This document shows positions 1 through 64,000 of a DNA stretch of 64,000 bases, piece by piece. The position numbers were made by a program, and so were the translations under genes. How positions within the stretch are numbered: the first letter of the stretch is position 1; each line of letters opens with the position of its first letter. The DNA comes from Flaviaestuariibacter sp. (GTDB taxonomy: Bacteria; Bacteroidota; Bacteroidia; Chitinophagales; Chitinophagaceae): positions 248,001 through 312,000 of the forward strand of contig JAOQAI010000013.1 in assembly GCA_025963645.1 (NCBI GenBank), written 5' to 3'. The notes under the pieces were generated by a model, which did not search any database, was not told where the DNA came from, and worked only from the letters and a program-made list of their open reading frames with translations.

Positions 1-1
1 G

Positions 2-1129
2 GCATTTGCCCTGGTCACCGGAATACTCTGGCCTACTCTTTTTCTCGCATTGAGTTTGGCGGGTACTGTCATTGCAGGTTTGCTATTATGGTTTGAAGTT
101 GATAAGTCAAATCCCTTTTTACAGCAGGTTTGTTCCGGGGGCGCCAACACCAATTGTTCAGCGGTGCTGGCTTCAAAAGGCGCCAAACTTTTTAGCTGGC
201 TAAGCTGGAGTGAAGTTGGGTTCTTTTATTTCACGGGAAGCTTCATAATGCTCCTAGTAAGTTTGGGAAATGGGCTTGTGCCTGCCTTTGAATTACTCTC
301 GTTACTAAGCCTTTTGGCTACGCCCTACATACTATTTTCAATAAGTTACCAGGCTAAAGTGGCTAAGCAATGGTGCCCTCTATGTTTGGGGGTTCAGGCA
401 GTCCTGCTGATGCAGGCAGTGGTGGGGTTTTCCAACCTTCGGGAGGCAGGTTGGAAAAGGTCTTTTATATCATCGCTATCGGGCGTAGAGCTTACCCTTA
501 TGCTATTTTCTTTTGCCCTGCCGGTAATTTTCTGGATGATGGCAAAAGCACCTTTCAAGGCTGTTCAGGCAGAGCAGAAAACAGGCAAGGAACTGAGGCG
601 GCTGAAATACAACAAAGAAATTTTTGAGGCGTTGTTGGCAAAGCAAAAAAGGGTCACTGTTTCACCGGATGGATTGGGTATCATACTCGGCAACCCTCAG
701 GCAGCTACTACGATCATTAAAGTTTGCAATCCCTACTGTGGTCCATGTGCCAAAGCACATGAAGTGCTTGAAGAGTTGCTAAGGGAGCGCGACAATATTA
801 AACTTCAAATAATATTTTCAGCAACCACTGGTGCCAATGACAGGAAGGCTCTTCCTGTAAAACATTTTATGGGACTTGATGCGGGCGGTTCCGGTAAACT
901 CATTCAAAAAGCATTGCATGAATGGTACATTTCCACGGATAAAAACTATGAGACGTTTGCATCTCAGTATCCGCTTACTCAAGATATTCTTGCCGCTCAG
1001 GAAGCAGGTCTGGTGGCTATGGGGGAATGGTATCTTGAAAATGAAATAAATTTTACACCCACAATATTTGTAAATAACTATCAGCTTCCGGATATCTATT
1101 CCGTAAAGGATTTGAAGTATTTGCTATAA
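2..1129 (+). CDS. VKOR-thioredoxin fusion membrane protein, 5' end cut by window
   Basis: The open frame runs in from the left edge, so the true start lies outside the window; the first in-frame TTG at 50 is probably internal. Several hydrophobic segments carry the vitamin K epoxide reductase (VKOR) layout: a Cys pair eight residues apart (QVCSGG...NTNCSAVL), then a CPLC motif in a later membrane segment. A thioredoxin-like domain with CGPC follows in the C-terminal half. Bacterial VKOR-Trx fusions oxidise cysteines of exported proteins and pass electrons to quinones, so this should form disulfides in the periplasm. In Bacteroidota such proteins often also have an N-terminal C39-peptidase-like domain, which would be outside the window. 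It sits 86 nt before a Cys-rich double-Gly peptide gene, which fits a role in folding that peptide. The domain call is firm; the substrate is inferred. Confidence 0.85.
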   Translation, partial: AFALVTGILWPTLFLALSLAGTVIAGLLLWFEVDKSNPFLQQVCSGGANTNCSAVLASKGAKLFSWLSWSEVGFFYFTGSFIMLLVSLGNGLVPAFELLSLLSLLATPYILFSISYQAKVAKQWCPLCLGVQAVLLMQAVVGFSNLREAGWKRSFISSLSGVELTLMLFSFALPVIFWMMAKAPFKAVQAEQKTGKELRRLKYNKEIFEALLAKQKRVTVSPDGLGIILGNPQAATTIIKVCNPYCGPCAKAHEVLEELLRERDNIKLQIIFSATTGANDRKALPVKHFMGLDAGGSGKLIQKALHEWYISTDKNYETFASQYPLTQDILAAQEAGLVAMGEWYLENEINFTPTIFVNNYQLPDIYSVKDLKYLL

Positions 1130-1133
1130 CCGC

Positions 1134-1150
1134 TTTGTGTGCACAACAAA
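1134..1150 (+). promoter_or_regulatory. 17-nt dyad element, copy 1 of the peptide cassettes
   Basis: TTTGTGTGCACAACAAA. The core TGTGCACA is a perfect palindrome, flanked by TTTG and, after one extra A, CAAA. The identical 17 nt occur at 6480-6496, and in both places the start codon of the peptide gene begins 66 nt after the last base of the element. It could be an operator or an RNA leader structure; no good TAnnTTTG box was found beside it. Confidence 0.7.
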
Positions 1151-1215
1151 ACCGTAGCCGAGTTCCGTACGGGTACCAAACCGGAACCATAATTTAAAGT
1201 ATAAAAACGAGTCTG

Positions 1216-1440
1216 ATGAAAAAATTTCAAAGTTTAGGAAGAAGCCTGAGTGGATCAGAAATGCGAATGATCCTTGGTGGCGATGAGCCGGTTTCCATCA
1301 TTGGCGAAGGCGACAGCACTTGTAACGCCTATTGCGGAAGTGGTTCAGGTGTTACATGCAGCGGGCGTTGCGTTACTTGTGGCGATGCAGGCAATGCTTC
1401 TAACCCCAATGTTAGAGGGGGCGATAAAATCTGTTCTTAA
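1216..1440 (+). CDS. Cys-rich peptide precursor with double-glycine leader (peptide 1)
   Basis: This 74-aa precursor has a bacteriocin-type leader: it opens MKKFxSLGRSL, has EM at 15-16 and ends in Gly-Gly at 21-22, the site where C39-peptidase exporters cut. The predicted 52-residue core contains six Cys, five of them clustered (CNAYC, then three within nine residues) and one near the C-terminus, enough for three disulfides. It also has a second GG near the C-terminus (RGGDK). The leader is almost identical to that of the peptide at 6562, while the cores are unrelated beyond being Cys-rich. The neighbours are a VKOR-Trx upstream, a TlpA-like thioredoxin downstream and a C39 ABC exporter. It resembles Bacteroidota GG-leader natural-product/bacteriocin precursors in general form; antimicrobial or signalling activity is not shown by sequence. 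Confidence 0.85.
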   Translation: MKKFQSLGRSLSGSEMRMILGGDEPVSIIGEGDSTCNAYCGSGSGVTCSGRCVTCGDAGNASNPNVRGGDKICS

Positions 1441-1449
1441 TCAGTATAT

Positions 1450-1471
1450 AACCGGGGGCATCTCCCCGGTT
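1450..1471 (+). terminator. Hairpin between peptide 1 and its thioredoxin gene
   Basis: AACCGGGG (1450-1457) and CCCCGGTT (1464-1471) form a perfect 8-bp stem with a 6-nt loop, followed by a T-rich but interrupted tract. It lies ten bases after the peptide stop and 17 bases before the next start, so it may act as a leaky terminator or mRNA-stabilising hairpin that makes the peptide more abundant than the thioredoxin. An equivalent hairpin occurs at 6828-6861. Confidence 0.6.
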
Positions 1472-1488
1472 ATTTCTATATTTCAGGT

Positions 1489-2628
1489 ATGCGTTTCATT
1501 CTTTTTACTTTTTTTATTGTGCTTTTATGGAATTCAGATGCTGTTTCCCAATCCCTTAAAACGGAAAGCGATTCATTTCATCTTACCGGAATACTTAAAG
1601 GCAGGGATACGGGTACCATGGTGCTTTGGTATCCCCAGTTCGGGCAGTTTATAAGGGATACATGCGTATTAAAAAAAGGCAGGTTTCTGTTTTCAGGGCT
1701 CATTACGGAACCGGCTTTTTCCTGGCTAAAGGGGTCGGCAGCAGATGGGAATTCAACAAATATTTTTATTGAAAAAGGTAAACAGCACATCATTCTTGAA
1801 GAGAATAGCTTCGATGAATTCCACATGTCCGGTTCTTATACACAAAGGCAGGATGATACGCTGAGAAGAGTAAAAAAACAGATTGATCTTAAATATAAAA
1901 AGTGGAGAGGGGAGTACGCAGGTTTAGTGGATACGTTGCCAAAGATCAGCGACTCTATTTATAAGGTTGCCGTGATGAATCGCATCACTCACATCGCCGA
2001 CACTCTGGATAAGGAATACCGCCACAAAGCACTAGCCTTTGTAAAAAAGCGACCGCAATCCTATACTAGCCCCACCTATCTGTATGGATTTCTAGTAAAT
2101 CGTAAAATAGATACCGAAGGAGCGGAATTGCTATACCAGTCGTTTAGCCCAAAGATAAAAACCAGTTATGCAGGCAAGCTGGTGCGGCAGGAGTTGGATA
2201 AGCGAAGGATCAATATAAATGCCCCGGAATTTACGGCTACTGATTTATCCAATAGTGCTGTTTCTCTGCGTGGGTTCAAAGGAAAGTTCGTGCTGCTTAA
2301 TTTTTGGGCAAGCTGGTGCCTGCCCTGCATAGATAAAATACCAGAGCTAAAACGTCTGTTAGATTCCTGCCAATCCAGGGGGTTCGAAATTATAAACATA
2401 TCAATTGATACAAAAAAGGAAAATTGGAAGGCGGCGGTACAAAAGCATACCCTGGGCAAATTCCATAATGTACTTGTAAACAAAGAACTTGAAGATCGCT
2501 ACCCGAATATTAAGATGCCGATACCAAGCGAGATTCTTATTAATCGTGAGGGAGTTATCATCTGGAACTCATTAAATGAATCAGCCAGACCACTAGGCGA
2601 GATATTAATGAAGCAAATTGGAAACTAA
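1489..2628 (+). CDS. TlpA-like thioredoxin with DUF4369-type N-terminal domain
   Basis: A 379-aa protein with an N-terminal signal peptide (about residues 1-20). Residues about 28-130 look like the DUF4369 domain common in Bacteroidota periplasmic thioredoxins (beta-rich, with the phrase LTGILKG near the start). The C-terminal third is a redoxin/AhpC-TSA fold with WASWCLPC, the CxxC site at about 278-281, and a later cis-Pro region (MPIPSEILI). Such proteins act on thiols or disulfides outside the cytoplasm. It follows the Cys-rich peptide 1 gene by 48 nt with a hairpin between, and a second, shorter TlpA-like protein follows peptide 2, so a role in isomerising or reducing peptide disulfides is a reasonable inference. 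The direction of electron flow cannot be read from sequence. Confidence 0.85.
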   Translation: MRFILFTFFIVLLWNSDAVSQSLKTESDSFHLTGILKGRDTGTMVLWYPQFGQFIRDTCVLKKGRFLFSGLITEPAFSWLKGSAADGNSTNIFIEKGKQHIILEENSFDEFHMSGSYTQRQDDTLRRVKKQIDLKYKKWRGEYAGLVDTLPKISDSIYKVAVMNRITHIADTLDKEYRHKALAFVKKRPQSYTSPTYLYGFLVNRKIDTEGAELLYQSFSPKIKTSYAGKLVRQELDKRRININAPEFTATDLSNSAVSLRGFKGKFVLLNFWASWCLPCIDKIPELKRLLDSCQSRGFEIINISIDTKKENWKAAVQKHTLGKFHNVLVNKELEDRYPNIKMPIPSEILINREGVIIWNSLNESARPLGEILMKQIGN

Positions 2629-2730
2629 CACATTTCTTGGAAATCTTTTCGGATACGTACACGATAGAGATACAAAAGTGCGACTTAGTAAACAGTGAGT
2701 AAATCATAGAGGGATTGAGCTCTACACGCA

Positions 2731-2754
2731 TTGTTTGCACAAAGCAAAACCGGT
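2731..2754 (+). promoter_or_regulatory. Divergent third copy of the dyad element, upstream of the exporter
   Basis: The sequence matches the cassette element with changes: TTGTTTGCACAAAG, then CAAAACCGGT. Compared with 1134-1150 and 6480-6496 there is a G-to-T change in the left arm and a 2-nt insertion (AG) before CAAA, and the trailing CCGG is also shared. It ends about 22 nt before the preferred ATG at 2777, much closer than in the peptide cassettes. Common regulation of exporter and peptides is inferred. Confidence 0.5.
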
Positions 2755-2776
2755 CATTGATAAATTGATTCAAATA

Positions 2777-5146
2777 ATGTCTTTTCCATTTTATAAGCAG
2801 CCCGACTCTATGGACTGTGGTCCCACCTGCCTGCGTATGGTGGCAATGCACTACAAACGGGCTATATCCATACAATATTTGCGGGAGCGCTCGGGCATCG
2901 GCAAAGAAGGTGTTAACCTGCTCGGCATCAGCGAAGCTGCCGAAGCGATTGGGCTGCGCAGCCAGGCAGTTAAACTAACTTACGCGATTCTAACCACCGA
3001 AGCGTCATTACCGGCTATCCTTCACTGGAACCAGAACCATTTTGTAGTTCTCTATAAAATAAAGCGGCATAAGTTATATGTGGCAGATCCTGGGAAAGGA
3101 CTGGTCACATATACGCCTGCAGAATTTAAGGGGGCATGGATTAGTGATAAAAAAGGGGCAGAAGAAGAAGGGATAGCACTCCTCCTGGAGCCATCACCCT
3201 CTTTTTATAAGGATCATAATTCCGATCGGGAGGAGCAACAAGCCAAAGGCTTGGGTTTCAAAAATATTTTTAATTACGTATTGCCTTTTAAAGGCTTGGT
3301 AGGTCAGTTATTACTTGGGTTAGGCATTGCCAGCCTGTTGCAATTGATACTTCCATTTCTCACGCAAAGCATTGTCGATACGGGCATCAATACAGCCAAC
3401 ATCCATTTTGTCTATATAGTTCTCATGGCGCAGGCGGCCCTCTTTGCTGGCCGCCTGGCGGTCGAGTTTGTGCGTAGCTGGATCTTGCTGCACATCAGCA
3501 CCCGCATCAATATTTCTATTCTCACCGACTTTTTGATAAAGCTCATGAAACTGCCGGTATCTTTTTTTGACAGCAAGCAAACCGGCGACATCCTGCAACG
3601 GATGAACGATCATAGTCGCATTGAATCCTTTCTTACCGGCTCTTCGCTGAATACCCTTTTTTCATTGCTTAACCTCGTTGTATTTTCCGTAGTGTTGGCC
3701 ATCTTTAATGGGGCCGTTTTTACCGTCTTTGCTATTGCTTCAGTACTTTATGCGCTATGGGTAATGCTTTTCTTAAAAAAGCGTAAGACCCTGGACTACA
3801 AGCGGTTCGAAGTGGCGGCGAAAGAGCAAAGCGCTACCATCCAGTTAGTGCAGGGCATGCAGGAGATTAAGCTGATTGGTGTAGAGAGGCCCATGCGCTG
3901 GCGGTGGGAGCGCCTGCAAGCCAGGCTTTTTGGGTTAAGTATGCGCGGTCTGGCGCTGAACCAGTGGCAACAGTCTGGCGCTTCCTTTATCAACGAAGGC
4001 AAGAATATGCTGATCACCTTCTTTGCCGCTAAGGCCGTTATTGAAGGACAAATGACCCTGGGTTCCATGCTGGCTGTTCAATACATCATTGGGCAGTTAA
4101 ACAGTCCTATTGAGCAGATGATCGGCTTTATGCAATCCTGGCAGAATGCGAAAATCAGCATGGACCGCCTGAATGAGATTCACACTCTCGAAGACGAAGA
4201 ACCGGAACATAAGGAGCTACAACAACGGCTGCCTCCAGCTTTTGCACGGCAATTGGTGGGCGGAAAGAGTTCGTTACCGGTGCCCCCAATGGGCAGCGGT
4301 TCTCTCATGACGCGCCCTTCCATTTTGGAAGATCCGGAAAATAACCGGGGTGCCTATTCCTCAGGCTTGCAAAGCGAAAAAGGGCTATTTGCGGAAACAA
4401 ATATGGATGCCTCACTTAGCTTTCGGAAACTGTCCTTCACGTATCCTGGTGCAGGGGCCAGCCCGGTGCTGCGGGAAATTGATCTTTCCATCCCGAAAGG
4501 ACAAACGACCGCGATAGTGGGCACAAGCGGTAGTGGAAAGACTACACTTTTAAAGCTGTTGCTGAAATTTTATGAACCTGGGCAGGGTGAAATTTTATTG
4601 GGACGCACACCGCTCCGGCATATCAGCCACCGGCTTTGGCGTAGCCATTGCGGCGTAGTGATGCAGGACAGCTTCATCTTTTCCGATACCATTGCTGCAA
4701 ACATTGCCGTTGGCGATGGGCATGTCGATATGGAACGGCTCTACCGGGCGGTAGAAGTCGCCAACCTGCAGGAATTTATGGAGAGCTTGCCGCTGGGCTT
4801 TAATACCAAAATCGGTACGGAAGGTACCGGCATTAGTACCGGTCAGCGCCAGCGCATTCTCATAGCCCGTGCCGTCTATCGCGATCCCGAATTTATTTTC
4901 TTTGATGAAGCCACCAACAGCCTCGATGCCAATAACGAAAGCGTTATCATTCGCAACCTGGAACAATTCTTCTCGGGCAAAACCGTGATCGTGGTCGCCC
5001 ACCGCTTAAGCACGGTAAAAGCGGCTGACCAGATCGTGGTGCTGCACAAAGGCACTATTGCCGAAAGGGGCACCCATACCGAATTGGTGAACCGTAAAGG
5101 CCACTACTATACCCTTGTCAAAAATCAATTAGAGCTGGGCGCATAA
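2777..5146 (+). CDS. C39-peptidase-containing ABC exporter (bacteriocin type)
   Basis: A 789-aa PCAT-type transporter that cleaves double-Gly leaders and exports the cargo. The N-terminal C39 peptidase has Cys14 in DCGPTC, His88 in NQNHFVV and Asp104 in VADPGKG. A six-helix ABC membrane domain follows, then a nucleotide-binding domain with Walker A GTSGSGKTT (about 582-590), signature STGQRQR (about 685), Walker B FIFFDEATNSLD (about 705) and the H-loop VVAHR. ATG at 2777 is preferred because the peptidase motif then starts at the usual distance; an upstream in-frame GTG/ATG-like start would add 14 residues. A linker of roughly 75 residues, rich in Gly, Ser and Pro, separates the two ABC domains and looks longer than usual. 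It is followed after 11 nt by the HlyD adaptor, and both are flanked by GG-leader peptide genes, which are its likely cargo. Confidence 0.93.
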   Translation: MSFPFYKQPDSMDCGPTCLRMVAMHYKRAISIQYLRERSGIGKEGVNLLGISEAAEAIGLRSQAVKLTYAILTTEASLPAILHWNQNHFVVLYKIKRHKLYVADPGKGLVTYTPAEFKGAWISDKKGAEEEGIALLLEPSPSFYKDHNSDREEQQAKGLGFKNIFNYVLPFKGLVGQLLLGLGIASLLQLILPFLTQSIVDTGINTANIHFVYIVLMAQAALFAGRLAVEFVRSWILLHISTRINISILTDFLIKLMKLPVSFFDSKQTGDILQRMNDHSRIESFLTGSSLNTLFSLLNLVVFSVVLAIFNGAVFTVFAIASVLYALWVMLFLKKRKTLDYKRFEVAAKEQSATIQLVQGMQEIKLIGVERPMRWRWERLQARLFGLSMRGLALNQWQQSGASFINEGKNMLITFFAAKAVIEGQMTLGSMLAVQYIIGQLNSPIEQMIGFMQSWQNAKISMDRLNEIHTLEDEEPEHKELQQRLPPAFARQLVGGKSSLPVPPMGSGSLMTRPSILEDPENNRGAYSSGLQSEKGLFAETNMDASLSFRKLSFTYPGAGASPVLREIDLSIPKGQTTAIVGTSGSGKTTLLKLLLKFYEPGQGEILLGRTPLRHISHRLWRSHCGVVMQDSFIFSDTIAANIAVGDGHVDMERLYRAVEVANLQEFMESLPLGFNTKIGTEGTGISTGQRQRILIARAVYRDPEFIFFDEATNSLDANNESVIIRNLEQFFSGKTVIVVAHRLSTVKAADQIVVLHKGTIAERGTHTELVNRKGHYYTLVKNQLELGA

Positions 5147-5157
5147 AATTATTAGTT

Positions 5158-6456
5158 ATGTCTCATTCCTCCCTCCAACAGCACAGCAATGAATTGATCT
5201 CCGAAGAGGTCCGGGAAATTATAGGCTACCGGCCCCACTGGATTGTTCGCCGGGGCAACACCGTCTTTTTTGGTGTTCTGTTTTGCCTGTTAGCGGCCAC
5301 CTGGTTCATCCGCTACCCCGACCGTGTCGAGGGCTCCGCCCGCCTGGTGGCGGTAAATGCGCCGAAGATGTTAACGGCAACGGCAGAAGGCAAGCTGGAA
5401 AAGCTCTTGGTGCGCAATGAGCAGGGGGTAAAAAAAGGGGATATGCTCGCTTATCTGCAAAGCACGGCAAGCGCCGGTGAAGTACTACGGTTAAGGACCT
5501 GGGTAGGCGCTCGCCTACTTGCATTGGAAGAAGGCGGTTTTCAGGTGTTGCACAAAGATCCTTTACCGGCGTTTACGCAACTGGGTGAGCTGCAACAGCC
5601 TTACCAGGAATTTGGTCTCGTAAGTACAGAAACAGCTCAGTTGCTGGGGAGCGGTTATTACCAAAAGAAGAAGGCCGCCCTGCTGAAAGACATGGCGTTT
5701 CTGGCGGCTCTTAAAACCAATACGGTAGCCCAAAAGAGCCTGATGGCGGAAGACCGGGGCCTGCAGCAAAAGGAATTTGAAGCCTACGAGGCGCTGGCTC
5801 GCGATAAGGTAATTGCTCCGCTGGAGCTGAACCAGTATAAAAGCCGCTTGCTCGCCAAAGACCAGGGACTCGACCAGGTGGACGCCCAGTTAACTAATAG
5901 TGCTATCGCCACGCATAACAAGCAGAAAGAACTTGCCGACCTGCAAAAGTTTACATTCGACCAGCAACAAAAATACCTCGCTTCGCTGCTAACCTTAAAG
6001 AGTGCGATAGATGCCTGGATGCAGCGATACATTGTGCAGGCCCCTGAAGAGGGCACCGTTTATTTTGTGGGTTCTTTACAGGAGAACCAGTTGCTCACCA
6101 TCGGGCAGGAGCTGTTCTATATTCAGTCGCAACGTTCCGGCTATTACGGGGAGCTTATGATCGGGCAGGCAGGACTGGGAAAAGTACGGAAGGGGCAGAC
6201 AGTTCTCTTAAAAGCACCCAGCTATCCGAGTGAGGAATGGGGCCATATAAAAGGTCGTATCGCCGCCATCGCCAACCTCTCCAACAGGCGTGATAGCTTC
6301 CTCGTGACTCTCGAATTAACGGAGGGCTTAAGAACAAGTTATGGTAAAGAGCTTTATTTCCGCAATGGTTTGGCAGCACAGGGGTCTGTCATTACAGACG
6401 ACCGGCGCCTATTACAACGATTATTGGGGCAATTAAAGGGGGTGTGGGAACGGTAA
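5158..6456 (+). CDS. HlyD-family periplasmic adaptor of the peptide exporter
   Basis: A 432-aa membrane fusion protein. A short cytoplasmic N-terminus is followed by one membrane helix (about residues 34-50, VFFGVLFCLLAATWFI), a lipoyl/barrel-sandwich half (APKMLTATAEGKLEKLLV...VKKGDMLAYL), a long coiled-coil hairpin (about 180-290, rich in Lys, Gln, Glu and Leu), and the second lipoyl half plus beta-barrel region. Such adaptors connect an inner-membrane ABC exporter to a TolC-like outer-membrane duct; no TolC homologue is encoded in the window, so the duct must come from elsewhere. It starts 11 nt after the C39 exporter, evidently the same transcript, and ends 23 nt before the second dyad element. 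Confidence 0.92.
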   Translation: MSHSSLQQHSNELISEEVREIIGYRPHWIVRRGNTVFFGVLFCLLAATWFIRYPDRVEGSARLVAVNAPKMLTATAEGKLEKLLVRNEQGVKKGDMLAYLQSTASAGEVLRLRTWVGARLLALEEGGFQVLHKDPLPAFTQLGELQQPYQEFGLVSTETAQLLGSGYYQKKKAALLKDMAFLAALKTNTVAQKSLMAEDRGLQQKEFEAYEALARDKVIAPLELNQYKSRLLAKDQGLDQVDAQLTNSAIATHNKQKELADLQKFTFDQQQKYLASLLTLKSAIDAWMQRYIVQAPEEGTVYFVGSLQENQLLTIGQELFYIQSQRSGYYGELMIGQAGLGKVRKGQTVLLKAPSYPSEEWGHIKGRIAAIANLSNRRDSFLVTLELTEGLRTSYGKELYFRNGLAAQGSVITDDRRLLQRLLGQLKGVWER

Positions 6457-6479
6457 CAAAAAATAAAAAATACTAACTT

Positions 6480-6496
6480 TTTGTGTGCACAACAAA
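6480..6496 (+). promoter_or_regulatory. 17-nt dyad element, copy 2 of the peptide cassettes
   Basis: TTTGTGTGCACAACAAA, identical over 17 nt to 1134-1150. It is followed by a GC-rich stretch with two ACCGGT palindromes that could pair in RNA. The peptide ATG at 6562 begins 66 nt after the last base, exactly as in copy 1, although the intervening leader sequences otherwise differ. Confidence 0.7.
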
Positions 6497-6561
6497 CCGG
6501 TTGTTTCGCTCTTTACCGGTCTCAAACAGGAGCAGATTAATAATCCTTAAATTGTAGACAA

Positions 6562-6807
6562 ATGAAAAAGTTTGAAAGTTTAGGCAGAAGCCTGAATGCT
6601 GGCGAAATGAAGCGCATTGTAGGTGGAATTTATGATTTTCCAGAGAGGGTAAATTGCCTGATTGGATGGAGATTAGACCCAAATGTTGGCTGTTTTTGTG
6701 ACTTTTATGGTGTTTCTTCTCCAGATTCTGTTACATGCGATGTTTCTTGCCCGGCCACAATGTGTACATCCGGTTCAATTGATCTCAGTTGTCCCTATTT
6801 TAACTAA
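6562..6807 (+). CDS. Cys-rich peptide precursor with double-glycine leader (peptide 2)
   Basis: This 81-aa precursor shares the leader of peptide 1 (MKKFxSLGRSL, EM at 15-16, Gly-Gly at 21-22); 16 of the 22 leader residues are identical. The predicted 59-residue core has seven Cys, including a CFC pair, a TCDVSC pair and a final SCPYFN tail. It is otherwise different from the core of peptide 1, the usual pattern for peptides sharing one C39 exporter but having separate activities. An odd number of Cys leaves one unpaired, or allows dimerisation or modification. It lies directly after the exporter and adaptor genes, with its own dyad element and a hairpin behind it. No tailoring enzyme such as a radical SAM or lanthionine synthetase is visible, so disulfide formation is the likeliest modification. 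Confidence 0.85.
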   Translation: MKKFESLGRSLNAGEMKRIVGGIYDFPERVNCLIGWRLDPNVGCFCDFYGVSSPDSVTCDVSCPATMCTSGSIDLSCPYFN

Positions 6808-6827
6808 AATTGGCTCATAGTTTTTGG

Positions 6828-6861
6828 ATCTACACTAACTGGTGGTATGGTTGGTGTAGAT
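6828..6861 (+). terminator. Hairpin between peptide 2 and its thioredoxin gene
   Basis: ATCTACACTAAC (6828-6839) pairs with GTTGGTGTAGAT (6850-6861) over 12 bp with one G-U pair and a 10-nt loop, followed by TATTTTAAT. It occupies the same place, peptide stop to thioredoxin start, as the hairpin at 1450-1471, but has no sequence in common with it. Leaky termination or processing is inferred. Confidence 0.6.
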
Positions 6862-6885
6862 TATTTTAATCAAGAATATCCTTAT

Positions 6886-7452
6886 ATGAAAAAACTTTTT
6901 CTGCTCTTATCGATCGCGGTATCATATTCAGTAACGGCTCAGAAGCATAAAGACTCGGTTGCCATAGGGTTTATGCAAGAATTAGCCGAACGGATCAACT
7001 CAATCAAGGGAAAAGAGTTAAGTGAATTTGATGCTTGTACTTTAGATGGAGTACGGTATACATCTGATAGCCTTCGGGGAAAACTTACGGTTTTAAGTTT
7101 TTGGTTTGAGGCTTGCATGCCCTGTGTTGCAGAGGTAGCAGGGCTAAACCAGCTATACGCTGATTTTAAGGGTAACAATCATTTCCGGTTCCTTTCATTT
7201 ACTTTCGACCCGGTGGCGAAGGCAAAAGCCTTCGTTGCAAAAAATGATATTTGTTATCCGGTTATACGTTTGGAAGAACATCAAATTCGGAAACTTAATT
7301 TTAACGCTGGATTCCCTGTTATTGCTCTTGTTAACGAAGCTGGTATTGTTGTTTATTTTCGTGCAGGAGGTAGTAATAGCCCACAAATCGCAAAGGAAGA
7401 TTTGCTGAGAGATGTTTATCCGAATATAACTAAATTAGTGAAAATAAATTGA
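6886..7452 (+). CDS. Secreted TlpA-like thioredoxin (single domain)
   Basis: A 188-aa protein with a clear signal peptide (MKKLFLLLSIAVSYSVTAQ). The ATG at 6886 is chosen over one 39 nt upstream because it begins the signal peptide and because the upstream start would lie inside the hairpin. The mature part is an AhpC/TSA-redoxin fold with WFEACMPC (Cys77 and Cys80) and a later GFPVIALVNE strand containing the cis-Pro. It lacks the DUF4369 domain of its relative at 1489. It follows peptide 2 as that protein follows peptide 1, so the two peptide-thioredoxin pairs appear to be duplicated modules. Its likely job is handling disulfides of the exported peptide or of the apparatus. Confidence 0.83.
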   Translation: MKKLFLLLSIAVSYSVTAQKHKDSVAIGFMQELAERINSIKGKELSEFDACTLDGVRYTSDSLRGKLTVLSFWFEACMPCVAEVAGLNQLYADFKGNNHFRFLSFTFDPVAKAKAFVAKNDICYPVIRLEEHQIRKLNFNAGFPVIALVNEAGIVVYFRAGGSNSPQIAKEDLLRDVYPNITKLVKIN

Positions 7453-7575
7453 TACTACCAGCGGTCAGTTTGTGTAATTCTCGGGAATATGACTGCAACT
7501 GTCTTACTTCCCTCGTGAGTTCCCTCGAAGGTATTCGAGTTGTATCTGGAACTTGGGCGTTTGAATGCCTTGTAA

Positions 7576-7599
7576 ATTAAAAAGAGGCCGAAGCCTCTT
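7576..7599 (-). terminator. Terminator of the small membrane-protein operon
   Basis: Read on the minus strand, AAGAGGC, loop TTCG, GCCTCTT form a 7-bp stem (7582-7599) followed by a T-rich run. It lies just after the stop of the 61-aa gene at 7618. It also closes off the peptide locus arriving from the left. Confidence 0.7.
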
Positions 7600-7617
7600 C
7601 GCTTATCGCCGGTTAGT

Positions 7618-7803
7618 TTATTTTAGCCATCGCTGCACACACTTCAGCACTAGGGTAACCAAAAAGCTCACTGTTGCCCCCGTACACGCTAAAAGGGCTG
7701 TCTTAAGCAACTCCGATGTGTTGATTTGAACGATTAACACCAACAAGGTGCCGCTTAAGGTCCCTGCTCGGGTATTGTTGGAGGCAGGAACATTAGTTTC
7801 CAT
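7618..7803 (-). CDS. Small membrane protein (61 aa), holin-like partner, unassigned
   Basis: Starting at the ATG at 7803 (METNVPASNN...), the protein has a polar N-terminus, a hydrophobic stretch at about 17-28, and a second at about 36-54, ending in basic residues (KCVQRWLK). A longer frame extends upstream to 7866 but would overlap the neighbouring gene far more. The preferred start overlaps the end of the 79-aa gene by 11 nt, so the two are probably translated together. Size, two helices and basic tail resemble phage holins or small toxin-like membrane proteins, but no family is recognised. It ends at a good terminator. Confidence 0.6.
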   Translation of the reverse strand: METNVPASNNTRAGTLSGTLLVLIVQINTSELLKTALLACTGATVSFLVTLVLKCVQRWLK

Positions 7804-8032
7804 TGGTTGCCTCCTTTTTTGACGCTCGCTTACCGCCATTAGTGGTTTGGCAAACCGCTGCGGCAACGGTTCCCGCCACTACCAGGTAGCCCGCTAGTTG
7901 GTAAAGTTGGTGGGGTAGGGAAACCGGCAGCCCTAAAAGCGTGGCTCCGGCGGCAGCAATCGAAAGTGATAGCATCCGCACCTTCTTAAAAAAGGCCGGG
8001 GTAGGCGCCTTGATACGTTGTAGAAGTGTCAT
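7793..8032 (-). CDS. Small membrane protein (79 aa), conserved type in Bacteroidota
   Basis: It begins MTLLQRIKAPTPAFFKKVR and continues with two hydrophobic helices (about 20-38 and 45-62), ending in a basic and polar tail (GGKRASKKEATNGN). From memory, similar short proteins with an APTPxFFKK opening occur in many Bacteroidota genomes beside larger unassigned proteins like the one at 8273, but I know of no assigned function. It overlaps the next small gene by 11 nt and lies about 240 nt downstream of the 251-aa gene on the same strand, so the three probably form one accessory unit. Confidence 0.65.
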   Translation of the reverse strand: MTLLQRIKAPTPAFFKKVRMLSLSIAAAGATLLGLPVSLPHQLYQLAGYLVVAGTVAAAVCQTTNGGKRASKKEATNGN

Positions 8033-8249
8033 AAGAATAAAGTTTGTAAAGTTTGGAAATGGGGTTAAAAGAGACCGGCACCGGGATAGGTAGTTACGGC
8101 AATTGCCTGGTTGGGCAGGGCAGTCTTCGCTGCAGGAATTAAGCCGGATGGCTACTCACCCGGGTTGCCGGTCTCAGTAGGCGTTTTATAGGCAGGAAAA
8201 GAAGCGCATCGTAGCGATGCAGCAAGCACTCACATAGCAGGGTCTTTTC

Positions 8250-8270
8250 TACTTGCTACTTGCTACTTGC
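8250..8270. repeat. Heptamer tandem repeat (TACTTGC x3)
   Basis: Three exact copies of TACTTGC run head to tail, followed by a partial TACTAC that includes the stop codon of the gene at 8273. It may be slippage-prone, but it lies outside coding sequence except at that stop. Confidence 0.8.
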
Positions 8271-8272
8271 TA

Positions 8273-9028
8273 CTACACTCCACTAACCTTCACTAGCGCC
8301 AGTGCATTAAAGGCGCCGTTCTTTAGTGGATATTGCACGCCGTTAACATCCTGGTAAAATGCCGCACCAAGCACAACAAACAGTGGATGCGTACTGGCAG
8401 CCGGCAGGCTCATGGTCAGGTTCAATGAAGCACTGGGGCTAGCATTCCAGGCCAACGGGTTTGAGTCGGCGGAATCAACATCAAAACGCTGCCCTTCAAA
8501 GTCAATAGCTGCCGCCATAGCGGTTAACCGGTAATGCGTGGTGCCACTCGGTGCCGCGATCATGTTTGCCGGCACGAATGAGTCCAGCGAAACAGAAATC
8601 GCACCGGTTACGCGGTTAATGCTGGTTACGATCGGTGCATACACCGTCGTGTTCAGCGGCGAGTCTGCATTGAACTCGAATCCTTCCAGTAGTTCCGCTT
8701 CGCCGTCAATCACGTTTCGCAGGCCTCGCGCATTCGTGGCGTCGGCTTGTATCACCCTTACCATGTCCTTGGTTAGTCGACCAACCATACGGGCGTCGGA
8801 AGCGTTTTGCAGCACCGCCCGGAACGCATGTCGCAGTAGCTTGCCAGCTTTGCCGGCGCGGCCAAATTCGGCGCCGTTCTCCCGGGTCCGCTGGAACGCC
8901 GGGTCCGAAGCGATCCGCTCGGCGCTTACCGAGCTTTTTTCCTTCGCCAGGTACCCATCCCGGGTCTTTAAAAATGTAATGTCGCTGATGGTGCCATCGA
9001 GTTTGATGATCCCTTTTTGTTTTGCCAT
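8273..9028 (-). CDS. Unassigned 251-aa protein of an accessory unit
   Basis: The N-terminus reads MAKQKGIIKLDGTISDITF and is followed by DGYLAKEKSSVSAERI and a strongly patterned basic/aromatic segment (DPAFQRTRENGAEFG, then RAGKAGKLLRHAFRAVL). The C-terminal half is beta-rich with Ser/Thr/Asn-rich loops (about 120-251). No signal peptide or membrane helix is present. I recall this kind of N-terminus from hypothetical proteins scattered through Bacteroidota, often near small two-helix proteins, but not a function. The base composition appears GC-richer than the peptide locus to its left. A structural protein of a phage-like or surface particle is one possibility; that is only a guess. The gene starts at a clear ATG at 9028. 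Confidence 0.7.
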   Translation of the reverse strand: MAKQKGIIKLDGTISDITFLKTRDGYLAKEKSSVSAERIASDPAFQRTRENGAEFGRAGKAGKLLRHAFRAVLQNASDARMVGRLTKDMVRVIQADATNARGLRNVIDGEAELLEGFEFNADSPLNTTVYAPIVTSINRVTGAISVSLDSFVPANMIAAPSGTTHYRLTAMAAAIDFEGQRFDVDSADSNPLAWNASPSASLNLTMSLPAASTHPLFVVLGAAFYQDVNGVQYPLKNGAFNALALVKVSGV

Positions 9029-9654
9029 TTTAATAAATTTTAAGGCTTATAAATAAGTGGCAATCCACAAGTGGGTCATGACTCCTGCAAAGCGCTTTAC
9101 TTGTTTTTTGCCTTTAACACCACAAGATTAGGCGGCAGTTCTAAGCCCGCCAAGGGCTGGTTCCATCGGTGCAGGTTTTGTTCCCTATATGCAGGAGCGT
9201 GCATGTCCAATTAAAATGTTTTCCTTCTTAGTGGCCCTTTTTGCACTTCATGTCTTAGTGGTTCAACCCCAACCCCAAACCTGTCATCCTGGGCTTAAAG
9301 CTTGGCTTAGCGTTAGTCGAAGGGAAGGACCCCTTCCGGTATGCCTCCGGTATAGCTAGAGTATAGTAACGGTATAGTAACTGTATGAAAACGCCCTTTT
9401 TTAAACGGGAGGGTGTATGAGGTAGTGTATGGGGAGAGTATGGTGTAGCAAGTTAGAGGTGCTTGTTTTTTTACGCCATTGTCGGTATTCCCAGCCGAAC
9501 CCTTTGTGCGGTGGCGGTCACCAATAACGGTGAGTGGTGTAGGATACACAAAGGAAAGGATAACTGTACTGTTTTTCAGGCGTACCTTTCCCTTAGATAG
9601 CATTGTTGTTGGTGAAGCCAGCGCACGAAACTATCGCGCAACACCAACAACGGT
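9029..9654. other. Intergenic stretch without a convincing gene; repeat-like
   Basis: About 620 nt. A minus-strand frame at 9313-9603 has no homology-like features and is rejected. The stretch contains GTATAGTAAC twice (9361-9370 and 9372-9381) after a related TATAGCTAGA, several further GTATGG/GTGTA words up to about 9450, and a weak GC hairpin near 9392-9412. This looks like decayed repeat DNA between the accessory unit and the next gene. Confidence 0.5.
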
Positions 9655-9695
9655 GTAAAAATACGAGGAAGCCCACTCCTGCGAATGGGCTTCCT
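9655..9695 (-). terminator. Terminator after the secreted basic protein gene
   Basis: AGGAAGCCCA (9666-9675) and TGGGCTTCCT (9686-9695) form a perfect 10-bp stem with a 10-nt loop. On the minus strand the stem is followed by TCGTATTTTTAC. It begins 16 nt after the stop codon of the gene at 9711. Confidence 0.7.
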
Positions 9696-9710
9696 GTGAA
9701 ATCTGGCTTC

Positions 9711-10124
9711 TTAGTACGGGCTATTGCGGGAGTACCGGTCATTGCTGTTACCATTTCTCCATTGATCAAAGCGGGCATTCGTACGGCTGATCTCCTCTCT
9801 TCTTTGTGCTTCAAGGGAGCGCACCTGGCGGGACTTTTCGCTTGAGCGCAGGCGGCGATTGTTTCGTACGGCATTGATGCGGGCATCGAACTCGCGGTTG
9901 ATACGATAGAGTTGCGCATTCTTTTCGGCACCGGCCGTACGAGAGCGATCATCTCTATCATACCTGTCATTATCATAGCGGCGGTCGTCCTTGTCGTAAG
10001 ATCCATTACCGGACCTGCCTAAAATAACTGACTTTGAATCCTGCGGATAGCGGCTATCCCTCGATTGCGCAAAGGAGACGGAGACCAGGCCCATAGCAAG
10101 GAGGACGGTGAAAAGCTTTTTCAT
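9711..10124 (-). CDS. Secreted Arg/Asp-rich protein of unknown function
   Basis: A 137-aa protein with a typical signal peptide (MKKLFTVLLAMGLVSVSFAQ). The mature part begins with a low-complexity zone dominated by Asp, Arg and Tyr (YDKDDRRYDNDRYDRDDRSR). A helical, highly charged segment follows (about 70-115, with repeated RxINREFDARINAVR-like spacing) and a short Asn/Ser/Arg tail. Such proteins are frequent in Chitinophagaceae as periplasmic or surface proteins without known function. The strongly patterned codons give an open frame on the opposite strand, which is not a gene. It stands alone between hemW and the terminator at 9655-9695. Confidence 0.75.
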   Translation of the reverse strand: MKKLFTVLLAMGLVSVSFAQSRDSRYPQDSKSVILGRSGNGSYDKDDRRYDNDRYDRDDRSRTAGAEKNAQLYRINREFDARINAVRNNRRLRSSEKSRQVRSLEAQRREEISRTNARFDQWRNGNSNDRYSRNSPY

Positions 10125-10240
10125 AACTGGTGTTTTAAATTGTTAGGCTGATAGGACAACGGCAGAGCTTGATTGTTTAATGACACCCAGGTTAAATAAG
10201 GTGAATGCTTTTATCCGAAGGCTCGCATTATAATGCCGGC

Positions 10241-11365
10241 TTACCCGGTAAAAAGGTCCGCAGCTATCCCATCCGCCCGCAACATACCTTCATCGGTTAG
10301 TCTGGCCTTCGCATCCTCCAACGTCACAAGTCCTGCCATACAAAACTTCTGTAAGCCTTTTTCTATTTGCTGCCGTTCATTTAAACTCCAGTCTTTTTCG
10401 ATTCGGTCTAAATCCAGTCCCTCCCTTGTGCGGAGCGAGATCATTATATGCTCATTAAACCGGTTAGCAGGTGTAAGCACTTCTGTTTCTCGGTTGGGCA
10501 TACCTGTTGAAATGCCTGTGATGTACAGGGAATTGTTAGCCACGTTCCAGCTCCGTTCGGTGCCGTTAAAAGAGTGGGCGGAAGGGCCAAGACCTATATA
10601 GGCATTTCCCTTCCAGTAAGACGAATTATGCCGGCTGCGAAAGCCAGGCAGGGCAAAATTAGATACCTCGTAATGTTCGTAACCCGCTGCCCGCAGCCAG
10701 TCCATCAGAAGGAGAAATTGCCGCGCCTGTTTATCGCTATCCACATCCATTTTTTGCTTTGTAGCAATATGTTTGTGCAGGGGTGTTTTTTCTTCTACGG
10801 TTAAGGCATAGCAGGAGAGATGCGGAATGCCGAACGCAATGGCTGTCTCTACATTTTGCTGCCACATAGCATCTGTCAGTAGGGGAGAACCGTAAATAAG
10901 ATCAATACTGATATTGTCGAAACCGGCTGCCTGGCTTAGCTGAATACACTCTTTGGCATGAGCGGCCGTGTGTGCCCTATTCATCCAAACCAATTCTTCT
11001 TCAAAAAAGGATTGGGTGCCAATGCTTAGCCGGTTGATACCCGCTTCTTTCCAGCCCTCCAGTCTTTCGGCGGTAATGTCGTCGGGGTTGGCTTCTAAAG
11101 TGATCTCGGCACCCGGCACTATCGAAAACTGGCTGCGCAAAGCGCTTAAAATAAGTTGGCAATCGTCAAGGCTCAGGAGGCTGGGAGTGCCGCCGCCAAA
11201 ATAGATGGTTTCAACGGGTTCGGTAATTTCTTCTTTTCGCAGATGGATTTCCCCCACGATAGCTTTCACTACATCATCCTTATAGCGTAAAGAAGTGGTA
11301 AAATGAAAATTGCAATAGTGGCAGGCCTGCTTACAAAAAGGGATATGCAAATAAATTCCGGCCAA
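10241..11365 (-). CDS. hemW: Radical SAM haem chaperone HemW
   Basis: A 374-aa member of the HemN-like radical SAM family. It opens AGIYLHIPFCKQACHYC, giving the CX3CX2C cluster motif, and continues with YFGGGTPSLL and the family phrase IGTQSFFEEEL. Length and the short N-terminus fit HemW, a haem chaperone, rather than the coproporphyrinogen dehydrogenase HemN, which has an N-terminal extension and an extra Cys. The only in-frame start near the conserved N-terminus is TTG at 11365; a stop codon lies just upstream. It is divergent from the Omp85 gene at 11409, with 43 nt between the starts. Confidence 0.92.
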   Translation of the reverse strand: MAGIYLHIPFCKQACHYCNFHFTTSLRYKDDVVKAIVGEIHLRKEEITEPVETIYFGGGTPSLLSLDDCQLILSALRSQFSIVPGAEITLEANPDDITAERLEGWKEAGINRLSIGTQSFFEEELVWMNRAHTAAHAKECIQLSQAAGFDNISIDLIYGSPLLTDAMWQQNVETAIAFGIPHLSCYALTVEEKTPLHKHIATKQKMDVDSDKQARQFLLLMDWLRAAGYEHYEVSNFALPGFRSRHNSSYWKGNAYIGLGPSAHSFNGTERSWNVANNSLYITGISTGMPNRETEVLTPANRFNEHIMISLRTREGLDLDRIEKDWSLNERQQIEKGLQKFCMAGLVTLEDAKARLTDEGMLRADGIAADLFTG

Positions 11366-11408
11366 TGACGTTTATTGTTGATCGTTCAAAATACTTTTAC
11401 AGGCAGTG

Positions 11409-13187
11409 ATGGCGAAGGTAAAACAAGGGGGGCTTCTGATTATGTTAATGCTGTTGCTGTGCGCTTTTGCAAGGGCGCAATATGGTGTAACGTATCTATT
11501 CGCCGACAGTGCTACTATCGTAAAAAAGCCTTCGCTTCAAAGCAGTTTTCCGGCCCAGGGCGAGGCCACCGATTATATCCGTTCCCTGCCGGCCTTGTTG
11601 CAAACAAAAGGATTTTTATCCGCTTCGGTGGATAGTGTGCGTTATGATTCGCTGAGCGCCAGGGCAATTATTTTCCTGGGGCAGCAGTATAGCTGGGCGG
11701 TGTTGCGCACAGCAGAACGGGATAAGGATTTGCTGGAAGCGGTTCGCTGGAATGGCGCCCGTTTGTCCAACACCAGCCTGGACTTTAGCCGTTTGCAAAG
11801 CCTGCAATCCTCTATGCTTTCGCACCTGCAGGAGACAGGTTACCCATTTGCCCGTATTTTCCTGGATAGCATTGACATCAGGGGATCCGAAGTAGCTGCC
11901 TTGCTGAAGGTGGAGCGTGGTCCGCTCTACAAGATCGACAGCATCCGCGTTTATGGCGATGCAAAAGTGAGCAACACGTTACTGCAACGCTACCTCGATA
12001 TACCGGAAGGCAGTCTCTATGACAAGCGAAAGCTGCTGGCGGTGGACGGGAAGCTGGCGCAACTGATCTACCTCGAATCCGAACGCCCATCTGATCTGAC
12101 TTTGCTGGGCACCGGTTCGGTGCTGAATCTTTATTTAAAAGCGAAAAAGAACAACCAGGTAAACGCATTGATCGGGTTTTTGCCAAATCCGGATGCGGCT
12201 GCCTCTAAAAAACTACAGATAGCCGGGGAAGCCAATATCTTATTGCGCAATGCCCTGGGCGGCGGCGAAACCCTGGGGCTGAACTGGCAACAGTTGCAAC
12301 AAAGCTCGCCACGCTTAACGCTGGTGTATGAACAGCCCTATTTTTTAAGGTCGCCGGTAGGTTTGGGTGTCAACTTTGAGATGCTTAGAAAAGATACTAC
12401 TTTCCTGAACCTTTTATTCAATCTTTCCGGTAACTACCGGATTGGAAAACAGGTAGCTTCCGTTTACCTGCAGCGCCGGCAAACCATTGTCAATGGCGTG
12501 AATGCAGAGCAGGTGCGGTTTACCCGGCAACTGCCGGCTGAAGGCGATGTGGCTTCCAACAACCTGGGAGTTAGTTATGAGTATAATTCTACCGACTACC
12601 GCTTCAATCCCCGTAAGGGCAATGAATTCTTTGTTACTACTTCGGCGGGGACAAAAAAGATCAAAAAGAACAGCCAGGTGCTGGCGCTAAAAGATCCTTC
12701 TAATCCTTCTTTTAAGTACGAGAGCCTTTACGATACCGTGAAGCTGAAAACCTACCAGTTCCGTGTGCAGGCTTCCGGGGCGCACTATTTCCCCGTGGGA
12801 CGGCAATCCACGATCCGCACGGCGATCAACGCTGGCTGGTACCAAAGCGGGAATATCTTTCGCAATGAGCTGTTCCAGATCGGCGGTTATAAATTGCTGC
12901 GGGGTTTTGATGAAGAAAGCCAGTATGTATCGCAATACGCATTGGGAACGGTGGAATACCGTATTCTCTTAACGCAGAATTCCAACTTCTTTGTTTTTGG
13001 TGATGGTGGCTGGGCAAAACATCCGCTGGCCGGGAAAGATTATACCTATCTCAGCACCGGCCTCGGTATCTCTTTTGAAACGAAAGCCGGCATTTTTAAC
13101 CTGGCAGTGGCCTTGGGCAAGCGCAGCGATGTGGACTTTAACCTGCGGCAATCGAAAGTGCATCTCGGGTTTGTCAGTTATTTTTAG
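11409..13187 (+). CDS. Omp85/TamA-like outer-membrane protein
   Basis: A 592-aa protein with a signal peptide (ending about AFARAQ), two or three POTRA-like alpha/beta repeats (about 50-250; PLYKIDSIRVYGDAKVS is a typical POTRA opening) and a C-terminal 16-strand barrel of the bacterial surface antigen family. The conserved loop-6 motif appears as LLRGFDEES (RGF), and the protein ends with an aromatic residue (VSYF). Omp85 proteins insert or move proteins across the outer membrane; BamA is larger with five POTRAs, so this is closer to TamA or a patatin-like secretion barrel. ATG at 11409 is preferred to the GTG three bases earlier. It is followed 54 nt later by the DUF4271 gene, which has its own promoter box. 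Confidence 0.88.
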   Translation: MAKVKQGGLLIMLMLLLCAFARAQYGVTYLFADSATIVKKPSLQSSFPAQGEATDYIRSLPALLQTKGFLSASVDSVRYDSLSARAIIFLGQQYSWAVLRTAERDKDLLEAVRWNGARLSNTSLDFSRLQSLQSSMLSHLQETGYPFARIFLDSIDIRGSEVAALLKVERGPLYKIDSIRVYGDAKVSNTLLQRYLDIPEGSLYDKRKLLAVDGKLAQLIYLESERPSDLTLLGTGSVLNLYLKAKKNNQVNALIGFLPNPDAAASKKLQIAGEANILLRNALGGGETLGLNWQQLQQSSPRLTLVYEQPYFLRSPVGLGVNFEMLRKDTTFLNLLFNLSGNYRIGKQVASVYLQRRQTIVNGVNAEQVRFTRQLPAEGDVASNNLGVSYEYNSTDYRFNPRKGNEFFVTTSAGTKKIKKNSQVLALKDPSNPSFKYESLYDTVKLKTYQFRVQASGAHYFPVGRQSTIRTAINAGWYQSGNIFRNELFQIGGYKLLRGFDEESQYVSQYALGTVEYRILLTQNSNFFVFGDGGWAKHPLAGKDYTYLSTGLGISFETKAGIFNLAVALGKRSDVDFNLRQSKVHLGFVSYF

Positions 13188-13217
13188 GGAGAAAGGCAGG
13201 AATGCAGCCACAACCGA

Positions 13218-13225
13218 TATTTTTG
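13218..13225 (+). promoter_or_regulatory. Bacteroidota -7 box (TAttTTTG) before the DUF4271 gene
   Basis: TATTTTTG matches TAnnTTTG and lies 16 nt before the ATG at 13242. No clear -33 TTTG was found at the usual distance. Short 5' leaders are normal in this phylum. Confidence 0.5.
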
Positions 13226-13241
13226 TACCTATATACCTCCT

Positions 13242-14246
13242 ATGTTGCGCTTCCTTCACCTGGTCTTCTTTCTATTTACCTGCTGTCTAAGCCTAGCAGC
13301 ACAGGAAGATTCGGTGCGGCAGCCGGACACGCCACAACGTAGAGCCGTTCAGCCTCGAACACCGCGTCCGCGGCCAAGAGTCCGGTTGACACAGGTTTCA
13401 GTAACTGATACTATTCCCGCAACCGATTCTGCAATAGCAGGATTTGACTCTTCAGTTATTGTCCTGCCAGACAGCCTGATCATCCGGCCAGTTGTCGTGA
13501 TACCTATTCGTTTTGATACGGCGATCTACAGGGGGAAACATCCTTTTTACCAGTTTAAAAACCCGGTCCGGCGACGTGAATCCATCCGGGTGCGAACCGA
13601 TGGTAAGGAGCACCTTTTTTACAGCGTAGCGGGACTGCTGCTTTTCTTTGCCTTGTTGCGCAATGCCTTTGCCCGTTATCTCCAGGACCTGTTTCGCTTA
13701 TTCTTTCGCTCCTCGCTAAAACAGCGCCAAGCCAAAGAGCAGTTAATGGAAGCCTACCTGCCATCGCTGCTGTTAAACCTGCTTTTTATTTTTAGTGGGG
13801 CACTTTACCTGAACCTGATCCTAAAACGATTTCACCTGGGGCTGAATTTTCCGTTCTGGCTGCTGTTTCTGTATTGCGCAGCCGGACTCGCCGCTGTTTA
13901 TTTGGTGAAATTTATCACGCTTAAAATATGCGGGTGGATCTTTAGGGTGGGGGATGCGACCGATACCTACACCTTTATTGTTTTTACCACGAATAAGGTG
14001 ATTGGAATTGCGCTGCTGCCTTTTTTGATCCTTTTGGCATTCTCCTCCGGCACTGTCTTGCAAGTAGGGCTCACGTTAAGCTTTTTACTCATAGGAGGCT
14101 TGTTTTTATACCGCTACTTTCTTTCTTATACCTCCGTGCAGCGGCAGGTAAAATTGAGCTTGTTTCATTTTCTGCTGTATTTGTCTGCCTTCGAGATACT
14201 TCCGTTACTGCTGATTAACAAACTGTTATTCCATTTTTTAGGCTAA
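13242..14246 (+). CDS. DUF4271 membrane protein
   Basis: A 334-aa protein with a signal peptide (ending SLAAQ), a Pro/Arg-rich periplasmic segment (about 20-60, PRTPRPRPRVRL) and, from about residue 120, six or so membrane helices. DUF4271 proteins are restricted to Bacteroidota and have no established function, but the gene characteristically sits directly before hemD, as here (34 nt). One proposal from this linkage is a part in haem or envelope physiology; the sequence gives no catalytic motif. Confidence 0.85.
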   Translation: MLRFLHLVFFLFTCCLSLAAQEDSVRQPDTPQRRAVQPRTPRPRPRVRLTQVSVTDTIPATDSAIAGFDSSVIVLPDSLIIRPVVVIPIRFDTAIYRGKHPFYQFKNPVRRRESIRVRTDGKEHLFYSVAGLLLFFALLRNAFARYLQDLFRLFFRSSLKQRQAKEQLMEAYLPSLLLNLLFIFSGALYLNLILKRFHLGLNFPFWLLFLYCAAGLAAVYLVKFITLKICGWIFRVGDATDTYTFIVFTTNKVIGIALLPFLILLAFSSGTVLQVGLTLSFLLIGGLFLYRYFLSYTSVQRQVKLSLFHFLLYLSAFEILPLLLINKLLFHFLG

Positions 14247-14252
14247 AAACGC

Positions 14253-14260
14253 TACCTTTG
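14253..14260 (+). promoter_or_regulatory. Bacteroidota -7 box (TAccTTTG) before hemD
   Basis: TACCTTTG matches the -7 consensus and lies 20 nt upstream of the hemD ATG, just after the DUF4271 stop. It suggests hemD can be transcribed independently of the gene before it. Confidence 0.5.
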
Positions 14261-14280
14261 CGACCTTTAGCAGAACCCTT

Positions 14281-15084
14281 ATGGTAAAAAAAGAGGTATC
14301 AAAGACCGGTGAGTCTGTCAAAGTAGCCAAGCGGATCCTGATCACCCAACCGAAACCGGAAAGTGATAAATCGCCGTACTTTGAACTGGGCCGGAAATAT
14401 GGTGCCGAACTTTTCTTTCAGCCCTTCATTCGGTTGGAGGCAATTCCCGCAAAAGATTTCCGCAAGCAAAAAATTGATATACAGGCGCATACGGCAGTTA
14501 TCCTGACGAGCCGCAATGCCATCGACCATTTTTTCCGCACCTGCGAGGAAATGCGGATCTCCGTGTCGCAGGATACCAAGTACTTCTGCATCACCGAAGC
14601 GGTAGCGTTGTATCTCCAGAAATTCATTTTATACCGGAAACGCAAGGTGTTTTATGGCGCCGATGGCAGCAATAAAAGCCTCTTCGATGTGATCAATAAG
14701 CACAAAGGGGCTGAAAAGCTGCTTTATGTATGCTCAGAAAATCAACAGGATAGCGAGATCACCGGCTGGCTCAAAGCCAATAATTGCGACTTCTCACTGG
14801 CATTTATGTACCGCACCGTCAGCTCCGACGTGAAAGAGCTTTTTCATAAAAAAGAGTACGACGTTATTTGTTTCTTTACCCCCAGCGGCGTAAGGGCCTT
14901 ATTCGATAACGTACCTAAATTTAAGCAGAATGGTACTGCGATAGGGGCCTTCGGCAGCAATACTTCCAAAGCGGTGGAAGAATCCGGGCTTACCCTCTCT
15001 ATCAAAGCGCCACAGCCGCAAACGCCTTCCATGGTAGCCGCACTCGACCGGTTTTTAGCGGCGGAAGTAAAAAAGGATAGCTGA
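14281..15084 (+). CDS. hemD: Uroporphyrinogen-III synthase
   Basis: A 267-aa HemD-type protein that closes and inverts ring D of hydroxymethylbilane in haem and sirohaem synthesis. HemD is weakly conserved; the call rests on the two-domain alternating alpha/beta pattern, ILITQPKPES near the start, VILTSRNAIDHFF, the hinge, YDVICFFTPSGVRALF in the second domain and the C-terminal IGAFGSNTSKAVEESG and APQPQTPSMVAAL. The placement after DUF4271 supports it. HemD is often poorly annotated in Bacteroidota because of its divergence; length and motifs are normal here. Confidence 0.88.
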   Translation: MVKKEVSKTGESVKVAKRILITQPKPESDKSPYFELGRKYGAELFFQPFIRLEAIPAKDFRKQKIDIQAHTAVILTSRNAIDHFFRTCEEMRISVSQDTKYFCITEAVALYLQKFILYRKRKVFYGADGSNKSLFDVINKHKGAEKLLYVCSENQQDSEITGWLKANNCDFSLAFMYRTVSSDVKELFHKKEYDVICFFTPSGVRALFDNVPKFKQNGTAIGAFGSNTSKAVEESGLTLSIKAPQPQTPSMVAALDRFLAAEVKKDS

Positions 15085-15437
15085 TTCAGAAAGTGGCCGC
15101 TGCTTTGCATACTACGTATGGGCAATGGTGTGTGTGTAGAAATGAGGTGCGCATTGTGCCAATTGTTTTAAAAGGGGGCTTTTGTGTGGATTCCGGCAAA
15201 ACGACTCGTGGGAAACCCCTCTTTTTTTCATCGAAAATTTACGAAGCGCTTCAGCTGGTTTTTACTTATTTGGAGCAGAAACCCCTTTAGCGCAAATAAT
15301 TTAGGCATTATGCAATAATCCCTATCACCTTCCGTTAGATGGGATATGCCAAATGGGCTTTGCAAATGAAAAAATTAAGTAGTATCCTTGTGCAGTCATT
15401 TGTTTCAAAATCTTATATTTGCCCAATACCCCCGTGT
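15085..15437. other. Intergenic region upstream of gldK
   Basis: About 350 nt between hemD and the preferred gldK start. An open stretch at 15093-15290 begins with GTG and has no recognisable features. The region ends with the promoter box at 15414-15421. No RNA gene was identified. Confidence 0.5.
15414..15421 (+). promoter_or_regulatory. Promoter of the gldKLMN operon
   Basis: TATATTTG (TAnnTTTG) lies 16 nt before the preferred ATG at 15438, with a TTG at 15388-15390 giving a 23-nt spacer. It falls inside a longer open frame that begins at 15339, which argues that translation starts at 15438 or 15444 and not upstream. Confidence 0.6.
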
Positions 15438-16742
15438 ATGACAATGAAAAACCATTATGTAGCAATCCTCGCATTGACGGCACTGTCGCTGTCGAGTTGC
15501 GGTATCCTCGGTAAAAAAGATAAGGGAGGCACACTTCCTAACGACGGTCAACTGCATGGCGTTTCTACCGGCAGCCGTTACACTTTACCAAAACCTCCCG
15601 GCATGGTCTTTATCCCGCAAGGAACCTTTCACATGGGTCCAAGCGACGAAGATCCTTCCTACGCCTTCTCTGCCCGCAACCGTTCCATCTCCATTTCCGG
15701 ATTTTGGATGGATGCCACCGAGATCACCAATAACCAGTACCGCCAGTTTACCAACTGGGTGCGTGACTCTATCACCGCCAAAAAACTGGGCTACGTAAAA
15801 GCCGGGTCTGATGGTACGGAGATGGTGGACTGGAAGAAAGTGCAAACCATGAAATGGAACGATCCGAAGGTGATCGAGCAATTGGGCCAGACCGACCTGA
15901 TCCTCGCACCGGATGACCGCATCTTTGGACGTAAAGAGATTGACGCGTCTAAGATCATCTATCATTCCGAGACCTTCGATTACCTGGAAGCTGCCAAGCG
16001 GGAGAATGCCGGCAAAGCGCGTTCACAATTTATTGTAAAGAAAGATGTTCGCATCTATCCGGATACCTTAGCCTGGATCCGTGACTTCTCCTATTCCTAT
16101 AACGAGCCGATGGCAAAACGCTATTACTCGCATCCTTCTTTCGGAAACTATCCTGTAGTAGGTGTAAGCTGGAAACAAGCTTCCGCTTTCTGCGAGTGGA
16201 GAACGCATTACCTGAATTCCTTCCTCGAAGGCAAGAAAAGAGCACAGGAGTCAGATTTCCGCCTGCCAACAGAAGCGCAGTGGGAATATGCAGCCCGCGG
16301 CGGTCGTTCACAATCCATGTTCCCCTGGGGTAACTATTACCTGCGAAATAAAAAAGGCTGCCTGTTAGCCAACTTCAAACCGGGTCGTGGTAACTATCCG
16401 GAAGATGGTGGTTTTTACACCGTTCGTGCCGATGCTTATTGGCCGAATGACTGGGGTCTTTACAATATGGCGGGCAATATTGCCGAGTGGACGTCTTCTA
16501 TCTACTACGAAGGTGGTTACACTTTCCAGCATGATATGAACCCGGATGTGCGCTGGAATGCAAAAGATACCGACCCTCCGAAAATGAAGCGTAAGGTGAT
16601 CCGTGGTGGTAGCTGGAAAGATGTAGGTTATTACCTGCAGACCGGAACACGTACTTACGAATACCAGGACTCTACGAAATCTTATGTAGGCTTCCGTTCC
16701 GTGATTGATCTGCCTGCACAAGCCGGTAAAGGACGCCGTTAA
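15438..16742 (+). CDS. gldK: Gliding/T9SS lipoprotein GldK
   Basis: A lipoprotein of about 434 aa and the outer-membrane-side component of the type IX secretion motor. The start at 15438 (or ATG 15444) gives a clean lipoprotein signal, ALTALSLSSC, whereas the longer frame would put about 33 non-signal residues in front of it. The body is an FGE-sulfatase/SUMF1-like fold (MVFIPQGTFHMG near the start, FWMDATEITNNQYRQF, RLPTEAQWEYAARGG, and VIRGGSWKD and VGFRS near the end). In GldK this fold is structural and not enzymatic. GldK forms a periplasmic ring with GldN around the GldLM motor. It is first in gldKLMN. Confidence 0.95.
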   Translation: MTMKNHYVAILALTALSLSSCGILGKKDKGGTLPNDGQLHGVSTGSRYTLPKPPGMVFIPQGTFHMGPSDEDPSYAFSARNRSISISGFWMDATEITNNQYRQFTNWVRDSITAKKLGYVKAGSDGTEMVDWKKVQTMKWNDPKVIEQLGQTDLILAPDDRIFGRKEIDASKIIYHSETFDYLEAAKRENAGKARSQFIVKKDVRIYPDTLAWIRDFSYSYNEPMAKRYYSHPSFGNYPVVGVSWKQASAFCEWRTHYLNSFLEGKKRAQESDFRLPTEAQWEYAARGGRSQSMFPWGNYYLRNKKGCLLANFKPGRGNYPEDGGFYTVRADAYWPNDWGLYNMAGNIAEWTSSIYYEGGYTFQHDMNPDVRWNAKDTDPPKMKRKVIRGGSWKDVGYYLQTGTRTYEYQDSTKSYVGFRSVIDLPAQAGKGRR

Positions 16743-16773
16743 TCAATTATTATTAATACTCATTTTATAAAAC

Positions 16774-16800
16774 AGGGGACTCTTTATCAAGGGGGTCCCT
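16774..16800 (+). terminator. Weak hairpin between gldK and gldL
   Basis: GGGGAC pairs with GTCCCT (about 6 bp including one G-U) around a loop of some 14 nt, followed by CTCTTTCT. It is too weak for a confident terminator but could tune gldK relative to gldL. Confidence 0.3.
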
Positions 16801-16851
16801 CTCTTTCTATCCCAAGCTTTTTTTAACCATCCACTTTAAATTCTCTATTTT

Positions 16852-17622
16852 ATGGCAGCTGCTATTCCCGCAAAAGTTAGTAAATACGTTGACGTAGCCG
16901 TTTCATTTGGTGCCGCATTAGTAATCTGGGGTGCGCTTCGCAAGATCACCCACGCCAGCGATGCTGACTTCTGGCTTTTCTTTGGTTTGACAACAGAGGC
17001 TGTGATCTTTGCCCTCTATGGTGTTCTATATTTAATTTACCCGGCTGTAAAAGATGGCTCGCATAGCGAAGAAACCATTGTAGAATCTTCCTCCCGCGGC
17101 CGTGTGTTAGGTTCTATGGACAAAGCGTTGATGGAAGCGGACATCACACCTGCTAACCTGAACAGCCTGGGCGAGAACTTCAAGAAATTGAATGTTACGA
17201 TCTCTAATATGAGCAATATCGCGGATGTAGTGGCTACAACCGGCGATTATACGACTAAAACAAAAGAAGTGACCGCGGCTTTATCGCAGGTAAAAGATGC
17301 GTATATCGGGGCGGCTAATTCCGTAGGTGCTTTTAACCAGGCTTCGGAAGGCGCTAAGATCTTCAACGACCAAATGCAGGTGATGACGAAGAATCTTTCT
17401 TCCCTGAACACCATGTACGAAATGGAACTGCAGGAAGGCAGCAACCACGTAAAAGCGTTGAACACGGCTTTTGGTAAGCTTTCTGAAACCTCTACTACAA
17501 TGGCAGCCACTGCGGACGACGCAAAAAGAATGCAGGAGCAAGTGGCTGGTTTGGCAAACAATCTCGCCCGCCTGAACAGCGTGTACGGCAATATGCTAAG
17601 CGCCATGCAGGTAAAGGCATAA
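16852..17622 (+). CDS. gldL: Type IX secretion motor protein GldL
   Basis: A 256-aa inner-membrane protein with two helices at about 14-30 and 41-61 and a long cytoplasmic, coiled-coil-rich tail. Glu49 lies in the second helix (GLTTEAVIFALYG), the position of the essential charged residue described for GldL of Flavobacterium johnsoniae, where the GldLM complex converts proton flow into rotation. The tail has repeated Asn/Thr/Ser heptads. It lies 109 nt after gldK and 55 nt before gldM. Confidence 0.95.
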   Translation: MAAAIPAKVSKYVDVAVSFGAALVIWGALRKITHASDADFWLFFGLTTEAVIFALYGVLYLIYPAVKDGSHSEETIVESSSRGRVLGSMDKALMEADITPANLNSLGENFKKLNVTISNMSNIADVVATTGDYTTKTKEVTAALSQVKDAYIGAANSVGAFNQASEGAKIFNDQMQVMTKNLSSLNTMYEMELQEGSNHVKALNTAFGKLSETSTTMAATADDAKRMQEQVAGLANNLARLNSVYGNMLSAMQVKA

Positions 17623-17677
17623 GGATTTGAACAGCGCCAAAACTTAATTTTCACAACAGACAAAACATTGATACAAC

Positions 17678-19237
17678 ATGGCACTACCTAAAGAGCCGCG
17701 GCAGAAGATGATCAACATTATGTACCTGGTACTAACAGCCTTGTTAGCCTTGAACGTATCTGCTGAGATTCTGAATGCCTTTAAGACAGTTGATAGTAGT
17801 TTAAATAAAACGAACAGTACAATCTCTCTTTCCACTAATACTATCATGTCATCTTTCCAAGAAAAGTTGAATGAAACGGAAACAAGAGAAAAAGCAGTTA
17901 AATGGCATCCTATTGCACAAGAAGTGCAGCAGTTAAGCAAAGGGTTGTACGAATATATTGATGCTCTTCGAACTCGGATTCATAAAGAAGCTGGATTCGA
18001 TCCGGCTAAGAATGGTGATTCTACATTTAAAGAAGATGATCAAAATTTGACAACACGTATATTAATTAAGGAAGGCGAAGGAAAAAAATTGCAAGAACGC
18101 ATTGCTCAGTATCGAGCGGCACTTTTAAATATTAAACTTCCTGCTGATCTTACTTCTGATGCTGCGAAGGCTATCCGTGCAGAAATTACTAATGCTGTAC
18201 AAGTGGATCCTTCTATTCCTGCTGTGCAAAACAAAAGTAACAAAACTTGGGAAGACGCATATTTCCACATGGTACCAACCGTGGCTGCTATGACAATCCT
18301 AAGAAAATTTCAAAATGATGTGAGAACATCAGAGAACAGGGTCGTTGCGATAATGCATGAGCAAGTGGGTAAAGTTGCTGTGCGCTTTGATACTTATACT
18401 GCAATTGTCGGTCAAAGTTCTAATTACATTATGCCAGGTCAAGATATTGAAATTATGGCAGGTGTAGGTGCTTTTAGCAAAGCCGCTAAACCAATCATAA
18501 CAATAAATGGGCAAGGTGCAGCGTTGGGAGAAGATGGAGCTGCTCATGCAAAATTTGCCGGTGGTGGTTTGGGTAAGCATACTGTTCCTATCAGTATTCG
18601 TTATGTTGATCAGGAAGGTAAGCCCCAGACAATCCAGAAGACAGTAGAATACACCGTTGGACAAGCAAATGCTTCCATTGCCTTAGATAAAATGAACGTA
18701 TTGTATATGGGAATTGCAAATCCGGTGACTGTAGCCGCAAGTGGCGGTGGTGATGACAGGATTGGCGTTTCCATCAGTGGAGGTGGTCGTTTGGAAAAAA
18801 CTGGCGCCGGTAAATACAATGCATTTGTTACGGGCGGTAATGAGTGTACAATTACAGTAACTGTTGATGGAAAAGTAGCTGGTGCGTCCCAATTTCGAAT
18901 CCGCCGGATTCCAACTCCTACTGCAAGTGTAGGTGGAATTAGTTCAGGTGAGAATATGAATGCAGCAAACTTCAGAGCTCAAGCTGGTGTAGGTGCTGGA
19001 ATTAAGGATTTCCCTTTTGATTTGCAATATACCGTGACAAGTTATACGATTAGTACAGACAGTGACGATGGCGACATAGCTGAAGCTAATATTCAAGGTA
19101 ATGCATGGGGAAACGCTGCACGTAATGTTTTGAGCCAAGTAAAACCTCAAAAAACAGTATATATAGACAATATCCGTGCTCTTGGACCTGACGGAAGGAG
19201 TATGAAACTTCCTTCGATACTTTATTATATTAAATAA
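17678..19237 (+). CDS. gldM: Type IX secretion motor protein GldM
   Basis: A 519-aa protein with a short cytoplasmic N-terminus (MALPKEPRQKM), one membrane helix (about 13-34, INIMYLVLTALLALNVSAEIL) and a large periplasmic part of four domains that reaches GldK/GldN. With GldL it forms the motor that powers type IX secretion and gliding. The sequence is full length. Its codons favour A/T-ending forms much more than those of gldL and gldN on either side (see findings), so part of the gene may have been replaced by recombination. Confidence 0.95.
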   Translation: MALPKEPRQKMINIMYLVLTALLALNVSAEILNAFKTVDSSLNKTNSTISLSTNTIMSSFQEKLNETETREKAVKWHPIAQEVQQLSKGLYEYIDALRTRIHKEAGFDPAKNGDSTFKEDDQNLTTRILIKEGEGKKLQERIAQYRAALLNIKLPADLTSDAAKAIRAEITNAVQVDPSIPAVQNKSNKTWEDAYFHMVPTVAAMTILRKFQNDVRTSENRVVAIMHEQVGKVAVRFDTYTAIVGQSSNYIMPGQDIEIMAGVGAFSKAAKPIITINGQGAALGEDGAAHAKFAGGGLGKHTVPISIRYVDQEGKPQTIQKTVEYTVGQANASIALDKMNVLYMGIANPVTVAASGGGDDRIGVSISGGGRLEKTGAGKYNAFVTGGNECTITVTVDGKVAGASQFRIRRIPTPTASVGGISSGENMNAANFRAQAGVGAGIKDFPFDLQYTVTSYTISTDSDDGDIAEANIQGNAWGNAARNVLSQVKPQKTVYIDNIRALGPDGRSMKLPSILYYIK

Positions 19238-19248
19238 ACGACCTAAAG

Positions 19249-20286
19249 ATGAAAAACCGAATTATCAAATGTGGTCTTTTTGTATTGTTGCTTAGTTCAT
19301 TGGCAGTGAATGCCGATGCGCAACGTGCCAGCAAAAAGCGCCAACAGCAGGCGGCTTCTACGGGTAATGCCGGTGGTGAGCAGCAGCAAACCAATAATAC
19401 AAAAGCGCCGGTAAACTTTAACCCGATGGGAAATATCCCCATCCGGGTGGATTCTTCTGGGGTTGTCGGAAATGAAGGTGGCGGTCGTTCGATGCGTCCT
19501 GATGGGGCCTTTGGTTTCCGCACCGATTCAGTTTTAAATAAGCGTACGCCATTGCCTTACGAAGACCTGCGTTGGGACGATGCCCTTTTTGCCGAAAAAG
19601 TATGGCGGGAACTGGACCTTCGCGAGAAGATGAACCAGACCTTCCGTTATGCCGGGCAAGAGGACAATGGCAGCCAGATGTTCATTGACATTCTTTTAAA
19701 GGCCGTGCAAAGTGGTGAAGTAACGGCTTTTGGTGATGATCGTTTTACAGAAGGATCTATCAAGAAATTGACGGACATCCAGGAAATGACAACCGGTAGT
19801 GCCGATACATCTGAGGTTAGATCTATTACTGACCCAAATGTGATTACGGAATACGTGGTAACACGTTCCACTTTCGATGCGAAATCCGTAGTGAAGCTTC
19901 GCATCAAAGAAGAGTGGGTGTTTGACAGGGAAGCCAGCCGCATGTTTTCCCGCATCATTGGCATTGCTCCTGTAAAAACTGTTTTCAATGCCAACGGTAC
20001 AGAGCGCGGTAGCACGGCAATGTTCTGGGTTTATTATCCCGACCTGCGTCCGTTGTTAGCCCGCTATGAGGTGTATAATCCTAAAAATATGGGTATGGGA
20101 CGTATGACCTGGGAAGAGTTGTTTGAATCCCGTATGTTCAGCAGCTATATCACTAAATCTACGCTGGATAACCCAAGTAACAGGAATGTAAGACAAATGA
20201 TCAAAGACCCGATCCTGGCGCTATTGGAAGGCGAGAATATTAAAGAACGCATCTTCAACTACGAGCAGGACCTTTGGTCGTACTAA
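19249..20286 (+). CDS. gldN: Type IX secretion/gliding protein GldN
   Basis: A 345-aa periplasmic protein with a signal peptide (MKNRIIKCGLFVLLLSSLAVNADAQ). A low-complexity Gln/Asn-rich spacer follows (about 28-45), then the GldN domain, with LPYEDLRWDDALFAEKVWRE and a C-terminal MIKDPILALLEGENIKERI. GldN joins GldK in the ring that surrounds the secretion motor. It starts 11 nt after gldM and is the last gene of the operon, ending at a strong terminator. Confidence 0.94.
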   Translation: MKNRIIKCGLFVLLLSSLAVNADAQRASKKRQQQAASTGNAGGEQQQTNNTKAPVNFNPMGNIPIRVDSSGVVGNEGGGRSMRPDGAFGFRTDSVLNKRTPLPYEDLRWDDALFAEKVWRELDLREKMNQTFRYAGQEDNGSQMFIDILLKAVQSGEVTAFGDDRFTEGSIKKLTDIQEMTTGSADTSEVRSITDPNVITEYVVTRSTFDAKSVVKLRIKEEWVFDREASRMFSRIIGIAPVKTVFNANGTERGSTAMFWVYYPDLRPLLARYEVYNPKNMGMGRMTWEELFESRMFSSYITKSTLDNPSNRNVRQMIKDPILALLEGENIKERIFNYEQDLWSY

Positions 20287-20303
20287 ATTGATAGAAAAAT
20301 TTT

Positions 20304-20329
20304 AAATCCCGCTTCTGCGGGATTTTTTT
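20304..20329 (+). terminator. Terminator of gldKLMN
   Basis: AAATCCCGC, loop TTCT, GCGGGATTT, then seven T in a row. A classic factor-independent terminator 18 nt after the gldN stop. Confidence 0.9.
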
Positions 20330-20437
20330 ATGCCTGTAAATAAGTACAAAGTATTTTGAAAATAATCGGTTGCCAGGCTATGTAATCTGGCGGAAAGCCT
20401 TTACTTTTACCTCGGTTTTTCATAGGATATTGGATTT

Positions 20438-20467
20438 TAAAACGGGGCTGGATTTCTATCCGGCCCC
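20438..20467 (-). terminator. Terminator of uvrC
   Basis: GGGGCTGGAT (20444-20453) pairs with ATCCGGCCCC (20458-20467) over 10 bp with one G-U and a TTCT loop. On the minus strand it is followed by GTTTTAAAAT, and it lies just past the uvrC stop at 20483. Confidence 0.65.
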
Positions 20468-20482
20468 ACTTGTTTTAAAGCC

Positions 20483-22288
20483 TTAGTCATCCGACTCAAA
20501 ATAGGCTTTCACGATCTTCGCTTTCGATACACCCACAATTTTAGAGAGGTCTTCTATTGATTGTTTCTTTACACCATTCACGGACCGGAACGTTTTTAAA
20601 AGTAAGTTGGCTGTAGAAGTGCCGATGCCTTTTATGTCTTCCAACTCATTCTTAAAAGTGCCTTCGCTCCGCTTCTTTCGGTGAAATGTGACGCCATGGT
20701 TATGCACCTCATCGCGGATGCGGCGGATTAGTTTGTGGCTGGCACTGTCATAAGGCAGCTTAAGCGATTCTTTATCGCCAACAAAAAACAACTCTTCCTC
20801 ATTCTTGGCTAAGCCTACCAGCGTCATCTTTCCGGCCAAGCCCAGGCTTTCAATGGCTTCATGCGCCGCACTCAATTGCCCTTTACCACCGTCTATAATT
20901 ACCAGTTGCGGGAAGGCGCCATTTTCCATCATCAGGCGTTTGTAGCGACGCGAAACCGCCTCGTTCATGGACGCGAAATCATTGATGCCAACCACGGTCT
21001 TAATATTGAAAACCCGGTAATCCTTCCTGCTGGGTTCACCGTTCTTAAAGCAAACCAGCGCCGCCACCGGGTAGCTGCCTTGGAAGTTGGAGTTATCGAA
21101 GCACTCAATATGAACCGGTACTTCCGTGAGGTTCAGGTCGTCCTTTACCTGGAGCAGCACGCTGTATTTATCTGCGCTTTTTACACCCAGTTTCAGGCGT
21201 TCTTTATTCCGGGCTTCATCAATAAAATACTGCACATTTTTTTCGGAAAGTTCCAGCAGTTTTTTCTTTTCACCGGCTTTCGGAATGGTGACCGTAATGC
21301 CGGTTTCTGCATATTCAATAGGGAAAGGAACCACAATTTCCTTTGCTTCGCTTTGGAAGGTGGTGCGCAATTGTCCAATAGAGAATGCGAGCACTTCTTC
21401 TACCGGCTCATCCAGATGCGTTTCCACGCGGATGGATTTGGTTTGAACGATCGTGCCGTTCTCAAGCATGAGGTAGTTCACATAAGCGGTGTCCGCTTCT
21501 TTCCGGATTGAAAAAACATCCAGTCCATCAACGGCATTGTTCATTACCACAGACCGTGACTGGTAGTTCTCTAAGAACCTTATTTTTTTACGAACGGCCT
21601 CCGCTTTTTCAAACTGCAAGCCTTCTACATAGCCTTTCATTTCGCTTTTAAAATGCTGGAAGACCGGTGAAAGATTCCCTTTGAGGAGGTTCTTTATCTG
21701 TGCAATATTCTCATCGTAGTTCTCGAGAGACTGATGTTTTTCGCAAGGCCCTTTACAGTTACCTAAATGATATTCGAGGCAAACCTTGAACTTGCCTTTA
21801 TCAATATTCCGGGGGGTAAGGTTCAGCGGGCAGGTGCGTAAGGGAATGGTTTGCTTAATGAAATTCAACAGGTCGCGAACCTTGCCGACAGAGGTATAAG
21901 GACCAAAATATTGCGAGCCATCATCCAGTTTCTGACGTGTTAAATACACTCGCGGGAACAGCTCGTTTTTTATAACGATATAAGGATAGGTCTTGTCATC
22001 CTTAAGGTTGATATTGAAGAGCGGCTGGTATTGTTTGATGAGGGAGTTCTCTAATAAAAAAGCGTCCTGCTCCGAATTTACAATGGTGAACTCGATCTTG
22101 CGGATACGCTTGACCAGCTCGTGGGTTTTGTAACTGCCTGCATTTTTATTGAAATAGGAGCTGACCCGTTTCCGGATATTCTTTGCCTTGCCTACATACA
22201 GTAAGCTGCCGTTAACATCGTAGTATTTGTATATGCCTGGCCCTTCGGGCAATGTATTGCTGATCTGCTGAAATTCTTCACTCTTCAT
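20483..22288 (-). CDS. uvrC: Excinuclease ABC subunit C
   Basis: A 601-aa UvrC, the nuclease of nucleotide excision repair that makes both incisions around a lesion after UvrAB has located it. The N-terminal GIY-YIG domain is clear (GPGIYKYYDVNG, LLYVGKAKNIRKRV), followed by a UVR motif region (about 200-235), the RNase H-like endonuclease domain (HIECFDNSNFQGSYPVA) and a C-terminal helix-hairpin-helix pair (ELEDIKGIGTSTANLLL and KIVGVSKAKIVKAYF). Length is normal. It follows the 22319 gene by 30 nt on the same strand. Confidence 0.95.
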   Translation of the reverse strand: MKSEEFQQISNTLPEGPGIYKYYDVNGSLLYVGKAKNIRKRVSSYFNKNAGSYKTHELVKRIRKIEFTIVNSEQDAFLLENSLIKQYQPLFNINLKDDKTYPYIVIKNELFPRVYLTRQKLDDGSQYFGPYTSVGKVRDLLNFIKQTIPLRTCPLNLTPRNIDKGKFKVCLEYHLGNCKGPCEKHQSLENYDENIAQIKNLLKGNLSPVFQHFKSEMKGYVEGLQFEKAEAVRKKIRFLENYQSRSVVMNNAVDGLDVFSIRKEADTAYVNYLMLENGTIVQTKSIRVETHLDEPVEEVLAFSIGQLRTTFQSEAKEIVVPFPIEYAETGITVTIPKAGEKKKLLELSEKNVQYFIDEARNKERLKLGVKSADKYSVLLQVKDDLNLTEVPVHIECFDNSNFQGSYPVAALVCFKNGEPSRKDYRVFNIKTVVGINDFASMNEAVSRRYKRLMMENGAFPQLVIIDGGKGQLSAAHEAIESLGLAGKMTLVGLAKNEEELFFVGDKESLKLPYDSASHKLIRRIRDEVHNHGVTFHRKKRSEGTFKNELEDIKGIGTSTANLLLKTFRSVNGVKKQSIEDLSKIVGVSKAKIVKAYFESDD

Positions 22289-22318
22289 AAAGTCACTCTC
22301 ACTTTTAGCATGGCAAAA

Positions 22319-22861
22319 TCACTTCCAAATTACCTTAGTGATCACATTCTGTTCGCTGCCATCCTCTTTTGATGTACGCGTTACAATTTGAAAATGGCTA
22401 TCCACATTCCAGACCAGGTTTTTACGGGTGGTGCCGGTCACCTGGTCAATGATCAGCGTTTTAACCTTGTCCTCTTCGCCATTACCGGGCTGTATGTACA
22501 CTTGTTCTTTTTCAATGGTCGCATCGGCTTCTTTGGCGGTGTATACCAGCACTGCCAGCTCTAACAGGGGATCGTACGATTTCTCTTCTGTATAATCATC
22601 CTTCCATTTGCCTGATGCAATATCCGGCAGTTCTAAAAAGTCCCTGGCTTCTTTTCTAAAGTCCTCACGACGGATATACGTGGTGTCGGAAGTGGAATCA
22701 ACTGTCACCACTTTTATAATAGAATAGAGGGAAGTGTCCACATGCGCCACCTGGCTTTTTATATAGGATAGCACCGGGAAGGACCCCGGCTTCTCTTCTT
22801 CTTTCTTTTTTCCTTTACAACAAACCAATAGCACTAAAACCGGACAGAGCCACCATTTCAT
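22319..22861 (-). CDS. Putative lipoprotein, unknown function
   Basis: A 180-aa protein with a hydrophobic N-terminus ending in CCKGKKKEEE, so a lipoprotein anchor is possible although the residue before the first Cys is not the usual Gly, Ala or Ser. The rest is Glu/Lys/Asp-rich with beta-strand-like segments (VDSTSDTTYIRREDF, TLIIDQVTGTTRKNLVWNVDSHFQI). It resembles Chitinophagaceae hypothetical proteins in style; no family is recognised. It probably forms an operon with uvrC, from which it is 30 nt away, and it is separated from the gene at 22933 by a terminator. Confidence 0.65.
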   Translation of the reverse strand: MKWWLCPVLVLLVCCKGKKKEEEKPGSFPVLSYIKSQVAHVDTSLYSIIKVVTVDSTSDTTYIRREDFRKEARDFLELPDIASGKWKDDYTEEKSYDPLLELAVLVYTAKEADATIEKEQVYIQPGNGEEDKVKTLIIDQVTGTTRKNLVWNVDSHFQIVTRTSKEDGSEQNVITKVIWK

Positions 22862-22888
22862 GCCTTAAAATTACAATAGGATAAGGAA

Positions 22889-22912
22889 GAAAAAATCCCG
22901 CTGAAGCGGGAT
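22889..22912 (-). terminator. Terminator after the sigma-linked membrane protein
   Basis: ATCCCGC, loop TTCA, GCGGGAT, then six T on the minus strand. It lies 20 nt past the stop at 22933 and separates the sigma-factor pair from the next transcript. Confidence 0.9.
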
Positions 22913-22932
22913 GTAAAAGCAATTAGTACGGC

Positions 22933-24300
22933 TTATTGTTTTGAATCCGAAGTGGTTGATTTTTTATTGAGCGAGACGCCGACTTTTAAACCAAAGTCAA
23001 ACAGGTGTTCCTTCACGGGGTAGCTGCCTTCAAAGCTGGATAGCAGCTGGTAGCGCACCTGGGGACCTACCTGCCAATCTAACTTTCCGGTAGAATACGA
23101 AACAAAGGTTTCGAGTGCGGTGTTCACGTTCCAACGGCGCATGAGCCAGGGCACTTCTACATAGGTTTTATAATCGGAGGAGATCAGGTACACCCTGTCG
23201 CCCAGCATATAAGTGGGTTGCACCGTAGTGGCGATACCAAATTGCGTTTTTTGGTTATTACCGAACTTAACTTCTACGCCAACAGGTGCCGATACCTGGA
23301 AGTAAATATTTTGCAACCAATCGGACTTGGCTCCTGAAAAATTGGTGTAAGGCGTTGGACGCAAAGCATTACCGCCGGAATTGTTGGCTAATGTAGCGGG
23401 TTGATAACTGTGGTTAATGAATGCCTTAATATCATAACGGCTCATATTGAATTGCAAGCCCCCTTGCAACCGCATATTAGAAGCAATGGGATATTTAGCA
23501 GCCACTCCTAATTCAAGCCCAATATTAGGTTTGTGTGTTACTGCGTCGTCAATGTCATAAAGTGCTGCATAGTTAGGGGCCGCCGCCGACTGTGGTATTG
23601 CCGCCAGGTAAGGTTTGTTTTCGGTCAATTTGCGATAGCTGACTGTTGGTGTAAAGAAGAATTGAAAACTTAATTTGTTCTTCTTCTGCAGGCGTTGGTA
23701 AAGATTGGTTACACTTTCAATGGTTAATTCTTCGGTAGGGATGGAACGCAGATCCGTATTGGGAGCTGGCGTCTCTACAGCTTCTGCATCCGAGTCAATA
23801 ATCGAAGGCTCAAATGTATTTGCCTGAACAGGAGCTTCTGTTACGGCATCGGCGTCTGATGAAGCTGAGTTGAATTGAATAGCCTCTTTTTTATAAGCTA
23901 CTTTTAAAGGATTCCCTTTTGCATTGTTGGTAGTAGAAGCAATGGTGTTTTTTGCAATAGCATTAGTTGAAATAGAAGATGACATGTTTGTTTGAACACT
24001 GCTTATTGATTCAGCAGTCCTGGCTTTTTCAGCGGAATTGCCAGCCATTTGGGATGATTGCTTTTGCTCGAGACCGGTAGAACTGGCCTTGGCCAACCGA
24101 ACTGTGTTTTGCGACAGGAAAGATCCAACCAAAGAAGTAACTAACAAAAAGCTGCCGGCTAACCAACCAAACTTCCGGCGGCGTTGGTTCAGGTTATCGG
24201 AAATGCCTTTCCACACCTTATCGGATGGACGCATCTGAAGACGGTCGCTATTCCGTTTCAGAAAGTCTTCAAGCTCATCGTTTGTAAAATTTCGGTTCAT
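22933..24300 (-). CDS. Membrane-anchored protein with C-terminal beta-barrel-like domain, partner of ECF sigma factor
   Basis: A 455-aa protein. The N-terminus (about 1-35, FTNDELEDFLKRNSDRLQM...WKGISDNL) resembles the cytoplasmic anti-sigma-like part seen in Bacteroidota proteins encoded after ECF sigma genes. A membrane helix follows at about 44-62 (WLAGSFLLVTSLVGSFL), then a low-complexity Ser/Ala/Asn/Thr zone (about 70-200) and a C-terminal domain with alternating strands and a conserved outer-membrane-beta-barrel flavour (FFFTPTVSYRKL, VGPQVRYQLL, FDFGLKVGVSL). It begins 24 nt after the sigma gene stop. Whether it truly binds the sigma factor is inferred from position and N-terminus only. 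Confidence 0.7.
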   Translation of the reverse strand: MNRNFTNDELEDFLKRNSDRLQMRPSDKVWKGISDNLNQRRRKFGWLAGSFLLVTSLVGSFLSQNTVRLAKASSTGLEQKQSSQMAGNSAEKARTAESISSVQTNMSSSISTNAIAKNTIASTTNNAKGNPLKVAYKKEAIQFNSASSDADAVTEAPVQANTFEPSIIDSDAEAVETPAPNTDLRSIPTEELTIESVTNLYQRLQKKNKLSFQFFFTPTVSYRKLTENKPYLAAIPQSAAAPNYAALYDIDDAVTHKPNIGLELGVAAKYPIASNMRLQGGLQFNMSRYDIKAFINHSYQPATLANNSGGNALRPTPYTNFSGAKSDWLQNIYFQVSAPVGVEVKFGNNQKTQFGIATTVQPTYMLGDRVYLISSDYKTYVEVPWLMRRWNVNTALETFVSYSTGKLDWQVGPQVRYQLLSSFEGSYPVKEHLFDFGLKVGVSLNKKSTTSDSKQ

Positions 24301-24324
24301 GTTCGGTCAACTATTGGGTTTGGA

Positions 24325-24897
24325 TTATCGCCCACCTGTCGCCGCTAATGGAAGCGGCTTTGGCAACAATATTTTCTTTTTAATTAAAATGTCTTCTAAC
24401 ATCGCTTTAGCACGGGTGTACTGGCTTCTGCTTGTGCTTTCCTCAATGTCCAACATCTCTCCGATTTCGCGGTGCGAAAATCCCTCAATAGCGTACAAGT
24501 TCAATACCGTTTTGTAACCCACCGGCAATAGCCGGATACACTCTACCACTTCTTTTGCCTGCATGATGGAAGGAATGCTTTCTTCCCGTACATGCAGCGT
24601 TGTCGCATGGATCAAGTCCACGCTTTCGTTAAACTTCTTATTCTTTTTTAAGATATTGATGCAGGTATGAACCATGATCCGGCGAATCCAGCCTTCCAAT
24701 GCGCCACGGTTTTCAAAAGTGTGTATCTGCGAAAACACTTTAATAAAACCTTCCTGCAACATATCTTCGGCATCCTCGCGGTTATGTCCATAACGATAGC
24801 AGACGGAGAGCATTTTGGGACTGAAGCGTTCGTACAATTCCCTTTGTGCAGCCGGCTTTCTTTGTAAACAACCTTGTAATAGGACTTCCTCGGTCAT
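24325..24897 (-). CDS. ECF-type RNA polymerase sigma factor
   Basis: A 190-aa sigma-70 family factor of the extracytoplasmic-function type. ATG at 24897 (MTEEVLLQGC...) is preferred to a TTG 33 nt upstream. Region 2 is clear (RELYERFSPKMLSVCYRYG, DAEDMLQEGFIKVF) and region 4 is present (YKTVLNLYAIEGFSHREIGEMLDI). It probably directs a small envelope-related set of promoters. The next gene on the same strand is a single-pass protein with an anti-sigma-like N-terminus, so the pair likely forms a signalling unit. Confidence 0.9.
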   Translation of the reverse strand: MTEEVLLQGCLQRKPAAQRELYERFSPKMLSVCYRYGHNREDAEDMLQEGFIKVFSQIHTFENRGALEGWIRRIMVHTCINILKKNKKFNESVDLIHATTLHVREESIPSIMQAKEVVECIRLLPVGYKTVLNLYAIEGFSHREIGEMLDIEESTSRSQYTRAKAMLEDILIKKKILLPKPLPLAATGGR

Positions 24898-24961
24898 AAT
24901 TTCCGTGTGGGGTGCCTGTAAATTAGACAATATTTCGATACATCCGCTGCTTTGTTATGGG

Positions 24962-25001
24962 GAAAAATAAAAAAAAGGTGAACCGGGAGTGGTTCACCTT
25001 T
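24962..25001 (-). terminator. Terminator of the TonB receptor gene
   Basis: AAAGGTGAACC (24974-24984) and GGTTCACCTTT (24991-25001) make a perfect 11-bp stem with a 6-nt loop. On the minus strand it is followed by seven T, A and more T. It lies 54 nt past the receptor stop at 25056. Confidence 0.9.
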
Positions 25002-25055
25002 AGTCTTTCTGAAAGGATCGTTGAATAAAAATGTAAGCGAACGGATCAATCGGTA

Positions 25056-27257
25056 TCAAAAATTTCCGCGGATCGCTACGATCACATTCCGCCCGGCAGA
25101 TGAAAAGCCCGAGGCAAAATGCCGGTAATTGCGATCCAGGATGTTTTCAATGCCAGCCTGCAACGCTACTTGTTTGGTTATATGAAAGGTGGATTTAAAG
25201 TTCAGCGTTATCCAAGAAGGCATGCCTTCCGGTGTAGCATACTGTTGGTTGTCTTCACCGGATGGATTATAATCCTTAATGCGTTTCCAGCCGTTATACA
25301 AAGCATACGCTTCCAGGTTCGCCCAATTCGCTGTATAGGTTACACTTGTTTTACCAAATACCGGCGGAATATGATCCAGCGGTACATCTGCCTTGCCTAA
25401 TGGCGTTTGCCGGCCAAAGGTGTAGTTGATGGTTGAGAAAAACTGGAAGCCTTTAGCGATATCCGCAGTAATGCTGCTGCTAAACCCATAGAGGCGTGCC
25501 TTGTTGGCGTTCCGGTTAGCAAAGATCAGCACCTGCGCACCATTGTATAATACCGAATCCTGGCCATTTAATTGATAGGGTCCGACTGTAATGGCATTGC
25601 GGAAAAACGTATAGAAGCCGGTTGCTTCAAAGCGGAGGCGGTCACCAATTTTTTGCGTAATGCCGAGGTCTATATTATAGGTGTATTCCGGGCGGAGGTT
25701 TGGATTCGGAACGATCAGTTGCCGTGAAGCCGTATTGGATTCGAAGATTCGTGCTATATCATCCACATTCGGCGAACGGAAGCCGGAAGAGAGTCCCACA
25801 GTTGCCCGGAAGTCCTTATCAGGCATATAAATCAAACCCAGGTTGCCCGTTACTGCCAGGTTGTTTTGCTTTATTTCGGTAAATGGAAAATTAAAGAAAC
25901 TGTTATCAGCAATGGCTGACTTCAGGTTCACTGTTTGCAGGCGAATGCCATCGTTCAAAAGCAATTTGCCATTAGGAAACTTGTAAGTATGCTGTGCATA
26001 TAGCCCAACATAATTCATGCGGTTTTTGCCATTGGGATAGCGGGTATCTAACTTCGACTCAGCGCCGGTATTGATGTTTTTCCGGAAGGCTCTTGACGTA
26101 ACATCATTGAATTGTCCATCAATTCCGGTAGTGAGTTCATGACGGTTCCAAAGCTTACGACCATCAAGCGTAAAAGCAATTACGTCCAGGTTCTCGATGC
26201 GGTTATCCAGGCGGTCATAGCGGCGATAGTCACGCTGGTGGCGGCTTTCGCGGATGTGTTGGTAGCTTACGATTGATTTGACGTTATTGAAGAATCCAGC
26301 ATTATTAATATTTAATTCATAGGCAGCCAGTTGCCGTTCCTGCGGTCCATAATACCATTCTGCATAACGAAGAGCTCCATTCCGAACATCCTGCAGGCGG
26401 TCGTAGCGCGGCACATTGCCGGAGTTGGAATATTGCAGGTTGAGGCTGTGCGAAACTTTATCCGATTGCTTAAATAAAAACTTCTGCGTGATGTCCCATT
26501 GGCTATAGCCGGAGAATTTTTGAATACGGTCGTCCGTATTCGCTACTACCGAGTCAATGCCATTGATGCGGGCTACATACTTTGAACGACGACCGAAATT
26601 CGGATATTTCGAAGGGTAATTATCGCCCATTCGAAGGGCATCGAAATCGCTGTAATTATAAGATTGGAGCCAGGCAAAGCGCTTCCCACCGATGCTGATA
26701 TCAAAATGACCGGTTTGCTCGTTGTTGGCGCTGCTGTACCGTGCGAAGGCAGTCCCGGTATACAGCGTTTTGCCTGTCGTAGAAAGCTTTGGTTGTTTGG
26801 TGCGCATATGCACCACGCCACCCAACGCGTCGCTGCCATAAATAGTAGAGGCAGGTCCATAAAGCACTTCTACCCGCTCCAGCATATTCTGATCAACGGT
26901 GATTACATTTTGCAAGTGCCCGGCACGGAAGATGGCGTTATTCATGCGGATGCCATCCACGACCAGCAAAACACGGCTGGCTTCAAACCCGCGAATAACG
27001 GGGCTGCTGCCGCCCTGCTGGCTTTTTTGCACAAAGACGTTACCCGTGTTCGTCAGCATGTCCCCGGTGTTCTGGGCATTCAATTGCGCAATGCGCTGTG
27101 CGGAGATCACTTCTATTTTTTGAACAATGTTTTTTCGTTTCTCCTCGAATTTGTTAGAATAAATAATGACCTCATCCAGGTCTTTTTGTTTGAGTGTATC
27201 CTGTGCAGAGGCGGCTGTGCAAGCTACCATCGCCAGTAAGCATAATAATTTTCTCAT
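25056..27257 (-). CDS. TonB-dependent outer-membrane receptor (haem or siderophore type)
   Basis: A 733-aa receptor with a signal peptide (MRKLLCLLAMVACTAASAQ). The plug domain carries EVIIYSNKFEEKRKN, VIRGFEASRVLLVVDGIRMNN and the family phrase VEVLYGPASTIYGSDALGGVV, and the barrel ends with an aromatic residue (VAIRGNF). It lacks the CarboxypepD-like N-terminal domain of SusC-type importers, so the substrate is more likely haem, a siderophore or a metal complex. RAGHLQNVITVD in the plug resembles haem/haemoglobin-type receptors, but that is not decisive. It has its own terminator. No Fur-like site or riboswitch was seen in the 143 nt before it. Confidence 0.9.
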   Translation of the reverse strand: MRKLLCLLAMVACTAASAQDTLKQKDLDEVIIYSNKFEEKRKNIVQKIEVISAQRIAQLNAQNTGDMLTNTGNVFVQKSQQGGSSPVIRGFEASRVLLVVDGIRMNNAIFRAGHLQNVITVDQNMLERVEVLYGPASTIYGSDALGGVVHMRTKQPKLSTTGKTLYTGTAFARYSSANNEQTGHFDISIGGKRFAWLQSYNYSDFDALRMGDNYPSKYPNFGRRSKYVARINGIDSVVANTDDRIQKFSGYSQWDITQKFLFKQSDKVSHSLNLQYSNSGNVPRYDRLQDVRNGALRYAEWYYGPQERQLAAYELNINNAGFFNNVKSIVSYQHIRESRHQRDYRRYDRLDNRIENLDVIAFTLDGRKLWNRHELTTGIDGQFNDVTSRAFRKNINTGAESKLDTRYPNGKNRMNYVGLYAQHTYKFPNGKLLLNDGIRLQTVNLKSAIADNSFFNFPFTEIKQNNLAVTGNLGLIYMPDKDFRATVGLSSGFRSPNVDDIARIFESNTASRQLIVPNPNLRPEYTYNIDLGITQKIGDRLRFEATGFYTFFRNAITVGPYQLNGQDSVLYNGAQVLIFANRNANKARLYGFSSSITADIAKGFQFFSTINYTFGRQTPLGKADVPLDHIPPVFGKTSVTYTANWANLEAYALYNGWKRIKDYNPSGEDNQQYATPEGMPSWITLNFKSTFHITKQVALQAGIENILDRNYRHFASGFSSAGRNVIVAIRGNF

Positions 27258-27400
27258 TCTTAATTTATAATATAGATAAGTTGGCTCCTTTCAAGGAAGC
27301 CTTGTTAGTTTAATGGATTAAATAATGCTCATTACATAAAAAGCATATTGCTGCCATACGTCGCTGGCAGTTGATCCATTTTTATAGTAAAATAATGCAG

Positions 27401-27904
27401 TTATAGGAACTGTGGTGGCGGAGATTGTATAGGTATAAAGGGTGGTGAAACAACGGGGATTGGTTTTTCAGAATGATCTGTTTTTTTAATACTGTAGTAT
27501 GGATTTGATGATGTTTCGGTTTGATGATAGCCCGTTAAAAGCAGCGCCAGGAATGCTTGCGACTGGAGTGCCTTTTTCTTGTGTTTCTCTGATAAGCCAT
27601 TAAGCTTTTGCAGCAGGTGCGTTTCGTCGCCGTCGTAAATCCCGCTAATCGTCAGCAGGCCATTCTCTTCTGAAAATGAAGCGACATCAAATAACTTGTT
27701 ATGAATGATGATCTCTTTTCCTTTCTCAAACCATACGATATCCGCTGTAGCTATGATGATAGTTTCGAGAGGTTCCTTTTCCAGCGCTTTTCGCTTTTCC
27801 CATTTAATGTATTGTTGTTGTAAAAGAAAAAAAGAAAACAGCAGGTAGGGGACTACCGTTATAGCCAAAAAGGCAAGGCTGCTTATTTTCTTTTTTAATA
27901 GCAT
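27401..27904 (-). CDS. Membrane-anchored protein encoded directly after gpmI, unknown function
   Basis: A 167-aa protein with one hydrophobic helix near the N-terminus (about 9-29, LAFLAITVVPYLLFSFFLL), a charged middle with a strand-rich segment (KGKEIIIHNKLFDVASF, LLTISGIYDGDETHLL) and a Pro-rich C-terminus (IPVVSPPFIPIQSPPPQFL). No family is recognised. Its ATG follows the gpmI stop with no gap, so translation is probably coupled. The next gene downstream on the strand is the TonB receptor, 143 nt away, and a link between the two is possible but unproven. Confidence 0.7.
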   Translation of the reverse strand: MLLKKKISSLAFLAITVVPYLLFSFFLLQQQYIKWEKRKALEKEPLETIIIATADIVWFEKGKEIIIHNKLFDVASFSEENGLLTISGIYDGDETHLLQKLNGLSEKHKKKALQSQAFLALLLTGYHQTETSSNPYYSIKKTDHSEKPIPVVSPPFIPIQSPPPQFL

Positions 27905-29455
27905 CTATGAGGAGCTGTTAGAATTGGTTGGCCATGAAAGTAAGCTTTCTCCGGTCATTTCTAAAGGAATAGGCAAATTCATGTGAGATAATATGCTGGG
28001 AGCAATATCACCCAGCTTTCCGCTCCGGACCGTTCCTTTCCACTCCTTGTCAATAACGAACAGGGGCACCAGGTTCAATGTATGCGCTGTATTGGGTGTG
28101 CCATCTTCGTTTCGCATAAAGTCGGCATTGCCATGATCCGCGGTTAAAAAAATCGTATAGCCATTTGCCAAAGCCGTATTAACCACCTGCTCCACACAAC
28201 CATCGACCGTTTCCACTGCTTTCACCACCGCATCCCAAACCCCTGTATGTCCCACCATATCTGCGTTCGCGTAGTTAAGGCAAATAAAGGAAGCTTCGCC
28301 TTGCTGCAATACATCTAAAACTAAATTCGTAAGTTCTGTAGCGCTCATTTCCGGTTGCAGGTCGTAGGTAGCTACTTTTGGCGATTGAGCCATCAGGCGG
28401 GTCTCGCCTTCGAAAGGCTCTTCCCGTCCACCACTAAAAAAAAACGTAACGTGCGGGTATTTCTCGGTTTCTGCCAGGCGCACCTGTTTAAGTCCTGCCG
28501 CCGCTATCACTTCACCTAAGGTTTGATTCAAGTTGTCAGTCTCAAAAAGGACCTGCACATCCTGGAAAGTCGCATCGTACTCGGTCATGGTGGCAAAGTG
28601 CAGGGCAAACTTCTGCATATCATAGGTTGGGAAGTCGGATTGCGTAAGGGCTTTGGCGATCTCGCGGCAGCGATCAGTGCGGAAGTTGAAGCAAAGCACG
28701 GCATCCCCTTCTTTTATGGTCGCCACCGGTACTCCACCTTCTGTGGCGATCATTGGCTTGATAAATTCGTCAGTAATATTCTGTTCATAAGCGGCCAGCA
28801 CTGCTGCTATGGGATCACTAATCATTTCGCCGGTACCATTCACCATGGCGTCATAAGCCAGTTTAATGCGTTCCCAACGATTGTCACGATCCATCGCAAA
28901 ATAGCGCCCGGTTACCGAGGCGATTTTGCCAGTTGATTTAGAGATATGTTCTTGCAATTCCTGCAAGAAAGCGGCGCCGCTCTTCGGATCGCAATCACGC
29001 CCATCTGTAAAGGCATGTATATATACTTCGGAAAGCCCTTTTTCTTTGCAGATGTCTAATAGTGCTTTCAAATGATCAATATGCGAATGCACGCCACCAT
29101 CACTTACCAGGCCAAGCAGGTGAAGTGGTTTGCCATTTTCAATGGCATAATAAATAGTACGAAGCAGCGCTTCATTCTTTGCCAAAAAACCTTCACGAAC
29201 GGCGACGTTAATGCGCTGCAATTCCTGGTACACGATACGTCCGGCTCCCAGGTTCAAATGCCCTACTTCCGAATTGCCCATCTGCCCTTGTGGCAAGCCA
29301 ACAGCTTCGCCGCAAGTGACTAAAGTAGTATTCGGGTATTGGCTATATAACGAGTTTACGAATGGTGTCTGAGCAGCCTGGATGGCATCGGCGGATCTTA
29401 CTTGTCCTAAGCCCCAACCATCCATGATAACAAGTATGACTTTGCGTGGTAACAT
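27905..29455 (-). CDS. gpmI: 2,3-bisphosphoglycerate-independent phosphoglycerate mutase
   Basis: A 516-aa alkaline-phosphatase-fold enzyme of glycolysis that interconverts 3- and 2-phosphoglycerate with a phosphoserine intermediate and two metal ions. The motifs are LVIMDGWG near the start, the catalytic Ser in GNSEVGHLNLGAGR, and the metal site TADHGNADFM near the C-terminus. ATG at 29455 (MLPRKVILV) is preferred; a frame extending to 29479 adds eight residues that run into the promoter box at 29477-29484. Full length. Confidence 0.95.
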   Translation of the reverse strand: MLPRKVILVIMDGWGLGQVRSADAIQAAQTPFVNSLYSQYPNTTLVTCGEAVGLPQGQMGNSEVGHLNLGAGRIVYQELQRINVAVREGFLAKNEALLRTIYYAIENGKPLHLLGLVSDGGVHSHIDHLKALLDICKEKGLSEVYIHAFTDGRDCDPKSGAAFLQELQEHISKSTGKIASVTGRYFAMDRDNRWERIKLAYDAMVNGTGEMISDPIAAVLAAYEQNITDEFIKPMIATEGGVPVATIKEGDAVLCFNFRTDRCREIAKALTQSDFPTYDMQKFALHFATMTEYDATFQDVQVLFETDNLNQTLGEVIAAAGLKQVRLAETEKYPHVTFFFSGGREEPFEGETRLMAQSPKVATYDLQPEMSATELTNLVLDVLQQGEASFICLNYANADMVGHTGVWDAVVKAVETVDGCVEQVVNTALANGYTIFLTADHGNADFMRNEDGTPNTAHTLNLVPLFVIDKEWKGTVRSGKLGDIAPSILSHMNLPIPLEMTGESLLSWPTNSNSSS

Positions 29456-29476
29456 GTTCCAAATAGATAATATCGG

Positions 29477-29484
29477 CAAATCTA
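29477..29484 (-). promoter_or_regulatory. Bacteroidota -7 box (TAgaTTTG) before gpmI
   Basis: On the minus strand TAGATTTG lies 21 nt before the ATG at 29455. This supports the shorter start of gpmI. No clear -33 match was found. Confidence 0.5.
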
Positions 29485-29579
29485 TGGAAACGTGAAGGTT
29501 TTGTTTATTTTAGGGTCGGCTTAGACCAAAGCTTACAATGGCATACTTTTCGACAAGGAGGGCCAGAATACGATCCATT

Positions 29580-29966
29580 ATGAAAAAATTATTACTCTTT
29601 ATCGGTGCGGCAGTGATCTTCACACTTTCGGCTTTTACGCCTAAAAGCGGGTTGGACGACGTGATCTCTGCGCTGCGTTCGGGAAACGCTACCGAGTTTG
29701 CGAAATATATTGACGATAACGTAGAGATTTCATTGCCTTCCAAATCCGATATGTACAGCCGCTCGCAGGCAGTCATGATCTTGCAGGATTTCTTTTCTGC
29801 AAATGGCGTCCGGGGCTTTGAGCTTAAGCATAAAGGTGACAGTAATGGCAACCAGTTCTGTATCGGTACGTTGCAGACAAAAGCCGGTGCCTTTCGCACC
29901 ACCGTTTTTATGGTGAGTAAGAACGGGCGACAGCTAGTCAAAGAGATCAGGTTCCAATCGAAGTAA
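29580..29966 (+). CDS. DUF4783 secreted protein
   Basis: A 128-aa protein with a signal peptide (MKKLLLFIGAAVIFTLSAFT) and a single small domain of the DUF4783 type, with an NTF2-like alpha-plus-beta pattern (DDVISALRSGNATEFAKYIDDNVEISL, then QAVMILQDFFSANG and a sheet ending LVKEIRFQSK). DUF4783 is confined to Bacteroidota and has no known function. The ATG at 29580 is chosen because it starts the signal peptide; an upstream in-frame start at 29538 would spoil it. It ends 19 nt before a strong terminator. Confidence 0.85.
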   Translation: MKKLLLFIGAAVIFTLSAFTPKSGLDDVISALRSGNATEFAKYIDDNVEISLPSKSDMYSRSQAVMILQDFFSANGVRGFELKHKGDSNGNQFCIGTLQTKAGAFRTTVFMVSKNGRQLVKEIRFQSK

Positions 29967-29985
29967 CTTTTTCGCAATAATATAT

Positions 29986-30010
29986 AACCCGCTTTTGCAG
30001 CGGGTTTTTT
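29986..30010 (+). terminator. Terminator of the DUF4783 gene
   Basis: AACCCGC, a 7-nt loop, GCGGGTT, followed by four more T. It lies 19 nt after the stop at 29966 and insulates the nadC promoter. Confidence 0.88.
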
Positions 30011-30059
30011 GTTGATTGTAATGAAATCCTTCAAATCTGCTTAATCCTTTCTCCCGGTT

Positions 30060-30067
30060 TATCTTTG
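30060..30067 (+). promoter_or_regulatory. Bacteroidota -7 box (TAtcTTTG) before nadC
   Basis: TATCTTTG ends five bases before the nadC ATG at 30073, so the transcript would be leaderless or nearly so. No -33 TTG was found at the usual distance. Confidence 0.5.
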
Positions 30068-30072
30068 AGTTT

Positions 30073-30933
30073 ATGAACGATTTTGATGCAAAATTGCAAA
30101 GGCTCGTGGATGCTGCTTTGCTGGAAGATGTGGGCGAAGGTGATCATTCGACTCTTTGTTGCATTCCTGCCGATGCTAAAGGAAAGGCTGTTCTTAAGAT
30201 CAAGCAGGAAGGGATTTTGGCGGGAGTAGAAGTGGCGGAAAAGATCTTTCGATACAGGGCACCAAGGGCTTTGTTTAGTAAGCATAAAAGTGATGGAGAA
30301 GCGATGCATCACGGAGATGTTGCTTTTGAAGTAGAGGCTCCGGTACACACGATCCTGCAATGCGAACGATTGGTGCTGAATATCATGCAGCGAATGAGCG
30401 GGATTGCAACGCTGACAAAGCTTTACACGGACAAACTACAGGGCTATAAAACACAGCTGCTAGACACTCGGAAGACCACACCTAATTTTCGGTTGTTGGA
30501 GAAGGAAGCGGTGCGTATTGGCGGCGGTACAAACCATCGCTTTGGATTGTATGATATGATCATGCTGAAAGACAATCATATTGATTACTGTGGTGGCATT
30601 GAGCAGGCCATTGAACGGGCGATTGATTATGTAGAACGTTATAAGCCAAACCTGAAAATAGAAGTAGAGACACGCAGCCTGGAGGATGTGCAGAAAGTAG
30701 TGAAAGCTGGCTTAGGAAAGGTGCATCGGGTGATGCTGGATAATTTTATGCCTGCAGATATCGGCGATGCGGTGACCTTTATTGCCGGCCGTTTTGAAAC
30801 AGAAGCGAGTGGTGGTATTACACTCGATACGATTCAGCAATATGCTGAAACCGGTGTGGATTATGTAAGTGTGGGTGGATTGATTCACCAGGCAAAGAGC
30901 TTGGATCTGAGCTTGAAAGCCGTGATTTTTTGA
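30073..30933 (+). CDS. nadC: Nicotinate-nucleotide pyrophosphorylase (carboxylating)
   Basis: A 286-aa quinolinate phosphoribosyltransferase that makes nicotinate mononucleotide from quinolinate and PRPP in NAD synthesis. Motifs: LLEDVGEGDHST near the start, LNIMQRMSGIATLT, the conserved LLDTRKTTPNFR with catalytic Arg/Lys, AVRIGGGTNHRFGLYDMIMLKDNH, and the C-terminal EASGGITLDTI and VDYVSVGGLIH. Full length. nadE, the last enzyme of the pathway, is encoded 5 kb away. The stop codon lies inside a dispersed intergenic repeat. Confidence 0.95.
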   Translation: MNDFDAKLQRLVDAALLEDVGEGDHSTLCCIPADAKGKAVLKIKQEGILAGVEVAEKIFRYRAPRALFSKHKSDGEAMHHGDVAFEVEAPVHTILQCERLVLNIMQRMSGIATLTKLYTDKLQGYKTQLLDTRKTTPNFRLLEKEAVRIGGGTNHRFGLYDMIMLKDNHIDYCGGIEQAIERAIDYVERYKPNLKIEVETRSLEDVQKVVKAGLGKVHRVMLDNFMPADIGDAVTFIAGRFETEASGGITLDTIQQYAETGVDYVSVGGLIHQAKSLDLSLKAVIF

Positions 30934-30980
30934 ACCACGATTTGGGTGGATTTAGAGATTAGCCAGAATTATTTTGATTA
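30931..30980 (+). repeat. Dispersed intergenic repeat, copy a
   Basis: It begins at the nadC stop: GAACCACGATTTGGGTGG, then a TTTAGAGATTA-like run and AGAATTATTTT. Copy b is at 34833-34880, and related inverted copies occur at 45541-45582 and 57340-57378. Copies are AT-rich downstream of a CCnCGGATTT-like core. It is typical of unannotated intergenic repeats in Bacteroidota. Confidence 0.55.
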
Positions 30981-30992
30981 GAAATAAAGTTC

Positions 30993-31337
30993 ATGAGTAA
31001 AAAGAATACTCCCGATAAGAGGGGTTTTGTATACAGCACCGACCCAAACTTTCGGTTTGAAGAAGAAGTTGGACCTGCTGCGGAAACCTTGCCGCCAGCG
31101 CAGCAAAAATTGCGGGTGAAGCTGGAAACAAAACACCGCGGTGGTAAAGCCGTTACCTCCGTTGAAAATTTTATTGGCACAGAGGATGATGCCATTGCAT
31201 TAGGCAAAAGCCTAAAGAACTTTTGTGGCACCGGAGGCTCTGTGAAAGGGGCTGAGATTCTTGTGCAAGGCGATCAGCGGGATAAGGTGCTGCTGTGGCT
31301 GCTGAAGAATGAGTATAAGAATAGTAAGAAGGTCTAG
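30993..31337 (+). CDS. SUI1/eIF1-like translation factor (YciH family)
   Basis: A 114-aa protein with a disordered N-terminus and the SUI1 domain: LRVKLETKHRGGKAVTSVENF, then LGKSLKNFCGTGGSVKG and ILVQGDQRDKVLLWL. Bacterial YciH-like proteins bind the small ribosomal subunit and influence start-codon choice or stress-phase translation. The length is typical. It ends overlapping by 4 nt the oppositely directed thioredoxin-like gene. Confidence 0.88.
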   Translation: MSKKNTPDKRGFVYSTDPNFRFEEEVGPAAETLPPAQQKLRVKLETKHRGGKAVTSVENFIGTEDDAIALGKSLKNFCGTGGSVKGAEILVQGDQRDKVLLWLLKNEYKNSKKV

Positions 31338-32683
31338 TCAATTTGGTTGCCGGCCTTCATCTTGGCCAAGAGGGCTTCCTGTTCTTTGGTTGAATAGCCT
31401 CTATGTTTACGGATCGCCAATACTTCAGCCTGCATGTCCATTGCTTTTTCTCTCTGCCCTTGTTTGTAGAGCAAACGGGAATACGTGTCTAATGCTTCCG
31501 GCGACGAGTAAAAGGCTAATCCTTTTTTGATCCATTCAGTAGCGACCGAAAGGAGGTATGGATTGGCCGTTTTTTTATAAAAATTATTGGCGCCATCATT
31601 CAGTTCGGCAGTAAAAGTTTGCGCATATGGTGCAAAGGCTACCCGCTGCGAGATGCGCATCTTATTTCCTTCTGCAACCGTGTCTTTCCTGGCAATACTT
31701 GCCGATGCCATTCGTTTCCAATTTAGCGAATCTATTCGTTTTATTGAGTCCGGTGAAACCGTCATGAAGTAGCGTTCGTAATAAGCAATGGATTTCATAA
31801 AAAATTTAGATGTATCGCCAACAGCATCATAGAAATTCAGCATATTCTTATCATAAGCTTTGGCGCCGGCAGCAAAATTCGGATCATGAACCCGCTGGGC
31901 AAAGGTGGCTGTGCGCAGGGCGAACGCCTCATCCTTATTTGCTATGGCTTTTTGCATGGAATGGTAAACAATGGCATTATTGATGCGGACACGGGTTGCC
32001 TGAGGCAATGTATACCAGGCCTTAGTGAACAACGGGTAGTTTTTCCGTAACGCCATATCCGCTTTCGAATCGAGAAGTGGCGTCATTTGGGCTATGAAGG
32101 TCAAGGTTCGAATTGATTGAAAAGAATCAATTGGGAGTAGCTGGACATATTCATCAAGCAATGCTTCCGTAGCAAGGTTAAGGGTGCGCTTCTTTAATAG
32201 CAACGCTTCTATAAAACCAGGGCTACGGTTGCCGGACTTGTATTCTTTTTCCAATGCGCTGATCCGCATGCTTTCGCCCGCCTTGTTCAATGCGAGATCC
32301 ACTTCCTTAAAATAAGGTGTGGGAGAGGAACTGCTGGAAGGCATTTTATGAATAAGGGTACCAGCTGCATCAATAAATAAGCTGCCAAAGCTCTTGACTG
32401 TATTATAAGAATTGGCCACCCGGTCCCGGTCCGGGTGACTCGCCGTAATTTTTATCGGAATAAATGTTTGATTGATCAGTGCCGAAAGCTTAGTGTCACT
32501 CAAGCCTTTGTCCGCTACTTCATTGCATTGGTTACAGTCTTTAGATTCAAACTGAAGGAACACGAGTTTACCTTCTGCGCCCGCCCGTGCCAGCGCTTCT
32601 GTAAAGGATAGAGGCTGATACGACACTTGACCCAAAACAGTTGAGGCAATGCTCATTAATAGTAAGGAAGCAATAAGTTTCAT
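31334..32683 (-). CDS. Secreted thioredoxin-fold protein
   Basis: A 449-aa protein with a signal peptide (MKLIASLLLMSIASTVLG). The N-terminal domain (about 20-130) is thioredoxin-like with a CxxC in ESKDCNQC and a strand-rich core (EGKLVFLQFESKDC). The larger C-terminal part is helical and tetratricopeptide-like (LLYKQGQREKAMDMQAEVLAI near the end). Such proteins occur widely in Bacteroidota with unassigned redox roles. The DUF4369 domain is absent. It overlaps the SUI1 gene by 4 nt tail to tail. Confidence 0.8.
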   Translation of the reverse strand: MKLIASLLLMSIASTVLGQVSYQPLSFTEALARAGAEGKLVFLQFESKDCNQCNEVADKGLSDTKLSALINQTFIPIKITASHPDRDRVANSYNTVKSFGSLFIDAAGTLIHKMPSSSSSPTPYFKEVDLALNKAGESMRISALEKEYKSGNRSPGFIEALLLKKRTLNLATEALLDEYVQLLPIDSFQSIRTLTFIAQMTPLLDSKADMALRKNYPLFTKAWYTLPQATRVRINNAIVYHSMQKAIANKDEAFALRTATFAQRVHDPNFAAGAKAYDKNMLNFYDAVGDTSKFFMKSIAYYERYFMTVSPDSIKRIDSLNWKRMASASIARKDTVAEGNKMRISQRVAFAPYAQTFTAELNDGANNFYKKTANPYLLSVATEWIKKGLAFYSSPEALDTYSRLLYKQGQREKAMDMQAEVLAIRKHRGYSTKEQEALLAKMKAGNQID

Positions 32684-32704
32684 ATAAAGTAAGTGTTTCT
32701 AAAG

Positions 32705-32736
32705 GTATAAAAAAAGCACTGCCAAAACAGTGCTTT
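32705..32736 (-). terminator. Terminator of icd
   Basis: AAAGCACTG (32713-32721) and CAGTGCTTT (32728-32736) form a 9-bp stem with a 6-nt loop, followed on the minus strand by TTTTTTTATACC. It lies 35 nt past the icd stop. Confidence 0.85.
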
Positions 32737-32771
32737 CAATTCGTACTTCGTAAATCGTACTTGGAATTTGC

Positions 32772-34226
32772 TTACTGTCCTTGCGCCAAACTGTACGCTT
32801 TTTTCCCGCCCCACATATTTAATACTTCCAGCGAGCAAACCTTAAAATCAGCGCTTAGAGAAACATACAATCCAATAATATCCTGCTGCTTCAACGCTTC
32901 ATCCGGGAGCCCTTCAAAACGCAGGTTGTATTGGTTAACGAGGTTCGTGTATTTAGAACCCGTAGGCCATACCTGCGTACCGCGGTTGCTCACATTTAGC
33001 AGCTTGAATTTAGTGCCGCCATGATGCTGGCAACGTTTGGCTATCACATCGGGTTGTTCAATGCTTTCAATGAACATATCTACCCCAACAATCTTTTCTT
33101 CGCCTTCTTCTTCTTTCGATACCATCATGGCATTTTTCTCAAGACGGCAAACAGCCATTGTCTCTGGTTCATTTGCCAAAGTGGGCTTCATACCTTGCTC
33201 GGGCACCCGTCCAAAATTGGCGATGATCGTATCGGCAAATTCAGTGGTGTTCACAGCAGCTTTTGACTTATCGCCAAAGTCGCCGGTGTGTACGCCTTGC
33301 TCCAACGTGTAAAGCAATGCGTTTTCAATGATCGCTGCATTCTCACGGAAGCCTAAGTGGCGCAGCATCGCTAGTCCACTCAACAATAGGGCTGTAGGGT
33401 TCGCAATGTTCTTTCCGGCAATATCCGGGGCCGTGCCATGCACCGCTTCGAAGATGGAGATATGATCGCCGATATTGGCCGAAGGTGCAAAGCCTAAGCC
33501 GCCAACCAGCCCGGCACATAGGTCGGAGATAATATCGCCTTGCAGGTTGGTCATCACGATCGTGTCAAACTGGTCGGGGCGCACTACCAGTTGCATCGCT
33601 AAGTCATCTACAATCTTATCATCCGCTTTGAGGTCCGGGTATTCCTTCGCCACTTCATAAAAGACTTCGAGGAACAGGCCGTCAGTCAACTTCATGATGT
33701 TGGCCTTATGTCCGCAAGTAATGCGGCGTGCGCCTTTCTTTTGCGCCATTTCAAAGGCATAGCGGATTACTTGCAAGCTACCCGGACGGGTAATAAAACG
33801 GCGGCTCAATGCTACATCATGTGTAAGCATGTGTTCAATACCACCATAGGTATCTTCTATATTTTCCCGAACAATAGTAATGTCGATAGGAATGCCTGCC
33901 TTCGAAAAAACCGTGTCCACCCCATGCAGGGTTTGAAACACCCGCTTATTGGCGTAAGTATTCCACGTTTTGCGGGCAGTTACATTCACACTTTTCACAC
34001 CCTTGCCTTTTGGGGTCTCCATAGGTCCTTTAAAGAGGATTCCCAACTCCTCGATGGTAGCCTGGGCTTCGGGTGTCATGCCATTGGAGAAGCCTTTGTC
34101 GAACACCCACTTGCCCATATCTACATACTCGTACTGGAGGTCTATTTTGTTGGCTTTGAAGATGTTAAGCACGGCTTCCATGATCTCCGGTCCGATTCCG
34201 TCTCCTTTGGCTACTGCGATTTTCAT
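32772..34226 (-). CDS. icd: NADP-type isocitrate dehydrogenase with long C-terminus
   Basis: A 484-aa dimeric-type isocitrate dehydrogenase catalysing oxidative decarboxylation to 2-oxoglutarate in the TCA cycle. The isopropylmalate/isocitrate dehydrogenase signatures are present: GDGIGPEIMEAVL, VRENIEDTYGGIEH with the substrate Ser/Arg loop, the Mg-binding NLQGDIISDLCAGLVGG and FEAVHGTAPDIAGKNIANPTA. The C-terminus carries an extra domain of about 140 residues, as in Thermus-type enzymes of similar length. Cofactor (NADP versus NAD) is inferred from the family and not read from a decisive residue. It has its own terminator. Confidence 0.9.
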   Translation of the reverse strand: MKIAVAKGDGIGPEIMEAVLNIFKANKIDLQYEYVDMGKWVFDKGFSNGMTPEAQATIEELGILFKGPMETPKGKGVKSVNVTARKTWNTYANKRVFQTLHGVDTVFSKAGIPIDITIVRENIEDTYGGIEHMLTHDVALSRRFITRPGSLQVIRYAFEMAQKKGARRITCGHKANIMKLTDGLFLEVFYEVAKEYPDLKADDKIVDDLAMQLVVRPDQFDTIVMTNLQGDIISDLCAGLVGGLGFAPSANIGDHISIFEAVHGTAPDIAGKNIANPTALLLSGLAMLRHLGFRENAAIIENALLYTLEQGVHTGDFGDKSKAAVNTTEFADTIIANFGRVPEQGMKPTLANEPETMAVCRLEKNAMMVSKEEEGEEKIVGVDMFIESIEQPDVIAKRCQHHGGTKFKLLNVSNRGTQVWPTGSKYTNLVNQYNLRFEGLPDEALKQQDIIGLYVSLSADFKVCSLEVLNMWGGKKAYSLAQGQ

Positions 34227-34441
34227 TGTTTCTTTATGGTTTAAATAATGGTCTTAATCAGCCTTAGATGCGCATCTGTAGCTCCTTTTAAGCGATACAG
34301 ATAATTATTAATAATAATATCAAGGACTGATTAATGGGTAAATTTTGTGCGGCGAAATTACGATTGTAGAAACTATTGTACCATTACAATCGTTTATAAA
34401 TATGGTACTGACTTTGATTTAATATCACTAAACTTGGGGTT

Positions 34442-34828
34442 ATGATCAGCAAAATATCAGAAGGGGTTAAAATAAGCGTGGAAACGTTCTATCAACAGGA
34501 TTATTCCAATCCCCTGCAATCGGAATATATGTTTGCGTATCGCATCACGATTGAGAATCATAATAGCTTCCCGGTGAAGCTGCAAAGCCGGCACTGGCAT
34601 ATTTTCGACTCCGACGGTGAATACCGCGAAGTGGAGGGCGAAGGCGTGGTAGGCATGCAACCGGTTATTAACGCGGGTGAAGAATACCAATATGTAAGCG
34701 GCTGTAACCTGCACACCGAAATGGGCAAGATGCACGGTACTTACCTCATGGAGAACCTGCACACCAAGCAATTGTTTGATGTAAATATCCCGGCTTTTGA
34801 AATGATCACGCCTTTTAAGTACAACTAG
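34442..34828 (+). CDS. apaG: ApaG family protein
   Basis: A 128-aa single-domain fibronectin-III-like protein. Its motifs are YRITIENHNSFPVKLQSRHWHI, the GxGxVGxxP-type EGEGVVGMQPVI and the C-terminal GTYLMENL. ApaG is associated with divalent-cation (Co/Mg) homeostasis in enterobacteria, with an uncertain molecular role. The length is canonical. The promoter region has a seven-of-eight match to TAnnTTTG (TAAACTTG) 12-19 nt before the ATG. Confidence 0.93.
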   Translation: MISKISEGVKISVETFYQQDYSNPLQSEYMFAYRITIENHNSFPVKLQSRHWHIFDSDGEYREVEGEGVVGMQPVINAGEEYQYVSGCNLHTEMGKMHGTYLMENLHTKQLFDVNIPAFEMITPFKYN

Positions 34829-34832
34829 GTCT

Positions 34833-34880
34833 GAACCTTGATGTGGGTGGATTTTAGGGATTAATAAGAATTTTTATAAC
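34833..34880 (+). repeat. Dispersed intergenic repeat, copy b
   Basis: It begins five bases after the apaG stop: GAACCTTGATGTGGGTGG, then ATTTTAGGGATTAA and AAGAATTTTT. It matches copy a (30931-30980) over most of 45 nt. A perfect 9-bp stem-loop, GAACACGCC/GGCGTGTTC, lies just after it at 34898-34919. Confidence 0.55.
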
Positions 34881-34897
34881 CTCGTTTGCTATTGTAG

Positions 34898-34919
34898 GAA
34901 CACGCCTCTCGGCGTGTTC
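34898..34919. other. Stem-loop between apaG and gldB
   Basis: GAACACGCC and GGCGTGTTC form a perfect 9-bp stem with a TCTC loop. There is no T-run on either side, so it may be a mRNA-end or repeat-associated structure and not a true terminator. The genes on both sides end toward it. Confidence 0.45.
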
Positions 34920-34986
34920 TGCATTTAAAGACATTCGGTTATTTGAACAGAAGATTTGTGTATCTGTTTTATGCTTTTTTGCCTTC

Positions 34987-35988
34987 TTATTTCGGCTTAT
35001 ACTTACTCCCTTCAAATACCTGCTTCGCCGGTGTTTTTAAGATCTCCTGCAATGACAGCTTCGGATTTTCCTTCGCAAACTTTTGCACGATACGCCAGCC
35101 CACCCATTGCCCGATATTACCGGGAGAACTTTCAGGAAAACCTTGGGTAAAAGGCGCTTCACCCAAATAGGTTTGCATGGTTACCGGTTCAATAGAATAG
35201 AGGTTTTCATTCTTGATGATATAGCCCCAGGTATTGCCTTCGTTTTCTTCTACCCAATCCAGTTGCGCACCCGTAAAGCCCGTCTTCACGCTATCCGGCG
35301 CATCGGGCATAAAATGATCCAGCAAAAACCATTGCTTGCCTTTTTCCACCATTTGCTCTATGAAAGGGTTGCCCACGCTTTGGTCAGGGTAAATATCATC
35401 CACCACCGCCTTCATGGCACCTGCTGCCATATATTCTTTGTCAAAGCGTTGTGAGATATAACCCGGATACATCTGCGCGATCTCTTCTACTTGATAGGCA
35501 GAGAACTTCTTGCCGGCAAATTGCTGTAAGCCAATGCCAAGATATTGTGGCGACAGAATTACACCCGGCGCATCGAACGTTCCAATGAATGTGATGATCC
35601 GCGGCACAAAATAATCAGGGTAATAATGCTTCACATACTTGAAGTGTTCCGTCAGGTCATCCTTTAACCAGTCCAGGTTTTTGTATTTATTTTGAATGCT
35701 ATCGTTGATAGGGCGGTAGCCAGAAACAATACTACGGATGATAGGAAAGCTGGCGGTGTCCGCAGGGTTTACCTGCAAAATATTTTGCAGGTAAACCGAG
35801 TAAAATTCAGGATAGGCATTGCGCAAATGAACCAAGCCTTCACGAATATTATTCGTATCGATCTTAAAAAAATCGCGTTCAAAGCGTTCCAGTCGCAGGT
35901 CTACTTTTATGCCTGACACATCTGGCTTATCATCGTTGCCACAAGCAACCAGCAGCATAGTAATTGCAATAAAAAGATATTTAGACAT
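34987..35988 (-). CDS. gldB: Gliding motility lipoprotein GldB
   Basis: A 333-aa lipoprotein. The start at 35988 (MSKYLFIAITMLLVACGN) gives a canonical lipobox (LLVAC); a frame extending to 36036 adds a non-signal N-terminus. The body matches GldB by RLERFERDFFKID near the mature N-terminus, the LSPQYLGIGLQQF stretch, MYPGYISQRFDKEYMA and QWVGWRIVQKF. GldB is needed for gliding and is thought to act in the envelope, possibly assisting assembly of the gliding machinery. It is divergent from nadE (71 nt); in other flavobacteria gldC lies beside gldB, but no gldC is seen here. Confidence 0.92.
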   Translation of the reverse strand: MSKYLFIAITMLLVACGNDDKPDVSGIKVDLRLERFERDFFKIDTNNIREGLVHLRNAYPEFYSVYLQNILQVNPADTASFPIIRSIVSGYRPINDSIQNKYKNLDWLKDDLTEHFKYVKHYYPDYFVPRIITFIGTFDAPGVILSPQYLGIGLQQFAGKKFSAYQVEEIAQMYPGYISQRFDKEYMAAGAMKAVVDDIYPDQSVGNPFIEQMVEKGKQWFLLDHFMPDAPDSVKTGFTGAQLDWVEENEGNTWGYIIKNENLYSIEPVTMQTYLGEAPFTQGFPESSPGNIGQWVGWRIVQKFAKENPKLSLQEILKTPAKQVFEGSKYKPK

Positions 35989-36059
35989 GGGACGTAAACG
36001 GATAGGTTCGTTAATTATTACGGAACTTTGAAGCAAGATTAGGACTTCAACAATTGATT

Positions 36060-37760
36060 ATGAAAATTTTCTTAGCACAGCAGAATTATCATATTGGCAA
36101 CTTCGAGGCAAACGCGGCTAAAATTATACAGGGGATCCAAAAAGGCAAAGATGCTGGCGCTGACTTGGTGCTCTTTTCAGAGTTGTGCATTTGCGGTTAC
36201 CCACCCCGCGATTTCCTGGAGTTTGACGATTTTATTAATCAGTGTTATGCGACTATCGACCGCATCAAAGAATACGCAGATGATATTGGCGTGTTGATCG
36301 GCAGCCCCGATCGCAATGCTACCCAACAGGGGAAGGATCTATTCAATGCTGCTTTTTTATTGCACGAAAAGGAGATTAAAGCGGTTGTGCATAAAACCCT
36401 TTTGCCGACTTACGATGTGTTTGATGAGAACCGTTATTTCGAAGCCGCATGGCAATGGGGCTGCGTAGACTTCAAGGGCAAAAAGTTAGCTATTACAATC
36501 TGCGAAGACATTTGGAATCTCGGCGATAACCTGCTTTACCGCATCACGCCGATGGAACAATTGGCAAAAGAGTCACCTGATGTCATGCTGAATCTTTCCG
36601 CGTCGCCTTATAATTATGCAGCTGACACGGTTCGCCGCAGCATCGTGGAAGCGCATACCGCTAAGTATGGAATACCGATGCTCTATTGCAATAATGTAGG
36701 TGCACAAACCGATGTAGTGTTCGATGGCGGGAGCATAGTTTACGATTGTAATGCACAATTGGTAAAGGAGTTAAATTATTTTGATGAAGACTATGCGCTA
36801 TTTGATTTAGATGAACTTTCTAAGAAGCGGGAGGTGGCTCCAACTGCACATAAATATTATTATACTGCTGCTGAAGTAGGTCGTGATACCGACACACTGC
36901 ATTACCTGATGGATGATAAAAACATCCAGGAGATCCATGGTGCACTCATCCTTGGCATCCGTGATTATTTTGGAAAGATGGGTTTCAAAAAAGCAACGCT
37001 TGGCGCCAGCGGCGGTGTGGACAGTGCGGTGGTGCAAGCCCTTGCTGTGGAAGCGTTAGGTAAAGAGAATGTGCATGTGCTGCTGATGCCTTCGCAATAT
37101 TCTTCCGCTCACTCCATTAGTGACGCCGAGCAGCTAAGCAAGAACTTAGGAAACCCCTATGATATTATTCCCATCAAAGATGTTTACGATTCTTTCCTAA
37201 CCGTATTGAAACCTGTTTTTAAGGATTCGGCTTTTGGTATAGCCGAAGAGAACATCCAAAGCCGCACACGTGGCAACCTGCTGATGGCACTGGCAAACAA
37301 AATGGGTTATATACTGCTGAATACTTCCAATAAAAGTGAGCTGGCCTGTGGGTACGGCACTTTGTATGGTGATATGGCTGGCGGTATTAGCGTGTTGGGT
37401 GACCTCTATAAAATGCAGGTGTATGCCTTGGCAAAATATCTGAATCGCAATAGCGAGATCATTCCTCAAAATATATTGACCAAAGCCCCATCAGCAGAAC
37501 TCCGTCCAAACCAAAAGGATAGCGATAGCCTGCCGGATTATCCAATTTTGGATAGTATTCTCTATCAATATATTGAGCTGCGGCAAGGACCTAAAGAGAT
37601 CATTGCCCAGAACAATGACCCGGCATTGGTCAACCGTATTTTAAAGTTGGTGAATACAGCTGAATACAAGCGGGCTCAGTTCTGCCCGATCATCCGGGTG
37701 AGCTGTAAGGCATTCGGGGTTGGCCGTAGATTACCTATCGTTGCCAAGTACCTTTCGTAG
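36060..37760 (+). CDS. nadE: Glutamine-dependent NAD+ synthetase
   Basis: A 566-aa two-domain enzyme that makes NAD from its acid precursor, using ammonia from glutamine. The N-terminal nitrilase domain has the Glu of VLFSELCICGYPPRDF, the Lys of VHKTLLPTYDVFDENRYF and the catalytic Cys of TICEDIWNLGD; the C-terminal ATP-pyrophosphatase domain has GASGGVDSAVVQALAVEALG (the SGGxDS loop). ATG at 36060 is preferred to a TTG six bases upstream. It faces away from gldB, an arrangement seen in other gliding Bacteroidota, and ends one base before the opposing lipoprotein gene. Confidence 0.95.
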   Translation: MKIFLAQQNYHIGNFEANAAKIIQGIQKGKDAGADLVLFSELCICGYPPRDFLEFDDFINQCYATIDRIKEYADDIGVLIGSPDRNATQQGKDLFNAAFLLHEKEIKAVVHKTLLPTYDVFDENRYFEAAWQWGCVDFKGKKLAITICEDIWNLGDNLLYRITPMEQLAKESPDVMLNLSASPYNYAADTVRRSIVEAHTAKYGIPMLYCNNVGAQTDVVFDGGSIVYDCNAQLVKELNYFDEDYALFDLDELSKKREVAPTAHKYYYTAAEVGRDTDTLHYLMDDKNIQEIHGALILGIRDYFGKMGFKKATLGASGGVDSAVVQALAVEALGKENVHVLLMPSQYSSAHSISDAEQLSKNLGNPYDIIPIKDVYDSFLTVLKPVFKDSAFGIAEENIQSRTRGNLLMALANKMGYILLNTSNKSELACGYGTLYGDMAGGISVLGDLYKMQVYALAKYLNRNSEIIPQNILTKAPSAELRPNQKDSDSLPDYPILDSILYQYIELRQGPKEIIAQNNDPALVNRILKLVNTAEYKRAQFCPIIRVSCKAFGVGRRLPIVAKYLS

Positions 37761-38525
37761 CTACAATTTGTAACGATACAGGCGGCTATTTACCTGTAAT
37801 GTGTCATTTTCCCTGAGGTTCATTTCAATTAGCCCTACCCCTTTGGCCAAATAATAATCTGTGACAACATTCGATGGAATAGGCGGAATAGTAATGCCGG
37901 TAGCCGTAATGCTAATGCGCACTTTACTTTTTACATGAAAGACGTCGTTATATGTTTTTCCAAACACTTGCCGCTGCACTCCTTTTTCCAGTAAGGTATA
38001 ATCTACTCCGGCAAATACGTTAGCAAGAAAAGTAACTGACATTTTATAAATAGTATCCGTCCAGGTAGCGCCAGCCGGTTTCGAGGCTTTTAAAATTGAT
38101 GTGCTAAACTTGGCTGGCAGTTGGAAGATGCCGGGTGGTAGAGGAATTGGGTTTCCTTGTAGTAATTCCCTTAGAAGCGAATCTATATTAATGCCTGGAT
38201 CCGGAACGGGCGTTAGTATCCGGTAATCGTTATTGTCACAATTAAATAATAGCCCCTGACCCAAAGTAGAAAACCCATTTACCCGGGCATACCGCAAGCC
38301 ACTGATTGTAGTATCACCTGCTAACAAGATTCCGTTTCTCATGGTGTCAATACCGGCTAATGTAGAATCAACATATACAAACTGCGAACTGTCGCAGAGG
38401 GGTAGGTAAGGACAGTGGAGGCATTTTTTATTGCTATAAATGCCTCCTTCATAACTATAATCTTTTTTACAGGAAAGAAAGAAAGCAAGCAGAAAGAATG
38501 GAAGCAGCAAGCGGTTTGTGGGCAT
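37761..38525 (-). CDS. Lipoprotein of unknown function
   Basis: A 254-aa protein with a lipoprotein signal (LLLPFFLLAFFLSCKKDYSYEGG). The mature part has a Cys-rich patch (NKKCLHCPYLPLCDSSQ) and beta-rich segments with GIDTMRNGILLAGDTTISG and a C-terminal TGITIPPIPSNVVTDYYLAKG. No family is recognised. It ends immediately beside nadE, tail to tail with no gap, and is probably cotranscribed with the lipocalin-like gene upstream on the same strand (10 nt between them). Confidence 0.75.
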   Translation of the reverse strand: MPTNRLLLPFFLLAFFLSCKKDYSYEGGIYSNKKCLHCPYLPLCDSSQFVYVDSTLAGIDTMRNGILLAGDTTISGLRYARVNGFSTLGQGLLFNCDNNDYRILTPVPDPGINIDSLLRELLQGNPIPLPPGIFQLPAKFSTSILKASKPAGATWTDTIYKMSVTFLANVFAGVDYTLLEKGVQRQVFGKTYNDVFHVKSKVRISITATGITIPPIPSNVVTDYYLAKGVGLIEMNLRENDTLQVNSRLYRYKL

Positions 38526-38535
38526 TGTTCGAGGC

Positions 38536-38994
38536 TTAATGCTTCAGGTTGATCACTATCGAAACCGGGAAGCCCTGGAAACTGGTATCTTTTGACATGC
38601 GGAAAGCAGTACTGCTGAGTTCGCGAATCTTGAACTGGCCACCCAGTCCAAACAGGGCGGTGGTTTGCAGGTTGATTACTGTTTCATTGCTCAGGAAATT
38701 CCAGGTGAATGGGCTGGTTTGCGGGGCGGAGGCATTGCACTTGGTTGCGCCTTCATCAATGATCCCAGTCCCATTTGCACTAAATGTAAAGTTATTATCA
38801 GCGGTGCAGGCAGGGATAGCCACTGGCAATTGTGAGTCAATAACGCCGTCATTGGTAGCATCTAACCCTGCGGCATCCAACTTCCAGGCCTGTTGTACCA
38901 GCACGGTAGTTTTTGTTTCCTTATCATCATTTTTTTTCTTACAGCCAAAGGTGATAAGCCCCACCAAAACCAGCAATACGTATTTCGCTTTCAT
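38536..38994 (-). CDS. Lipocalin-like lipoprotein
   Basis: A 152-aa lipoprotein: MKAKYVLLVLVGLITFGC gives the lipobox. The mature protein starts with a KKKNDD linker and contains AWKLDAAGLD, NFTFSANGTG and FTWNFLSNETVINLQT, the strand-loop pattern of the lipocalin-like DUF4923/Lipocalin_4 families common as small lipoproteins in Bacteroidota. The start at 38994 gives a proper signal; an upstream frame to 39021 does not. Ligand and role are unknown. Confidence 0.78.
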   Translation of the reverse strand: MKAKYVLLVLVGLITFGCKKKNDDKETKTTVLVQQAWKLDAAGLDATNDGVIDSQLPVAIPACTADNNFTFSANGTGIIDEGATKCNASAPQTSPFTWNFLSNETVINLQTTALFGLGGQFKIRELSSTAFRMSKDTSFQGFPVSIVINLKH

Positions 38995-39116
38995 AAGTTT
39001 GTTTAAGAAAAGATCATGCAATAAAGATGCCTCTATAAAAATATGGCGGTTTTAACGAAAGCGGCCGATATTTTGCTGAAGGGCGTTCGTATTTTGTACC
39101 ACCTTAAACCGGCAAT

Positions 39117-40118
<1,002 letters not shown>

Positions 40119-40121
40119 AAG

Positions 40122-40543
40122 GTTGAAAGATAACAGATGAAAGTTGGCAGAATACTATGACAAATTATCAGAATCTGGATGTTTGGAAAAAAGCTATGAT
40201 CCTTGCAAAGGAGGTCTATATAGCATTGCAGGTATATCCTAAAGAAGAACTTTATGCGCTAACATCACAAACCAAAAGAGCAGCCATTGCAATTTCAGCA
40301 AATATTGCAGAAGGTATTGGCAGGAATTACAAGAAAGACACTATACAATTCTTGCATATTTCCAGAGGTTCATTGTATGAATTGGAAACGCTTTTACAGT
40401 TAGGAAAGTCATTAGGCTTTTGCACGATGATCATTTCGAGAATTTGAAAATACACGTATACGATTGCCTAAGGTTATTAAATGGGTTGATTAACTATTAT
40501 GAAAAATCGGATTTAAAATAGCTGTCATCTGTCATCCTTCAAC
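40122..40543. repeat. Inverted repeats flanking the four-helix-bundle gene
   Basis: A 22-nt left arm (40122-40143) and a 22-nt right arm (40522-40543) are inverted relatives with 19 identical positions; each holds the word ACAGATGA on the appropriate strand. The arms bracket the gene closely and would form a long stem in RNA. Related four-helix-bundle proteins are known from intervening sequences of 23S rRNA, which are flanked by inverted repeats. Here the insert sits between two protein-coding genes. Confidence 0.65.
40157..40521 (+). pseudogene. Four-helix-bundle (23S rRNA intervening-sequence type) protein, apparently frameshifted
   Basis: The first frame begins MTNYQNLDVWKKAM and carries the S23/IVP pattern (TSQTKRAAIAISANIAEGIG, then FLHISRGSLYELET), but stops after 96 codons at 40447. 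If one base is added in the T run at 40418-40421, the frame continues LHDDHFENLKIHVYD and LLNGLINYYEKSDLK to a stop at 40521, giving the usual length of about 120 residues. A one-base deletion, a sequencing error or programmed slippage would each explain this. The gene lies between inverted repeats and separates moxR from the DUF58 gene; its function is unknown. Confidence 0.75.
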
Positions 40544-40552
40544 TGTCCTCGA

Positions 40553-41428
40553 ATGCTTACAACAACCGAAATATTAAAAAAAGTACGAGAGCTGGAAATT
40601 AAAAGCAAAAAGCTCACTGCTGATATTTTCACCGGTGAGTATCACAGCGCTTTTAAGGGAAAGGGTATGTCGTTCAAAGAAGTACGGGAATACGCAGCCG
40701 GTGATGATATTCGTTTTATTGATTGGAATGTGTCGGCACGATTTGGGCATCCGTATAGTAAGATATTCGAGGAGGAGCGGGAGCTAACCGTGATGCTGCT
40801 GATTGATGTAAGTCAAAGCACTCTTTTTGGCACAACCAATACCACTAAGGCTGCCATGGCGGTAGAGATCGCTGCCGTACTGGCTTTTTCGGCCGTAAAC
40901 AATGGAGATAAGGTGGGCGCTATTTTTTACAGCGATAAAATTGAAAGTTACCTTCCGCCTAAAAAAGGAAAACAACATGCCCTTTTTCTCCTCCGCCAGG
41001 CGTTAGCAATTGAATCAATAAGCGGAGGCACTAAATTAAATACAGCCCTCCGGTATTTTACGAACACCACCCGGCAAAAAAGCATTGCTTTTGTCCTCAG
41101 TGATTTTATAGATGCGAATTATGAAGACGCTCTCCGTGTGGCCGGCAATAAACACGACCTGGTGGGCATTAAACTATATGATAGGTTGGATCAGAGGCTG
41201 CCAGATATAGGTATGTTGCACATTGAAGATGCAGAGACAGCACAACAAAAGTGGATAGACACGAGCAGCGATTTCGTAAGGCATGAATATGAAAAGGAGT
41301 TTTTCCGTATAACGGCGTACAGCGATGCCGCTTTTAAAAAGGCTGGGTCTAATTTGTTGCATATTCGCACGGATGAAGATTATGTGAAAGTGTTGAAACG
41401 ATTTTTCATCAGCCGGAACCGAGCATGA
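40553..41428 (+). CDS. DUF58 domain protein of the MoxR operon
   Basis: A 291-aa cytoplasmic protein. The DUF58 signature is FKGKGMSFKEVREYAAGDD followed by IRFIDWNVSARFG. After it comes a VWA-like region with the metal-site pattern DVSQST (DxSxS) and ILSDFID-like positions. DUF58 proteins are regular partners of MoxR ATPases, possibly binding targets through the VWA fold. Its stop overlaps the start of the next gene by 4 nt. Confidence 0.9.
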   Translation: MLTTTEILKKVRELEIKSKKLTADIFTGEYHSAFKGKGMSFKEVREYAAGDDIRFIDWNVSARFGHPYSKIFEEERELTVMLLIDVSQSTLFGTTNTTKAAMAVEIAAVLAFSAVNNGDKVGAIFYSDKIESYLPPKKGKQHALFLLRQALAIESISGGTKLNTALRYFTNTTRQKSIAFVLSDFIDANYEDALRVAGNKHDLVGIKLYDRLDQRLPDIGMLHIEDAETAQQKWIDTSSDFVRHEYEKEFFRITAYSDAAFKKAGSNLLHIRTDEDYVKVLKRFFISRNRA

Positions 41429-42288
41429 GAAGCAGTGTTTTATTCATATTGATGTTGTTTCTAAGCTGTCTGGCTGGCCTTGCGCAACAAACTTCATTCA
41501 CGGCTAGTGTAGATAAATCCCGCATCGTTATTGGCGAGCCATTCAAGCTTTTGCTAAAAGGAACTGCTCCTGGCGCTGTTTCAAAAAAATGGACCTCCAT
41601 TGATACTTTTCCTTATTTCGAGATATTGGAAACCTCAAAAGTGGATACTGTAAAAAATGGAAGCGCCCTAGTCTTGCAACAAACCTTAACCCTTACCAGT
41701 TGGGATAGCGGCAGATCGCAAATTCCTTCTTTTTCTTTTGCCGGCGCCCGCTCAAAACCTATTGTTATTACGGTGTCCTTCGCACCATTTAATTCCGCTC
41801 AGGAGTACCACGACATCAAGGAGATCATAGACGTAGAAAAGCCACCAAGAACTGTGTGGTATTGGTATGTAGCACTGGGGCTTTTGCTGATCGGGTTGAT
41901 GACGTTGCTGTTTCCATCGCGTAAGCAGCAACCCATAACCGAACCCAAGCCGGACGAAACCGTTTTCAAAAAAACAATACAGCAATTGGAGGGTTTGCGA
42001 AGCAAAAGGGAAACCAGCGAAGCCAAAGAGTTTTACACGGAACTGATTTTGATTCTGAGAAATTATTTATATAAGCGCAAAGGCATTGGCTCCTTCTCTA
42101 AAACAACAGAAGATTTGGTGCAAGGCTTACCGGTATTGAAGCTCAAAAGGGATCAGGAAGTAGCCTTCATTCAAAGCTTGCAGGAAAGCGATATGGTGAA
42201 GTTTGCACAAGGACAGCCTGCACTTGCACAACGCGAAAGAGATTTGGCAACTATTAAAGCGGCGATTATTGCAATCGAGGAAAACTAA
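41425..42288 (+). CDS. BatD-like/DUF4381-like membrane protein
   Basis: A 287-aa protein with a signal peptide (ending CLAGLAQQ), a periplasmic Ig-like domain (FTASVDKSRIVIGEPFKLLLKG, then SALVLQQTLTLTSWDSG), one membrane helix (about 143-163, WYWYVALGLLLIGLMTLLFPS) and a charged cytoplasmic tail. This layout occurs in the BatD/DUF4381 position of MoxR-VWA operons, where it is thought to connect the VWA proteins to the membrane. It overlaps the genes on both sides (4 nt before, 1 nt after), showing tight co-translation. Confidence 0.75.
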   Translation: MRSSVLFILMLFLSCLAGLAQQTSFTASVDKSRIVIGEPFKLLLKGTAPGAVSKKWTSIDTFPYFEILETSKVDTVKNGSALVLQQTLTLTSWDSGRSQIPSFSFAGARSKPIVITVSFAPFNSAQEYHDIKEIIDVEKPPRTVWYWYVALGLLLIGLMTLLFPSRKQQPITEPKPDETVFKKTIQQLEGLRSKRETSEAKEFYTELILILRNYLYKRKGIGSFSKTTEDLVQGLPVLKLKRDQEVAFIQSLQESDMVKFAQGQPALAQRERDLATIKAAIIAIEEN

Positions 42289-43292
42289 TGGTATACGAGT
42301 GGTTTCAACATATTGAATTTAAGAACAGCTGGGTGCTTCCTTTTCTTTTACTGTTGCCGGTGATTGCCTGGATATGGTTGCGGAGCGGGTCTTCACTTAA
42401 GGCTGCTTTCACTGTTTCATCATCCAGCGCTTTTACGGCTCGAAGCAACCGTAATTATTATTTTCATTTGCCTTTCCTATTGCGGCTATTATCCATTGCG
42501 GCTATTTTACTGGCTATTGCACGTCCGCAAATACGTAACGAACAAATAAAAGCCGAAGGGGAAGGCATTGCTATCATACTATGCATAGATGTAAGTGGCA
42601 GTATGTTGTCGCAGGATTTTTCGCCCAACCGGTTAGCCGTTGCAAAGGAGGTGGCAGCTGATTTTGTTAGATCAAGGCCTGTTGACCAGATAGGCTTGGT
42701 GCTCTTTGCGGGTGAAAGCTTTACGCAGTTTCCTATTTCTACCGATCGGGAAGGCTTGTTGGCGCAGATCAATAGTTTAAAAAGTGGCATGCTGCAAGAC
42801 GGAACCCTCATTGGCGAAGGTTTGGCTACTTCCGTGCAACGGCTTTCTGGCGTTGAATCGAAAAGTAAAGTAGTAGTGTTGTTGACGGATGGTCGCGAAG
42901 AAGCGCCTGACACCCGCATCATCAATCCGGCTGCAGCTTTAAATATTGCTATTGCGAAAGGCGTAAAAGTGTATGCTATCGGAATGGGTTCTGAGAATGC
43001 AGTGGCCGTTAGTGAAACAAAGGGTCGCGTATTTGATAAGAATACCGCTTTTATTGATGAAGCCTTATTGCGTAGAATCGGTGCACAGACAGGCGGCGAT
43101 TATTTCAGGGCAACGAACAAGGAAAGCCTGCAAAATATTTATGAACAGATTGACCGGTTGGAGAAGTCCGATTACCAGGTAACAACCAAGGTGCAATACA
43201 GCGAACAATTCGGCGTGTTTATAGTCGCCGCCCTGCTACTGCTGTTATTAGAGTTATTTTTACGGTATATTTTTTTACGAACATTTCCCTGA
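42288..43292 (+). CDS. VWA-domain membrane protein, BatA-like
   Basis: A 334-aa protein with an N-terminal helix (about 15-25), a second helix (about 58-80), a VWA domain with a complete MIDAS set (DVSGS, a Thr in QDGTLIGEG, and LLTDGREE), and a C-terminal helix (FIVAALLLLLLELFLRYIF). BatA proteins are part of the Bacteroides aerotolerance-type operons with MoxR and DUF58. The usual partners BatB, BatC and BatE are not encoded next in this window; rsgA follows by a one-base overlap, so the operon is short. Confidence 0.85.
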   Translation: MVYEWFQHIEFKNSWVLPFLLLLPVIAWIWLRSGSSLKAAFTVSSSSAFTARSNRNYYFHLPFLLRLLSIAAILLAIARPQIRNEQIKAEGEGIAIILCIDVSGSMLSQDFSPNRLAVAKEVAADFVRSRPVDQIGLVLFAGESFTQFPISTDREGLLAQINSLKSGMLQDGTLIGEGLATSVQRLSGVESKSKVVVLLTDGREEAPDTRIINPAAALNIAIAKGVKVYAIGMGSENAVAVSETKGRVFDKNTAFIDEALLRRIGAQTGGDYFRATNKESLQNIYEQIDRLEKSDYQVTTKVQYSEQFGVFIVAALLLLLLELFLRYIFLRTFP

Positions 43293-44227
43293 TGGCGCAA
43301 GGTGTGGTTTATAAATCGACAGGTAGCTGGTATACGCTGAAAGACGAAAGCGGCGCCTGGCTGAATGCCCGAATCAAAGGTGTATTTAAGGTGAGCGGAC
43401 TTACTTCTACCAACCCAATTGCCGTAGGTGATGTGGTGGAATACGATACGGAAGATATTGCGGAAGGCTCGGTCATCATTCATACCATTCATGACCGCAA
43501 GAACTATATCAACCGCCAATCGCCGCGCATAAAAAGCCAGCACCATATTGTAGCTTCCAATGTAGACCAATCGCTCCTGATTGCGACTTTAAGGGATCCG
43601 CGAACCTCGCAGGGTTTTATTGACCGTTTCCTGGTGGCGTGTGAATTATATCATGTTTCGGCCGCCGTTATTTTCAATAAGTCCGACATCTATAAGGAGA
43701 AAGAGATGGCACAGTTTGCCGCCATGAAAGAAATGTATGAAGCGATCGGTTACAAGGTTTACTTGTTAAGTGTGGAAAAGGGAGAGGGCATTGAAGAAGT
43801 GCGCCAAACACTAAAAGACAAATCAACTTTGGTAAGCGGGCATAGTGGTGTGGGCAAATCATCTTTTACCAATGCCATCATTCCCGATAAAAATATACGT
43901 ACACAGATCATTAGTGGCTGGAGCGGCAAAGGGCAGCACACTACTACGTTTGCCGAGATGTATGATCTTGATTTTGGCGGACGGTTGATTGACACACCCG
44001 GCATGAAAGAGTTTGGAATTGTGGGTGTGGAGAAAGGTGAGTTAAGTGGCTATTTCCCGGAAATGCGCCAGCGTTTGCAGGATTGCCAGTTTCATAACTG
44101 CCAGCATATAAACGAACCGGGCTGCGCCATTAAGCAAGCCGTGCGGGATGGTGAAATAGCGGAAGACCGCTACGTGAGCTATTATAATATTTTAGAGAGT
44201 TTGGGCGAGGAAACAAGGCGGCGGTAA
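43292..44227 (+). CDS. rsgA: Ribosome small-subunit-dependent GTPase A
   Basis: A 311-aa circularly permuted GTPase that acts in late maturation of the 30S subunit. An OB-fold N-terminus (about 1-75) comes first, then the permuted G motifs in order FNKSDIY (G4), SGHSGVGKSSFTNAI (G1) and DTPG (G3), and a zinc-binding C-terminus (DCQFHNCQHINEPGCAIK). Its ATG overlaps the stop of the BatA-like gene by one base, so it is expressed with the MoxR operon. Full length. Confidence 0.94.
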   Translation: MAQGVVYKSTGSWYTLKDESGAWLNARIKGVFKVSGLTSTNPIAVGDVVEYDTEDIAEGSVIIHTIHDRKNYINRQSPRIKSQHHIVASNVDQSLLIATLRDPRTSQGFIDRFLVACELYHVSAAVIFNKSDIYKEKEMAQFAAMKEMYEAIGYKVYLLSVEKGEGIEEVRQTLKDKSTLVSGHSGVGKSSFTNAIIPDKNIRTQIISGWSGKGQHTTTFAEMYDLDFGGRLIDTPGMKEFGIVGVEKGELSGYFPEMRQRLQDCQFHNCQHINEPGCAIKQAVRDGEIAEDRYVSYYNILESLGEETRRR

Positions 44228-44246
44228 GCCTGTCGCCATAAAGGTT

Positions 44247-44576
44247 TTAAACTGTCTTTCGCATATCAACCGACATCAGTTTTCCTTCCAGCACATTTGC
44301 CAGTTCCACCACGGCTTCATTTGCACGGCGGGAAGCTTCATCCAATTTTGTAGGGAATAAAGAAATGCCGTTGTAAATGCTATAGCAAAGCGTCAGCAAA
44401 TGCTTGCCAAAAGAAAAGTTCCAGTTGATCGCGTCAAAATCATCTTCTTTGTTGGTGAAAGCAACGTCGAGATCAGTTTTAAGGATGTCTGCGATCAGGT
44501 AAAAACGTTTTAAGCCACCGTCATCATCAATGACAGCTTCTGTGCATCCAAGGGCGGTACGAAGTGTTAGGCTCAT
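44247..44576 (-). CDS. Conserved hypothetical protein, 109 aa
   Basis: A short soluble protein beginning MSLTLRTALGCTEAVIDDDGG, with a charged middle (FTNKEDDFDAINWNFSFGKHLL) and a helical C-terminus (EASRRANEAVVELANVLEGK). The composition is like a real, conserved protein, and the Trp/Phe positions are regular. No family is known to me. It lies tail to tail with rsgA, separated by 19 nt, and 61 nt from the small lipoprotein gene on the same strand. Confidence 0.65.
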   Translation of the reverse strand: MSLTLRTALGCTEAVIDDDGGLKRFYLIADILKTDLDVAFTNKEDDFDAINWNFSFGKHLLTLCYSIYNGISLFPTKLDEASRRANEAVVELANVLEGKLMSVDMRKTV

Positions 44577-44637
44577 GTCGAAGGGTTTATAGGTTTAAGA
44601 CACTAAAACAGTGCTGATAGCTGCATTAGTACAAACC

Positions 44638-44817
44638 CTATGCCTTAAATTTTGGCGTTTTTTTGGGTCCTTCGCCAGAAAGAATTTTTTCAGCGCCTAC
44701 ATTCTTTCCATTGCTGGGGCAGCCTTCTCCCCGCTTAAATACTTTATTCCAGAGACTGCAAGAAGAGAGCAAAATTGACAAAACCGTAATAGTGAAAAAG
44801 GAGCGAACGTTTTTCAT
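44638..44817 (-). CDS. Small lipoprotein (59 aa)
   Basis: MKNVRSFFTITVLSILLSSC gives a clear lipobox (LLSSC), followed by a short tail NKVFKRGEGCPSNGKNVGAEKILSG in which the CPSNGKNVGAEK phrase looks conserved, then a basic end (PKKTPKFKA). The ATG at 44817 is chosen over an upstream frame to 44895 that lacks a signal at its start. I recall similar tails in small Bacteroidota lipoproteins, but no function. A second Cys in the tail could bind metal or be oxidised. Confidence 0.7.
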   Translation of the reverse strand: MKNVRSFFTITVLSILLSSCSLWNKVFKRGEGCPSNGKNVGAEKILSGEGPKKTPKFKA

Positions 44818-44898
44818 TGCCGGGGATTTGATCATAAAGTACGGAAAATTCTGCCACATAATGGTTGGCAGTAAGGGGATGACTAAAACTATCAACTG

Positions 44899-45438
44899 TC
44901 ATCCTTTTTTGTCCGCTTCATTCACTTCGCTAAACCATTTCGCATATCCAATATAATTATTGGCAATGCGGGCAATCTCGCCTTCCACTTTTTCGGGAGT
45001 GATAGCTTTTACTTTTTTAGCGGGAACACCGGCATAGATAGCGCCGCCTTCGCAAACCGTACCCTCAAGAACAATGGCACCGGCAGCAATAATGGTGTTG
45101 CTATGAATAACCGCATTATCCATCACAATGGACCCCATGCCGATCAATACATTGTCATGAATGGTGCATCCATGCACGATGGCGTTGTGACCAATGGAAA
45201 CGGAGTTGCCAATGATGGCTTTTGTTTTTTGGTACGTACAATGAATGACCGCGCCATCCTGCACATTCACCCGGTTGCCCATGCGGATGCTGTTCACATC
45301 ACCGCGTAATACAGCGTTAAACCAAACGCTGCACTCATCACCCATGATCACATCGCCTGCAATGGTGCAGTTAGGTGCAATGAAACAAGCAGCCCCCCAC
45401 TTCGGAAACTTGTCTTCTACCGGTAGTATTAAAGCCAT
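44899..45438 (-). CDS. Gamma-class carbonic anhydrase/hexapeptide-repeat protein
   Basis: A 179-aa left-handed beta-helix protein with the hexapeptide pattern throughout (CTIAGDVIMGDECSVWFNAV, VLIGMGSIVMDNAVI). The zinc-site His residues are present (AVIHC, then IGHNAIVHGC), as in the YrdA/PaaY/CaiE group of gamma-carbonic anhydrase-like enzymes. The start is the ATG at 45438 (MALILPVEDK); a frame reaching 45654 adds 72 residues without family resemblance and overlaps the aminotransferase start. True carbonic anhydrase activity varies in this family and cannot be asserted. Confidence 0.88.
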   Translation of the reverse strand: MALILPVEDKFPKWGAACFIAPNCTIAGDVIMGDECSVWFNAVLRGDVNSIRMGNRVNVQDGAVIHCTYQKTKAIIGNSVSIGHNAIVHGCTIHDNVLIGMGSIVMDNAVIHSNTIIAAGAIVLEGTVCEGGAIYAGVPAKKVKAITPEKVEGEIARIANNYIGYAKWFSEVNEADKKG

Positions 45439-45581
45439 GAGATTTACAATGTTTGATATACGAAGTACGATTGTTGAGCGCAGATTTGCAACTATTTCAA
45501 TGCAGAAGCTCGAACCTGTTTCAAATTTCAAAAGGAGTTTAGGCTTTCTGTGTAAATCCATTTCATCCTCAAATCCGCGGT

Positions 45582-45589
45582 TATTTTTG
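45582..45589 (+). promoter_or_regulatory. Bacteroidota -7 box (TAttTTTG) before the aminotransferase
   Basis: TATTTTTG ends four bases before the ATG at 45594, so the mRNA would be leaderless. The box is joined to an inverted copy of the dispersed repeat (45541-45582). Confidence 0.5.
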
Positions 45590-45593
45590 CAGC

Positions 45594-46769
45594 ATGAATT
45601 TGCGCCAAATTTTCCTGAATCATGTAGCACAAACATCGATGGCGCCAATGTCACTGGAGATCGTAAAGGCCGAAGGTTGCGAGTTGATAGATGTTTCAGG
45701 GAAGCGATACATAGACCTGATCGGCGGCATTTCGGTAGCCAATGTGGGCCATCGGCACCCTAAAGTTATCGCTGCCATTCAAGCGCAGTTAGAGGCTTAC
45801 CTGCATGTAATGGTATATGGAGAATTTGTGCAAAGCCCGCAGGTCCAATATGCCAAATTATTGACCGAGCATTTACCTGCTTCTTTACATTCAGTTTACT
45901 TCACTAATTCTGGCGCCGAGGCAGTGGAAGGAGCTATGAAACTGGCAAAGCGTGTCACTGATAGAACAGAGATAGTGGCTTTCAATAACTCCTATCATGG
46001 ATCTACGCAAGGTGCTTTAAGCATCATGGGGAGTGAATATTGGCGGGGGGCTTACCGGCCGCTATTACCCGGGGTGCATCACGTCGAGTATAATTCTTTT
46101 AAAGACTTGGCATTTATTACCACCGAAACTGCCTGTGTTATTGCAGAGACCGTGCAAGCGGAAGCCGGCGTCAAGCCACCACAAGCTGATTGGCTAAAGG
46201 CTTTACGTATGCGCTGCACTGAAACAGGAGCACTTTTGGTTTTAGATGAAATTCAAACCGGCTTTGGGCGAACAGGAAAGCTATGGGGTTTCGAACATTT
46301 TGATATAGTGCCGGACGTATTGTTATTAGGAAAAGCATTAGGTGGCGGTATGCCCTTGGGTGCCTTCATTGCTGGTAAAAACTTAATGGATTGCCTGGCG
46401 GACAACCCGGTATTAGGCCATATCACCACCTTTGGCGGACACCCGGTTTGCTGTGCTGCAGGCATGGCGGCTATGCAGGCCTTGCTGGAGGAGGGCATGT
46501 TTGCTGAAGCTGATGCAAAACAAGCCTTATTCCGCCAGCTTCTTCAGCATCCGAAGATCAGAGCCATTCATTCTTTTGGTTTGTGGATGGCAGTAGAATT
46601 TGAATCGTTCGAGGTTTGCAAGGAGGTGATAGATGCCTGCGTTGAAGGAGGGGTAATAACGGACTGGTTTCTTTTTGCAGCCAACTGCCTCCGGATTTCT
46701 CCACCGCTAACCATCTCTGAAGAGCAGATACGAATGGCCGTTGGGGTAATTTTATCTTCCATAAAATAA
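45594..46769 (+). CDS. Class III PLP-dependent aminotransferase, ArgD-like
   Basis: A 391-aa aminotransferase of the acetylornithine/ornithine type. It begins MNLRQIFLNHVAQTS, an N-terminus typical of the Bacteroidota branch, and contains the pyridoxal site (VLLLGKALGGGMPLGAF, Lys in GKALG), FTNSGAEAVEGAMKLA, VLDEIQTGFGRTGKLW and FGGHPVCCAAG. It may act in arginine/ornithine metabolism; other class III substrates (4-aminobutyrate, omega-amino acids) are not excluded. No other arg gene is in the window. It is divergent from the carbonic anhydrase gene, sharing a 155-nt region. Confidence 0.88.
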   Translation: MNLRQIFLNHVAQTSMAPMSLEIVKAEGCELIDVSGKRYIDLIGGISVANVGHRHPKVIAAIQAQLEAYLHVMVYGEFVQSPQVQYAKLLTEHLPASLHSVYFTNSGAEAVEGAMKLAKRVTDRTEIVAFNNSYHGSTQGALSIMGSEYWRGAYRPLLPGVHHVEYNSFKDLAFITTETACVIAETVQAEAGVKPPQADWLKALRMRCTETGALLVLDEIQTGFGRTGKLWGFEHFDIVPDVLLLGKALGGGMPLGAFIAGKNLMDCLADNPVLGHITTFGGHPVCCAAGMAAMQALLEEGMFAEADAKQALFRQLLQHPKIRAIHSFGLWMAVEFESFEVCKEVIDACVEGGVITDWFLFAANCLRISPPLTISEEQIRMAVGVILSSIK

Positions 46770-46806
46770 TTTGAATGATCGTTGAAAATATGAAAGAAAT
46801 GAATTT

Positions 46807-46823
46807 ACTTTGTAATTCAAAGT
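46807..46823. promoter_or_regulatory. Palindromic operator, copy 1 (ACTTTG-N5-CAAAGT)
   Basis: ACTTTGTAATTCAAAGT: perfect 6-bp arms with a 5-nt spacer, followed by GCTTTTTA. It lies 7 nt before the ATG of the 46831 gene and overlaps a -7-like TACTTTG. The second copy is at 47820-47836 and shares the same flanking GCTTTTTA. The probable binder is the winged-helix regulator at 47499. Confidence 0.65.
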
Positions 46824-46830
46824 GCTTTTT

Positions 46831-47481
46831 ATGAGCGAAGAAAATAGCCATTTAGACGCCCTGCAGGATATCCGCCGGATGATGCAACGCTCCACCCGGT
46901 TTATTTCATTAAGTGGTTTAAGCGGCATTGCTGCCGGGGTTTGCGCCTTAGTGGGTGCATGGTTTGCCTACGATTGGATCCATGAATATTATGTAGGTTA
47001 TGGCCAGGCTGGTTATACCAATGCTGCTTTTGACCGTTTGAAATTTAGCTTGTTAATACTGGCTGCGGTGGTTTTGGCTACCTCATTAGTGTCTGCTTTT
47101 TATTTTACCTGGCGCAAAGCCGATAAGGACAAGCTGCCGCTGTGGGATCATACAGCAAGGAACCTGGCGCTGAATATGGCTATTCCTTTGGTAACAGGCG
47201 GCTTATTTATCCTGGCAATGTTGCAGTATGATGAATGGAAGTTTGTTGCGCCTGCCTGTTTGATCTTTTACGGGTTGGCCTTGGTGAATGGCAGCAAATA
47301 CACGTTAAGCGAGATCCGTTATCTCGGGTTGCTGGAAATAGCATTGGGGTTGCTCAATACCCAGTTCATTGGATACGGGCTCTATTTTTGGGCGGTTGGT
47401 TTCGGCGTTTTGCATATTATTTATGGATTTGCCATGTGGTGGAAATATGAACGAAATCCCGCAGCGGCAAATGTTCGTTAA
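46831..47481 (+). CDS. Multi-pass membrane protein, unknown function
   Basis: A 216-aa protein with a cytoplasmic charged N-terminus (SEENSHLDALQDIRRMMQRST) and about six hydrophobic helices. The ATG at 46831 is preferred; the frame can begin nine bases earlier but would then fall inside the operator. Proteins of this type, with DALQDIRRMMQRST-like openings, often stand beside a small winged-helix regulator gene in Bacteroidota. Here that regulator follows 17 nt later. Role unknown; transport or sensing is possible. Confidence 0.75.
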   Translation: MSEENSHLDALQDIRRMMQRSTRFISLSGLSGIAAGVCALVGAWFAYDWIHEYYVGYGQAGYTNAAFDRLKFSLLILAAVVLATSLVSAFYFTWRKADKDKLPLWDHTARNLALNMAIPLVTGGLFILAMLQYDEWKFVAPACLIFYGLALVNGSKYTLSEIRYLGLLEIALGLLNTQFIGYGLYFWAVGFGVLHIIYGFAMWWKYERNPAAANVR

Positions 47482-47498
47482 TACAAGAGAAGGGTAGA

Positions 47499-47804
47499 AT
47501 GGCAGTGAACAATCCTATATCAGGCTTAAATAAAATTTTTGATAACCGCATCAGGCTGGGGGTCATGAGCATCCTTATGGTAAATGATGAGATCAGCTTT
47601 AACGACCTGAAGGCATTACTGGAAGTAACGGATGGTAATCTTGCCACGCATTTAGTGACACTTGAAACGGAAGGTTTTTTAAAAGTGCACAAAGGTTTTA
47701 TCGGTCGTAAAACCAATACAACTTATGCCATTACAAAGGGGGGGCAGAAGGCTTTTACAGACCATGTAACAGCGTTGGAAAAGATGATAAAAGGAATGAA
47801 ATAA
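47499..47804 (+). CDS. Winged-helix transcriptional regulator (MarR/ArsR-like, HTH_34 type)
   Basis: A 101-aa protein consisting of one winged-helix domain: FDNRIRLGVMSILMVNDEI (helix 1), FNDLKALLEVTDGNLATHLVTLETEGFL (helix-turn-helix) and the wing IGRKTNTTYAITKGG. This matches the short PF13601-like regulators of Bacteroidota that often control a neighbouring membrane-protein operon. The gene is bracketed by two copies of an ACTTTG-N5-CAAAGT palindrome, so autoregulation plus control of the next operon is likely. Effector unknown. Confidence 0.88.
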   Translation: MAVNNPISGLNKIFDNRIRLGVMSILMVNDEISFNDLKALLEVTDGNLATHLVTLETEGFLKVHKGFIGRKTNTTYAITKGGQKAFTDHVTALEKMIKGMK

Positions 47805-47819
47805 TTTTTTTGTACTTAT

Positions 47820-47836
47820 ACTTTGAAATACAAAGT
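47820..47836. promoter_or_regulatory. Palindromic operator, copy 2 (ACTTTG-N5-CAAAGT)
   Basis: ACTTTGAAATACAAAGT, identical arms to copy 1 and again followed by GCTTTTTA. It lies 20 nt before the ATG at 47857. Copy 2 would control the operon that runs into the exosortase genes. Confidence 0.65.
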
Positions 47837-47856
47837 GCTTTTTAAATATAAATACC

Positions 47857-48354
47857 ATGAAAGAAAAAGGGATCAAACGACTGTTACTCTTCTTCATTGT
47901 CAGTTTATTCATTAGCGGCGCCACTGCCATTCCCGTTGATGCGGAACTAGCGTTTCTACTTAAAACTTTTCCGGGAGATTCTATGTGGCACAGCTGGCTG
48001 AAGCTGGTGCTGGACGCTTTTGTTGAGGTCAAAGGAAAATATCCTTTTCTGCTTTATGGTTATGATTGGTTGGCCTTCGCCCATTTTGTTCTGGCGATTC
48101 TATTTATAGGTCCTTACCGCGAACCGGTTCGCAATATATGGGTGATCGAATTTGGCTTGATCGCCTGTGTGCTCATACTCCCCTTTGCTTTTATCGCCGG
48201 CGGTTTGCGGGGCATTCCGTTTGGCTGGCAATTGATTGATTGCAGCTTCAGCGTGGTGGGTTTTGCAGTGCTGTGGCCTTGTTATAAAGGCATTCAACGA
48301 CTAGAAAAAGAAGGGACGGCAAACACTTCTCAGCCATTCAAAAAAATTCCGTAG
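47857..48354 (+). CDS. Membrane protein, unknown function
   Basis: A 165-aa protein with four hydrophobic segments (about 7-27, 68-88, 97-117 and 128-145), a charged loop around AELAFLLKTFPGDSMWHSWLK and a polar C-terminus. Trp/Tyr-rich loops (LYGYDWLAFAHF, GIPFGWQLIDC) suggest a real conserved fold, but no family is recognised. It leads a row of small membrane-protein genes ahead of the exosortase N pair, from which a shared envelope role is inferred. Confidence 0.7.
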   Translation: MKEKGIKRLLLFFIVSLFISGATAIPVDAELAFLLKTFPGDSMWHSWLKLVLDAFVEVKGKYPFLLYGYDWLAFAHFVLAILFIGPYREPVRNIWVIEFGLIACVLILPFAFIAGGLRGIPFGWQLIDCSFSVVGFAVLWPCYKGIQRLEKEGTANTSQPFKKIP

Positions 48355-48373
48355 TAACCTTAAATCCTTTTAT

Positions 48374-48796
48374 ATGAATCCTGTTAAACATGTGGTGAAT
48401 AGCTGGCTCTTAGCCAATGTGCTGCACCCTTTTCTTTTTTGCGGACAAGTGCTCATTATGCAAGGCAATGTTGATCTTGGCTTGTTCCCTGTCGTGTTTT
48501 TGCTGGGACTGCTTTTCTCCTTACCCGCACTCCTTTTTTGCAGCACTTTTATTTACTCTATACGTCGGTTAGAGCTGGGTATGTCCATCAGCTTCACGCT
48601 ATGGATACTGTTGGGCCTGGTAAGTTTTCTCCTTTGCTCCTGGCTTGTAAAAGGCTATTTTGATATCAAGCCCGAAGCCATGACCGGCTTTATCCCGGCG
48701 CTGCTTTCCTCGGCTATTTCGGTTTTATTACGCATGCCGCAGTTTGAAGATCTACTCACTTTTAAAGCGATACACAATGAATCCGATCTGGTTTAA
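48374..48796 (+). CDS. Membrane protein, unknown function
   Basis: A 140-aa protein with about four hydrophobic helices and very few charged residues apart from the ends (NESDLV at the C-terminus). It begins 19 nt after the previous gene and its end overlaps the next gene by 20 nt, which indicates operonic translation. No family known to me; the codon pattern and length conservation with neighbours make it likely to be real. Confidence 0.65.
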   Translation: MNPVKHVVNSWLLANVLHPFLFCGQVLIMQGNVDLGLFPVVFLLGLLFSLPALLFCSTFIYSIRRLELGMSISFTLWILLGLVSFLLCSWLVKGYFDIKPEAMTGFIPALLSSAISVLLRMPQFEDLLTFKAIHNESDLV

Positions 48797-48995
48797 GCGC
48801 TTAGGTGTTTTCTATATCCCTACGCATTTTGCAGGCTATTTCATCACCCTGCTGGCTATCGCTTTTTTGGTGCCGATCTATATTGCCATCACCCGAAATG
48901 GGCACTCGATAAGCGATGATCTGTATCAGCTGTTTGTTTATACCACCTGTACGGCGTTCTGGTGGAAATGGATAGCGGAGCGTACCAGTAACTGA
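48777..48995 (+). CDS. Small membrane protein (72 aa)
   Basis: MNPIWFKRLGVFYIPTHFAG is followed by two hydrophobic segments and ends TTCTAFWWKWIAERTSN. The ATG at 48777 lies inside the end of the preceding gene; an alternative frame start at 48744 would extend the overlap. The Trp/Tyr pattern is protein-like. It is followed 37 nt later by the VIT-domain protein. Function unknown. Confidence 0.6.
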   Translation: MNPIWFKRLGVFYIPTHFAGYFITLLAIAFLVPIYIAITRNGHSISDDLYQLFVYTTCTAFWWKWIAERTSN

Positions 48996-49032
48996 AAACA
49001 CTTGATCTACTTTAAAAACATAATCCCTGTAT

Positions 49033-51543
49033 ATGAACTTCCTTACATCCAGATTAAAAGATAGCCTTCTTTCTTTTGGGCTCTTGTGCCTGCCGGTTTC
49101 GCTGCTTGTTTTTAGCATTCCCTTTTTGCTGAACACCAATGAAGACGGTTATTTCGGCATTTTTGTTCTTAACTATATTATTGCGGTTGTTTACTTTTTC
49201 GCTTTACTATTCAATAAAAGAAAGAAGCAGAAAGTTCATAAATATCAATACACTTTTTTGCTTCTCATTCTGTTCCTCATTAGTGCTTATTCGCTTAACC
49301 GCTGTATGAATGTTTTCGAGGCATCGCCGGTTTGGGTGTGTGTGCTGCTTTGGGTCTTGTGTGCTAATTATGTGGCGAGCATCTTTTTCAACCGGATGCA
49401 TAAAACGGTCCAGGGACTTATTCTTTTCATTGCCGGCATATCTACTGTATTCTTTATCTACTTATCACTTTACCTGCTTCCTATCTATGGTATCAGCATC
49501 GTCGGTTTGCTGGCCCTTGGTATCTCCATTCATGCTTTTATTCCACTGATAATCACCATTTATAATTTCTTTTTCGTGGCTCACTTAGCCGCCGCCAAAA
49601 GAAGCCTTTGGTTGGGATATGTGTTGGGGATAGTGGTGGCGATAACTACCATCACTTATTACTCGTTAGCATGGCATAGTACCGTTCATGAGATCAATAA
49701 GAGTTATAGCCGTACGCTTACGGAAGGCACCGACGAATTGCCGGCCTGGATGCAAATAGCACAGACCGTTAAGCATGATGCGATCACAGATCGAATACTG
49801 AAAACGGACCTTGTGTATACCCTGCCAAACTGGAACGAGGATGGGTTTTGGCGAATGCCAAGCCGGAGCTTGGGTGAACAGCAACATATTCATGACCCAC
49901 TGGTGGTGATCGCATCTCTGTTTTCAGAAAAGCTATACATCAGTGAAGAAGACCGGGTAAAGATCCTGAAATCAAGCTTTGGTGAGCGGCATCATACCGA
50001 GGAGCGCCTATGGTCGGGTAAAGACCTCACAACGCAGCAAGTGATAACCAATGTGCGTATCTGGCCTACAAGCCACTTGGCTTATACGGAGAAGATCGTC
50101 ACTGTTTTTAATCATGGTAAGGACCGTTGGGCTAACCGCCAAGAGGAAGCTATCTATACATTTCAGTTGCCGGAAGGCGGCGTCGTAACCTCGTTGTCAT
50201 TATGGATCAATGGGAAAGAAGAGAAGGGCATCTTAACGACAAAAGGAAAAGCGGATAGTGCTTACAAAACCATTGTGGGTGTGGAGCAGCGTGATCCCTC
50301 CGTTGTGCATTGGCAGGAGGGTGGGAGAGTGACGGTTCGCGTCTTCCCCATTTTTGCTGACAATAACCGCGTTTTCAAAATTGGAATCACATCGCCGCTT
50401 CGGATGCAAGAGGGGCAACTGGTATATGACAATATTTCGTTTGATGGACCGGATGCGAGCAGTGCCATGGAAGAAGTGCAGGTAAAGCTGGATGGCAATG
50501 CGGTGAATGCTGCCGGTAACCAGGTTGCTTTTCGGTCGGCTTCGCCAAATGCATATGAACATTCGGGAAGATATAGCTCGGACTGGGCTTACGCTTTTAA
50601 AGATCCGGGACTGAAGGAGCAGGCATTTGAGTTCGGAGGAAATCGCTATAGTCTGCAATCTTATTCACCAAGCTACGCCTCGGCTACCATACAGGATGTT
50701 TTTCTTGACATCAATGAAAGCTGGACGGCTAAAGAATTTGATGCGGTTTTGAATGCAGCAAAAGGCAAGCGATTATGGGTTTATGATTATGAAATGCAGG
50801 CAGTGACTGCGGACAATAAGGATGTTCTTTTTCGCCAGCTTTCTCAAAAGCAGTTTTCGTTGTTTCCGGTGTTTTTGATCCGCCATCCGGAAGCTTCACT
50901 CCTGATAAGTAAATCCAGGCAGGCCTCGCCAAATCTTGATGACCTGAAAGAGTCATCTTTTTACAGGCAACTGGAAGCATTTTCGGCTAAGGGCTCCGCA
51001 GTACGTTTGTTCTATCTAGGCAGCCAGCCTACGGTGTACCTCGCCTCACTATTGGATTACCGGGTGCTGAATGCGCAGTATGGAAGTTTAGAAGAGTTGG
51101 AGGATGTTTTAGTCAAGAATCGCTTTGCTGCAAACGCTGAATCAGATTCCGCTATTATCATCCGGCAGGCAGCCCTAACACTTACAAGATCACCGGCAAC
51201 AGGCAGCATTACTGGTCCCGATCATCTGCAAAGGCTCTTTGCTTACAATCATGTGTTGAAGCAATATGGCGAAGGCGGCCTGGGCAATGGGGCCAAAACG
51301 GACAGTCTTATAAAAGAAGCAGCGGAGGCTAATATCGTTTCGCCGGTGTCCAGTTTGATCGTGCTGGAAACGCAACAGGATTATGACCGCTTTGGTATCG
51401 AAAAAAGCAAGAACAGTCTTTCCAATGCCACACTAAAATCAACGGGTGCTGTACCCGAGCCGCATGAATGGGTGTTGATCATTCTCTTTGCCTTGCTTAG
51501 CGGCTACCTGTTTCAAAAGTCTAAAAAAGGTAAGTATGCGTAG
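49033..51543 (+). CDS. XrtN-associated VIT-domain protein with PEP-CTERM-like tail
   Basis: An 836-aa protein. The first 220 residues hold about six or seven membrane helices. From about 325 a VIT-like domain appears (TTQQVITNVRIWPTSHLAYTE, EEAIYTFQLPEGGVVTSLSL, LTTKGKADSAYKTI). A long extracytoplasmic domain follows. The C-terminus is a three-part sorting tail: AVPEPHEW, a hydrophobic helix (VLIILFALLSGYLF) and a basic end (KSKKGKYA), like PEP-CTERM/MSEP-CTERM signals recognised by exosortases. The last bases overlap the exosortase gene by 8 nt. It fits the family of VIT proteins found only with exosortase N. It is likely an exosortase substrate, but the sorting event is inferred. Confidence 0.85.
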   Translation: MNFLTSRLKDSLLSFGLLCLPVSLLVFSIPFLLNTNEDGYFGIFVLNYIIAVVYFFALLFNKRKKQKVHKYQYTFLLLILFLISAYSLNRCMNVFEASPVWVCVLLWVLCANYVASIFFNRMHKTVQGLILFIAGISTVFFIYLSLYLLPIYGISIVGLLALGISIHAFIPLIITIYNFFFVAHLAAAKRSLWLGYVLGIVVAITTITYYSLAWHSTVHEINKSYSRTLTEGTDELPAWMQIAQTVKHDAITDRILKTDLVYTLPNWNEDGFWRMPSRSLGEQQHIHDPLVVIASLFSEKLYISEEDRVKILKSSFGERHHTEERLWSGKDLTTQQVITNVRIWPTSHLAYTEKIVTVFNHGKDRWANRQEEAIYTFQLPEGGVVTSLSLWINGKEEKGILTTKGKADSAYKTIVGVEQRDPSVVHWQEGGRVTVRVFPIFADNNRVFKIGITSPLRMQEGQLVYDNISFDGPDASSAMEEVQVKLDGNAVNAAGNQVAFRSASPNAYEHSGRYSSDWAYAFKDPGLKEQAFEFGGNRYSLQSYSPSYASATIQDVFLDINESWTAKEFDAVLNAAKGKRLWVYDYEMQAVTADNKDVLFRQLSQKQFSLFPVFLIRHPEASLLISKSRQASPNLDDLKESSFYRQLEAFSAKGSAVRLFYLGSQPTVYLASLLDYRVLNAQYGSLEELEDVLVKNRFAANAESDSAIIIRQAALTLTRSPATGSITGPDHLQRLFAYNHVLKQYGEGGLGNGAKTDSLIKEAAEANIVSPVSSLIVLETQQDYDRFGIEKSKNSLSNATLKSTGAVPEPHEWVLIILFALLSGYLFQKSKKGKYA

Positions 51544-52879
51544 TGCAATAGCGGCCATTGGATTAAGACAGATGATTATACAGCCTGCTCACTTATTGCT
51601 GGCGGGTTACGTTGTTGTATGTCACTTTACATTAGGTGATTATTTAAAGCCCTTATCGTTGCCATTTATTTTGGGATCGATGGCATTGTATTTCATTATT
51701 CAAAAGTCCACACCACGGTTTTCACCACGATATGGCTATGCATTACTTTTTTTCCTGGCGCTTTCACTACTTATTTCCGTGAAGACCCTGCTTTATTTCA
51801 GCATTGGATATGCGTTGTTTTTCCTGGCGGAATGTAGCGGCTACCGCATTCGGTTTTTAGGCAGTGCGGTGCTGGCGATCATGTCGCCTGCATTTAATTA
51901 TGTAACCAATACATTTAGTTTTCCAATCCAGCTGCAATTGGCAAAATGGGCCAGCAAGATTCTGCATATCACCGCTTCGGATTCCTCGGTAAAGGGTGCT
52001 GTCATCCATCATGCCAATGGCAGCTTCTCTGTTGATCCGGCCTGTATGGGGTTGAATATGCTGGTTGCTTCATTATTAGTAGGGGCAATTTTTATCGGTT
52101 ATAATGAACGCCGCTTCCAAAAAAAGCTAAGCGTGTATGGTGCTTTTGGTTACCTGGCGTTGATCGTAGGTCTGAATATTATCAGCAATCTCATTCGCAT
52201 CATTGTATTGGTCCAGTTTAGCCTCCCGCCGGAATCAATCGGCCACGAGATGGTTGGACTCGCTTGTCTTTTTTTATATGTGGTTTTACCGGCTTCTTAT
52301 TTAGCCAAGCAGTTAGTTGTCCGGTATGGCAATGATAAGCAAGTCATCCTTAAGCGAGCTGTTAGCCACAAATGGGTTATACACATAATCTTACTAGGCG
52401 CTATAACGCTTGCCGGAATACGCGTCATTTCAACAGACACTTTTGATGCTTTTCCACCACCTGCGGCAAACCTTATTGCGGGTTATGAAACGTCGCAATA
52501 CGAGCCGGGAATTCTCAAACTAAAAAGTGATGCGTACCTCGTGTACGTAAAGTATGTGCGTGGTTTCTACGATACCGATCATAGTCCAACCATTTGCTGG
52601 AAAGGCAGTGGCTATGAGTTTACGCAGATCGCTTTACACAAAACCAGCACTGGCAGCTATTATACAGCCACCTTACAAAATGGTGAAGGAAAGCTATACA
52701 CGGCCTGGTGGTATGGCAATGCGAGGATCGTCACTACAGACCAATGGACCTGGCGCACCCACCTTTTCAAAGAAAAAGGAAAGCTGGCAGTAATAAATGT
52801 TACCGCCGCAACCATGCCCGAATTAGATAAAGAAGTGCAACGAATTGTTAATCGAAACGCCTTGAAGGAACTGTTCTAG
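51536..52879 (+). CDS. xrtN: Exosortase N with fused EpsI-like domain
   Basis: A 447-aa polytopic protein. The exosortase active-site set is present: Cys170 in VDPACMGLNM, Arg221 in NLIRIIVLVQF and His237 in ESIGHEMVGL. Exosortases act on the C-terminal sorting tails of exported proteins, probably cutting and transferring them. Residues about 330-445 form a separate domain with an EpsI-like pattern (FYDTDHSPTICWKGSGYEF, later AWWYG). The ATG at 51536 lies within the end of the VIT gene. A frame from 51488 would add 16 residues in the preceding gene's sequence and is rejected. The operon ends at the terminator at 52916. Confidence 0.88.
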   Translation: MRSAIAAIGLRQMIIQPAHLLLAGYVVVCHFTLGDYLKPLSLPFILGSMALYFIIQKSTPRFSPRYGYALLFFLALSLLISVKTLLYFSIGYALFFLAECSGYRIRFLGSAVLAIMSPAFNYVTNTFSFPIQLQLAKWASKILHITASDSSVKGAVIHHANGSFSVDPACMGLNMLVASLLVGAIFIGYNERRFQKKLSVYGAFGYLALIVGLNIISNLIRIIVLVQFSLPPESIGHEMVGLACLFLYVVLPASYLAKQLVVRYGNDKQVILKRAVSHKWVIHIILLGAITLAGIRVISTDTFDAFPPPAANLIAGYETSQYEPGILKLKSDAYLVYVKYVRGFYDTDHSPTICWKGSGYEFTQIALHKTSTGSYYTATLQNGEGKLYTAWWYGNARIVTTDQWTWRTHLFKEKGKLAVINVTAATMPELDKEVQRIVNRNALKELF

Positions 52880-52915
52880 AACGGTTTTACAACAAGCTGC
52901 AAAAGCTTCAGGCAT

Positions 52916-52949
52916 AAAAAAGAAGCGCTTTGCAGGGCGCTTCTTTTTT
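52916..52949. terminator. Bidirectional terminator between xrtN and the 52968 gene
   Basis: AAAAAAGAAGCGC (52916-52928) and GCGCTTCTTTTTT (52937-52949) form a perfect 13-bp stem with an 8-nt loop and an embedded T-run on both strands. It ends xrtN from the left and the opposing gene from the right. Confidence 0.9.
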
Positions 52950-52967
52950 ATTAAGCAGGAGTAAGTT

Positions 52968-55900
52968 TTAGAAATCCAATCCTAATGACAAATACGTTTG
53001 CGGCTTGCCACGGAATAACCCGTTCATCTGCCACGCCGCATCAAACCTTACAAAATAGCCAAGTAAGGTGCTGCGGGCGCCAAAGCCATAGCCGCCGGCA
53101 AAGGGCCCGATGCCGCCTGCCTGCACTTTCACAGAAACGGACGGATTACTGATATCGCTATAAGTAACCGCAGGGCGCTTGATCTTGTTATACGTACCAT
53201 TCCATGCGGTTCCAAGGTCAATGAATTGTACGAGTTGGAAATTACGCAGGAAGGCATTGTTGATCGGGCGGTTAAAGAAGGTGCTGAATACCGGCATCCG
53301 GACCTCACTGTTGATCACCAGGTTATTATTACCATTGGTTACGTTTTGCTTAAAACCACGCAGGTTAACTGCCAATGCCTGGTAGGCATAGTTAGCAGCT
53401 GGGTCAGGAGCATTGGAAGGATTTGCTTCGAAATAGCGGAAACCACCATCGGCTTTCTGGTTTTCCCGCAGCTTTAGCCAGCCATCGGTTCCCCCGAGGT
53501 AATACACTACTTTCTGGCTGCCAAAAGAAAAATCTCCGGCTCCGCGAACGGCCCAAATAACATTCCGGTAAATAGGCAGATAATGGCGGGCATCAAAACC
53601 TACATTAAATAGGAACCGCCCATCTTGGCTGGTCTTATTAGCCATTTGTGCAAAGATGTCGGTATAGGCTTTCCAGCGCAAGCCATTCCAGATATTGGTA
53701 GCTGGGTTCAGCGTATTGTCATGCACATATTCCAACGAGAATTGAGCATAGTTTTTCTTGACATCTGGCAGGATGGCGCTTAAGAAATCAATCGTCGGGA
53801 CCACCAGGCGGTCGAAACGAGGGCCAATAGTAGCTCGCAGGCTCCTGGTTTTGTCAATCGCGTAGCGAACCCGGGCCAGGTAGTAGTTTGAATAATTCTT
53901 TGCAGGATATTGCAGCAATTGACCATTAACTGTTACGCCGACACCCACTTCCTGGGTACTTCTGTAATAAGTGAAGCCCCAATCAAAACGCTTTTTCAGG
54001 TTCGTGAATTCAAAGAGAACATCATTATCCTTTAAATTCGGTGCGATGCGGAAGCCACCGGATATCTTATAATCCTCGAAAAGATCCAACGTACCTAAGC
54101 GTATCATACCGCTCAGCTCATTGCCATTTGAAGGGCTGATGGGTCCGGCGCCTCCCTGGTAAGCCTGGTATTTTGAAGGGATATAAACCGTGTTGTTCAA
54201 ACCCGCCACTATATTATCCGTGAAGAATTTTGGCGGACGGTATTGGAACAGCTTTGCTTTTTTCAATACCGGCTCTGGAGCAGCCTCTTCGGTCGTGAAT
54301 ATTTGCCCTACCCGTGTGCTATCTGTTTTTTCGTCCTTGAATTCGCTCTGGAAGAAATCGTCGCCTTTCTTGGAAGAATCGGCAGCGGTTTGCAAGGTAT
54401 TGGTGGTAGTGGCAGCCATGCGTTGCCGTTCCTGGAGCTTCTTTACATATTCGGTTGGTGGGGCTGTTACATTGCGGCGGCGCAAGGTATTTTCATCCAC
54501 TTTTAGCCGGTAAAGGAACTTATACTCTCCTTGCTGCGTGACTTCACTTACCAGGCTGTTATCACCAGCGGTGCGGGTTTCCAGCAGGCTGCTTTGATAG
54601 TTGGTTAGCGGAAAGATATAAGCCGAATCATTGCTGGTAGCAAAAAATCCGATCGAATCAACATCGCTTTTTTGCCAGTCTTTCAGTACACTGTCCACTT
54701 CCTTAGCTGCCGGGTTGCGCAGTATTTCGTCCCCAATAAAAACCAAGGTATCAAGACCAGCTTTTTGGGTGGTGAAGAAGCCGGCATACCGGTTGTTGAT
54801 ACCGTTCTCATCTGATGTGAAGGTAAAATGCGTCACATTGTATTGAGAAGGGAAGCGGGCATTGCCAAATTTCACATTGGTCAATTGCGAGATCTGCTTG
54901 AACTCGCTCTTATTCCAGTTATCAATTAAAAAGATATTCGATCGCGGCGATGGCATAGACGTATCGCTGCTGACAGCACCAGCCGATGGGCGGTTGCTGG
55001 AATAAATAATTCCCGTTTTATTTGGAAAGGTTACAAAAGAAGCATCCCGGTCATCAAACACATCGTTGGTGATCTGCTCTACGGTTTGCTTGTCAATTTT
55101 ATAAACGAAAATATCTGTCTGCCCGGCCTTGGTAGCGCTAAAAATGAGCGTATTGGCATCCAGCATATATTTCATGTCCTGCACCTGGTCAAACTGTGTT
55201 ATCTCCTGCTTGTTGATTTTCACCCGTCGTGACAGGTCATAGACAAAAAACTGGATCTTGCCTTTTTCAGTATAAAGAACCGCCAGTCGTGTGCCTTTAC
55301 CATCCCAGGCAAGAATAGGGTAGTTCGGATTCACTTCATCTTCTTTGCTGCGGGTGCCGGTTTGCAAGATCACCTTGCGGTTCACAAAGTTCTCATTGAT
55401 CACCACGCTGTATTTGCCTTGCTTGAATTCGGTTACGGCATAAGTAAAACTGCGGGGAACCGGGTTGGCATTGAAGCGGATAAAATCTTTTTTGCCCACT
55501 TCTTCCGTCACGGATAATTGACCCTTCGGTACAATCCGGCGGCCACGGAGGTCTTTAAAGTAAAGGGCTGTTTCTTCGGTCATGAAATCCTTCAGCACAT
55601 CTTTGAATTTCTTCTTGGCCACTTTTTGCGTAGCGCTATTCAGGTTACGGTAGATGCGGGCCAGGTACAACATATAGGTTGTCTTATTCTGCCCGTATTT
55701 ATTGCCGATATAGTACCAGAAAGCATGTCCGGCAAGCAGCGGCTGCTCAAAAGCAAACTGGTAAAAGTTGTTATACTTGCCGCTTAGCAAGGCATTCTTT
55801 AGCCTGTCATCCAACTCTGGGCTCCAGGTTTCGGCTGCGTAATCAATATAGCCGTCCGTCAGCCATTTGGGTAGATCCAAAAGTGCCTGGTTAGCCGCGA

Positions 55901-56381
55901 ATTCTCCCAGGTCATCACCAAAAAGAAGATTTTGTACCAGCACTTGTGCAATACCAACCCGCAACTGGCGGCGTAGGTTATTGCGGTCGCCGTTGTAATA
56001 GACCAGCATCTTGTTATTCACCAACTTTGTTACCCCGCCGGTGCCCTGCCAGTCAATGCCCAGCCCGATGTTTGACTGTTGCATCTCATCGAAATTGTTA
56101 TAAACAACCAGGTTGGCGCGGCGCTGCAACCCATATTCTACGAACTCTTCGAGTTGCGGCAATTCTTTTTCGGCAACCTGCGCGGCATACTTGCCTATTT
56201 CCAATCCGTCCTGTGCGAAGTAGGTATTGAAATTATCGGTTTGGTAATATTTCCAGTTGAACTTTTGAAATTGCACCCGGTTCTTGCCATATTCCACGGC
56301 ATTTACCTGGGCGTTGGATGAAAAGGAAAAAAGCACACAGACCAGTGCGACAAGGTAGGCTCGGCAGCTCGATTTATTCAT
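52968..56381 (-). CDS. Outer-membrane/periplasmic protein with beta-propeller and barrel regions
   Basis: An 1137-aa protein with a signal peptide (CRAYLVALVCVLFSFSSNAQ). The N-terminal domain (about 25-280) looks like a peptidase-MA-type fold (LPKWLTDGYIDYAAETW), but the zinc HExxH motif is not visible where it is expected, so it is probably inactive. Residues about 330-700 have TolB/WD40-like repeats (YPILAWDGKGTRLAVLYT, GIIYSSNRPSAG). The C-terminal third is rich in alternating strands and ends in Phe (TYLSLGLDF), consistent with an outer-membrane barrel. The start at 56381 is chosen for the signal; a frame extending to 56438 is not. Function not assigned. Confidence 0.82.
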   Translation of the reverse strand: MNKSSCRAYLVALVCVLFSFSSNAQVNAVEYGKNRVQFQKFNWKYYQTDNFNTYFAQDGLEIGKYAAQVAEKELPQLEEFVEYGLQRRANLVVYNNFDEMQQSNIGLGIDWQGTGGVTKLVNNKMLVYYNGDRNNLRRQLRVGIAQVLVQNLLFGDDLGEFAANQALLDLPKWLTDGYIDYAAETWSPELDDRLKNALLSGKYNNFYQFAFEQPLLAGHAFWYYIGNKYGQNKTTYMLYLARIYRNLNSATQKVAKKKFKDVLKDFMTEETALYFKDLRGRRIVPKGQLSVTEEVGKKDFIRFNANPVPRSFTYAVTEFKQGKYSVVINENFVNRKVILQTGTRSKEDEVNPNYPILAWDGKGTRLAVLYTEKGKIQFFVYDLSRRVKINKQEITQFDQVQDMKYMLDANTLIFSATKAGQTDIFVYKIDKQTVEQITNDVFDDRDASFVTFPNKTGIIYSSNRPSAGAVSSDTSMPSPRSNIFLIDNWNKSEFKQISQLTNVKFGNARFPSQYNVTHFTFTSDENGINNRYAGFFTTQKAGLDTLVFIGDEILRNPAAKEVDSVLKDWQKSDVDSIGFFATSNDSAYIFPLTNYQSSLLETRTAGDNSLVSEVTQQGEYKFLYRLKVDENTLRRRNVTAPPTEYVKKLQERQRMAATTTNTLQTAADSSKKGDDFFQSEFKDEKTDSTRVGQIFTTEEAAPEPVLKKAKLFQYRPPKFFTDNIVAGLNNTVYIPSKYQAYQGGAGPISPSNGNELSGMIRLGTLDLFEDYKISGGFRIAPNLKDNDVLFEFTNLKKRFDWGFTYYRSTQEVGVGVTVNGQLLQYPAKNYSNYYLARVRYAIDKTRSLRATIGPRFDRLVVPTIDFLSAILPDVKKNYAQFSLEYVHDNTLNPATNIWNGLRWKAYTDIFAQMANKTSQDGRFLFNVGFDARHYLPIYRNVIWAVRGAGDFSFGSQKVVYYLGGTDGWLKLRENQKADGGFRYFEANPSNAPDPAANYAYQALAVNLRGFKQNVTNGNNNLVINSEVRMPVFSTFFNRPINNAFLRNFQLVQFIDLGTAWNGTYNKIKRPAVTYSDISNPSVSVKVQAGGIGPFAGGYGFGARSTLLGYFVRFDAAWQMNGLFRGKPQTYLSLGLDF

Positions 56382-56423
56382 AAAGTTTGCTATGATTCTT
56401 AAGGTAATGGGCTCTCGGTTTTC

Positions 56424-56440
56424 AAGTGTAAATTGCACTT
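56424..56440. promoter_or_regulatory. Short dyad in a divergent promoter region
   Basis: AAGTG-TAAATTG-CACTT: 5-bp arms around a 7-nt centre, with TAAATTGC resembling a -7 box on the plus strand. It lies in the 78 nt between the genes at 56381 (minus) and 56460 (plus). Too short for a confident operator. Confidence 0.3.
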
Positions 56441-56459
56441 AAAAATACACAAAAACGAC

Positions 56460-57110
56460 ATGATAACCGTACAGGCATTTACGTTTAATCCCGTTCAGGA
56501 GAATACCTATGTCCTGTACAACGAAAAAGGGGAGTGCTGTATTATAGACCCGGGACCTTATTTCCCGGCAGAAGAACAAGCATTAACAGATTTTATTGAA
56601 GAGAATAAGCTCACACCGGTTTTATTGCTCAATACGCATTGTCACTTCGACCACATTTTCGGAAACAAGCTGGTGCAGCAAACCTATGGACTAACCCTGT
56701 ATCTTCATCCCTTGGAAAAACAGGTGCTTGATCTGGGCCCGGCATCCACTCAAAAATGGGGCATTCCGTGGGACAAATGGTACGAAGGGGAATACAATTT
56801 TATAGAGGAAGGAAATGTCATCCAATTTGGCGATGAGGAATTGCAGGTTCTTTTAACGCCGGGGCATTCGCCGGGCAGCGTGTGTTTTTATAGTAAATCG
56901 AACAAGTTTATCATTGCCGGTGATGTTCTTTTCAACGGAAGCGTAGGGCGAACCGATCTGCCGGGTGGCGACTTTAGTATATTGGAGAAAAGCATTCGCA
57001 CAAAGCTTTATACATTACCCGGGGATGTGGTAGTGTTGTATCCTGGCCACGGGGAAAGCACAACGATTGGGGACGAGATGAAGAGTAATCCTTTCGTAAA
57101 AATGTCGTGA
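56460..57110 (+). CDS. MBL-fold metallo-hydrolase, glyoxalase II-like
   Basis: A 216-aa enzyme with the metal signature THCHFDHIFG (HxHxDH), a later GHSPGSVCFY, GDVLFNGSVGRTDLPGG and PGHGEST. This pattern fits the glyoxalase II/YcbL branch, which hydrolyses thioesters such as S-lactoylglutathione or acts on similar small substrates. The start at 56460 (MITVQAFTF) is preferred; a frame from 56433 adds nine residues. Its stop overlaps the start of a 55-aa gene by one base (GTGATG). Confidence 0.9.
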   Translation: MITVQAFTFNPVQENTYVLYNEKGECCIIDPGPYFPAEEQALTDFIEENKLTPVLLLNTHCHFDHIFGNKLVQQTYGLTLYLHPLEKQVLDLGPASTQKWGIPWDKWYEGEYNFIEEGNVIQFGDEELQVLLTPGHSPGSVCFYSKSNKFIIAGDVLFNGSVGRTDLPGGDFSILEKSIRTKLYTLPGDVVVLYPGHGESTTIGDEMKSNPFVKMS

Positions 57111-57277
57111 TGAAAAAAAGCAAGCTGAATTTTATGCCGCCGGAGTTGGCGGAAGCCAAACGGATCGCCGAGATCCAATCGCTTTCCTATGTGGAGCGGC
57201 TGGAAAGGCTTTTTGCGCTAATGGAACTTACCAGGCTTTTACAAACTTCTAAAAGTAACACAAGCGCAGAGGCATGA
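57110..57277 (+). CDS. Small charged helical protein (55 aa), translationally coupled to the MBL gene
   Basis: It starts one base within the MBL stop codon and is short. Residues: MKKSKLNFMPPELAEAKRI, then AEIQSLSYVERLERLFALME and LTRLLQTSKSNTSAEA. It is strongly helical, with an even spread of charge and Leu/Ile, as expected for a real small protein or an antitoxin-like partner. A possible next frame of 16 codons (57274 on) is too short to be a gene. In other Bacteroidota I recall short helical genes like this beside a nucleotidyltransferase, so this may be the remnant of a two-gene module; this is a guess. Confidence 0.55.
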   Translation: MKKSKLNFMPPELAEAKRIAEIQSLSYVERLERLFALMELTRLLQTSKSNTSAEA

Positions 57278-57339
57278 ATACATCAAAAATCGGAATAGCT
57301 AAATGTCTAGACAAGCAAAAATAATAAGTTCACTGCCTT

Positions 57340-57378
57340 AATAAAGTTCCTGTTAATCCTAATCCTCAAATCCGCGGT
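57340..57378 (-). repeat. Dispersed intergenic repeat, inverted copy
   Basis: Read on the minus strand: CACCGCGGATTTGAGGATTA, then GGATTAACAGG. The stop codon of the flippase gene lies inside it. A second inverted copy, also with CCGCGGATTTGAGGAT, is at 45541-45582. Both resemble copies a and b at 30931 and 34833 in the core word. Confidence 0.5.
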
Positions 57379-58877
57379 GCAAAGTATTTTCCAACCACCG
57401 GCAACCGTACAAACTCTTTCCGCTCCACGTTTACTATCAGCCAGGCAAAGGCAGCAATTAACAGTGCCGCAAAACCACGATTGACCCAGGGATGCAATTC
57501 CAGTAATTGAAAGGCAAGATAACCACCATACAAGGCTACGCAAATCACCAGGTAGGCTGTAAGCTTTTTAGTGGCGTAGGGAACCAGGTATTGCTTTTGC
57601 CCCCATTTGTAAGAGATCACCATCATGCTGCCGTAGCAAAAGAAGGTAGCCCACGCACAAGCCATATAGCCAAAGCGTGGAATGAATACGGCGTTGATAG
57701 CAATGGTAACCGCGGCACCCATCAGTGTGATCCAGGCGCCGGCCATGGTTTTATTAGAAAGCTTATACCAAATGGAAAGGTTGTAATACACACCAATGAA
57801 GATATTTGCCAGCAGCAGGATCGGTACCACATCAAGACCTTCCCAATATGCGGGCTTCTGAATAAAGCTTTTCCATACATCAAGAAAGAGCGCTACCGCT
57901 AAAAACATAAAACAGACCACGATCACAAAAAATTTCATCACCCGTGCATATACCCGTTGGGGTTGTTGACCTTGAGCAGTGGCAAAGAAAAAGGGTTCGG
58001 CCGCCATGCGAAAGGCTTGAATGGAAAGCGTGATCAGCAAGGATAATTTATAGCAGGCGCTATACATCCCCACTTCAAACGTAGCGGCTTCCGCGGTAGG
58101 GGCCGGGCTCCACCAACGCAGCATTAAGCGGTCCAGTGTTTCATTGATCATACCTGCAAAACCTGCCAGTATCAATGGCGATGCATAAATCATGATCTCC
58201 CGCCAAAGCTTTGCATTAAACCGCCAGCGAAAAGAGAATACTTCTCGAAAGAGTAGAAAGAAAGTGAACACGGATTGTATAAGATTTGCCAGCACTACAT
58301 AGCTCACCCGGTCTTCTTCGCGGTAATAAACACCGATAAAACTGGTGGGATCCGCAGCTTGCAAACGTGGGCAGACAGACAAGAAGAAATAGGTAAATCC
58401 AATGTTGATCAAAATGCCAAGTATGCGAACCGTAGCAAATTTTACCGGCCGCCCTTCATAACGAAGCTTGGCAAAAGCCAGTGCGGTCAGTGTATCAAAG
58501 GCAATGATAAAGGCACTGTAGGTAAAGTATTCGGTATGGTCTTTTACACCAATAAGGGCTGCCAGTTCATCCTTGAAAAGCAGCATAACACTGGTAAGGA
58601 TAACCGTACTTACCAGCAAGGAGATCATCGCCGTACTATAAACTTCCGCTTCCGCTTCCTTGTTCTTTGAAAAACGGAAATAGGCCGTTTCTAATCCATA
58701 AGTAAAGATGACATTAAGGAAAGGAATGACGGCATAGACCAGGCTCATTTCGCCGTAAGCCACACCGGCCAAAGCAAAGGTGAGGTAAGGCGTCAGCAGG
58801 TAATTGATAAAGCGGGCGGCAATAGAACTGGCGCCGTACCATAAAGTTTGTCCTGCTAATTTTTTAATGCCACTCAA
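57366..58877 (-). CDS. Polysaccharide flippase (MATE/Wzx type)
   Basis: A 503-aa polytopic protein with about 14 hydrophobic segments. Its N-terminus (SGIKKLAGQTLWYGASSIAARFINYLLTPYLT) and LYNLSIWYKLSNKT-like region fit the oligosaccharide flippase group of the MATE superfamily, which moves lipid-linked glycans across the inner membrane. The only reasonable start is TTG at 58877, since no ATG is in frame nearby. No glycosyltransferase genes are beside it, so the substrate (O-antigen, exopolysaccharide or other) is unknown. Confidence 0.85.
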   Translation of the reverse strand: MSGIKKLAGQTLWYGASSIAARFINYLLTPYLTFALAGVAYGEMSLVYAVIPFLNVIFTYGLETAYFRFSKNKEAEAEVYSTAMISLLVSTVILTSVMLLFKDELAALIGVKDHTEYFTYSAFIIAFDTLTALAFAKLRYEGRPVKFATVRILGILINIGFTYFFLSVCPRLQAADPTSFIGVYYREEDRVSYVVLANLIQSVFTFFLLFREVFSFRWRFNAKLWREIMIYASPLILAGFAGMINETLDRLMLRWWSPAPTAEAATFEVGMYSACYKLSLLITLSIQAFRMAAEPFFFATAQGQQPQRVYARVMKFFVIVVCFMFLAVALFLDVWKSFIQKPAYWEGLDVVPILLLANIFIGVYYNLSIWYKLSNKTMAGAWITLMGAAVTIAINAVFIPRFGYMACAWATFFCYGSMMVISYKWGQKQYLVPYATKKLTAYLVICVALYGGYLAFQLLELHPWVNRGFAALLIAAFAWLIVNVERKEFVRLPVVGKYFAPRI

Positions 58878-58943
58878 CCGAAACTGTTTTTGATAGAAGC
58901 AAATGTAATCGCTGCGCCCTTGTTGCTTCTCATTATTTTAAAG

Positions 58944-59987
58944 CTATGGACGGTAGCGCGGGTTGTTTAAAAAACTCGAATCGCTTAGGGTTCGCAGGAA
59001 AGAAATGATTGCTGCTTGTTCGGCAGTAGAAGTAGGAATGCCGTTAATCAACGCAGGATCTAAAGTAGGACTAACAATTACGCCGGAACGGTAATGCCCG
59101 ATCATTGCCTGGACATTGCTGAAGCGGCCATCATGCCCATAGTACGAAGTAAAAAATAGGTTTCGCAAACTCGGCACCCGGAACTTCAGCGAGTCTGCCT
59201 TGTCTTTTGTCACCCGCATCCGCCCATAATCTTTAATGTTGGGGTGAATGTCTAAGCCTGTATTTCGATAGCTGAAGTCTGTAAAGAGGGGTTCGGCATG
59301 GCACGAAGCACACTTGGTCTGAAAAAGCGTGTAGCCCGTTTGCTCCTGCACTGTAAAGCTGGCCTCGCCGCGTTTCACCCGGTCGTATTTTGAATTAGCG
59401 GAAACCATTCCCAGAACAAATTGCTTGAGAGCGTCGAGCAGCCGGTCGGAAGTAATATTCATATCGCCGTAAGCTGCTTTGAATAACTGCCGGTAAACAG
59501 AGTCTGCCTGTAATTTGGCAACAACACCAGACACGCTTTCGCCCATATCAATTGGTGAGTTGATATGGCTTAAGGATACGGTCTCTAGATTTCTCACACT
59601 TCCATCCTGTAAAAAAGCGGGATACCAGGCCAGGTTGAATAACCCGGGTGCGTTGCGAATAGTATGCGAGTTATTGATGCCGTGGCTCAAATCATGCTCA
59701 AACGTTGTAAAAGCGGCGGCCGGCTGATGACAGGAACCACAGGAGTTGACTGTATCTCTAGCCAGCTTCCCTTCATAAAAAAGTTTTTTTCCCAAGGCAA
59801 AGCCTTCCTCCGTTAACGGACGGTTTTGAAAATCATGCGTAGGCTGCGGAAAACCGACAGGTGTGGCAAAGGGTAATGGAGTTGCACTTCGGTAAACAAA
59901 GGTTTCTTTCTTGCCGCAACTATTTAGCAGCAATATGCCGCATAGCGTGAATACAAACAGCGCAGATATTACAAAAGATATTTTCAA
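58944..59987 (-). CDS. Di-haem cytochrome c peroxidase/MauG-family lipoprotein
   Basis: A 347-aa lipoprotein (FTLCGILLLNSCGKKE, lipobox at C24 or so) of the cytochrome c peroxidase family. Two c-type haem motifs are clear: VNSCGSCHQPAAAF and TKCASCHAEPLFTDF. Between them come IRNAPGLFNLAWYPAFLQDG and a typical tail (VPSLRNLFFTSYYGHDGRF and ALINGIPTSTAEQAAIISFLRTL). Such enzymes reduce H2O2 or oxidise small partners in the periplasm; MauG-type variants modify protein residues. The start is TTG at 59987. It is on the same strand as the flippase 66 nt downstream. Confidence 0.9.
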   Translation of the reverse strand: MKISFVISALFVFTLCGILLLNSCGKKETFVYRSATPLPFATPVGFPQPTHDFQNRPLTEEGFALGKKLFYEGKLARDTVNSCGSCHQPAAAFTTFEHDLSHGINNSHTIRNAPGLFNLAWYPAFLQDGSVRNLETVSLSHINSPIDMGESVSGVVAKLQADSVYRQLFKAAYGDMNITSDRLLDALKQFVLGMVSANSKYDRVKRGEASFTVQEQTGYTLFQTKCASCHAEPLFTDFSYRNTGLDIHPNIKDYGRMRVTKDKADSLKFRVPSLRNLFFTSYYGHDGRFSNVQAMIGHYRSGVIVSPTLDPALINGIPTSTAEQAAIISFLRTLSDSSFLNNPRYRP

Positions 59988-60035
59988 GCAGTTTTCTTTG
60001 CCTCTAAACTAAAGCCTTCCGGTAGAAGGAGCATG

Positions 60036-60440
60036 TTAAAAATCGCCGGGACCTAATTTGCGCCGGCCGGATTTTATTTCCGAAGCCCGCTTCTTATTTT
60101 GCAAACGGGCTTCCTTCACTCCTTTGGGTGTCTTGGTCGCCAGCCGCATCTTTTTCTTCTTTAATGCCGCTTCCACGAGTTCTTCAATTTTACGAATCGC
60201 TTCTTCCCTGTTTTGTAGTTGTGTGCGGTAGATCTGTGCCTTCACCCATAGTTCTCCTGCGCTATTGATGCGGTTCGCTAATTTTTCCAATACCACTGGT
60301 TTCTGAACATCGCTAAGTACTTGCGAGGTTTCAATCGGAAAGTAGGCGATCACGGCGGTTTCCACCTTGTTCACATTTTGTCCGCCCTTGCCGCCGCTTC
60401 GGGTGGTTTGCAATCGTATCTCTGAAGAAAGATTCAACAT
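60036..60440 (-). CDS. arfB: Alternative ribosome-rescue hydrolase ArfB
   Basis: A 134-aa release-factor-like peptidyl-tRNA hydrolase that frees ribosomes stalled on truncated mRNA. It has the GGQ motif in SGGKGGQNVNKVETAV and a basic C-terminal tail (KKKKMRLATKTPKGVKEARL, then KSGRRKLGPGDF) that enters the empty mRNA channel. Length is typical. It is divergent from dtd, 79 nt away. Confidence 0.93.
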   Translation of the reverse strand: MLNLSSEIRLQTTRSGGKGGQNVNKVETAVIAYFPIETSQVLSDVQKPVVLEKLANRINSAGELWVKAQIYRTQLQNREEAIRKIEELVEAALKKKKMRLATKTPKGVKEARLQNKKRASEIKSGRRKLGPGDF

Positions 60441-60519
60441 TTCATATTTTCAAAAATCAAAATTGAAGATTTAAATCGCAAAAAACCTAATCTTGGCTTT
60501 TTAAATCCTGAAATCTTTT

Positions 60520-60972
60520 ATGCGTGCCGTTATCCAAAGAGTTTCTGCAGCCAGTGTTGCCGTTGAGGGTTCCGTTGTCGGGCAAATAGGTGTTGGGTTG
60601 CTGGTGCTTGTTGGAGTGGAAGATGCCGATACCGGTGAGGACCGGACCTGGCTTAGCAACAAGATCATCAACCTGCGCATCTTCAACGATAGCGATGGTA
60701 CCATGAACCGCTCACTGGTAGATGTTGGAGGCGATATACTGCTGGTGAGTCAATTTACCTTGCATGCTTCCACTAAGAAGGGCAATCGTCCGAGCTATAT
60801 CCGTGCTTCAAAGCCAGAAGTGGCTATGCCAATGTATGAAGCGATGATCCGGCAACTGGAGACGGATATCGGAAAAAAGATCCAGACCGGTGTTTTTGGT
60901 GCGGATATGAAAGTATCACTTCTTAATGACGGACCGGTAACAATAGTGATTGATACAAAAGCCAAAGAGTGA
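60520..60972 (+). CDS. dtd: D-aminoacyl-tRNA deacylase
   Basis: A 150-aa DTD that removes D-amino acids, and glycine from tRNA-Ala, from mischarged tRNAs. Motifs: MRAVIQRVSAASVAVEG at the start, DILLVSQFTLHASTKKGNRP (the SQFTL site) and LNDGPVTIVIDT (the Gly-cis-Pro site) near the end. Full length. Its TGA stop shares one base with the ATG of the truncated-haemoglobin gene. A promoter-like TAATCTTG lies 28-35 nt before its ATG. Confidence 0.95.
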   Translation: MRAVIQRVSAASVAVEGSVVGQIGVGLLVLVGVEDADTGEDRTWLSNKIINLRIFNDSDGTMNRSLVDVGGDILLVSQFTLHASTKKGNRPSYIRASKPEVAMPMYEAMIRQLETDIGKKIQTGVFGADMKVSLLNDGPVTIVIDTKAKE

Positions 60973-61355
60973 TGCGTGATATAGAAAGCAGGGAAGATAT
61001 TGAAGCAGTGCTGAAAGCTTTTTACACAAAGGCTTTTCTTGACCGGGAGATCGGGTTCTTTTTTACAGAAATCATTCCGATCCATTTGGAAACGCACCTG
61101 CCACAGATTGCCAGCTTTTGGGAGACGGTTCTGTTCGCTACCAAAGGCTATCACAAAGATGTAATGGCGGTGCATCGCCATATTCATCATCTTTCCGCCA
61201 TAACAAAAGCGCATCTTGACCAATGGGTGTTGCTGATGATTGCCACAATTGACGAACACTTTAGCGGCACCAAAGCCGAACTGATGAAACAGCGGGCACG
61301 CTCCATTGCCACTATGATGAATATCAAGCTAAATCATGAAGGCATAGAGCGCTGA
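60972..61355 (+). CDS. Group III truncated haemoglobin
   Basis: A 127-aa globin of the truncated group III type: REDIEAVLKAFYTKAFLD, FFFTEIIPIHLETHLPQIASFWETVLF, and a His-rich region around the proximal-histidine position (MAVHRHIHHLSAITKAHLDQWVLLM). ATG at 60972 shares its A with the dtd stop; a GTG three bases upstream is an alternative. Such globins bind O2 or NO and may protect against nitrosative stress or serve haem-related redox; the role here is not shown. Haem-synthesis genes are elsewhere in the window, but not linked to it. Confidence 0.9.
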   Translation: MRDIESREDIEAVLKAFYTKAFLDREIGFFFTEIIPIHLETHLPQIASFWETVLFATKGYHKDVMAVHRHIHHLSAITKAHLDQWVLLMIATIDEHFSGTKAELMKQRARSIATMMNIKLNHEGIER

Positions 61356-61403
61356 TAACACTAAAAATTAGTGCAATTCGGCTAATTCTCTTTAATTCGT
61401 GCT

Positions 61404-61730
61404 ATGACACTACAACAGGCCCAGCAACAGGTAGATGAATGGATAAAAACTACGGGTGTCCGTTATTTCAGTGAGTTGACCAATATGGCGATTCTTACGG
61501 AAGAAGTCGGAGAGGTTGCCCGTCTTATGAGCCGCGCCTATGGCGACCAGTCATTCAAGGGATCGGATAAGGGAAAAGAGCTGAGCGATGAGTTAGCCGA
61601 TGTGTTGTGGGTGCTGATCGCTATTGCCAATCAAACGGGTGTTGACTTAACCGAGGCGCTGCAAAAGAATTTCGAGAAGAAGACAGGAAGGGATGGAGAG
61701 CGACATAAGGGAAATGAAAAACTGTCGTAG
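61404..61730 (+). CDS. MazG-like nucleotide pyrophosphohydrolase
   Basis: A 108-aa all-alpha NTP pyrophosphohydrolase of the MazG/iMazG type. The metal-site motifs are AILTEEVGEVARLM (EExxE) and ELSDELADVLWVLI (ExxD-like). Such enzymes clean up non-canonical nucleotides or dNTPs. It is preceded by an AT-rich stretch with the repeated words AATTCGG/AATTCGT and ends before an intergenic region. Full length. Confidence 0.88.
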   Translation: MTLQQAQQQVDEWIKTTGVRYFSELTNMAILTEEVGEVARLMSRAYGDQSFKGSDKGKELSDELADVLWVLIAIANQTGVDLTEALQKNFEKKTGRDGERHKGNEKLS

Positions 61731-62061
61731 CAATACGCCGGCGTGTTCAACCCCTAAAATCATAAAAGCCTCATCGTAGAAACGAGAGGCTGTACATTAG
61801 GACTATAAGATCCCTTTGTTATGGCAAGTTTAAATAATATGAGTAAGAAAAAAAACGCCCCGCCAGGAATGACAGGGCTTCACCCTTAACCATACGAAAC
61901 CAAGTTCTTATAAGCAAAAAGACAATGTCTTTTTAGTAGTTGTTTTAGTTTTGAATACGGTGTAAAAATACATGGCGAAAAGGAGCCAGGCAAATGTCAA
62001 TCGTTGAAGGCGGTACAATTGTCGGTCAAAGCTGATAATAGGCCTTATGAAGCGAAAACCA
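61731..62061. other. Intergenic region with two hairpins, no gene
   Basis: About 330 nt. A hairpin at 61767-61791 (AGCCTC...GAGGCT with an inner CGT/ACG) has no T-run. The second structure, 61847-61878, is listed as a separate terminator. An open stretch on the plus strand at 62004-62216 lies mostly opposite the kinase gene and is rejected. Confidence 0.5.
61847..61878 (-). terminator. Terminator of the histidine kinase transcript
   Basis: On the minus strand GCCCTGTCA, loop TTCC, TGGCGGGGC (9 bp with two G-U pairs), followed by GTTTTTTTTC. It lies about 185 nt past the kinase stop at 62062, farther than usual but with a strong T-run. Confidence 0.65.
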
Positions 62062-64000
62062 TTAGGCTACAAGGCTTAGAAGTTGCTTTGCCTCCACCAC
62101 CGCCTGCTCGCAAACGGTTTTCACTTCTTCAAAGTCTTCTTCAAAATGTCCGTCGGCAGCACCGCTTACGGCTTCCATTTCCATACGGTGCAGGTTCGGG
62201 TTTAGCCTGTCTGTGAGTCCTAAATAAGCCACCGAGCTTTTCATGCCATGCGCAATGCTTTTTATCTGTTGCCTGTTTTTTGCCTGCACGGCTTCATGCA
62301 ATAAGTTGATCTCTTCCGGTACCTGCACAATGAACTGGCGGATAATGGCATTCTCAAATTCTGTATCGCCAAGGGATAATTCTTTTAAATAATTAAGACT
62401 GATCACTTGAGCCCCTGCAGCTATTTCTTCCGCCGGACCGCAATAGGATTGAAGGATGGCATATAGTTCGGCCTCTTTCACCGGCTTCGAAATATAATCG
62501 GTCATGCCATAGCTCAGGCAGCGCTCTTTTTCGCCGCTCATGGCGTGGGCGGTCATGGCGATGATCGGTACCTCCAGTTGCAACTCATTCCGAATGACCT
62601 GTGTAGCTGCATAGCCATCCATCTCCGGCATTTGAATATCCATTAAGATGGCGGTAAAGCTTTCTTTGCGTAAAATATCAATGGCTTCCATGCCATTATT
62701 TACCAGGATAAAGTCCATTTGCCATTGCTTCATCAGGTGACGTATCAACTGCTGGTTCATCAGGTTGTCTTCTGCAATAAGCACCCGGATATTTTGAATT
62801 GGATTTTGAATCTGTTCAGTGGTTAATGTAAAAGTTTCGGCATAATCATACACCGGCTTAAACGGCATAGTGATGATGAACTCGGAGCCTTTACCGATCT
62901 CGCTTTTTACCTCTATGGTTCCGCCCTGCAGGTCAACCAATTGTTTCACAATCGCCAATCCCAAACCGGTGCCGCCAAAGCGCCGCGTGGTTTCGGCCTC
63001 GGCTTGCTGAAACCGGTCAAATACGGATTTAATCTTATCAGGCGCTATACCAACCCCCGAGTCCTTAATACTGAATTGCAGTTCCAGTGAATCGTTTTCC
63101 TGCTTCACCGGGAAGACATTCATATGTACAAACCCCTTCTCGGTAAACTTAACGGCGTTGCTAAGCAGGTTGATCAGGATTTGTGTTAATCGAACAGGGT
63201 CGCCACTTAAGGTATCATGTAGAGATGGGTCCACTGAGATATTAAAGAGCAGTCCTTTTTGTGCTGCTTTGTCCTGGAACATCACCTTTACAGAACTGAC
63301 CAATCCGTTCAAGCTGAAGGGCGCTTTCTCTATTTGCATCATACCCGCTTCTATCTTAGAAAGATCCAGGATATCATTGATCAGTGTCAGCAAATTCTGG
63401 CTGGAAGAGTAGATGTAATCTACATATTGTTGCTGTTGGGGGCTTAGGTCGGAACGTTTAAGAAGATTAGTAAAACCTAGGATGGCATTCATTGGCGTAC
63501 GGATCTCGTGGCTCATGTTCGCCAGGAATTGTTCCTTGATAAAAGCGCCTTCCTTAATGCGTTTCTCCGACTCATTCAGCATCACTATCATGCGCTCTTG
63601 CTGGCGGCCTTTATTTACGATATACAGAAACGCCAGGATGCAGGCAATGCTGGCAATGACGGCTAGCCCAAATCCTAACAAGCGGGCCCGGGTACCGTTT
63701 TTAGAAACGGCACTGATGACATTATTTAGTTGCGCCTGGCGGATATCATCCAATTTGCCAACTACAGTAATAAGGCTGTCACGTATGGTTTTACCACGGT
63801 TAGTGTTGACGAGCCGTTCGCCGGCTTCTTTGCCATTGCTGCGATAGGCGGCGATGACACTATAACTAAAGTCGATCTTATTCTGCACCAGGAAATCCAG
63901 TTCAGCCAATTCGTCTTTAATAGCCGTGTCCGCCAATGCTTTATTAAGATTGTGAACCTGCCGCTGAATATTTTGGATTTTAGAATCCACTTCTGCCAGG
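62062..64000 (-). CDS. Hybrid sensor histidine kinase/response regulator, 5' end cut by window
   Basis: The frame enters from the right edge, so the N-terminus is missing; an in-frame GTG at 63990 is not the real start. In visible order: a CHASE3-like helical sensor part (about 1-100), one membrane helix (LLGFGLAVIASIACILAFLYIV), a HisKA domain with the H-box FLANMSHEIRTPMNAILGF, an ATPase domain with NLLSNAVKF, DSGVGIA and GGTGLGLAIV, a receiver domain with the phosphoacceptor Asp in AILMDIQMPEMDGYAA and Lys in YISKPVK, and a C-terminal Hpt-like domain with His in IAHGMKSS. This is a complete internal phosphorelay. Partner regulators are not in the window. Confidence 0.93.
   Translation of the reverse strand, partial: LAEVDSKIQNIQRQVHNLNKALADTAIKDELAELDFLVQNKIDFSYSVIAAYRSNGKEAGERLVNTNRGKTIRDSLITVVGKLDDIRQAQLNNVISAVSKNGTRARLLGFGLAVIASIACILAFLYIVNKGRQQERMIVMLNESEKRIKEGAFIKEQFLANMSHEIRTPMNAILGFTNLLKRSDLSPQQQQYVDYIYSSSQNLLTLINDILDLSKIEAGMMQIEKAPFSLNGLVSSVKVMFQDKAAQKGLLFNISVDPSLHDTLSGDPVRLTQILINLLSNAVKFTEKGFVHMNVFPVKQENDSLELQFSIKDSGVGIAPDKIKSVFDRFQQAEAETTRRFGGTGLGLAIVKQLVDLQGGTIEVKSEIGKGSEFIITMPFKPVYDYAETFTLTTEQIQNPIQNIRVLIAEDNLMNQQLIRHLMKQWQMDFILVNNGMEAIDILRKESFTAILMDIQMPEMDGYAATQVIRNELQLEVPIIAMTAHAMSGEKERCLSYGMTDYISKPVKEAELYAILQSYCGPAEEIAAGAQVISLNYLKELSLGDTEFENAIIRQFIVQVPEEINLLHEAVQAKNRQQIKSIAHGMKSSVAYLGLTDRLNPNLHRMEMEAVSGAADGHFEEDFEEVKTVCEQAVVEAKQLLSLVA

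Follow-up and report, generated by a model that had tools for sequence, protein, structure and literature searches.

Both double-Gly, Cys-rich peptide genes near the left end of the window (the whole 64,000-nucleotide stretch of DNA analysed here) appear to be preceded by a 54-nt structured leader, in which a hairpin (hairpin A) is followed by an H-type pseudoknot, and we give the reading of this leader as a cis-acting RNA a probability of about 0.7. Comparison between leaders shows pairing in both pseudoknot stems (S1 and S2), an excess of the structure before double-Gly Cys-rich genes and a narrow range of distances to the ATG. Since the pairing is kept while the letters change freely, the leader probably controls the amount of peptide made, in cis and, we infer, post-transcriptionally.

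The first-pass annotation had reported a 17-nt repeat, TTTGTGTGCACAACAAA, at a fixed distance from two such genes, and this description was confirmed. The 17-mer is exact and on the forward strand at 1134-1150 and 6480-6496, the ATGs at 1216 and 6562 both start 66 positions past its final base (65 bases between), and the gene after each copy encodes a double-Gly, Cys-rich peptide. As RNA, the 17-mer would form hairpin A (UUUGUG / UGCA / CA-A-CAAA, with one bulged A, called by script); as DNA, it would be a palindrome. Peptide 1 (1216-1440) has 74 aa and 6 Cys, peptide 2 (6562-6807) has 81 aa and 7 Cys, and both carry GG at residues 21-22; their 22-aa leaders, described earlier as almost identical, share only 68% identity. 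Terminator-like hairpins stand 3' of both genes (1448-1473 and 6827-6862), in a region (1-8000) where 14 such sites were found against 8.9 expected from shuffles. The neighbouring genes, likewise all on the forward strand, are the 3' part of a VKOR-thioredoxin gene (1-1129), whose 539-aa frame starts left of the window and ends in a stop codon 4 nt ahead of the first 17-mer, a TlpA/ResA-like thioredoxin protein (1489-2628; DUF4369 and AhpC-TSA), an ABC exporter with an N-terminal peptidase C39 domain (2777-5146; Peptidase_C39, E 4e-32, 111 bits), a HlyD-like membrane-fusion protein (5158-6456; HlyD matches all under the curated cut-offs) and an AhpC/TSA-like thioredoxin protein (6886-7452). 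Peptidase C39 is the domain type that cuts double-Gly leaders. With GG closing a 22-aa leader, inside the range of some 15-30 aa for this type, and a C39-ABC gene nearby, both peptides classify as double-Gly leader peptides, predicted to be exported by such a transporter.

Directly 3' of each 17-mer copy lies a compact H-type pseudoknot, in which the loop of S1 is predicted to pair with a downstream stretch to give S2, and which ends 28 nt before the ATG in both cases. In the leader of peptide 1 (W1), S1 (1152-1172) joins 1152-1156 (CCGTA) to 1168-1172 (TACGG), and S2 (1162-1187) joins 1162-1167 (GTTCCG) to 1182-1187 (CGGAAC), with a linker at 1173-1181. The leader of peptide 2 (W2) has S1 (6496-6520) between 6496-6501 (ACCGGT) and 6515-6520 (ACCGGT), its first base doubling as the final base of the 17-mer and the innermost S1 pair being absent, and S2 (6508-6533) between 6508-6513 (GCTCTT) and 6528-6533 (AGGAGC, one G-U), with a linker at 6521-6527. 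The S2 letters of W1 (GUUCCG/CGGAAC) and W2 (GCUCUU/AGGAGC) are thus unrelated while pairing is formed in both. The stretch between 17-mer and ATG had been called otherwise different; its letters do differ, but it holds a pseudoknot that is kept and covaries. Counting against our reading, nested minimum-energy folds, in which pseudoknots are impossible, kept only S1 in both window copies; in these folds the 17-mer pairs with downstream bases, not with itself, and in copy 2 part of the tail is also paired (nested folding was read on one strand, and some loci are therefore absent).

Across 16 leaders from 11 genomes, S2 is built from 15 different strands and forms 95 standard pairs out of 95 (88 Watson-Crick and 7 G-U), with 2 to 5 pair types at each position, 14 of these leaders having been chosen for S2 pairing and a GGTR/TACC core, and W1 and W2 by eye; L233 (g61) is the least certain of the 16. 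These pairs were counted by script because MAFFT alignments of 8 leaders (A3) and 14 leaders (A5) put the helix strands in the wrong place. The pairs flanking the S1 core are formed in 13 and 11 of the 16 leaders, and two loop features outside the selection recur, with L1 ending in GA in 10/16 and L3 ending in AAC in 11/16. Such replacement of pseudoknot letters with retention of pairing argues against the 17-mer being a functionless leftover of a recent cassette duplication, as does its identity in a different genus, set against the far lower identity of the two window peptide leaders. Both copies do lie in one locus, and duplicated cassettes in relatives seem to bring flanking remnants (letters resembling a VKOR 3' end precede L086_3448), but we regard a mere leftover as highly improbable. 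The duplicated cassettes in relatives also bring their leader along, which bears out the earlier proposal of duplicable modules.

The structure is enriched before peptide genes. A general descriptor scored at least 27 in 15 of 97 leaders, against 1.8 expected from shuffles, and, once limited to 20-40 nt from the ATG, reached at least 25 in 4 (0.60 expected) and at least 27 in 2 (0.23 expected) of 43 held-out leaders. A core descriptor fitted the leaders of 14 of 140 double-Gly, Cys-rich peptide genes against 0.11 expected; it was written after the held-out leaders had been read, the test by the earlier general descriptor being the weaker one, and the set of 140 includes both window leaders while the 14 fits do not. 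Given the core, pairing was present in 14/21 cases in leaders and in 11/406 elsewhere in the same loci. The held-out leaders derive from 53 places, 4 of them without an ATG, which left 49 parsed and, after 6 were dropped, 43. Rows were dropped for frames with fewer than 4 Cys or of at least 130 aa, for short upstream sequence or for a leader already counted, leaving sets of 97, 95, 140 and 138; one list of places was entered in part only, hand-chosen, and the first-set peptides were found by our own pattern, which misses some. Look-alike leaders outside the 16 comprise L096, L112, L119, L100, L113_422 and L113_2508, which did not score as this class, L160 and L162 (score 24), L081 (unscored), and L159 and L168 (by eye only).

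A covariance model built from five leaders (R1) gave, over 394 genomes, a best match outside its seeds (G369:C138, E 0.006) that stands directly before a double-Gly Cys peptide; because R1 carries no S2 pairs, this match tests hairpin A and S1 only. In the five seed leaders, pairing fills 96.2% of the cells of hairpin A and S1, and no more than 53.8% when the partners are slid. Among 65 further matches at E 0.03 to 1, 27 were examined, and our peptide pattern was found downstream of none of them (0/27). Genus-level searches for more copies returned 1/14 and 1/20 genomes, each the genome already known.

It is the fold, and not the 17-mer, that is common to relatives. Within 3 mismatches, the window holds the two copies alone, with 0 mismatches each; the bare count is weak because 7 of 100 shuffles yield at least 2 matches at this tolerance, yet both copies are exact. 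The source genome (2.57 Mb, 63% complete) contains the 17-mer twice without mismatch and once with 2 mismatches; no site with 1 mismatch was found. Beyond it, Flaviaesturariibacter flavus, under another genus name, carries the identical 17-mer (leader L026) before a double-Gly Cys-rich peptide, with 60 bases between, and 1 of the 19 exact matches in the wider contig database stands before a double-Gly peptide while 18 do not. Across 394 family genomes, 29 places match within 1 mismatch, compared with 11 for a reversed control (hand count of the listed rows), and none of the 27 outside the window precedes a double-Gly peptide (0/27); the 17-mer as a family-wide sequence element was rejected. 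The idea of one regulatory or RNA-leader element shared between peptide modules accordingly finds partial support: it holds for the leader, whose 17-mer also precedes a gene of this kind in another genus, but not for the 17-mer by itself. The fixed spacing fares similarly: the 66 nt resolve into the pseudoknot and a 28-nt tail, and the tail stays within 23-33 nt from pseudoknot end to ATG over the 16 leaders, but the distance from 17-mer-like palindrome to ATG varies, growing in leaders with an extra inserted hairpin. A candidate third copy, TTGTTTGCACAAAGCAAAACC, at about 2727-2750 before the ABC exporter gene, is 17-mer-like by eye and was dropped because R1 finds nothing there at E 10.

Our reading is least secure in assigning the action of hairpin A to RNA and not to DNA. 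Taken singly the hairpin is weak (shuffle p 0.01 to 1.0) and absent in 2 of the 16 leaders; a 17-mer-like hairpin stands directly before the core in 10/16, and the one found in L166, L207 (two leaders) and L208 is an inserted hairpin. Alternatively, the 17-mer could belong to a promoter or serve as a DNA operator whose palindrome a dimeric regulator binds, with the pseudoknot alone as RNA element or transcript start, and we hold this to be a serious but minority possibility. Perfect or near palindromes occupy this position in several leaders (TTGATTGCAATCAA, TTGTTTGCGCAAACAA, TTCAATGGCCATTGAA), W1, W2 and Flaviaesturariibacter share every letter of the 17-mer but have changed letters in the pseudoknot, as would be expected of a site read by sequence, and nested folds of the window copies do not favour hairpin A. 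An operator fits less well with the one-base asymmetry of the window copies and with a U-G pair in one L113 copy, since a helix tolerates both and a dimeric site less so, or with an exact site occurring just twice in the sequenced 63% of the genome. As for a promoter, the primary Bacteroidota promoter is given in the available text of PMC6847099 as TTTG / TAnnTTTG, with TAnnTTTG as -7 element; neither window copy contains this element, which is absent at or near the 17-mer in W1, W2 and L026 and exact in 1/16 leaders, and the 17-mer as a Bacteroidota promoter was rejected.

If the RNA is real, we can sketch how it would act, at somewhat less than even confidence. Hairpin A would be followed by S1, whose loop and the stretch just downstream would form S2, and the 28 nt between the end of the fold and the start codon would remain as an A/U-rich landing zone. 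The folded block beside this ribosome landing zone may set translation and/or protect the peptide mRNA apart from the upstream cistron, and the peptide would be made in excess over exporter and oxidases. A metabolite-binding riboswitch, whose ligand would act via S1, L1 (GA) and L3 (AAC) to switch peptide expression, seems unlikely to us. SAM-V and guanidine-III riboswitches are H-type pseudoknots, according to the parts of the sources available, and preQ1-I and SAM-II are H-type pseudoknot leaders of bacterial mRNAs. The window leader resembles them in being short, with interleaved S1 and S2, a short L1 and an A-rich L3, and its loop letters recur outside the helices while S2 is free. It differs from them, however, in the genes that follow, in its free S2 letters and in the separate preceding hairpin or palindrome, and it has no Rfam match; neither W1 nor W2 has a terminator-like site between pseudoknot and ATG, and no metabolic gene was seen downstream, a weak point as leaders were sampled through their peptide genes. 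The whole window gave no match at gathering score among 4227 Rfam families, and relaxed searches with both window leaders and relatives' loci gave matches below gathering scores only; assignment to a known RNA family was rejected.

The predicted leader also invites comparison with the Downstream-peptide and glnA motifs (RF01704, RF01739), described in the available part of PMC2864571 as structured RNAs from cyanobacteria and marine samples, lying in what may be the 5' UTRs of short unknown peptides. It likewise would be a structured RNA ahead of short peptides, but the window matches neither of these nor any other Rfam family at gathering score. On the peptide side, the cassettes resemble those of bacteroidetocins, as far as the available text of PMC6671954 goes, in that double-Gly Cys peptides of Bacteroidota occur together with a thiol oxidoreductase and an ABC exporter of the peptidase type. 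Bacteroidetocins have leaders of 15-16 aa, however, and four Cys in peptides A and B, whereas the window peptides have 22-aa leaders, failing the bacteroidetocin test on this length, and 6 or 7 Cys, and have genes for HlyD-like and VKOR-thioredoxin proteins beside them; neither 'untranslated' nor 'C39' occurs in the text of PMC6671954. The double-Gly leader is shared with TIGR04149, the NCBIfam domain model of Bacteroidota RiPP precursors, but the window peptides scored 9.8 and 11.5 bits against its curated cut-off of 25.

A second pseudoknot architecture was found before other peptides of the double-Gly Cys-rich kind, in 17 of 138 leaders. To our knowledge, structured RNA leaders of secreted-peptide (bacteriocin-like) genes have not been recognised as a class in Bacteroidota, and none appears in the titles or abstract openings among the matches listed from the open-access literature. 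We propose, with considerable reserve, that the leaders may constitute a new RNA family with a regulatory role, dedicated to secreted Cys-rich double-Gly peptides of Chitinophagaceae and comprising two architectures. One would be the hairpin and H-type pseudoknot of the window; in the other, larger one, the pseudoknot helix would take in the stop codon of the VKOR-oxidase gene that lies upstream. Translation of this disulfide-forming enzyme would then open up the leader, and peptide production would be tied to it. In such a family the fold, and not the sequence, would travel with cassettes that are duplicated and re-stocked, and the leader could flag peptide genes that are as yet unannotated.

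The 66-nt spacing between a repeated 17-mer and two peptide start codons in the window is a predicted pseudoknot plus a tail. The 17-mer stands at the head of both leaders, as two exact copies on one strand (1134-1150 and 6480-6496); leader W1 precedes peptide 1 (from ATG 1216, starting MKKFQSLGRSLSGSEMRMILGG...) and leader W2 precedes peptide 2 (from ATG 6562, starting MKKFESLGRSLNAGEMKRIVGG...). The fixed spacing reported in the first-pass annotation is borne out, both ATGs lying 66 positions past the last base of the 17-mer, but its description of the peptide leaders as almost identical overstates an identity of 68% over 22 aa. No further copy, exact or with one mismatch, is present in the source genome (2.57 Mb, 63% complete). 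The genes are ordered VKOR-thioredoxin, peptide 1, TlpA-like, peptidase-C39 ABC exporter, HlyD-like, peptide 2 and AhpC/TSA-like; the VKOR-thioredoxin frame (539 aa) starts left of the window, and a terminator-like hairpin lies downstream of each peptide. Judging from these gene families, the cluster is a cassette that probably secretes double-Gly, Cys-rich peptides and forms their disulfides. Left of the window, at 4355-5745 of locus L158, the opposite strand holds what look by eye like a histidine kinase and a LuxR-type response regulator, both upstream of the cassette.

Directly after the 17-mer, which can be read as a hairpin (hairpin A), follows an inverted repeat whose letters differ among W1 (CCGTA/TACGG), W2 (ACCGGT/ACCGGT) and the Flaviaesturariibacter flavus leader L026 (AGGTA/TACCT; alignment A2). 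Two leaders of genome G198 share this plan, with the 17-mer position replaced too (TTTGTTTGTGCAAACAAA, TTTCTTGCAAGGAA). Across these five leaders, 96.2% of the cells of the two helices, hairpin A and pseudoknot helix S1, are paired, whereas sliding the partners gives at most 53.8%; 4 of 11 pairs have changed on both sides. A covariance model of these five leaders (R1), holding the hairpin A and S1 pairs and no pairs of the second pseudoknot helix, S2, was run against 394 Chitinophagaceae genomes, one Niabella genome included. Its best non-seed match (G369:C138:7341-7389, E 0.006) lies directly before a peptide of the same type (MEKFQKLGKILSKKEQKKVIGG...). A further 65 matches had E values of 0.03 to 1; in the 27 of these loci examined, our own pattern found no same-type peptide downstream, and one held an unrelated frame that fits a loose peptide pattern. 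Since R1 returned only the already-known genome within each of the genera of G369 (1/14) and G198 (1/20), either R1 is too narrow or the leader class of the window has a patchy distribution.

In six leaders, read by eye, the 3' half of the S1 loop pairs with a downstream stretch to give S2: GUUCCG/CGGAAC in W1, GCUCUU/AGGAGC in W2, AUUGUG/CACAAU and GUUGCG/CGCAAU in G198, GUUGAG/CUCAAC in G369 and GUCCGG/CCGGGC in Flaviaesturariibacter. A general descriptor scored at least 27 in 15 of 97 leaders against 1.8 expected (3880 shuffles); some of these 15 differ in shape, their last strand lying a long way from the ATG. With the structure limited to 20-40 nt before the ATG, the first set gave 11/95 at this score against 0.40 expected. 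A leader-peptide (A4) search, positive at E up to 0.1 in 65 of the 394 genomes, supplied a held-out set comprising part of the new places (49 of 53 parsed, 43 scored); under the same limit, 4/43 reached at least 25 against 0.60 expected and 2/43 at least 27 against 0.23. A sharper core descriptor, defined after the held-out leaders had been read, asks for GGTR, 8-14 nt and TACC together with an S2 scoring 12 points or more. It matched 14 of 140 leaders, seven of them held-out, where the density in the same loci predicts 0.11. Among leaders that have the core, S2 pairing occurs in 14/21, versus 11/406 core sites elsewhere in these loci. The window cores are divergent (CGTA/TACG, CGGT/ACCG), and W1 and W2 fall outside the 14.

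The consensus covers 16 leaders from 11 genomes (genera g1, g40, g45, g52, g59, g61, g83 and g91, and Flaviaesturariibacter). As 14 of the 16 were preselected for pairing, the following figures are to be read with that in mind: S2 comprises 15 different strands, with 88 Watson-Crick and seven G-U among 95 pairs; a loop pairs with another leader's downstream stretch in 43 of 240 swaps; 20000 partner permutations gave a mean of 3.66 and a maximum of 10/16 pairing; and a loop pairs with its own downstream stretch, letter-shuffled, in 6.8% of cases. Loop L1 ends in GA in 10/16 and loop L3 in AAC in 11/16, and the tail from S2 to the ATG spans 23-33 nt (28 in W1 and W2). In 14/16 leaders a hairpin lies just 5' of the core, with a gap of 0-3 nt (the script allowed up to 5), single-case hairpins being weak against shuffles. 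In L166, L207 (two leaders) and L208 this hairpin is an inserted one, and a 17-mer-like palindrome lies further upstream. The extra hairpin of L207 and L208 (CCTTTTCAAC...GTTGAGG) sits between palindrome and pseudoknot; because its 3' arm runs into AGGU of S1, it may compete with that helix, which makes it a candidate switch.

The idea of the 17-mer as an element common to such modules survives in part. Of 19 exact matches in genome contigs, one precedes a double-Gly type peptide, that of Flaviaesturariibacter flavus (Chitinophagaceae; MKKLTIAQIENKLSREEMKSIVAG..., ATG 61 positions past the 17-mer, behind a VKOR-thioredoxin gene); none was seen behind the other 18. At up to one mismatch, the 17-mer occurs at 29 places in the 394 family genomes and its reversed pattern at 11; 0 of the 27 places outside the window precede a double-Gly peptide. 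The 17-mer is thus conserved in its letters between the window and Flaviaesturariibacter lineages, yet it is not the general element. Near the Flaviaesturariibacter copy, a kinase/LytTR-like pair was noted by eye (L026, 3244-4858). Alternatively, the 17-mer may work as a DNA operator, being kept more strictly in its letters than the pseudoknot; the interleaving and covariation of S1 and S2 speak for a leader that would act as RNA. Nested minimum-energy folds keep S1 in W1 and W2 and pair the 17-mer with downstream bases. A known promoter element was also considered for the 17-mer, which does not match it.

VKOR-thioredoxin homologues occur in 60/394 family genomes (E up to 1e-20), and the first longer frame after the VKOR gene reads as a GG- or AG-leader peptide in 20 of the 27 loci listed; six is the commonest Cys number among collected family peptides. 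In an order-level sample, with members of the family and any others counted together, leader peptides occur in 8/298 genomes (140 genera; E up to 0.001), all eight Chitinophagaceae. In L075 and L084, proteins of ~100 aa, helix-turn-helix regulator-like by eye, directly follow the VKOR gene in the peptide's place. An extra cassette in L086 (peptide at 3448) is preceded by a stretch resembling a VKOR 3'-end remnant and a leader, and less clearly so in L098 (peptides at 4396 and 15655); the leader would then have been copied together with its peptide from the VKOR-adjacent site.

Other double-Gly, Cys-rich peptides of the family are preceded by a second, larger leader, also pseudoknotted, in which the 5' strand PKa is followed by P1, with PKb and P2 inside it, and by more sequence downstream. 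It scores at least 40 in 13/94 first-set and 4/44 held-out leaders versus 4/2760 shuffles (loci L085, L087, L092, L093, L111, L115, L117, L155, L213, L221, L239 and L243). PKa opens with TAG or TAA in 10 of the 17 leaders, and this is the VKOR stop codon in four (L087_7315, L092, L093, L111); in L155_332 it is so by letters, the contig beginning too close to show the gene. In such leaders the stop codon of the upstream gene falls within the predicted pseudoknot helix. P2 loops often carry TGCGCAA, TGCACAA or TTGCAAA, resembling the 17-mer centre, and both architectures occur within G369, G138 and G143. Other leader types were also seen: TTGTAGGGCTTCCCCTACA-like and TTTCAATGGCCATTGAA-like ones recur before several peptides in genus g61 (L115, L231, L236; L117, L232, L233), and in g40 genomes (L122, L123) a long leader that has ATTACTC...GAGTAAT-like arms and fits neither architecture is common to several peptides.

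Rfam 15 gave no match at gathering score across the whole window and none above gathering scores at the second-architecture loci examined; relaxed searches of the window leaders and relatives' loci gave below-gathering matches only. No such leader appeared in titles and abstract starts among the open-access matches listed, and comparison drew on PMC6671954, PMC2864571 and PMC6847099. We place it among the structured mRNA leaders, with a putative function. Because the tails of W1 and W2 are A/U-rich and neither leader has a terminator-like site between pseudoknot and ATG, regulation of translation initiation or of transcript stability fits better than attenuation. According to PMC6847099, the phylum is without Shine-Dalgarno sequences, and mRNA structure and an A at -3 tune initiation in Flavobacterium johnsoniae. 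In these Chitinophagaceae, the leader may tune translation initiation or transcript stability of the peptide gene it precedes.
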